Assembly: GCA_030526515.1 (NCBI GenBank)
Contig: JAUNCQ010000024.1
Coordinates: forward strand, 1 to 34,474
Length of the DNA stretch: 34,474 nt
Direction: 5' to 3'
Origin: Coriobacteriia bacterium
Lineage (GTDB): Bacteria; Actinomycetota; Coriobacteriia; Coriobacteriales; Eggerthellaceae
This document shows positions 1-34,474 of this stretch, piece by piece. The notes beneath the pieces were generated by a model. That model searched no databases and was not told the origin of the DNA. It saw only the letters and a program-made list of their open reading frames with translations. The position numbers were made by a program, and so were the translations under genes. Numbering within the stretch: position 1 is the stretch's first letter; the number at the start of each line of letters is the position of its first letter.

Positions 1-60
1 TTTGAACCTGCGACCTCTGCGTCCCGAACGCAGCGCTCTACCAAACTGAGCCACAACCCG
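1..60 (-). tRNA. tRNA-Pro(CGG), 3' part cut by the window edge
   Basis: Read on the minus strand from position 60, the sequence gives acceptor strand CGGGTTG, a D-arm GCTC...GAGC, an anticodon stem CTGCG/CGCAG and loop TTCGGGA. This places anticodon CGG (Pro, codon CCG) at positions 34-36. The variable loop and 5' side of the T-arm (GCAGG TTCAAA) follow before the window ends. About 16 nt of the 3' end are missing. A well-formed promoter lies just upstream. Confidence 0.93.
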
Positions 61-81
61 AGCTGTTTTGCAGCAGTGGTT

Positions 82-110
82 ATATTACAAGGCTTCCATA
101 AGTTTGGCAA
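82..110 (-). promoter_or_regulatory. Promoter of tRNA-Pro
   Basis: On the minus strand, -35 TTGCCA (110-105) and -10 TAATAT (87-82) are separated by exactly 17 nt. The predicted start is near 75, about 15 nt before the mature tRNA 5' end. It is one of the clearest sigma-70-type promoters in the window. Confidence 0.8.
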
Positions 111-138
111 GCCCTAATTCAAAAAACTTTGGAAAAGC

Positions 139-1302
139 TTAGCCTCGCTCCCCCGAGCCCGCCTCAGCAGGCGCCAACGCAACCTCGCCAGCGGCTGTGG
201 ATGCGCCGGCAGCAACAGCGCCGGCAACAACGGCGTCAGCAGCGACGCCCCCGCCAGCCGAAAGACCCGCGGCGGCGCCAGCCTCAGCCGCAACTTCCAC
301 ACGGGTGAGCTTCTCGCCCTTGAAGGTCTTGGTCCGCTGGATCAGCACCGCGCCGATCAGGAACGGCATCCAGAACACGATGGACCGGTACACCAGGCCA
401 ATGGCAACGCCCGCAGCGGCCGTGGAGCCGAAGGCGGTGAACGCCACCGTCACGGCCGCCTCGACCACGCCCACGCCCTGCGGCGTGATGGACACCATGG
501 CGAACAGCGTGGCAACCACGTATCCGCAGACCAGGGGCTGCGCCGACGTCACGCCAAAGCCAATACCCACCAGGCAGAAGCAGGCGAGCTCGCAGCAGCT
601 GGCAATGATGGACTGCCCGAACGCGCGGGCAGTTTCCTTGGGATTGGCCACGATCATACCCGCCGCGTCGGAGAAGGACGCAACGGTATGCTCGACCCAC
701 GGATTCATGGGCTTCTTCTTCAACTTCACGAACAGCCGGTTGATCAGCGACTCAATAGGCGTGAGCACGCGCACCAGCGCCTGCGGACGCATGCGGCCCA
801 GCACCAGCAGGCCCGCCATGCACGACACCACGAACAGCACGATCAGGCCCAAGGCGAACCAACCCGGGTCCAGGCCCACGGTTACGGCCAGCACCGCAAA
901 CGCGATGATCATGATGCACATGAACGCAGAGTCAATGGTCAGTTGCATGAGCAGCGCAGCAGACGTGGCCTTGCCCGGCTCGATGCCCCTTCGACGGGCA
1001 TCGTCCACCACCAGCGTGGTACCGGCAAGGTTCAGCGATGGCGCAATGGTGTTCATGAAGAAGGTGCCGAACACCAGCGGCAGCGTAGCGCGCGGAGGCA
1101 TATGCTCCCCCACCGCCTTGAAGCAGTACGTGTACGCATAGCTCTGGGAAAAGTACTTGCCCAGCTGCGTGCACACGGCGGCAAGCAGCGGAATCATAGA
1201 GGCATGCTGCACGGTTTCAGCCAGCTCGATCAGCTGGTCGCCCCTGAGCAGGAACACCGCCACCACAATGGCAATGACCAAGCCCACGAGCAGATTTCGC
1301 AT
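139..1302 (-). CDS. Flippase-like / lysylphosphatidylglycerol synthase TM-region family membrane protein (YbhN/UPF0104 type)
   Basis: The product is about 387 aa and strongly hydrophobic, with some 7-8 membrane segments. The first follows the start directly (NLLVGLVIAIVVAVFLL). Motif-like stretches TIAPSLNLAGT and ITPQGVGVVEAAV are the conserved pieces of this family: the integral-membrane module of MprF/AglD-type proteins, which handle lipids or lipid-linked sugars. No soluble MprF synthase domain is attached, so lysyl-PG synthesis is not implied. The C-terminus is a roughly 55-residue Ala/Gly/Val-rich tail that looks disordered. The open frame extends to 1467, but the family N-terminus fits ATG at 1302. 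A TTG at 1314 lies 4 nt after GGGAG and is an alternative start. The specific substrate is unknown. Confidence 0.8.
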   Translation of the reverse strand: MRNLLVGLVIAIVVAVFLLRGDQLIELAETVQHASMIPLLAAVCTQLGKYFSQSYAYTYCFKAVGEHMPPRATLPLVFGTFFMNTIAPSLNLAGTTLVVDDARRRGIEPGKATSAALLMQLTIDSAFMCIMIIAFAVLAVTVGLDPGWFALGLIVLFVVSCMAGLLVLGRMRPQALVRVLTPIESLINRLFVKLKKKPMNPWVEHTVASFSDAAGMIVANPKETARAFGQSIIASCCELACFCLVGIGFGVTSAQPLVCGYVVATLFAMVSITPQGVGVVEAAVTVAFTAFGSTAAAGVAIGLVYRSIVFWMPFLIGAVLIQRTKTFKGEKLTRVEVAAEAGAAAGLSAGGGVAADAVVAGAVAAGASTAAGEVALAPAEAGSGERG

Positions 1303-1347
1303 GTTGAACTTCAAATGACTCCCAAAAACGGAAACATATACGCGTCT

Positions 1348-1356
1348 AGCATACCA
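1348..1356 (-). promoter_or_regulatory. Extended -10 element upstream of the YbhN-like gene
   Basis: On the minus strand TGG precedes TATGCT (1353-1348), an extended -10 of the TGnTATnnT type, about 46 nt before the ATG. No convincing -35 is visible, so this is tentative. Confidence 0.4.
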
Positions 1357-1443
1357 GCCCCGCCGAACCTCCGCGCCCAGAAGGGCGTGAGCGGCGCGGC
1401 GCATAAGCAGCAAGGGGACGAAACAAAGGGAGGGCGAAGCAAA

Positions 1444-1492
1444 GGGGGCGAAACAGCCGCGCGGCAATCACCACGCCTGCCGTTTCGCCCCC
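1444..1492 (-). terminator. Hairpin terminator after the XdhC gene, GGGCGAAA/TTTCGCCC type
   Basis: GGGGGCGAAAC (1444-1454) and GTTTCGCCCCC (1482-1492) form an 11-bp perfect stem, with further GGCA/TGCC pairing inside. Read on the minus strand, the hairpin is followed by CTTTGCTTCGCCC and another T-rich stretch. It lies 100 nt downstream of the XdhC stop. The same arm sequence recurs at many gene ends in this window. Confidence 0.6.
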
Positions 1493-1594
1493 TGAAGAGC
1501 TATGATGCGGTCGGGTCGGGCGCTCGGTCGGAGCATAGCGCCTGACCAGGCCAGATCGCGGCCAGCCCGCAGCTAGATCGCGACCGGGTCGTAT

Positions 1595-2584
1595 CTAGCG
1601 GCCCAGGCTGTCCTCGTGCTTGGCGCGGGCGGCCTCGCTGTAGCGCTGCTTGTAGCGGACGTCCACCAGCTCAGCCACGATGGCAATGGCCAGCTCAGCC
1701 GGGGTCTTGGCACCGAACTTCAGGCCGATGGGGCGCTTGATGGTATCCCAGTCCTCGTCCGTCAGGCCGGCGGCGCGCACCAGGTCGTACACGGTGTTGT
1801 TCTTGCCCTTGCAGCCCATCATGCCCACGTAGTGCACGCCGTGCTTCTTGGCCCAGATGCAGCCCTGGGGGTCGAACATGTGACCGCGGGTCAGCACGCA
1901 CACGTAGTCGTCCGGGGACGGGGTGAAGTCGGCCAGGTCGTCGAAGTTGCCGCCGCGGAGCAGGTAGCGCTCGACGCCGGGGAAACGGTCCTCGTTCAGG
2001 TAGGCCGGGTCGTAGTCCAGCACGACCACGTCGAAGCCCACGTGCTTGGCCAGGGCGGACACCTCGCTGGCGGAGTCGGATGCACCCAGCAGCCACACGC
2101 GGACCGGCTGGAACAGAGACGCGGAAAGCCAGGTCAGGCCGTCGAACTGCTCGTTGTGCATGGACGGGCCGCGGGTCACGTCCTTCATCTGGAAGGCGTC
2201 GCGGGGGCTCCACTCACGGGACGCCACGATTTCCTTGGCGTCGTTGCAGAAGAACACCAGCGGCTCGCCGTCGGCGGAACCCTGCTCACCGTACTTCTTG
2301 GTGACCTCGTTGTCCACGTTGGCCACAGCGGCCTCCGGGTCGTAGACCACCTTGAAACCCAGCCATGCCAGGTCGCCCTCGTCCATGGCGCGGATGGCCC
2401 GCTGGAACGTGGGGATGTCGGCCTTGGTCAGGCTCTGGGCAATGACCTCCAGATACTCCGGCTGCACGTAGCCGTTGCCAGCCAGCGCCTCCGGGGAAAA
2501 CGCCGGGAACAGCTCCGGGGTCAGCGTGGGGACGTAGCCGTCCTCCAGGTCTTCGATGATGGCGATCAGGTCCTGCTTGTTCAT
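1595..2584 (-). CDS. XdhC/CoxI family protein
   Basis: The product is 329 aa. The C-terminal half is a recognisable XdhC C-terminal (Rossmann-like) domain: VWLLGASDSASEV, VVVLDYDPAYL, YVCVLTRGHMFD, YVGMMGCKGKN, then RPIGLKFGAKTPAELAIAI. Family members load or protect sulfurated molybdenum cofactor for xanthine dehydrogenase-type hydroxylases. No molybdoenzyme gene is adjacent, so the client is unknown. The usual glycine-rich loop (GxGxxG) is replaced by GASDSA, suggesting altered nucleotide or cofactor binding. The start at 2584 is set by AAGGAG 7 nt upstream; the frame is open for 12 more codons. A hairpin terminator follows the stop. Confidence 0.85.
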   Translation of the reverse strand: MNKQDLIAIIEDLEDGYVPTLTPELFPAFSPEALAGNGYVQPEYLEVIAQSLTKADIPTFQRAIRAMDEGDLAWLGFKVVYDPEAAVANVDNEVTKKYGEQGSADGEPLVFFCNDAKEIVASREWSPRDAFQMKDVTRGPSMHNEQFDGLTWLSASLFQPVRVWLLGASDSASEVSALAKHVGFDVVVLDYDPAYLNEDRFPGVERYLLRGGNFDDLADFTPSPDDYVCVLTRGHMFDPQGCIWAKKHGVHYVGMMGCKGKNNTVYDLVRAAGLTDEDWDTIKRPIGLKFGAKTPAELAIAIVAELVDVRYKQRYSEAARAKHEDSLGR

Positions 2585-2639
2585 GTGAGGTCTCCTTCGC
2601 GACGTAGAATTATTCGGCAATCAGCATAGCGCAAACAAG

Positions 2640-2673
2640 GGGGCGAAACACCCGCGCGCTTCCCTTTCGCCCC
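2640..2673. terminator. GGGGCGAAA/TTTCGCCCC hairpin between purN and XdhC genes
   Basis: GGGGCGAAA (2640-2648) pairs perfectly with TTTCGCCCC (2665-2673) across a GC-rich 16-nt loop. It lies between the purN terminator and the XdhC start. No good T-tract follows directly, so terminator function is uncertain; it belongs to the recurrent intergenic hairpin family. Confidence 0.4.
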
Positions 2674-2706
2674 AAATATAACGACCCCGGGAGCACCGGG
2701 GCCGTT
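2674..2706 (-). terminator. Terminator downstream of purN
   Basis: On the minus strand CCCCGG/CCGGGG arms with flanking AACG/CGTT (one A-C mismatch) enclose a 5-nt loop at 2691-2695 and are followed by TATATTTGG. It ends the purM-purN unit about 150 nt after the purN stop. Confidence 0.6.
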
Positions 2707-2754
2707 GCCAGATGGCTGGATGATGCGCGCAGGCAGGCAGGTCTGCCGAGCACA

Positions 2755-2850
2755 GGTCGGCAGGCAGAGGCGCAGCCGCCACGTACGGGTCGGCAAGCAA
2801 GGGCGCAGCCGCCGCGTACCGGGTGGCGGGCAGAAGCGCAGCCGCCAAGC
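2755..2850. repeat. Three imperfect tandem repeats, period 33-34 bp
   Basis: Copies start at about 2755, 2788 and 2822, each beginning GGTSGGC or similar and sharing GCGCAGCCGCC. They fill the space between the purN stop and its terminator. No reading frame through them looks coding. Confidence 0.6.
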
Positions 2851-2857
2851 GCGGGCG

Positions 2858-3469
2858 CTAGCGAATGCGGATCTTGCGGTCCGGGGTCACTTCCATGCGG
2901 CCCTCCGCAATGATGCGCAGCACCTCGGGGTAGAGCTGGTGCTCCACGGCGTGGATGCGGGCCTCCAGGTCGTCCACGGTGTCGGACTCCTCCACCACCA
3001 CGGCGCGCTGGGCCACGATGGGTCCCTTGTCGTACTCCTCGTTGGCCAGGTGCACGGTGACGCCGGTGACCTTGACGCCGGCGTTGAAGGCGTCGTCGAT
3101 GGCATGGGCGCCCTTGAAGCTGGGCAGCAGCGCGGGATGCAGGTTCAGCACGTGGTCCGGGAACGCGTTCAGCACCACCGGGGTCAGCATGCGCATGTAG
3201 CCGGCCATGACCAGGTACTCGGCGCCGTCGGCCTTGCAGGCGTCCACGATCATCTGGTCCGCGGCCTCGCGGTCTTCGTAGATGCTGCGGTTCAGCACGG
3301 TCACGGGAATACCGGCCGCCTGGGCGCGCTCGATGCCGTAGGCGTCCGGACGGGAGGAAACCACGCGGACGATTTCCACGGGCAGGCCGTCGTTAGCCAC
3401 CGCGTCGATGATGGCCTGCAGGTTGGTGCCGCTTCCGCTGACCAGAACGGCGATCTTCAGAGCTTCCAT
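2858..3469 (-). CDS. purN: Phosphoribosylglycinamide formyltransferase (GART, PurN)
   Basis: The product is 203 aa, the usual PurN length. It transfers a formyl group from 10-formyl-THF to GAR, step 3 of IMP synthesis. The N-terminus KIAVLVSGSGTNLQAII is the phosphate-binding loop. The catalytic region LNLHPALLPSFKGAHAI carries the Asn/His pair, and VTGVTVHLANEEYDKGPI holds the formyl-transfer histidine and aspartate region. The start at 3469 is chosen from the family N-terminus and AAGGGGAG just upstream; the frame is open a further 63 codons into spacer DNA. It is downstream of purM with a 79-nt gap that contains an 11-bp hairpin, which could tune the PurN:PurM ratio. Confidence 0.96.
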   Translation of the reverse strand: MEALKIAVLVSGSGTNLQAIIDAVANDGLPVEIVRVVSSRPDAYGIERAQAAGIPVTVLNRSIYEDREAADQMIVDACKADGAEYLVMAGYMRMLTPVVLNAFPDHVLNLHPALLPSFKGAHAIDDAFNAGVKVTGVTVHLANEEYDKGPIVAQRAVVVEESDTVDDLEARIHAVEHQLYPEVLRIIAEGRMEVTPDRKIRIR

Positions 3470-3497
3470 GGGCTCCCCTTCCTGGGTAAGTGCAAAT

Positions 3498-3530
3498 CCG
3501 CCCCGCCGGCGGCTGGGCTCGGCGGGGCGG
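3498..3530 (-). promoter_or_regulatory. Intercistronic 11-bp hairpin between purM and purN
   Basis: CCGCCCCGCCG (3498-3508) and CGGCGGGGCGG (3520-3530) are perfect inverted repeats with an 11-nt loop. No T-run follows on the minus strand, so a processing or stability element is more likely than a full terminator. Confidence 0.5.
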
Positions 3531-3548
3531 GCGAAAAAGGTCTTCGGA

Positions 3549-4628
3549 TTAGAAGGCGTACAGGCTGCCCTCGTTGGCGTACTGGACGTCGCCCTGGCCG
3601 GACACGATGCGGCCGATGCGGTACGTGGTCTCGCCAGCCTCGGCGCAAGCGGCCTCAACGGCCTCCACCTGGGACGGATCCACGATCAGCACGCAGCCCA
3701 CGCCCATGTTGAAGGTCTTCAGGGCCTCCTCGTCGCTCAGGTGAGCGGCGTTGCAGACGTACTTGATGATGGGGGTCACCGGCCAGGTGCCCAGGTCGAC
3801 CTCGGCGTTGACGGTCTTGGGCAGAGCGCGGTTCAGGTTCTCGGTAATGCCGCCGCCGGTGATGTGGGCCAGGGCACGCACGGCACCCGGGACCTGCTTG
3901 AGCACCTGCAGCACCGGCTTCACGTAGATGCGGGTCGGGGTCAGCAGGGCCTCGGCCACGGACTGGCCGCCCAGCTCGTCGCAAGGTGCGGTGACCTCAT
4001 CCTTGCCCATGGCCTCGATGGTGACCTTGCGGGCCAGGCTGAAGCCGTTGGAGTGCAGGCCGCTGGATGCCAGGCCAATGAGCACGTCGCCTTCCTGGAC
4101 GCTTTCGGGGTCCAGCATCTTCGGGCGATCGACCACGGCAACGCAGAAGCCGGACAGATCGTAGTCGTCCGGGTCCATGACGCCGGGATGCTCGGCCATC
4201 TCGCCGCCGATCAGGGCGCAGCCGGCCTGACGGCAGCCTTCGCCAATGCCGCCCACGATCTTGGCCATGGCCTCGGACTTCAGCTTGCCCACGGCAACGT
4301 AGTCCAGGAAGAACAGGGGCTCGGCGCCCGTTGCCAGCACATCGTTGACGCACATGGCCACCAGGTCAATGCCCACGGTGTCATGCTTGTCAATGAGCTG
4401 GGCGACCTTCAGCTTGGTGCCCACGCCGTCGGTGCCGGAAACCAGCAGCGGATCCTCCATGTCCTTGGCAGCGGCAATGCTGAACAGGCCGCCGAAGCCG
4501 CCGATGTCGCCAATGACCTCAGGACGATAGGTGCTGTGCACCGTTTCCTTGATGGCATTGACGGCGCGTGCGCCCTCCTCAATGTCCACGCCGGCCTGAG
4601 CGTAGGTGATGCTTTCGTTCTGGGTCAT
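3549..4628 (-). CDS. purM: Phosphoribosylformylglycinamidine cyclo-ligase (AIR synthetase, PurM)
   Basis: The product is 359 aa, slightly longer than the usual 345. It closes FGAM to AIR with ATP, step 5 of IMP synthesis. Visible family motifs are YAQAGVDIEEGARAV at the N-terminus, LVSGTDGVGTKLKVA (ATP and metal loop), ALIGGEMAEHPGV, LSGFCVAVVDR, GLASSGLHSNGFSLAR and ALAHITGGGITENLNRALP. The start at 4628 follows GGAAAGG by 9 nt; an in-frame ATG at 4646 lacks a site. It is the first gene of the purM-purN unit, preceded by a TATAAT promoter and a folded leader of about 110 nt. Confidence 0.96.
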   Translation of the reverse strand: MTQNESITYAQAGVDIEEGARAVNAIKETVHSTYRPEVIGDIGGFGGLFSIAAAKDMEDPLLVSGTDGVGTKLKVAQLIDKHDTVGIDLVAMCVNDVLATGAEPLFFLDYVAVGKLKSEAMAKIVGGIGEGCRQAGCALIGGEMAEHPGVMDPDDYDLSGFCVAVVDRPKMLDPESVQEGDVLIGLASSGLHSNGFSLARKVTIEAMGKDEVTAPCDELGGQSVAEALLTPTRIYVKPVLQVLKQVPGAVRALAHITGGGITENLNRALPKTVNAEVDLGTWPVTPIIKYVCNAAHLSDEEALKTFNMGVGCVLIVDPSQVEAVEAACAEAGETTYRIGRIVSGQGDVQYANEGSLYAF

Positions 4629-4654
4629 GGTGTGTTGCCTTTCCATCCAAAGGT

Positions 4655-4737
4655 CAGCCGCCCCGCGCGGCTGGTAGAACCACTATTCATGGGACCTCCC
4701 GGGTCGCGACCGCAGGGTCGCCTCCCCAAAGTCCCAT
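4655..4737 (-). promoter_or_regulatory. Structured 5' leader of purM
   Basis: Two hairpins lie between the promoter and the purM ribosome-binding site. The upstream one has outer arms ATGGGAC/GTCCCAT (4737-4731 with 4695-4689) and an inner GCGACC/GGTCGC stem with a CTGC loop (4721-4706). The second is CAGCCGC/GCGGCTG (4673-4655) with a 5-nt loop and ends about 15 nt before the Shine-Dalgarno. I do not recognise a known purine, PRPP or ppGpp riboswitch core. Confidence 0.45.
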
Positions 4738-4746
4738 AGATAGCCA

Positions 4747-4773
4747 ATTATACGCGCTCCGCACCCCGGGCAA
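4747..4773 (-). promoter_or_regulatory. Promoter of purM-purN
   Basis: A perfect TATAAT (4752-4747 on the minus strand) has a TTGCCC -35 (4773-4768) at a short 15-nt spacing. The predicted start near 4740 gives a roughly 110-nt leader. Confidence 0.6.
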
Positions 4774-4793
4774 GCGCCACGCTCAACATCTTT

Positions 4794-4828
4794 AGGACGA
4801 AAGAGCCGACGGGCTTTCCTTTCGCCCT
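4794..4828. terminator. AGGACGAAAG/CTTTCGCCCT hairpin in the divergent purM / InlB-repeat gene spacer
   Basis: AGGACGAAAG (4794-4803) pairs with CTTTCGCCCT (4819-4828) with one mismatch; AGCC/GGCT pairs inside. It sits upstream of both divergent promoters, so it cannot terminate either gene. It is another copy of the recurrent GGGCGAAA-type hairpin. Confidence 0.4.
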
Positions 4829-4912
4829 GGAAAACGGGGGCTGGTGCGAATCTGGTAACAAAATGCCTGATTAATTGGCCGTGCGCCGCCGCATTCGTTA
4901 CCTAACTGTATA

Positions 4913-4918
4913 TATAAT
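4913..4918 (+). promoter_or_regulatory. -10 element of the InlB-repeat gene
   Basis: TATAAT at 4913-4918, in a local AT-rich stretch, lies about 60 nt upstream of the start codon at 4980. The -35 region at 17 nt spacing (around 4890-4895) is poor, so the gene may need an activator or another sigma factor. Confidence 0.45.
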
Positions 4919-4979
4919 CCTGTTAATGCAGAAATACCGTAGGAATACTCTGCAATCACCACATAGGAGGGAAATGCAC

Positions 4980-6605
4980 ATGGATACCAAGAAGAAGGTC
5001 GGCATTGGCATTGCTGCCGCTGTCGTCATCGTGTTGGTAGCTGCGTTCCTGTGGTTCACCCACCCGTACAAGATCACCTACGATCTGAACGGCGGCGAGC
5101 CCGGCGCAACGGCCAACCCCGAGTCCTACACCATCTCGGACACCGTCACCCTGACCGAGCCGGTTCGCGCTGGCTACGTGTTCGCTGGCTGGCAGGGCAC
5201 TGACGTGCCCGAGCCGACCAAGGAAGTCACCATTGCCCAGGGCTCTACGGGCGACCGTGAGTACAAGGCCATCTGGCATCAGCTGGTGGACCTGAAGGTC
5301 AGCAAGATCACCATCAGCCACGGCGACTCCACTGTCACCAAGGCTTCCCAGACCGTCAACCTGATGCTGTGGGGCGTCGGTTCCGACGAGGAGTGGGAGC
5401 CGGTGGGCCAGGCTACCTACAACGCCAAGGGCAAGCTGGCCGAAATGAAGTACGACAAGGCCAAGAACGTCACCACCTTCACCCTGCGCAAGGGCAAGAA
5501 CACCTTCAAGAAGGTCGAGGACAAGTACACCGAGTTCATGGTGACCGCCGAGAACGCCGAGGCCGGCTTCGAGGTCGACCCCGCCGAGGGCGTCCACATT
5601 GACGCAGACTGCTCCGCAGAGTTCAACATGAAGTTCAACCCCGAGACCTGGACCATGAAGTTCACGGTCAAGGCCGCCGACCAGTACACCGCCAAGCTGG
5701 TCCAGGACTCCGGCATGCGCGTGATGTGCTGGAACGCCTGGAAGGACGGCATGCCCTACAACCCCATCAACCAGCACAAGATCGCCTACCTGACCGTGAA
5801 GCCCACCGTTGAGGGCAACATCGGCAAGGCCCTGCTGTGGAAGTGGGACGCCGAGAGCACCCATAGCTATCCGCCGGCATACCAGACCGACCCCCAGACC
5901 TACTACTTCAGCGTCGACATGCACGGCTACAAGCTGAGCACCGGCCAGAAGTTCCTGGCTGGCAAGGACGCTCCCATCGAGGCCACCGTCACCGTCAAGG
6001 ACGGCATGCCCGACTGCGGCGGCCGCACTGCCGTGTACCTGAGGCAGGAAGGCAAGAAGGCTCACCAGGCAGGAAAGCTGACCGTGACCCTGAAGGCCAA
6101 GACCTACGGCGTTGAGCTGCACACCAACGGCGGCAAGATCGCCAAGGACCATGAGGTCACCGCATACCGCTACGGCACCAGCGTCCAGCTGCCCGAGCTG
6201 AAGCACATGACCCGCGACGGCTATGACTTCGCCGGCTGGTACACCAAGGACGGCTCCAAGGACGGCAAGTGGGGCGACCTGGTCACCGAGATCAGCCGCA
6301 CCTCCATCGGCGAGGTCGACCTGTACGCTCGCTGGACCGAGCAGCCCAACGTGGTCACCTTCCACCCGGGCAAGGGCAACAAGGCCTTCCAGGTCGAGGT
6401 TGCTCATGGCGACACCATGAAGGCTCCCAAGGAGCCCAAGGCTGACGGCTACGAGTTCGACGGCTGGTACGAGGACGAGCTGTGCACCATCGAGTACGAC
6501 TTCGAGAAGACCAAGGTCACCGAGGACTTCGACCTGTACGCTGGCTGGATCGGCTCCGGCGTCGAGGCTCCTGCCACCGGCAAGGCCGAAAAGGGCGTCT
6601 CCTAG
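4980..6605 (+). CDS. Membrane-anchored surface protein with three InlB B-repeats (Listeria-Bacteroides repeats)
   Basis: The product is 541 aa. Residues 1-6 are lysine-rich and 7-26 form a single hydrophobic helix (GIGIAAAVVIVLVAAFLWF), an uncleaved N-terminal anchor placing the rest outside. Residues 30-99 (YKITYDLNGG...AGYVFAGW...YKAIW), 376-452 (HTNGGKI...GYDFAGW...LYARW) and 458-523 (GYEFDGWYEDE...LYAGW) are InlB B-repeat-like units, a beta-rich fold of many secreted adhesins. Residues 100-375 are an unrecognised, probably beta-rich region. No LPXTG sortase signal or C-terminal anchor is present. The start at 4980 is set by AGGAGG 9 nt upstream. The gene converges on another exported-protein gene across a repeat array. 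The ligand is unknown. Confidence 0.85.
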   Translation: MDTKKKVGIGIAAAVVIVLVAAFLWFTHPYKITYDLNGGEPGATANPESYTISDTVTLTEPVRAGYVFAGWQGTDVPEPTKEVTIAQGSTGDREYKAIWHQLVDLKVSKITISHGDSTVTKASQTVNLMLWGVGSDEEWEPVGQATYNAKGKLAEMKYDKAKNVTTFTLRKGKNTFKKVEDKYTEFMVTAENAEAGFEVDPAEGVHIDADCSAEFNMKFNPETWTMKFTVKAADQYTAKLVQDSGMRVMCWNAWKDGMPYNPINQHKIAYLTVKPTVEGNIGKALLWKWDAESTHSYPPAYQTDPQTYYFSVDMHGYKLSTGQKFLAGKDAPIEATVTVKDGMPDCGGRTAVYLRQEGKKAHQAGKLTVTLKAKTYGVELHTNGGKIAKDHEVTAYRYGTSVQLPELKHMTRDGYDFAGWYTKDGSKDGKWGDLVTEISRTSIGEVDLYARWTEQPNVVTFHPGKGNKAFQVEVAHGDTMKAPKEPKADGYEFDGWYEDELCTIEYDFEKTKVTEDFDLYAGWIGSGVEAPATGKAEKGVS

Positions 6606-6658
6606 TCGCTCCGAGCACGTTAGCTCACGCATCAGCCCATAACCCTTAGGGCGAAACA

Positions 6659-6690
6659 GGGCCTGCAGCCATCGGCTGCAGGCCCTTTCC
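6659..6690 (+). terminator. Terminator of the InlB-repeat gene
   Basis: A 12-bp perfect stem GGGCCTGCAGCC (6659-6670) / GGCTGCAGGCCC (6674-6685) with loop ATC is followed by TTTCC. AGGGCGAAA (6648-6656) and TTTCGTCCC (6703-6711) frame it, pairing with one G-U. Confidence 0.85.
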
Positions 6691-6810
6691 TATGTCCGGG
6701 CCTTTCGTCCCCTCCCCCGCCGCCCGCACAGCCTGCCAGGTCGTTCGCCCCCGTAGCAGCCTGCCAGGCTGCCGCTTCGGCCTCGGCCCACCCGACCGCG
6801 GTCCGTCGAG

Positions 6811-7150
6811 TCGTTCGCACAACGCCCACGCTGGATATGCGCACGGAATCAGGCCCCGAAATCCATTCGCACTCCGAGGTCGCTCCATGTGCGAACGCCC
6901 TAGTCGTTCGCACAATGGGGGTATCTACCCCGATTCGGCCCCAACCCCCCACTGTGCGAACGGATTTCTGCCCGCGCATCGTTCTCACTCTTGGTCGGCA
7001 CCAATGTGAGAACGAATTTCGGGGCCGATTTTCGTTCCCACTTTACATGCCCTCGTTATGCGAACGGAAAATCGTTCGCATAGCACAGGTGCGCACCATG
7101 CGAACGACCCCAAACCATTCGCACTCCGCAGGCAGCCATCATGCGAACGA
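6811..7150. repeat. Array of 13 short alternating inverted repeats (TCGTTCGCAC / GTGCGAACGA family)
   Basis: Forward-type copies start near 6811, 6865, 6904, 6979, 7032, 7073 and 7117. Reverse-type copies start near 6887, 6953, 7006, 7057, 7098 and 7141. From 6887 on, orientation alternates strictly, with 15-40 bp between copies. Pairs show matching changes: GTTCTCAC (6981-6988) faces GTGAGAAC (7006-7013), and TATGCGAACG (7057-7066) faces CGTTCGCATA (7073-7082). The 600-bp interval 6690-7300 holds no credible gene; it separates two convergent exported-protein genes. Confidence 0.8.
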
Positions 7151-7175
7151 CCAAACGCAACTCCCAGCACGCAGA

Positions 7176-7206
7176 AGGGCCGCGCCGGAAGTCCCGACGC
7201 GGCCCT
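7176..7206 (-). terminator. Terminator of the secreted-protein gene
   Basis: AGGGCCGCG (7176-7184) and CGCGGCCCT (7198-7206) form a 9-bp stem with a 13-nt loop; the minus-strand tail is TCTGCG. It lies about 95 nt past the stop at 7301. The weak T-tract lowers confidence. Confidence 0.5.
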
Positions 7207-7300
7207 CTGAAAATGCCTGGCAACCGCCGCACCGCAGCTGCTAGGCCCGGGGAGCTCTGCGAGCCAGGCTCGCTTTCGCCCGCTTAAGCAAGTCAGTCAG

Positions 7301-9013
7301 CTAGTTCAGCTGAATCTCCTTGGTCTTGGTGGAGGTGACGCTCACCACGCCGTGCCTCAGGTCGGCCAGCTTGCTGCCCTTGCAGGCAAAGGTGAAGTCC
7401 TTGAAGCGGTTGGCGTACAGACGGCCCGTGGGGACGCTCTTGTAGCCCACCAGCTTGCCATCCACGCGGACCTTGAAGGAGCGGGTGATCTTGTACTCGT
7501 AGTACGGATGGGTGTTGAAGCTGAAGCCCTTCACGTACAGGGTGCTGCCCTTGTACCAGACCTTGGTGATCCTGTAGCCCACGGCGTAGCTGGGATAGTT
7601 GCTCAGCACCTTCTTGTATCCGTAAGAGCGATAGTTCGCGGTCGGCTTGGCGCCCTTGCTGGTCTTGTACACGCTGGTCTTCTTGGAGCAGATGGACTTG
7701 ACCTTGAAGGTGGCCTTGCCCGCGTCGGACTTGGCGATCACGTAGCTGTACGCGTTCTTGCTGCTGGACAGGGACGAAGACGAAACGGTCTTCACGCACT
7801 TGCCGTTCATGTAGATCTTGAAGGAGCTCAGGCCCTTGGCGTTCTGGGTCTTCGGGATCACCACGCGCACCACGGCCTTACTGGCGCTGACCTTGGCAGC
7901 CTTCACGGACGGAGTCTTGAAGCCCGGGGTGGTCTTGGTGACGGTGTCGGTAGTGACGGTGCCGTAGTCGATGCCGCCGTCCTGAATGTGGGTCTTGATC
8001 TTGAAGGTGTACTTAGTGGCCGGCTTCAGGCCCTTGGCGGTGAACTCGCCCAGGGTGTTGTGAGACAGCTTGGTGCTGCCGCAGTAGACGGAGTAGGTCT
8101 TGCCGTAGCCGTTGTGCACGGTGCCGGAGATGCGGTCGTACAGGGAGCTGCCCCAGCTGCTGCCGGAGAACACGATGCCGCCCATCTGCTTGACACGCGC
8201 GGTCTTGGACAGGGTGGTCACCTTGGAAGCCTTGTCGTCGTCCTTGAAGGACTTGGCCTGATCAGCACTCAGCGGCACGCCGGAGAAGATGATCTGGTAG
8301 CTCTTGCCCCAGCCCAGCTCCACAGCGGGATACGTGCCATCCCTAAGCAGAGTCAGCTGGCTGCCCGTTAGGGCGTCATAGGCGTACTTGGCCTTGTTGC
8401 CGTTGTACAGATTGAACTTGTGCCACACCTTGCCATAGCCCAGGCTGGAAGAGTCGTCGTCACCGTACTCGACGGCGTTCATCTCGGCATAGCCCTTGTA
8501 CACGTCATCCGGATTCAGGACATCGCCAGGAGCGGAGCTTTCGACCCGCACGTTCTTGACGGTCAGGGTGCAGCTGAACGAGCCAACGGTAGCGCTGGGA
8601 ATAGTCACCTGGCAAAGCTCGAAGTCGCCCGCAGCAACCGCCACGTCATACAGGTACAGCGAGTTGCCGCCGCCCGACGCGCTCTTGCCGCCGCACGAGA
8701 AGGTCTTGCTCTTAGCGCTGTTAGGCTCGTTGAGGACAAGATCGACCTTCACCGGATACGCCGTGCTGTTGTAGACGCAGAACATGGTGGTGTAGCTGCC
8801 GCCCGAAGTCAGCGAGCCGTTCAGGGTGACATTAGACGGATTGCTGCTGGATCCGTCGTCGCTGATGGTCGCCTGGGCACCCGAAACCGTCATGCTGTAC
8901 GCATGGGCATAGGTGGTGGCGGCAGTGACGCAGGCGCCAGCCGCCAGCAGGGAAAGCAGGGCAACCGCCACTCCCCTGGCCATGGATGAACCTGCTCGAG
9001 CGAACATGGTCAT
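7301..9013 (-). CDS. Secreted protein with signal peptide and fibronectin III-like segment, function unknown
   Basis: The product is 570 aa. The N-terminus has basic residues, a hydrophobic core (GVAVALLSLLAAGACVTAA) and a likely signal peptidase I site after AHA near residue 38. Residues about 40-180 form a Cys-containing, Ser/Gly-rich beta region. A central segment around TVHNGYGKTYSVYCG...GLKPATKYTFKIKT resembles a fibronectin type III strand pattern. The C-terminal 200 residues are Lys/Tyr/Ser-rich with repeated KVSAS/KVKS-type strands. No LPXTG, LysM or membrane anchor is seen, so release or non-covalent attachment is likely. The start at 9013 follows AAAGGAG by 5 nt; ATG at 9007 is an alternative. 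It converges on the InlB-repeat gene and may share a surface role, by position only. Confidence 0.75.
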   Translation of the reverse strand: MTMFARAGSSMARGVAVALLSLLAAGACVTAATTYAHAYSMTVSGAQATISDDGSSSNPSNVTLNGSLTSGGSYTTMFCVYNSTAYPVKVDLVLNEPNSAKSKTFSCGGKSASGGGNSLYLYDVAVAAGDFELCQVTIPSATVGSFSCTLTVKNVRVESSAPGDVLNPDDVYKGYAEMNAVEYGDDDSSSLGYGKVWHKFNLYNGNKAKYAYDALTGSQLTLLRDGTYPAVELGWGKSYQIIFSGVPLSADQAKSFKDDDKASKVTTLSKTARVKQMGGIVFSGSSWGSSLYDRISGTVHNGYGKTYSVYCGSTKLSHNTLGEFTAKGLKPATKYTFKIKTHIQDGGIDYGTVTTDTVTKTTPGFKTPSVKAAKVSASKAVVRVVIPKTQNAKGLSSFKIYMNGKCVKTVSSSSLSSSKNAYSYVIAKSDAGKATFKVKSICSKKTSVYKTSKGAKPTANYRSYGYKKVLSNYPSYAVGYRITKVWYKGSTLYVKGFSFNTHPYYEYKITRSFKVRVDGKLVGYKSVPTGRLYANRFKDFTFACKGSKLADLRHGVVSVTSTKTKEIQLN

Positions 9014-9083
9014 GATGTCTCCTTTCCCGCGAATTCCTTCGCTTTCATTCCACCAACCATGTTGCAGGAAAGCAGGGCGCGCC

Positions 9084-9107
9084 GCATCCCTAAGGTTAGG
9101 GTGATGC
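9084..9107 (-). promoter_or_regulatory. Palindromic operator-like site upstream of the secreted-protein gene
   Basis: GCATC CCTAA GG TTAGG GT GATGC reads as a near-perfect palindrome about 75-95 nt upstream of the start codon. Its size suits a dimeric regulator or a small leader hairpin; no regulator is identified. Confidence 0.35.
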
Positions 9108-9127
9108 TGCAAAGTAAACAAACAGTA

Positions 9128-9167
9128 AGGGCGAAAGGTCCGCGCACATGCGGTTCCCTTTCGCCCT
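9128..9167 (-). terminator. Terminator downstream of glmM
   Basis: AGGGCGAAAGG (9128-9138) and CCTTTCGCCCT (9157-9167) form an 11-bp perfect stem extended inside by CCGC/GCGG. On the minus strand it is followed by TACTGTTTGTTTACTTT. It is the clearest case where the recurrent GGGCGAAA arm acts as a terminator stem. Confidence 0.75.
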
Positions 9168-9197
9168 GAAAGACGGAATATGTTGGAGCTCGGCGAG

Positions 9198-10538
9198 CTA
9201 CAGGCCCAGCTGCTGCTCCACCACCGCGGCGATTGCCTGGGCGTGGGACAAGGCCTCCTCCGGCGTGGCGGCTTCCACCATGACGCGGACCAGGGGCTCG
9301 GTGCCGCTGGGGCGCAGGAGCACGCGGCCGGTTTCGCCCATGGCCTGCTCGGCGGCCTTCACGGCGTCGGCCACGGCGTCGTTGGTGAGGACGGCGGCCT
9401 TGTCGGACACGCGGACGTTGATGAGCTCCTGGGGGAAGCGGGTCATGACGGCTGCTGCCTGGCCTGCGGTCTTGCCCATGCGGCGGGCTGCTGCCAGGAA
9501 CTGCACGGCGGTCATGAGGCCGTCGCCAGTGGAGTTGTGTTCCAGCAGGATCATGTGGCCGGACTGCTCGCCACCCAGGGCGTAGCCGTTCTCCCGCATG
9601 CACTCCAGCACGTAGCGGTCGCCGACCTTGGTCTGGACCACGTCGATGCCGGCCTCACGCAAAGCCTTGGTGAAGCCCAGGTTGCACATGACGGTGGACA
9701 CGGAGGTGTTGCCGGGCAGGCAGCCGCGCTGCTTCATGTCAATGGCCAGGACGGCCTCCATCATGTCGCCGTCGATTTCGTCCCCGTCGGCGCTGACCAT
9801 CATAACGCGGTCGGCGTCGCCGTCGTGAGCAATGCCCACCTCAGCGCCGGTAGCCTTGACCAGGGCCTTCAGGGGCTCCAGGTTGGTGGATCCGCACTTG
9901 ACGTTGATGTCGGTGCCGTCGAAGTCCTCGTTGATGGCCACGACCTCGGCACCCAGGCGCTCCAGGGCCTCGCGGCTGGTCAGGGCGCTGGCGCCATGGC
10001 CGGCGTCCAGGGCGACCTTCATGCCGTCGAAGTCGATGCCCTGCTCCTGCACGGCATCGACCGCATGGGCCAGGTACAGCTCGCAGGCATCGTCCACGGG
10101 CAGGATCACGCCCACCTCGTCGCCGTTGGGCAGCTCATCGGGCTGAGCGCCGCCAGCGGTGATGAAGGCTTCGATTTCGTCCTCCACCGCGTCAGGCAGC
10201 TTGAAGCCCTGGCCGTCGAAGTACTTGATGCCGTTGTATGCCGGCGGATTGTGGCTGGCGCTGATGACGATGCCGCCGTCAGCATGGAGCTCGCCCACCA
10301 GGAAGGCAACGCCCGGGGTGGGGATGATGCCGGCGGAAAGGGCGGTGCCGCCCATGCTGGTGATGCCGGCGAAGACCGCGGACTCCAGCATGTCGCCGGA
10401 CAGGCGGGTGTCCTTGCCCACCAGGATGGTCTTGCCCAGGAAGCGAACGGCAGCCTGGCCCAGCTTGAACGCCAGGTCGCAGGTCAGGTCCTTGTTGGCA
10501 ATGCCGCGGACGCCGTCGGTGCCGAACATACGACTCAT
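9198..10538 (-). CDS. glmM: Phosphoglucosamine mutase (GlmM)
   Basis: The product is 446 aa, normal for GlmM. It converts glucosamine-6-P to glucosamine-1-P for UDP-GlcNAc and peptidoglycan synthesis. The N-terminus MSRMFGTDGVRGIAN is diagnostic of GlmM rather than phosphoglucomutase. The phosphoserine loop VISASHNPPAYNGIK holds catalytic Ser95; the metal loop is HDGDADR; the sugar-binding loop is GGEQSGHMI; the C-terminal phosphate site is RPSGTEPLVRVMVE. The start at 10538 follows GGAGG by 5 nt. It has its own weak promoter and lies between the rpoC terminator and the secreted-protein gene. Confidence 0.96.
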   Translation of the reverse strand: MSRMFGTDGVRGIANKDLTCDLAFKLGQAAVRFLGKTILVGKDTRLSGDMLESAVFAGITSMGGTALSAGIIPTPGVAFLVGELHADGGIVISASHNPPAYNGIKYFDGQGFKLPDAVEDEIEAFITAGGAQPDELPNGDEVGVILPVDDACELYLAHAVDAVQEQGIDFDGMKVALDAGHGASALTSREALERLGAEVVAINEDFDGTDINVKCGSTNLEPLKALVKATGAEVGIAHDGDADRVMMVSADGDEIDGDMMEAVLAIDMKQRGCLPGNTSVSTVMCNLGFTKALREAGIDVVQTKVGDRYVLECMRENGYALGGEQSGHMILLEHNSTGDGLMTAVQFLAAARRMGKTAGQAAAVMTRFPQELINVRVSDKAAVLTNDAVADAVKAAEQAMGETGRVLLRPSGTEPLVRVMVEAATPEEALSHAQAIAAVVEQQLGL

Positions 10539-10574
10539 AGAAACCTCCGTAGTCGAGGGAATATGCTGCATCCC

Positions 10575-10603
10575 AGTATAGCGCGCTCCCCCGCCATCAG
10601 GCA
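10575..10603 (-). promoter_or_regulatory. Promoter of glmM
   Basis: On the minus strand TGCCTG (10603-10598) and TATACT (10580-10575) are 17 nt apart; the start would be near 10568, 30 nt before the ATG. The -35 is weak. Confidence 0.5.
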
Positions 10604-10645
10604 CTACGACCGCCGTCCTCCACCTAAACGGCGCCGCCCAGAACG

Positions 10646-10672
10646 CAAAGAAGGGGCGCCGGAGCGCCCCTT
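10646..10672 (-). terminator. Terminator of rpoBC
   Basis: AAGGGGCGC/GCGCCCCTT (10651-10659 with 10664-10672), 9 bp with loop CGGA, followed on the minus strand by CTTTG. It lies 35 nt after the rpoC stop. Confidence 0.75.
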
Positions 10673-10706
10673 CGGGTAAAGCTAGGTGCTTAGGAGTTCC
10701 GAGTGA

Positions 10707-18626
<7,920 letters not shown>

Positions 18627-18681
18627 GGGCTCTTCCTCCTTCTGATTAGACAAAAACCCGATTAAAGTCATAAACGTTAAA

Positions 18682-18709
18682 AATATAACCATAACTTTTG
18701 CGAAGTCAA
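18682..18709 (-). promoter_or_regulatory. Promoter of rpoB-rpoC
   Basis: On the minus strand TTGACT (18709-18704) and TATATT (18687-18682) with a 16-nt spacer lie in a locally AT-rich stretch. The start near 18675 gives a leader of about 50 nt. AT-rich DNA immediately upstream (18710-18740) could serve as an UP element. Confidence 0.75.
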
Positions 18710-18909
18710 GGAAAATTTCTGATTATTGTGGAGTTCTTATGTAGTTTTCGGTCGTGACCTGGGGAAACGTAAAAACGACTTTTTACCGTTCGGCGGCTTT
18801 TCACTCCATCAAACTGGAGCATCTTCAGGACGAAAACCAGCCCCGGAAACCCCCGCGAATCGTCAGTGAGCCCCTGCGAATCTCCGGCGATTTCACCAGC
18901 GCCCGCTCC

Positions 18910-19180
18910 ATGGCAATTCCCCGACCTGTGGAGCAGCGCCGCCAAATGCGCCCCTCCGAATGGCAGTTCCACGACCTGTGGAGCGCGCCTCCGTCGATTT
19001 CGGGAATCTCACCGCCAGTTTCACCACCTGTGGAGCAAAAATCAGCCTCAACCGCTCCACAGGTCAGGGAACTGTCAGCAAAACAGCTGGCGAGCCGCAA
19101 CAGGCGCTCCACGGGTCGCGGAACTGCCATCTGAGCCCCCTCCAAAAGGGTGCCAACTCCACAGGTCGGGGAATTGTCAT
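18910..19180. repeat. Concentric inverted-repeat element: six 25-bp copies, three each way
   Basis: Forward copies at 18910-18934, 18960-18984 and 19012-19036 follow the consensus ATGRCARTTCC, two variable bases, GACCTGTGGAGC. Reverse copies are at 19054-19078, 19106-19130 and 19156-19180. All three pairs share the exact midpoint 19045. Outer and middle pairs match at 23/25 bases and the inner pair at 19/25. The 25- and 27-bp spacers are not complementary. The whole interval 18710-19359 contains no credible gene: open frames across it are made of the repeats. It lies between the rpoB promoter and the end of the GNAT gene. Confidence 0.85.
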
Positions 19181-19359
19181 CAGAAGGAGGCGGCGTTCGC
19201 GGCGCACGAAGCCGTGGTGGAGTATTCGCCACGGCGGCAACGCCGGACGAGGCGCGCACACGCCGCGACATGACGCCAGTCAAAGATCCCAGCAGCGGCA
19301 ACGCGGACGCCGGAAGCACGGCTGCGGCGGCACAGGCGCTGGGGCGCGCGGCGCAAGTC

Positions 19360-19968
19360 CTACAGGTGCTGGTAGGCGGTGCGCGGGGAGCCGTCGTAGG
19401 TGTAGATGGTGCCGCAGGTGGTGAAGCCGAGCTTGGCCAGAAGGCCGTGCATGGGGGCGTTCTGGGCGTGGGTGTCTATGCGCAGGCCGCCGCCGGCGCC
19501 CAGCTGGCGGGCGCGGTCCAGCGCCCACAGGATGCAGTGGGTCCCCAGGCCACGGGTGCCCTGGGCCACGGCAATGCGATGCACCACGCCGTAGGGCTCG
19601 TCGTTCAGCCACGCGCCGTCGTCGATGCGCGCGTAAGTGGCGTCCTCCTCCACGGCAAAGTAGAACACCGCGTCAATGCGGCCGCCAGCGGGGATTTCGT
19701 CCCCCGGCGAAGAAGGGGCAACGGCGCTTTCATCCGCCGGCGAAGAGGGGGCAGCGGCGCCTTCTGCCCCTGGGAGCGAAAGATCGGCAGGCTCGGAGAC
19801 GCACACGTACAGGTTGCCCCGGGCCACGTCGTCGTCGAGCATGGCCTGCTGGGGGTATCCGCCGGCCCACTGGGTGGGATTGCCGGCCCGGACCATGAAG
19901 TCGCGGGCCTGGGCGTAGATCTGGTTGATGCGGGCAAAGTCCGCGGGCGTGGCGGGGCGAATCAGCAC
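19360..19968 (-). CDS. GNAT family N-acetyltransferase
   Basis: The product is 202 aa. The N-terminal IRPATPADFARINQIY and the acetyl-CoA loop VHRIAVAQGTRGLGTHCILW (R/QxxGxG type) mark a GNAT enzyme; the end NAPMHGLLAKLGFTTCGTIY is the usual C-terminal half. Residues 61-97 are a Ser/Pro/Ala/Asp-rich insertion coded by a 33-bp tandem duplication, probably a surface loop. The start is GTG at 19968 with GGGGAGGG upstream; no family-consistent ATG is near. It lies 11 nt after the NYN gene stop, so the two are probably co-transcribed with rlmB. The substrate is unknown. Confidence 0.85.
   Translation of the reverse strand: MLIRPATPADFARINQIYAQARDFMVRAGNPTQWAGGYPQQAMLDDDVARGNLYVCVSEPADLSLPGAEGAAAPSSPADESAVAPSSPGDEIPAGGRIDAVFYFAVEEDATYARIDDGAWLNDEPYGVVHRIAVAQGTRGLGTHCILWALDRARQLGAGGGLRIDTHAQNAPMHGLLAKLGFTTCGTIYTYDGSPRTAYQHL
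19695..19760. repeat. 33-bp in-frame tandem duplication inside the GNAT gene
   Basis: Two adjacent 33-bp units (19695-19727, 19728-19760) match at 29 of 33 bases and encode the low-complexity loop. The length keeps the frame open. Confidence 0.75.
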
Positions 19969-19979
19969 GGCGCCCTCCC

Positions 19980-20522
19980 CTACATGCCGTCCCGGAGGGC
20001 CTTGAGCTTGGCCAGGGTGTCAGCATCTATGCGGCCGGCCACGGTGCGCTTCTCCGCCACCTTGGGGCGCTCGTCCAGGCGGGCGTCCTCGTAGTGCATG
20101 CTCATCTCGTGGCTGAAGCCCTCGGCGCTCATGCGGTCGATGCCGAAGCCGAAGACGGTGTCCTGGATGCCGCCGTCGCTGGTGACCACCAGAGTCTCCA
20201 CCATGCGCTCGCGGGCGTCATGGGCCAGCTTCTCGATCACCTTGTCCGCCGAGCTTCCCGCGGGGCTGAACATGATGCGCACGCCGCCCACGGTTTCCTG
20301 GGCGCCGGTGGAGAACTGGTTTTCGCCCGCATCGAACACGATCACGGCCTTCCAATCATGCCCCGCGAAGCTCACCACGTCGTTGATGAGGGTTTCTCGG
20401 GCACGGTTGAAGGCGTCGTGGGTGTAGTCGGGCATGGACGCCACGATGCGCTTGTAGCGGCTGCCGGAACGCAGGACGTTGTAGCCGTCCACGATGAGCA
20501 GCTTGTTGCGTTTGCGAGCCAT
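19980..20522 (-). CDS. NYN domain protein of the YacP/Rae1 family (probable endoribonuclease)
   Basis: The product is 180 aa. KLLIVDGYNVLRS is the start of a YacP-type NYN (PIN-like) domain; further acidic positions typical of the metal site occur in AVIVFDAGEN, SSADKVIEK and LVVTSDGGIQD. B. subtilis Rae1 (YacP) is a ribosome-associated mRNA endonuclease, and there too it follows rlmB, so the neighbour order supports the family call. The start at 20522 is 8 nt past the rlmB stop; an upstream in-frame ATG at 20564 would overlap rlmB and adds residues outside the domain. The C-terminus is basic (KVAEKRTVAGRIDADTLAKL). Confidence 0.85.
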   Translation of the reverse strand: MARKRNKLLIVDGYNVLRSGSRYKRIVASMPDYTHDAFNRARETLINDVVSFAGHDWKAVIVFDAGENQFSTGAQETVGGVRIMFSPAGSSADKVIEKLAHDARERMVETLVVTSDGGIQDTVFGFGIDRMSAEGFSHEMSMHYEDARLDERPKVAEKRTVAGRIDADTLAKLKALRDGM

Positions 20523-20530
20523 GGCTGCGG

Positions 20531-21289
20531 CTATGCCTTGGGGGCCTGGTTCTGGCGCAGCCACTCGTACATGCAGGCGGTGCTGGCCTGGGCCACGTTC
20601 AGGGAGCCGACCTTGCCTTCCATGGGCAGCGCCACGAAGAAGTCGCAGTTTTCCTGGGTCAGGCGGGACAGGCCCTCGCCTTCGTTGCCCATGACCAGCA
20701 GGATCTTGCCCTTCAGGTTGGTGTCCCAGATGGTGCCGTCCTTCTGCTCGCTGGCGCCGGCGACCCAGAAGCCCTCCTTCTTGGCGCGCTCCATGATCTG
20801 GACCAGGTTGGGCACCTGCGCCACGGGCATGTGGACCACGGCGCCGGCGGAGCTCTTGTAGGTGGCGGCGGTCACGCCGGCGGAGCGCTTGCTGGGCACG
20901 ATCACGCCGCTGGCACCCACGGCATCGGCGCTGCGGATCACGGCGCCCAGGTTGCCGGCGTCGGTGATGTGGTCCAGCATGACGATGAGCGCACGGCCGT
21001 CGTGCTCGTCAGCGTAGGCGTTGGCCAGCTTGATGATGTCGCCGCCGCTGTGATAGGTGAAGGGCACGGTCTGGCCCATGACGCCCTGATGGCTGCCGCG
21101 CTCGGACAGCTCGTCCAGCTTCTTGCGGGGCACCAGCTTCACGGGCACGTTCAGGCGCTTGGCCTTGCGCTCGATGTCGTTGATCAGGCTGTCGTGCTTC
21201 ACGTTGTCGGCCATCAGAATGACCTTGAACGGAACGTGGGTGCGCAGAGCCTCGACCAGCGGTCGCTTGCCTTCAATATAGTCAGCCAT
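20531..21289 (-). CDS. rlmB: 23S rRNA 2'-O-methyltransferase of the TrmH/SpoU family (RlmB-like)
   Basis: The product is 252 aa. An N-terminal substrate-binding domain (ADYIEGKRPLVEALR, then RGSHQGVMGQ) precedes the knotted SPOUT domain. Its three signature motifs are complete: LDHITDAGNLGAVIRSADA, ILLVMGNEGEGLSRL and ALPMEGKVGSLNVAQAS. This layout fits RlmB, which methylates a guanosine of 23S rRNA; a close paralogue with another target cannot be excluded. The start is ATG at 21289 with AAGGA 8 nt upstream. It leads an rlmB-NYN-GNAT unit, the first two as in B. subtilis. The leader has a CCGCGG...CCGCGG inverted repeat. Confidence 0.9.
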   Translation of the reverse strand: MADYIEGKRPLVEALRTHVPFKVILMADNVKHDSLINDIERKAKRLNVPVKLVPRKKLDELSERGSHQGVMGQTVPFTYHSGGDIIKLANAYADEHDGRALIVMLDHITDAGNLGAVIRSADAVGASGVIVPSKRSAGVTAATYKSSAGAVVHMPVAQVPNLVQIMERAKKEGFWVAGASEQKDGTIWDTNLKGKILLVMGNEGEGLSRLTQENCDFFVALPMEGKVGSLNVAQASTACMYEWLRQNQAPKA

Positions 21290-21375
21290 AGAGCAGTCCT
21301 TCTAGTTCAGCCGCGGAGTCCGCGGTGGGAATATACGTCAGAGTAGTTTATCATTTCGGGCGAAACATGAGGTCG

Positions 21376-21408
21376 TGCTGTGCCCTCCCCCACGTGGAGT
21401 GCACAGCA
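21376..21408 (+). promoter_or_regulatory. Leader hairpin of the NifX-like gene
   Basis: TGCTGTGC (21376-21383) and GCACAGCA (21401-21408) are perfect 8-bp inverted repeats 24 nt upstream of the start codon. No T-tract follows. It may shape access to the ribosome-binding site (AGAAGG) or bind a regulator. Confidence 0.35.
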
Positions 21409-21432
21409 TTTTCACGAGAGAGAAGGTTTCCC

Positions 21433-21813
21433 ATGATCGTTGCCATCCCGTTCGAAAACGGCAGCATCGGCCAGCACTTCGGCCACACCGAGCAGTTCAA
21501 GATCTACACCATCGAGGAGGGCAAGGCCCTCATGAAGTCCCGCGTGGTCAGCACCGACGGCCAGGGCCACGGCGCCCTTGCGGCCTTCCTGACCGGCCTG
21601 GACGTGAACGTGGTGATCTGCGGCGGCATCGGCGACCATGCCATTGCCGGCCTCGAGTCCTCCGGCATTGCCGTGCACAGCGGCGTGAACGGCTTCTGCG
21701 ACGCCGCCGCCCGCGCCTTCAAGAACGGCAAGCTGGAGTCCCTGCAGTGCTCCACCTGCGACTCCCACGGCGAAGGCGGTTGCAGCCACTCCTGCAGCAG
21801 CTGCGGCCACTAG
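21433..21813 (+). CDS. NifB/NifX-family iron-molybdenum cluster-binding protein with Cys/His-rich tail
   Basis: The product is 126 aa. MIVAIPFENGSIGQHFGHTEQFKIY, followed by a compact alpha/beta domain ending SGVNGFCDAAARAF, is the dinitrogenase iron-molybdenum-cofactor family fold. Members bind metal-sulfur clusters; in anaerobes without nitrogenase their client is mostly unknown. The last 21 residues hold five Cys and three His (CSTC, GGCSHSC, SSCGH), a likely extra metal site. The start at 21433 follows AGAAGG by 6 nt. It is a lone plus-strand gene, divergent from rlmB and convergent with metH, sharing a strong bidirectional terminator. Confidence 0.88.
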   Translation: MIVAIPFENGSIGQHFGHTEQFKIYTIEEGKALMKSRVVSTDGQGHGALAAFLTGLDVNVVICGGIGDHAIAGLESSGIAVHSGVNGFCDAAARAFKNGKLESLQCSTCDSHGEGGCSHSCSSCGH

Positions 21814-21911
21814 GAGCCACGGGTCGGGGCTCGCACGGCCTGCGGCCGACCACCATTCGGACGAAACGAGGCCGCCGATAACGACCAGCCCGCAAGCCCG
21901 CACCAAGCGCA

Positions 21912-21965
21912 AAGGGGCGCCTGCCGATCCCGACGGATCCGGCAGGCGCCCCTTCTCTTTCGTCC
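21912..21965. terminator. Bidirectional terminator between the NifX-like gene and metH
   Basis: A 15-bp perfect stem AAGGGGCGCCTGCCG (21912-21926) / CGGCAGGCGCCCCTT (21940-21954), with extra GATCC/GGATC pairing in the loop, is followed by CTCTTTCG on plus and TGCGC on minus. A GGACGAAA (21859-21866) / TTTCGTCC (21958-21965) pair frames it, as at other gene ends here. Confidence 0.85.
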
Positions 21966-22029
21966 TGAAGCCGCACGACCAGCAGGAGCGAGTGCGCCGT
22001 TGACCAACGACGCCCCGCACCGCACCGCC

Positions 22030-24678
22030 CTAGGCCTGGGCGAAGAACTCCTCCGCAATGCGGGCCGACGCCGCGGCGTCCTTGGCATACCAGTCGGCGC
22101 CCATGGTCGCGGCGTACTCCGGGGTCAGCACGGCGCCGCCCACGAACGTCCTCACCTGCGGCAGCTCCTCATGCAGCAGCGCAATGGTCTGCTCCATGGC
22201 CTTGACCGTGGTGGTCATGAGGGCGGAAAGGCCCACCAGCTCCACGTGGTGCTCGCGGCAGGCCGCCACCACCGCCTCCGGCGACACGTCCTTGCCCAGG
22301 TCGATCACGGTGAACCCGTAGTTTTCCAGCAGCATGCGGACTATGTTCTTGCCAATGTCGTGGATGTCGCCCTTCACCGTGGCCACGATCACGCGCCGCT
22401 GCTCGCCCGCGGGCTCCCCCGCCGACTGCGCCGCCATGCGCTCCTTGACCACGTCGAAGCCGGCCTTCACGGCCTCGGCCGACGCCATGAGCTGCGGCAG
22501 GAAGTACTGGCCGCGGTCGAACCGCAGGCCCACCTCGTCCAGGGCCGGGATCAGCACGCCGTCGATGACGTCCAGCGCCTCATGCCCGGCCAGCAGCTCC
22601 TCCACCGCCGCGGGCATGGGCTCCCGGCGACCGCTCAGGATCAGCGACTGCACCGTGCGCACCTGCTCCTCCGCGTCGGCCAACGCCGGGGGAACCGGCA
22701 GCTCGCCTTCGTCCGCAGCGCCGGAAGCAGCGGGCGAAACCGCCGCCGGGCTCGCAGCACCCGCTCCCGCCGCAGCACCGGCACCGGCGCTGGCGACCGT
22801 CGCGTCCACGCCCACCGCCTGGGCAATGGCCGCCAGCCCCTGGGCCACCTGAGCCCGAGCCGCGTCATCCAGCCCTGCCGGCTGGGCGTAGGGGTCCTCC
22901 TGCTGCTGGCAGCGCTCGATATACGCCACCGAGCCCACGTCCTGACCGCACACGACGCGATAGCTGGCCACCACGTCACGGTAACGGGCATCGTTGGGGT
23001 TCAGGATGGGCAGGTCCAGGCCCGCGCCGAAGGCCGCCGCCAGGAACGTGCCGTTCATGAGGGAGCGCTGGGGCAGGCCGAAGCTGATGTTGCTGACGCC
23101 CAGGCAGGTGCGGCAGCCCAGCTCCTGCTTCACCAGCTGGATGGCCCGCAGGATCTCCCGCGCCTCCGGCTGGTTGGTGGCCACGGCCATGGTCAGGCAG
23201 TCGATCACCACGTCCTGCCGCGGGATGCCGTGGGCAGCCGCCGCCTCCACGATGCGCCGGGCAATGGCCAGGCGACCCTCGGCGGTGGCGGGAATGCCGT
23301 TTTCGTCCAGGGTCAGGCCGATCACCGCGCAGCCGTAGCGCTTGGCCAGCGGCAGCACCGCGTCCAGGCTCTCCTGCTTGCCGTTGACGCTGTTCAGCAG
23401 CGCCTTGCCCGTGTACGCACGGGCGGCGCGTTCCAGGGCAAGGACGTCGCTGGAGTCCAGGACCAGCGGCAGGCCGCACACGGACTGGAGCTTGCGCACC
23501 GCCGCGGTCAGCACGGCGGGCTCGTCCAGCTCCGGCAGGCCCACGTTCACGTCCAGCACGTCGGCGCCCAGCTTCTGCTGGCCCAGGGCCTCGGCAACCA
23601 CGTAGTCCAGGTTGCCCTCGCGCAGGGCGGCCTTGAGCTTGGGCTTGCCCGTGGGGTTGATGCGCTCGCCGATCACGGCCACGTTGCCGCTGCCCGCCGG
23701 CAGCTCCATGAGCTGGGTGGCGCTGGCCAGGGCGAAGCCCTCAGGCAGCGCGCGCTCCACCGGCTCCCCCAGCTTGGCGGCCAGAGCGGCCACCTCCCGG
23801 ATGAAGTCGGGGTTGGTGCCGCAGCAGCCGCCCATGATGCTCACGCCCGCCGCGGCGATCTGCTCCATGGCCGCGCCGAACTCCTGGGGCGAGATGCAGT
23901 ACACCGTCTGCCCGTCCTGGATCTGCGGCAGGCCCGCGTTGGGGCGCATGAGCACCGGCACCCGCGAATGGGCGCACAGCTCCTGGGCCACGGGGATCAT
24001 CTCGGCCGGTCCCAGGGAGCAGTTGGCGCCCACGGCAGAAGCACCCATGGACGAAATCACCGTCGCGGCCACCGCCGGCGGCGTGCCCAGGAACGTGCGG
24101 CCGTCCTCCTCGAAGGTCATGGTCACGAACACCGGCAGGTCGCAGTTCTCCCGCGCGGCCAGCAGGGCGGCGCGGACCTCGGCCAGGTCGCTCATGGTCT
24201 CAATGGCCAACAGGTCGCAGCCGGCCTCCGCGGCGGCCCGCACCTGCTCGGCGAACAGGTCGTAGGCGTCGTCGAAGCTCAGGTCGCCCATGGGCTCCAG
24301 CAGCGCGCCCGTGGGACCGATGTCGCCGGCCACGTAGCGGGCGCCGGCAGCTCGGGCGTTGGCCACGGCGGCAGCGTATACTTCGCCCACCGATGCCTTG
24401 CCCTCCAGCTTGCGACGGTTCGCGCCGAAGGTGTTGGTGGTCACCATCTCCGCACCGGCCTGCACGTACGCCGCGTGGATAGCGGTGATCTCTGCGGGGT
24501 GAGAAATATTCAGCAGGTCAGGCACCACGCCCGGCGCGGCCAGGCCCGCCATCTGCAGCATGGTCCCCATGGCGCCGTCCTGGACCAGGAAGCGGCGGCC
24601 CAGCAGCACGTCGCGCAGGTCGTCGTCGGCAATGCGCAGCCCCTTCAGGGACGCGGGATCAATGGCAGCGTTAGTCAT
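22030..24678 (-). CDS. metH: Cobalamin-dependent methionine synthase lacking the reactivation domain
   Basis: The product is 882 aa. Domain order: homocysteine S-methyltransferase (about 25-310; zinc ligands C220, C285, C286 in GANCSLG and GGCCGTN), pterin/methyl-THF-binding domain (about 333-600, from VAVIGERINPTGK), an Ala/Gly/Ser/Pro linker of about 39 residues (626-664), the B12 cap (about 665-760) and the B12-binding domain with DIHDIG at 771-776 (axial ligand His773). The roughly 300-residue S-adenosylmethionine reactivation domain of E. coli MetH is absent; the overlapping upstream gene supplies a counterpart. It methylates homocysteine from methyl-THF. The ATG at 24678 overlaps the upstream stop by 8 nt, suggesting translational coupling. 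Confidence 0.95.
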   Translation of the reverse strand: MTNAAIDPASLKGLRIADDDLRDVLLGRRFLVQDGAMGTMLQMAGLAAPGVVPDLLNISHPAEITAIHAAYVQAGAEMVTTNTFGANRRKLEGKASVGEVYAAAVANARAAGARYVAGDIGPTGALLEPMGDLSFDDAYDLFAEQVRAAAEAGCDLLAIETMSDLAEVRAALLAARENCDLPVFVTMTFEEDGRTFLGTPPAVAATVISSMGASAVGANCSLGPAEMIPVAQELCAHSRVPVLMRPNAGLPQIQDGQTVYCISPQEFGAAMEQIAAAGVSIMGGCCGTNPDFIREVAALAAKLGEPVERALPEGFALASATQLMELPAGSGNVAVIGERINPTGKPKLKAALREGNLDYVVAEALGQQKLGADVLDVNVGLPELDEPAVLTAAVRKLQSVCGLPLVLDSSDVLALERAARAYTGKALLNSVNGKQESLDAVLPLAKRYGCAVIGLTLDENGIPATAEGRLAIARRIVEAAAAHGIPRQDVVIDCLTMAVATNQPEAREILRAIQLVKQELGCRTCLGVSNISFGLPQRSLMNGTFLAAAFGAGLDLPILNPNDARYRDVVASYRVVCGQDVGSVAYIERCQQQEDPYAQPAGLDDAARAQVAQGLAAIAQAVGVDATVASAGAGAAAGAGAASPAAVSPAASGAADEGELPVPPALADAEEQVRTVQSLILSGRREPMPAAVEELLAGHEALDVIDGVLIPALDEVGLRFDRGQYFLPQLMASAEAVKAGFDVVKERMAAQSAGEPAGEQRRVIVATVKGDIHDIGKNIVRMLLENYGFTVIDLGKDVSPEAVVAACREHHVELVGLSALMTTTVKAMEQTIALLHEELPQVRTFVGGAVLTPEYAATMGADWYAKDAAASARIAEEFFAQA

Positions 24679-25417
24679 AGCAGGTCAGGCCTTTCATCCG
24701 AAGCTTGCAGGAGTAGCGATTCGAGCAATTATCGCAGGGGACGGCGTTCACGCGCTCGTCAGGAGGCGTCATATCGGCGGGAAACACGCCCAGGCACGCG
24801 GTGACGCTCTTTTCCGGCACCAGCATGTTGGCCTGGGTCGTGGACAGGCCTATGCTGCGGCCCGCTCCCAGCAGCTCCACGAACGCGGGCTGCACGTCCA
24901 CGGGCAGGTCGCCGTAGCCGGGCGCGTAGGGCGGGCCCGTGTGCAGGGCGGCCGGCGCCAGCATGCGGTCGAGTTCCGTTCGGGCAAAGTCCAGCCCCGA
25001 CTCCACCAACGTCGATGCGCAGGTGGAGCGCAGCAGCTGGTCCGTGGGGCTCACGGCGCCCAGCTGGTCCAGCTGCCGCTGGCAGTCGAACCCCAGGGTA
25101 GCCGCCACCAGCACCACCGCCACGGCGCCGCGCAGGTGCCGGGCAAGCCGCATGCCGGGCAGCTCCAGGGCACCGCCGGCCACCAGGGTCACCGGCAGCC
25201 CGTAGCGCATGCCCAGCTCAACCGGGAGGATGCGCCAGCAATACGACGCCCGCATCTCCTCCTCGCAGGCGCGCACGTGGCCCTGGAACCGCTCCTGCAG
25301 CTCCGGGTCCATCTGCTGCCCGGTATGGCCCAGGTACCGCAGCGCCTGGGGCTGGTCAACGCGCCCCGCCACGACCCCGCGCCCCCCATCAGCGCCTATG
25401 ACGTCAAGAAACTCCAC
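24671..25417 (-). CDS. Stand-alone methionine synthase reactivation-domain protein
   Basis: The product is 248 aa. YGDLPVDVQPAFVELLGAGR followed by IGLSTTQANMLVPEKSVTA is the S-adenosylmethionine-binding block of the methionine synthase activation domain; here it is a separate protein, as in Thermotoga-type split systems. Its expected task is reductive remethylation of inactive cob(II)alamin on the MetH encoded next. The C-terminus has four Cys (C228, C231, C237, C246: CDNCSNRYSCK...LTC) that may bind zinc or an iron-sulfur cluster. The start is GTG at 25417, with GAGGAAGGG upstream; the open frame to 25555 runs through the argH terminator, so an upstream start is unlikely. Confidence 0.85.
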   Translation of the reverse strand: MEFLDVIGADGGRGVVAGRVDQPQALRYLGHTGQQMDPELQERFQGHVRACEEEMRASYCWRILPVELGMRYGLPVTLVAGGALELPGMRLARHLRGAVAVVLVAATLGFDCQRQLDQLGAVSPTDQLLRSTCASTLVESGLDFARTELDRMLAPAALHTGPPYAPGYGDLPVDVQPAFVELLGAGRSIGLSTTQANMLVPEKSVTACLGVFPADMTPPDERVNAVPCDNCSNRYSCKLRMKGLTCYD

Positions 25418-25505
25418 AGCACCCTTCCTCGCAACAACACCGCCCCCCGAGCCAAACGCACGGAGATGCCAACAGCCCCGCCGGACGACCGCCAAAAATG
25501 CAGCA

Positions 25506-25575
25506 GGGGCCTTTCGCCCAATGCTATGCGAAGGGCTGCGTAGCTTCCGCAGCATAGCATTGGGCGAAAGGCCCC
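25506..25575 (-). terminator. 24-bp perfect stem terminator after argH
   Basis: Positions 25506-25529 and 25552-25575 are exact inverted complements over 24 bp (outer part GGGGCCTTTCGCCC, inner part AATGCTATGC). The 22-nt loop region can add a GAAG/CTTC helix. On the minus strand TGCTGCATTTTTGG follows. It lies 12 nt after the argH stop and is the longest stem in the window, again containing the GGGCGAAA signature. Confidence 0.85.
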
Positions 25576-25587
25576 CACCGCAGCTAG

Positions 25588-26988
25588 TTAGGCCTGGTCG
25601 GCCGCCAGACGCTGCTTGGCCAGCTCAAGCTGGGCCTTCACGGCATCATGTCCAGTACCGCCCTGGGTGGTGCGCTTGGCCACCACCTGGTCAATGTCCA
25701 CGGCCTCAACGGCGCCTTCGTCGAACAGCGGGTCAGCTGCCTGCAGGTCGGCCACGGTGAGCTCCTGCAGGGTCTTGCCGGCCTTTTCGCAATCCAGCAC
25801 CAGCTTGCCCACCACGGCGTGGGCGTCGCGGAAGGGCATGCCCTTGCCGACCAGATAGTCAGCCAGGTCAGTGGCAGCCATGAAGCCGCCATGGGCGCCG
25901 GCGCGCATGCGGTCGGCGTTGACGGTCATGGTGCGGATCATGCCGGTCATGACCACCAGGGAGTCGCCCAGGGTGTCGACGGCGTCGAACACGCCCTCCT
26001 TGTCCTCCTGCATGTCCTTGTTGTAGGCCAGGGGCAGGGCCTTCATGACGGTCAGCAGCTGGACCAGGTCGCCGTAGACGCGGCCCGTCTTGCCGCGGAT
26101 GAGCTCGGCAAAGTCCGGGTTCTTCTTCTGCGGCATGATGGAGCTGCCGGTGGAGTAGGCGTCGCTCAGGCGGATGAAGCGGAACTCGTCGCTGCTCCAG
26201 TAGATGATCTCCTCGCACAGGCGGCTCAGGTGCATCATGGTCACGGAGCAGGCGTAGCTCAGGTCCAGCAGGAAGTCACGGTCGCTGACGGCGTCCATGC
26301 TGTTGGGATACACGCCGGCAAAGCCCAGCTGCTCAGCGGTGAACGCACGGTCCAGCGGGAAGGTAGTGCCGGCCAGCGCGGCGGAGCCCAGCGGCATGCA
26401 GTCGGCAGCGTCGCGGGCGGCGGTCAGGCGGGTGCAGTCGCGGGTGAACATCCAGTAGTAGGCCAGCAGATGGTGGCTGAACAGCACCGGCTGGGCCTTC
26501 TGCATGTGAGTGTAGCCGGGCATGACCACGCCGAAGTTGGCGTCGGCCACCTCAAGCAGAGCGGCACGCAGGTCGTTGACCAGGCCGATCAGCTCCTGGG
26601 CCAGGCCCTTGCAGTGCAGGTGGGCGTCGGTGGCCACCTGGTCGTTGCGGCTGCGGCCCGTGTGCAGGCGGCCGCCGGCGGCGCCGATGGCCTCGGTCAG
26701 GTTGCGCTCGATGGACATGTGGATGTCCTCGTCGTTGATGTCGAACTCGAACTCGCCGGCCTCGATGCGCTTGCCAATGGCCTCCAGGCCCTTGTGGATG
26801 GCGTCCACGTCCTCCTGGCTGATGACGCCCTGCTTGCCCAGCATGGCCGAATGAGCCACGGAGCCGGCGATGTCGGCGCGCCACATGCGCTGGTCAACGG
26901 GCAGCGATGCGCCGAACACCTGGGTGAACTCGGAAGGCGACGCCTCGAAGCGGCCGCCCCACATGGCGTCCGTACCGGTAACCTTCAT
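25588..26988 (-). CDS. argH: Argininosuccinate lyase (ArgH)
   Basis: The product is 466 aa. It splits argininosuccinate into arginine and fumarate, the last step of arginine synthesis. MWGGRFEASPSEF opens the family N-terminus; HTGRSRNDQVATD and GYTHMQKAQPVLFSHH are conserved active-site regions; GSSIMPQKKNPDFAELIRGK is the fumarase/aspartase signature with the catalytic serine loop. The start at 26988 is set by AAGGAGG 5 nt upstream. The frame stays open 27 codons upstream to an ATG at 27069, across a terminator hairpin. It follows argG by 164 nt. Confidence 0.97.
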   Translation of the reverse strand: MKVTGTDAMWGGRFEASPSEFTQVFGASLPVDQRMWRADIAGSVAHSAMLGKQGVISQEDVDAIHKGLEAIGKRIEAGEFEFDINDEDIHMSIERNLTEAIGAAGGRLHTGRSRNDQVATDAHLHCKGLAQELIGLVNDLRAALLEVADANFGVVMPGYTHMQKAQPVLFSHHLLAYYWMFTRDCTRLTAARDAADCMPLGSAALAGTTFPLDRAFTAEQLGFAGVYPNSMDAVSDRDFLLDLSYACSVTMMHLSRLCEEIIYWSSDEFRFIRLSDAYSTGSSIMPQKKNPDFAELIRGKTGRVYGDLVQLLTVMKALPLAYNKDMQEDKEGVFDAVDTLGDSLVVMTGMIRTMTVNADRMRAGAHGGFMAATDLADYLVGKGMPFRDAHAVVGKLVLDCEKAGKTLQELTVADLQAADPLFDEGAVEAVDIDQVVAKRTTQGGTGHDAVKAQLELAKQRLAADQA

Positions 26989-27001
26989 GCAATCCTCCTT
27001 G

Positions 27002-27046
27002 AAACAAAAGAGGGAGCTGCCGCAATGCCTTGCGCACAGCCCCCTC
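27002..27046 (-). terminator. Terminator-like attenuator directly before argH
   Basis: On the minus strand GAGGGGGCTG pairs with CAGCTCCCTC (27046-27037 with 27019-27010; one G-T), an inner CGCAA/TTGCG helix extends it, and TTTTGTTT follows immediately (27009-27002). The argH Shine-Dalgarno begins right after. All marks of an intrinsic terminator are present inside the argG-argH unit. A second small hairpin GGGCGA/TCGCCC lies upstream near 27085-27103. Confidence 0.7.
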
Positions 27047-27152
27047 AAGCTCTTACGTTCCCGCGCCATGCGCGGTCATGTCCTCAGGGCGAAAGCCTCG
27101 CCCGAAAACGTGAGCCGAACGTATATTTCGTCCTGCTCACCGGAAGCCGAGG

Positions 27153-28373
27153 CTAGATCACGCCTTCGGCGCCGGCGTCCTTGCGCTGCTTGGCCCAGGT
27201 GCGGGTCGGCAGGCCGTGGAGCTCGATGAAGCCCTTGGCGGCGTCGCGGTCGAAGGTGTCGCCGTCGTCGTAGGTGGCCAGGCCGAAGTCGTACAGGGAG
27301 TTCGGGGACTTGCGGCCCACGACGGTGCAGGAGCCCTTGTAGAACTTCAGGCGGATTTCGCCCGTGACCATGGACTGGGTGGAGGCGTTGAAGGCGTCAA
27401 GGGCGTTCTTCAGCGGGCTGAACCACAGGCCGTTGTAGACCAGGCGTGCCCACTCCTGCTCGACCTGCGGCTTGTAGTGCAGCACGTCGCGGGACAGGCA
27501 CAGGTCCTCCAGCTCCTTGTGGGCCACGATCAGGGACAGGGCGCCGGGAACCTCATAGCACTCGCGGGACTTCACGCCCACCAGGCGGTTCTCGATCATG
27601 TCAACGCGGCCGTAGCCGTTGCGGCCGGCGATCTCGTTCATCTTCCAGATGCAGTCGATGAAGCTCATCTCCTCGCCGTTGACGGAGCTGGGCACGCCTG
27701 CGGTGAAGCCGACGGTGGCGTACTCGGGCTCGTCCGGGCACTGCTGCGGGTCGACGGTCAGGGAGTAGATGTCTGCCGGCGGCTCGTTCCACGGGTCCTC
27801 CAGGACGCCGCACTCGATGGCGCGACCCCACAGGTTGTCGTCGATGGAGTACGGGGATGCCTTGGTCACGGGAACCGGCACGCCGTGGGCTGCGGCCCAC
27901 TCCATCTCCTGCGGGCGGGTCAGCAGGTCCCACTCGCGCACGGGAGCCAGGACCTGCAGGTCCGGATCCAGGGAGGTGATGGCGACCTCGAAGCGGACCT
28001 GGTCATTGCCCTTGCCGGTGCAGCCGTGGGCCACGTACTTGGCGCCGTACTTGTGGCAGGCGTCCACCAGGTGCTTGGCGATGATCGGGCGGCTCAGGGC
28101 GGAGACCATGGGGTACTTGTTCTCGTACATGCAGTTGGCTGCCAGGGCCTTGGTCAGGTACTCGTTGACGTACTCTTCCTGCATGTCGATTGCCTCAGCG
28201 GCGATGGCGCCGACCTTCAGGGCCTTTTCGCACACGGCGTTCAGGTCCTTCTTCTCCTGTCCCACGTCACCGATGACGCAGATGACATCCAGGCCCTTCT
28301 CCTCCATGAGCCACTTGATGCAGCAGGACGTGTCCAGGCCGCCGGAGTATGCAAGTACTACCTTATCCTTCAT
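27153..28373 (-). CDS. argG: Argininosuccinate synthase (ArgG)
   Basis: The product is 406 aa. It joins citrulline and aspartate with ATP. The pyrophosphatase-type P-loop AYSGGLDTS is at residues 8-16. Further family blocks are VIGDVGQEK, YPMVSALSRPIIAKHLVD, HGCTGKGNDQVRFE, APVREWDLLTRPQEMEWA and SPYSIDDNLWGRAIECG. The start at 28373 has AAGGG 8 nt upstream. It has a good promoter about 170 nt upstream, repeated TTGCAATATT sites around the -35, and a long folded leader. argH follows after an internal terminator, so ArgH may be made at a lower or separately controlled level. Confidence 0.97.
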   Translation of the reverse strand: MKDKVVLAYSGGLDTSCCIKWLMEEKGLDVICVIGDVGQEKKDLNAVCEKALKVGAIAAEAIDMQEEYVNEYLTKALAANCMYENKYPMVSALSRPIIAKHLVDACHKYGAKYVAHGCTGKGNDQVRFEVAITSLDPDLQVLAPVREWDLLTRPQEMEWAAAHGVPVPVTKASPYSIDDNLWGRAIECGVLEDPWNEPPADIYSLTVDPQQCPDEPEYATVGFTAGVPSSVNGEEMSFIDCIWKMNEIAGRNGYGRVDMIENRLVGVKSRECYEVPGALSLIVAHKELEDLCLSRDVLHYKPQVEQEWARLVYNGLWFSPLKNALDAFNASTQSMVTGEIRLKFYKGSCTVVGRKSPNSLYDFGLATYDDGDTFDRDAAKGFIELHGLPTRTWAKQRKDAGAEGVI

Positions 28374-28392
28374 GCTCTATCCCTTCTTTATT

Positions 28393-28418
28393 CAGCGCCG
28401 GGAGCTTCCGGCGCACTG
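28393..28418 (-). promoter_or_regulatory. Hairpin just upstream of the argG ribosome-binding site
   Basis: GCGCCGG/CCGGCGC (28395-28401 with 28408-28414) has a 6-nt loop, extended by CAG/CTG with one bulged base. It is within the 168-nt leader, which also holds GGCGG TTGAT CCGCC. No clear T-tract follows. Confidence 0.45.
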
Positions 28419-28546
28419 TTCACGATGCTCGTTTGCATAGCGCTTCATTTTACGACTTTACGTCGCGTTTTACCAGGTGGAGGCGAAGGTTCAAGGACCC
28501 GCGAATCCACACGGCGGATCAACCGCCTGACGGCTGAAGCGTTGCC

Positions 28547-28575
28547 ACTATACCGTGAGTTTGTTTAAGTTGCAA
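28547..28575 (-). promoter_or_regulatory. Promoter of argG
   Basis: On the minus strand TTGCAA (28575-28570) and TATAGT (28552-28547) are exactly 17 nt apart. The predicted start near 28541 gives a 168-nt leader before argG. Confidence 0.75.
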
Positions 28576-28610
28576 TATTTGGGGCAAAATATTCAGTAAT
28601 TTGCAATATT
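28570..28610. promoter_or_regulatory. Operator-like repeats at the argG promoter
   Basis: TTGCAATATT occurs at 28570-28579 and again at 28601-28610, 31 bp apart (about three helical turns), with an AT-rich AAAATATTCAG between. The first copy covers the -35. An arginine-responsive repressor (ArgR type) is a natural candidate, but the sites do not closely match the E. coli ARG box. Confidence 0.5.
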
Positions 28611-28982
28611 ACTACGTATATACTCATTTTGAGGGGAAATTGACGCATATTTCGCCCAGATTCGCCCAGTTGCTCGAAAGAAATTCAGATTTAGGCTCTG
28701 AACTGGGGTTTCTTTGAGGCTATGCCGTCCACAGAAGAATATCGACCGTTTGCCTGCATTTTTGTTGAGTGTCCCATTTTCGGTACAGCGTTTGAGGGGT
28801 CGCCTTGTTAAAGTCGTGCACGCAGAAATCGTCCGGGCCCGATTCGGACGCGTCGCATCCACACACGGCGTATGGTTTCTGCGCCTTTTCCTTTTTGAGA
28901 GCGCGAACGTGTTTCGCGCTCGCTTTGTTTCTGGCGCCGCTGCGCCTCGGGCATGCTCGTCACGCGCCCGGCCCCCTCCGCA

Positions 28983-29034
28983 CGCCAGCGCCACGCCGAG
29001 CCCGCGTGCCGTGCGCCAGCGCCACGCCGAGCCC
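28983..29034. repeat. Two 21-bp direct repeats, period 31 bp
   Basis: Positions 28983-29003 and 29014-29034 are identical (CGCCAGCGCC, then ACGCCGAGCCC). They lie in non-coding GC-rich DNA. Confidence 0.8.
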
Positions 29035-29126
29035 CGGGCATTACCTCGGGCACAACCCGCCCCCACATGCCAACCGCGCAAGAATCGGTAGCTGCCGCCG
29101 TCTCTTTCGGCAGATACATGGAAACT

Positions 29127-29248
29127 GGTAGGGTCAGCCCTCCCCTCCCGGGCAGGTTGCTGACAATTCAAGAAGAACATGCAGAAATAATTGCAGATTT
29201 GACATGAAGGTGCGGCCGCAAGACCCCGCAAGGGGGTCCGACCCTACC
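29127..29248. mobile_element. Possible MITE-like element or folded RNA with terminal inverted repeats
   Basis: GGTAGGGTC (29127-29135) and GACCCTACC (29240-29248) are perfect 9-bp ends; similarity continues inward to about 14 of 17 positions. The interior holds GACCCC GCAAG GGGGTC (29222-29238) and no ORF. No target-site duplication is evident, so an RNA structure is equally possible. Confidence 0.4.
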
Positions 29249-29262
29249 GATATTGCAATATC
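29249..29262. promoter_or_regulatory. Perfect 14-bp palindrome GATATTGCAATATC
   Basis: It contains the same ATTGCAATAT core as the two sites at the argG promoter and lies about 155 nt upstream of the GNAT gene at 29416. It could be a site for the same regulator. Confidence 0.4.
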
Positions 29263-29415
29263 TTCCGGAGAAATCGCGAGCCGCTACCGATTCTCGGCCA
29301 AATGCCCGCACCGGGTCGGGGCAAGCGGAAAGCCGCAGCCCTGCCGCCCGAATGCTGATACCCTGTTCCTGAGCAACTCGCGCGCACGACGCGCGCCCCG
29401 ATGAACGGAGGACCC

Positions 29416-29895
29416 ATGAGCACCACCATCCGTCGCGCCACCCCGGCCGACGTGCCGCTGATCCTGGACCTGATCAAGGCGCTGGCCGACTACGAGCACG
29501 CCCTTGACCAGGTGATCGCCACCGAAGAGCAGCTGACCGACTGGCTGTTCGGCAAGCAGGTGGCCGAGGTCATCATCGCTCAGGACGGCGACGAACCCGT
29601 GGGCTTTGCCCTGTACTTCCACAACTTCAGCACCTGGCTGGGCCGCGCCGGCATCTACCTGGAGGACCTGTTCGTGCTGCCCGAGCATCGCGGTCACGGC
29701 CACGGCAAGGCGTTGCTGCGCGCGCTGGCCCAGACGGCGCTCGAGCGTGGCTGCGGCCGCCTGGAATGGGCGTGCCTGAACTGGAACCAGCCCAGCATCG
29801 ACTTCTACCTGAGCCTGGGCGCCGAGCGCATGACCGAATGGAACACCTATCGACTGACCGGCCCGACCCTGCAGGCCCTGGCCGATTCCGAATAG
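29416..29895 (+). CDS. GNAT family N-acetyltransferase, SSAT/thialysine-acetyltransferase-like
   Basis: The product is 159 aa. IRRATPADVPLILDLIKALADYE opens the domain; FALYFHNFSTWLGRAGIYLEDLFV is the strand-turn block typical of the SSAT-like (diamine or thialysine) branch; LPEHRGHGHGKALL is the acetyl-CoA loop; WNQPSIDFYLSLGAERM is the C-terminal signature. It probably acetylates a small amine. The start at 29416 follows GGAGG by 4 nt; an upstream ATG at 29401 overlaps that site and is rejected. It is followed after 40 nt by a glutaredoxin gene on the same strand. Confidence 0.9.
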   Translation: MSTTIRRATPADVPLILDLIKALADYEHALDQVIATEEQLTDWLFGKQVAEVIIAQDGDEPVGFALYFHNFSTWLGRAGIYLEDLFVLPEHRGHGHGKALLRALAQTALERGCGRLEWACLNWNQPSIDFYLSLGAERMTEWNTYRLTGPTLQALADSE

Positions 29896-29935
29896 GCCTA
29901 CGACCCCCAGCCAATCCCGAACGAAAGGACCCACC

Positions 29936-30172
29936 ATGCCCGAGCTGACCCTGTACGGCCGCACCAGCTGCCCCTACTGCGTGAAGGTGATGCGCTTCAT
30001 GCAGAGCCGCCACATCAACATCCCCATCAAGGACACCACCGACCCCGCCAACCGCGAAGAGCTGATCCGCATCGGCGGCAAGGGCCAGGTGCCCTGTCTG
30101 GTGATCGACGGCAAGGCGCTGTACGAGTCCATGGACATCATCGCCTGGATGCAGCAGAACCTGCTAAAGTAG
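29936..30172 (+). CDS. Glutaredoxin-like protein (CPYC)
   Basis: The product is 78 aa, a minimal glutaredoxin. LTLYGRTSCPYCVKVMRFM holds the dithiol CPYC active site; GGKGQVPCLVID carries the cis-proline; SMDIIAWMQQ is the glutathione-side C-terminal helix. It should reduce disulfides, or mixed disulfides with a low-molecular-weight thiol; the natural reductant is not evident. The start follows AAAGGA by 6 nt. Probably co-transcribed with the upstream GNAT gene; a strong terminator follows. Confidence 0.92.
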   Translation: MPELTLYGRTSCPYCVKVMRFMQSRHINIPIKDTTDPANREELIRIGGKGQVPCLVIDGKALYESMDIIAWMQQNLLK

Positions 30173-30255
30173 GCGCCCCGGCCTGCGCTCCCAACGGACT
30201 CGCGTCGGCAAGCGCCCGCAACCCGGCCCGCGCAAGCCACCAGCCCCGAACGCAA

Positions 30256-30288
30256 CGAAGGCTCCGCACTGCGGAGCCTTCGGCTTTT
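30256..30288 (+). terminator. Terminator after the glutaredoxin gene
   Basis: CGAAGGCTCCGC (30256-30267) / GCGGAGCCTTCG (30271-30282), 12 bp with loop ACT, followed by GCTTTTC. It may also serve rsmA, which converges from the right, though the minus-strand tail is weaker. Confidence 0.9.
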
Positions 30289-30383
30289 CAGGACGAAATT
30301 TACGGCCGCTTCCACGGACCGCCCACGGTCGCGTTCGCAGAGCGCTCGTAGCTGAGAGCCCACCGCCGACCCGACGCGACTCC

Positions 30384-31385
30384 CTACTCCCCCAGCAGCG
30401 CCCGATACGCGGCGCCCAGGCGCACGAACTCAGCCTGGTCCAGGGTTTCGCCTCGTCGCTTGGGGTCTATGCCTGCCGCAGCCAGCAGCTCCGGCAGGTT
30501 CTCCAGCACCGTGGCGCCCACCGCACCACGACCGGCGAAGAAGGTCTTGAAGGAGTTGGAAATGGTCTTGCGACGATTGGCGAACGCAGCGTCGGCCACC
30601 GTGCACACGTCCCGCAGCTGGGCGGGGGTCAGCACGTTGCCATCGTCGTCGGTGACCTCCACGCGATTCAGCCGCAGCACCGCGGAGTCCACCCGCGGCG
30701 GCGGGAAGAAGTTGTTGGGGCTCACCGGGAAGCGCCCGGCCGGCTGCGCGTACAGGTGCAGCTTCACGGTATAGGCGCCGTAGTTCTTGGTGCCCTTCTG
30801 GGCGCACATGCGGTCGGCCACTTCCTTCTGGACCATGACCGTGGCGCTGTCCAGGAAGCCGAAGTCCTGGAAGTAGCCCAGCACCACCGTGGCCGCCACC
30901 GCGTAGGGCAGGTTTGCCACCAGCTTGTTGGGCAGCACGCGCTCGAACTGCGGCGCGTTGGCCTCCAGGTCCGCGACCTGCAGCTCCACGGCGTCCTTGC
31001 TGATCAGCGCATAGCGGTCCCACCACGGCTTCAGGGTGCGCTCGAGCACCTGGGGCAGGTCGGGGTCGCGCTCCACGGACAGCACGCGGCCGGCGCACTT
31101 CAGCAGCGCGATGGTCAACGTGCCCGCACCCGGGCCCACCTCCAGCACGTAGTCCGCCGGGTCAAGCTCCGCCAGGTCCACGATCTTGCGCAGGATGGCA
31201 TCGTTCACCAGGAAGTTCTGTCCCAAGGAGTACTTGGTGTCCAGGCCGTGGGCCTCCAGCACCGCCTTGGTGGCCTTGGGGCTGGCCAGGGGCGAAAGCA
31301 TGCCCTCGTTCCCCAGCACGTCCGCCACCACCTGGCTGGCCAGGGAAAAGTCGGCCACGAACGCGGCGTCGTCGTGCTTAGCCAC
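30384..31385 (-). CDS. rsmA: 16S rRNA dimethyladenosine transferase (RsmA/KsgA)
   Basis: The product is 333 aa, longer than the usual 270 because of about 45 extra N-terminal residues. YSLGQNFLVND is the KsgA substrate-loop signature; VLEVGPGAGTLTIAL is the SAM motif; KLVANLPYAVAATV contains the NLPY catalytic motif; NNFFPPPRVDSAVLRL is the conserved C-domain start. It dimethylates two adjacent adenosines in helix 45. The start is GTG at 31385 with GGGAGG 8 nt upstream, overlapping the upstream stop by 8 nt (coupled). The metG-tatD-rsmA context agrees with the family. Confidence 0.95.
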   Translation of the reverse strand: MAKHDDAAFVADFSLASQVVADVLGNEGMLSPLASPKATKAVLEAHGLDTKYSLGQNFLVNDAILRKIVDLAELDPADYVLEVGPGAGTLTIALLKCAGRVLSVERDPDLPQVLERTLKPWWDRYALISKDAVELQVADLEANAPQFERVLPNKLVANLPYAVAATVVLGYFQDFGFLDSATVMVQKEVADRMCAQKGTKNYGAYTVKLHLYAQPAGRFPVSPNNFFPPPRVDSAVLRLNRVEVTDDDGNVLTPAQLRDVCTVADAAFANRRKTISNSFKTFFAGRGAVGATVLENLPELLAAAGIDPKRRGETLDQAEFVRLGAAYRALLGE

Positions 31386-32523
31386 GCTTCTTGCCTCCCT
31401 TGCCGCCCTTGGCAGCGCCGCCCTTGGCGCCAGCCGCGCCCTGGCCCTTGCCGCCGTTGGCGCGGGCACCGGAGCGGCCCTGGCTCACCGGACGGCCGGT
31501 GTTCTTCTTGCCGGAGTCGGAGCGACGCTTCTTGGACTGGTTTTCCTTACGCGGATTGCGATTGTTGGTCTGGTTGCCGCCCTTGGTGGCGCGCTTCTCG
31601 CCGCGACCGCGGGTATGGCCACGCTTGCCTGCCTCGGCGGACTTGCGGCCGCGCTCCTCCACCTGCTCATCGTGGAAGTGCAGCACCGGGCGGGCGGCGG
31701 GCTCTTCGTCATAGGGGACGAAATCGTAGTCGTCCTCCTCTTCGTAGACCTCGTCCACCGGCTCCTCGGGCAGGTCGGCCCACTCGGTCGGCCCCTCGTC
31801 CTCGGGCTCGCTTTCGTCCTGCTGATCCTGACCCGGGACCACGGCGGTGCCGGTGAGCATGTCCATGATCAGCGGGTCGCCCACGATATCGCCCTCCTCG
31901 GTGACCTGGCCCACCCAGTCGAACACGGTCTCCAGCTTGAAGCCGGCGCAGGCCACGGCGGACTTCACGGAGGTGACCAGGGCGTCGATGCCATGGGGGT
32001 CGCCGCCGTCGCCCACCACGTGCAGGATGGCCGGGCGCACTGCGGTCGCGAAGGGACGGCCCTCGGCCGCGGCCTGCTCGCGCTGGGCGCGGGTGGCCAT
32101 GAAGTAGGGCTGCAGACGATCCAGCAGCGCCTTCAGCTGGGCGGGGGCGCCCGCGAAGTACACGGGGCTCACGATGTAGAGCTCGTCGGCGTGGTCCAGC
32201 AGCTCATAGACGTCGTTCATGTCGTCGTCGATGAAGCAGCGGCGCGGGACCTCGTCGCCGGCGCTGTTGCGGGCGGTGAAGCTCACCGTGCGCACGCCGT
32301 CCTCCAAGTGCAGGTCAAAGCCGTCCTCATCGTCATAGGGGCCCTCCGCCAGGCGCTCGCACAGGCCGCAGCCCTTGCAGCCGGCAATGCTCACCTGGGA
32401 AACGCTCACCAGCGCCAGCTCGTCCTCCGGAGCCTCGGCGATGCACGCTTCGAACAGGTCCTTGGCCATCTTGGCCGAACGGCCGTTGGCGCGCGGAGAT
32501 CCGCAAATGATGAGTCGGTCCAT
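31378..32523 (-). CDS. Flavodoxin-like NAD(P)H/FMN reductase with acidic and basic disordered tails
   Basis: The product is 381 aa. Residues 1-205 resemble multimeric-flavodoxin/FMN-reductase proteins: LIICGSPRANGRSAKMAKDL (FMN phosphate loop), C49-C52-C55 in GCKGCGLC, and ADELYIVSPVYFAGAPAQLK. Residues 235-275 are strongly acidic (DESEPEDEG, EEEDDYDF). Residues 285-381 are Lys/Arg/Gly/Asn-rich (RGHTRGRGEKR, KKRRSDSGKK, KGGKGGKKRG), resembling RNA- or nucleic-acid-binding tails. The start at 32523 follows AAGGGAA. It overlaps rsmA, so a link to ribosome or rRNA work is possible but inferred. The enzymatic substrate is unknown. Confidence 0.8.
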   Translation of the reverse strand: MDRLIICGSPRANGRSAKMAKDLFEACIAEAPEDELALVSVSQVSIAGCKGCGLCERLAEGPYDDEDGFDLHLEDGVRTVSFTARNSAGDEVPRRCFIDDDMNDVYELLDHADELYIVSPVYFAGAPAQLKALLDRLQPYFMATRAQREQAAAEGRPFATAVRPAILHVVGDGGDPHGIDALVTSVKSAVACAGFKLETVFDWVGQVTEEGDIVGDPLIMDMLTGTAVVPGQDQQDESEPEDEGPTEWADLPEEPVDEVYEEEDDYDFVPYDEEPAARPVLHFHDEQVEERGRKSAEAGKRGHTRGRGEKRATKGGNQTNNRNPRKENQSKKRRSDSGKKNTGRPVSQGRSGARANGGKGQGAAGAKGGAAKGGKGGKKRG

Positions 32524-32678
32524 GCCCACTTCCCTTCTTCGGTACGTTTGGTCAACATGATACCGCGTCTTGCCCGAACCATCGTTCAGGAGGACGAAAG
32601 ACCCGCCGGGTTGGACGAAGCCGAAGAGGTCACCGGGGTCGCCACGCAAAGCCGCTAGCAGCCGCCGAGCACGCCCCC

Positions 32679-33785
32679 CTACCAGTTCAGGCGGTTGGCC
32701 TTGGCCTTGGCCTCATGGGCGCGCTGCCATTCGGTGGGCTGGCGCTCCAGCAGCTCCTTGGCGTTGGCACGCAGGCGCTTCAGGAAGGACTCGCGGGCGG
32801 GACCGGGGGCTTCTCCCCGCAGATCCGCCAAGAACTCCGCGGTCAGCACGGTGTAGTCGGGCTGGCACTCGGAGCCGCGCAGGGGCACCGGCGCCATGTA
32901 GGGGGCGTCGGTCTCCGTCAGCAGGCGGTCCAGGGGCACCAGCTTGGCGCCCTCGCGGGCGTCGTCGGAGTTGGTGAAGGTCACCACGCCGCCGTAGGCA
33001 ATGTAGCAGCCGGCGTCGATCCACGGCCGCAGCTCCTCCGGGCCCAGGCCGCAGCAATGCAGCAGGGTCCCGGCCTCGGGGAAGCCCTCCTCATGCAGGA
33101 TCTCCAGGGCCTCGTCGTGGGCCTCGCGAATATGCAGGGCCACGGGCAGGCCGGCCTCCTTGGCCATGCGCAGCTGGGTGCGGAACACGTCCCGCTGCAC
33201 GTCGCGGGGGCTCAGGTCGTAGTGGTAGTCCAGGCCGATTTCGCCCACGGCATTCACCCGGGGGTCGGCCATGAGGTCGTACAGGTGCGCCTGCACCTCA
33301 GGCGTGAAGTGGCGAGCGTTGTGCGGGTGGACGCCCACGGAGATGCGCATCCGCGACACGCGCGGACAAGGGGTGCCTCAACAGCGGGGATTGAGCCGGT
33401 GCACGTACATGCCGGCCACGCGCTGCCAGGTGCTCATCTGGTCGAACACCACGGTGCCGTCCTCGGTGGGGTCGGTGATGCAGCAGACGAAATCAACGCC
33501 GTTGATGGTGGCACGGGCCAGGGACAGGGCCGGGCTCTGCATCATGTGCAGGTGGCAGTGGGTGTCGGCCACGGCGGCCTCCAGCTGGGGCGCGGGCAGG
33601 GTGCGCCACTTGCCATGCTTGCGCTTCTGGTGCAGGTCAGCGTCGTAGAAGACGGGCTCCACGCGGCCCTTTTCGTCCGGCTCTACCTTCACGTGCAGGG
33701 TCTTCACCAGCTGCGACTCCATCAGGCGCTGCTGCTCGAGCGCTTCCTCGGTGGTCATGTTGGTGGGTTCGCCCAGGATCTGCAT
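32679..33785 (-). CDS. tatD: TatD family metal-dependent hydrolase with one in-frame TGA (candidate selenoprotein, otherwise nonsense pseudogene)
   Basis: From ATG 33785 (AAGGAG upstream) the frame reads 135 codons, then TGA at 33380-33378, then continues in the same frame to TAG at 32679: 368 codons counting the TGA as residue 136. All TatD metal ligands survive but are split by the TGA: H76 and H78 (DTHCH) before it; E182, H218, H243 (LLHCCG) and D293 (ETDAPY) after it. Around the TGA the peptide reads LNPRC-U-GTPCPR. A 6-bp hairpin starts 12 nt past the TGA. An N-terminal extension of about 72 residues is basic/acidic and unusual. Without readthrough neither half can be active; the downstream half has a GTG at 33359 but lacks the HxH. 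Confidence 0.75.
33350..33380 (-). promoter_or_regulatory. Candidate SECIS-like hairpin after the tatD TGA
   Basis: After TGA and an 11-nt gap, TCCGCG CGTGT CGCGGA forms a perfect 6-bp stem with a 5-nt loop. The loop begins 17 nt past the TGA and has G in its second position, which agrees with the general bacterial SECIS description as I recall it. No experimental support is available. Confidence 0.45.
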
Positions 33786-33860
33786 GGGTGCTCCTTCGAC
33801 TTCTGCTGCAGCGGCACGGCGGCGGAACGGCCGCCCGGCGCGGCGCTTTCGCCCCAATTG

Positions 33861-33894
33861 AAAAACAGAGCCGGGGGCAGGAGCGCCCCGGCTC
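33861..33894 (-). terminator. Terminator between metG and tatD
   Basis: On the minus strand GAGCCGGGG/CCCCGGCTC (33894-33886 with 33876-33868), 9 bp, is followed by TGTTTTTC. It lies 50 nt after the metG stop, so tatD may need partial readthrough or its own promoter. Confidence 0.8.
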
Positions 33895-33943
33895 GGGAAG
33901 GCGCCCGGCGCGGCGGACCGCGGCCAGGCGCCCAAGATGCAAA

Positions 33944-34474
33944 TTAGCCCACGTTGATGGCGTCGACGTCCAGACGCGGGAACAGCGGGTCGCCCACGGC
34001 CACGTCGTTGCCGGCGGGCAGGCCGCCCCAGGTGGTGGCAGCGGCAATGTCGGTCACGGCGGTCACGTCGCCCAGGCTCAGGCGGGTGAAGACCTCGTTG
34101 GAGGTGTTGGGCATGAACGGTGCCAGGTACAGCGCGATGATGCGGATGGCCTCAAGCAGGTTGTACATGACGGCAGCCAGCTCGCCTGCGGTCTCCTCCT
34201 TCTTGGCCAGGCCCCAGGGTGCCATGTCCTCGACGTAGTGGTTGGCGGCCTCGGCCAGCTTCTGGACGGCGGCGGCGGCGTCGGTGAAGTTCACCAGGCC
34301 CATGTGCTGGTCGAACTCGGCGTACAGGCCCTCGGCGATCTCCTTCAGCGGGTTGTCCACCTGAACGCCCTCGGGCACGGCGGGCACCTTGCCGTCGAAG
34401 TACTTCTTGGTCATGTTGAACACGCGGCTGCACAGGTTGCCCCAGGTGTTGGCCAGGTCGGCGTTGTACACCTG
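33944..34474 (-). CDS. metG: Methionyl-tRNA synthetase, C-terminal part (5' end outside the window)
   Basis: The 176 visible codons are open to the window edge. NADLANTWGNLCSRVFNMTKKY is the typical start of the MetRS anticodon-binding helical domain; WGLAKKEETAGELAAVMYNLLEAIR and ALYLAPFMPNTSNEVF continue it, and DPLFPRLDVDAINVG ends the protein. The C-terminal tRNA-binding (EMAP-like) domain found in some MetRS is absent here. Catalytic HIGH and KMSKS lie outside the window. The downstream genes tatD and rsmA match the common metG-tatD-rsmA order. Confidence 0.93.
   Translation of the reverse strand, partial: QVYNADLANTWGNLCSRVFNMTKKYFDGKVPAVPEGVQVDNPLKEIAEGLYAEFDQHMGLVNFTDAAAAVQKLAEAANHYVEDMAPWGLAKKEETAGELAAVMYNLLEAIRIIALYLAPFMPNTSNEVFTRLSLGDVTAVTDIAAATTWGGLPAGNDVAVGDPLFPRLDVDAINVG

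Follow-up and report, generated by a model that had tools for sequence, protein, structure and literature searches.

The tatD gene of an Eggerthellaceae bacterium, carried on a stretch of DNA of 34,474 nucleotides (the window), is interrupted by a single in-frame TGA, which raises the question of whether this codon ends translation or is read as selenocysteine (Sec). A preliminary description had proposed a selenocysteine-containing TatD, with a recent nonsense mutation or a sequencing error as the alternative. Comparison across the Eggerthellaceae supports the proposal: judged on sequence comparison, the gene very probably encodes a selenoprotein form of a housekeeping metal-dependent nuclease. 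This degree of confidence applies to the insertion of Sec and not to the role of the residue, which is considered separately below.

The tatD frame and its surroundings

One tatD frame of 368 codons runs from ATG to TAG on the minus strand of the window, with the TGA at codon 136 as its only internal stop (Table 1). The earlier observation that a single stop separates two halves of tatD in the same frame is thus confirmed. The full-length translation scored 200.1 bits against PF01026 (cut-off 27). Its score against TIGR00010 was 183, below the cut-off of 206, and the best-matching stretch began past the insertion described below. The metal-binding and catalytic residues were taken from E. coli TatD, a Mg-dependent 3′–5′ exonuclease of DNA repair (PMC4176340). 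Their equivalents are complete in the window protein: H76 and H78 lie ahead of the TGA, and H153, H155, E182, H218, H243, E291 and D293 lie past it, so every TatD metal ligand is intact on one side or the other, as had been claimed.

The gene order metG–tatD–FMN reductase–rsmA was kept in nearly all relatives examined, with Sec-type and non-Sec tatD alike. This shared order indicates that the window gene is the ordinary syntenic tatD of its lineage. The FMN-reductase/flavodoxin-like gene has a low-complexity basic tail and, in nearly every relative examined, separates tatD from rsmA. The suggestion that it encodes a dedicated electron donor for the Sec residue is unsupported, since it is the neighbour of tatD with or without Sec. 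At the other end of the window (positions 1–60, minus strand) a tRNA gene is truncated by the window end. The genome is GC-rich. The 22 genes of the window stop at TAG (15) or TAA (7) and never at TGA, and such dominance of TAG is unusual; metG orthologues of the Eggerthellaceae stop at TAG in 75 cases, TAA in 37 and TGA in 4.

Table 1 Features of the tatD locus, in window coordinates
Feature	Position	Strand	Basis or remark
tatD, UGA read through as Sec (predicted)	32679–33785	−	368 residues, stop TAG; orthology from the gene order metG–tatD–FMN reductase–rsmA
In-frame UGA, codon 136, probably read as selenocysteine	33378–33380	−	Column holds UGA in 26 genomes (12 genera) and Cys in 10 more; selA and selB both missing from 9 of the latter
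Cys135, vicinal to Sec136	33381–33383	−	Cys in 18/26 Sec forms, Thr or Ser in 8/26
SECIS-like hairpin, 6-bp stem, 5-nt loop CGUGU (33356–33360)	33350–33366	−	Perfect in 26/26; two covarying pairs; synonymous freeze
His153-Pro-His155, equivalents of E. coli TatD H62/H64	33321–33329	−	17 residues past Sec; E. coli numbering after PMC4176340
metG, 3′ part, upstream neighbour (context)	33944–34474	−	Gene-order comparison
FMN-reductase/flavodoxin-like gene, downstream of tatD (context)	31378–32523	−	Adjoins tatD in Sec and non-Sec genomes
rsmA/ksgA (context)	30384–31469	−	Gene-order comparison

Selenocysteine decoding in the source organism

The preliminary description had named selA, selB, selC and selD as the genes to look for, and all four were found. 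In a family search of the genome selA (530.7 bits), selB (379.8 bits) and selD (347.8 bits) scored above their cut-offs, as did tRNASec (66.6 bits), which ARAGORN also called as tRNA-SeC. The genes for selA, selB and tRNASec adjoin each other on one contig (C22). On the same contig lies selD, which has a UGA within its GGUxxK motif and so is itself Sec-containing, and the genome holds two further UGA-bearing genes, both formate-dehydrogenase-like (fdhA). The source organism decodes selenocysteine. The genus has one other genome (G001; 98% completeness, 8% contamination), in which selA and selB are present and no TatD match was obtained.

The lack of TGA among the 22 stop codons of the window would also fit a UGA that has been reassigned as a sense codon throughout the organism. 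Against this, release factor RF2 (prfB) is present (453 bits), and no in-frame TGA interrupts rpoB, rpoC or metH in the window. Moreover, 12 of the 26 Sec-type tatD genes found in the family themselves terminate in TGA, which refutes reassignment for the Eggerthellaceae, and for the source organism it can be set aside almost completely.

Distribution of the Sec and Cys forms

A protein search over 138 Eggerthellaceae genomes retrieved 130 TatD loci, nearly all of which could be read between the D-x-H-x-H and G-x-H-P motifs. UGA was found at the identical TatD column in 26 genomes belonging to 12 genera, some of them finished chromosomes, one being a single contig of 3,632,260 bp. The consensus around the residue in these forms is [CTS]-U-[GS]-x-P-x-P-[RC]-V-[PS]-R. 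Cys occupies the column in a further 10 loci (genera g9, g24, g20, g31, g3 and g36), and in g9 and g24 both the Cys and the UGA forms occur. The homologue comparison proposed earlier therefore gave Sec or Cys in relatives at position 136, together with many members that have neither. In loci without Sec or Cys the loop is of variable length. Five non-Sec loci (L115, L123, L142, L146 and L147) carry long low-complexity inserts exactly in the loop that bears Sec in the others, with a peptide containing NMSDLKIDGAE repeated in L147. Outside the family, in a search of 398 genomes of the class, the two TGA-containing TatD matches inspected among those listed (G381 and G402) were ordinary terminal stops.

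Whether TatD has Sec or Cys is associated with the presence of the Sec machinery. Either selA or selB was present in 25 of the 26 UGA genomes, the lone exception being an assembly that is 56% complete, and both were absent from nine of the 10 Cys-form genomes, the tenth having selA or selB. With counts uncorrected for relatedness, this association gave a Fisher p of about 1e-6. When the UGA genomes were compared with all non-UGA genomes, 44/104 of which have selA or selB, p was 2.6e-7, again uncorrected for relatedness.

That one stop alone parts two in-frame halves is what a fresh nonsense mutation or a sequencing error in an ordinary or decaying tatD would also produce. Such an accident does not account for the recurrence of UGA at one TatD column in 26 genomes, finished chromosomes included, and this disposes of the error. 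The conservation over 12 genera likewise contradicts a recent mutation, as do the covarying hairpin and the purifying selection on both flanks of the UGA that are described below. Mutation and error together retain a negligible probability.

Sec and Cys TatD orthologues (L096 and L103, respectively) coexist within one genus, and on a tree built with the Sec column masked the distribution of the two forms requires at least two to three changes. The window TatD, on a long branch, does not group with the remaining 25 Sec forms. This separate placement implies either an old trait that was lost many times, or else its gain or transfer on more than one occasion.

The SECIS-like hairpin

The preliminary description had placed a perfect 6-bp hairpin with a G-containing 5-nt loop 12–28 nt past the TGA. 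This was exact: the sequence is TCCGCG CGTGT CGCGGA, spanning +12 to +28, and its loop begins 17 nt after the UGA. An uninterrupted 6-bp stem at the same distance, with loop CGUGY, was present in all 26 UGA-type tatD genes. Two pairs of the stem, 12–28 and 16–24, covary, each being C-G or U-A with both partners always switching together. In pair 16–24 the 5′ change replaces Arg by Cys and the 3′ change is synonymous. Both the covariation score and the number of cells paired lay above 500/500 shuffles and above every slid control. In L103, the sole Cys form from a Sec-decoding genome, one pair of the hairpin has been lost.

The published limits for a bacterial SECIS are a loop of 3–9 nt, a stem of 4–16 bp, a minimum free energy (MFE) of at most −7.5, a G at one of the first two loop nucleotides and a distance of 16–37 nt from the UGA (PMC13188914). 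The window hairpin falls within them, with a loop of 5 nt, a stem of 6 bp, G at loop position 2, a distance of 17 nt and, for the 45 nt of tatD from the UGA, an MFE of −13.0. Its geometry also resembles that of the other hairpins of the same genome. Those of the two fdhA genes have 6 bp and the loop GGUCU 18 nt after the UGA, and that of selD has seven pairs, G-U included, and the loop CGGGU 16 nt after the UGA. Taken by themselves, selD and the two formate dehydrogenases (L151, L154 and L156) thus share 6–7 pairs, a 5-nt loop and a spacing of 16–18 nt, and the common stem, loop and spacing may possibly represent a SECIS consensus of the lineage.

Selection on the coding sequence

Within most genera dN/dS was about 0.1–0.2 on both sides of the UGA, the pairs of sequences compared not being independent; genus g24 was an exception, with 0.76 upstream. 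Purifying selection is thus indicated on both sides of the codon, and the earlier statement that the gene is not a decaying pseudogene holds. Synonymous differences per site within genera were 0.025 in the hairpin compared with 0.40 upstream and 0.37 downstream, from pairs that again are not independent, i.e. synonymous change in the hairpin is about 15-fold below that in its surroundings.

A further reading of the locus is that UGA does terminate translation and re-initiation yields the second piece as a product of its own, or that a near-cognate tRNA inserts another residue. The window gene does offer a place to restart, an ATG (MRISVGVHP) 10 codons past the UGA with a GTG start 3 codons ahead of it. 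In most relatives, though, Val or Ile replaces this Met (VRIATGCHP), and the product of a restart would be a barrel lacking strands 1 and 2. Re-initiation and near-cognate insertion alike leave the hairpin, the Cys replacements and the association with selA/selB unexplained, and both are considered very improbable.

The evidence is best explained if SelB, with Sec-tRNASec, decodes UGA136 as selenocysteine. Insertion would be directed by the downstream hairpin, whose loop starts at 17 nt, and the product would be one full-length TIM-barrel enzyme of 368 residues. Within it Sec, often beside Cys, is expected in a surface loop just ahead of the His-Pro-His strand of the active site, where the selenol may tune the nuclease or sense its oxidation and is unlikely to act as a metal ligand.

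Position and possible role of the Sec residue

An AlphaFold model of the protein (mean pLDDT 69, about 64 near residue 136) is a TIM-barrel, and the best match among solved structures was 6l25 (E 4.5e-16, 33% identity). The modelled Sec lies in the loop after helix 2 (residues 111–131) and before strand 3 (residues 145–150). On this model the residue belongs to an insertion specific to the lineage, which separates helix 2 from strand 3 and lies outside the TatD core. In a TIM-barrel the helix-to-strand loops face away from the active site. Sec is therefore probably remote from the metal site, and a role as metal ligand is unlikely.

The preliminary description had read the context as C-U-x-x-x-C, typical of redox motifs. 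The window gene does have this context (C135-U-G-T-P-C140), but it is not conserved: Cys135 is present in 18 of the 26 Sec forms and Cys140 in only 6. With C140 rare and C135 replaced in a clade that includes probable Eggerthella genomes, CUxxxC was rejected as the defining motif, and no redox motif can be regarded as established. At column 152 (GCHP), Cys was more frequent in Sec forms, 23/26 versus 38/92. This Cys is missing from the window protein and hence is not proposed as the general partner of Sec.

That Cys stands in for Sec in genomes lacking the Sec machinery points to thiol/selenol chemistry. The preferred role, put forward tentatively and at rather less than even probability, is that of a redox-responsive or protective selenol that serves as a redox switch or sensor of a repair nuclease. 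A more specific version, in which Sec together with Cys135 or a Cys of the barrel switches TatD with the redox state, making it a Sec-dependent DNA-repair nuclease, is possible though unlikely. If it were true, selenium status and oxidation would govern nucleic-acid processing in Eggerthella-type gut bacteria.

A comparably plausible account, also short of an even chance, is that Sec is metal-binding or structural, or that it is nearly neutral and retained only because its replacement would take a codon change. The loop is variable, the partner Cys is unconserved and some relatives have neither Sec nor Cys, all of which would suit such a residue; vicinal C-U pairs are in addition found in the catalogued SaoL, SaoC and HgcA (PMC13188914). 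It fits less well that Cys takes the place of Sec where the machinery is absent, several of these Cys forms having preserved the flanking motif. As many Sec-decoding relatives have a TatD that lacks both residues at this position, Sec is not required for TatD function generally.

Comparison with known systems

Neither TatD nor any nuclease is among the 87 selenoprotein families catalogued in 2022 (PMC9312934), and the 119 prokaryotic families catalogued in 2026 (PMC13188914) likewise lack TatD, nucleases and PF01026. A search of paper titles and abstracts found nothing on topic for TatD with selenoprotein or selenocysteine.

To our knowledge no other Sec-containing TatD has been described. With it the selenoproteome would gain a housekeeping TIM-barrel nuclease, a class missing from both catalogues. 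Its carriers include cultured species of the human gut, Eggerthella lenta probably among them. Gene callers that treat UGA as a stop would split such tatD genes or label them pseudogenes. The natural exchange of Sec and Cys across genera, tracking loss of the Sec machinery, offers a comparative system for the advantage of Sec over Cys.

The window protein resembles the TatD family (PF01026; TatD and YcfH of E. coli, 6l25/2gzx of S. aureus) in its domain, its metal-binding and catalytic residues, its TIM-barrel and the metG–tatD–rsmA gene order, and differs in having additional residues after helix 2 and ahead of strand 3, with the Sec/Cys motif. With the SelB/SECIS-dependent selenoproteins FdhA and SelD it shares an in-frame UGA, a stem of 6–7 pairs with a 5-nt loop 16–18 nt on, selABCD in the genome and Cys homologues. 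Unlike these, TatD has no thioredoxin fold, is no obvious oxidoreductase and stands outside the 2022 and 2026 catalogues. The closest parallel to the Cys directly before Sec in 18/26 TatD forms is provided by the vicinal C-U selenoproteins SaoL, SaoC, HgcA and KCU-star, which belong to other protein families; in TatD the vicinal Cys gives way to Thr or Ser in the remaining 8/26.
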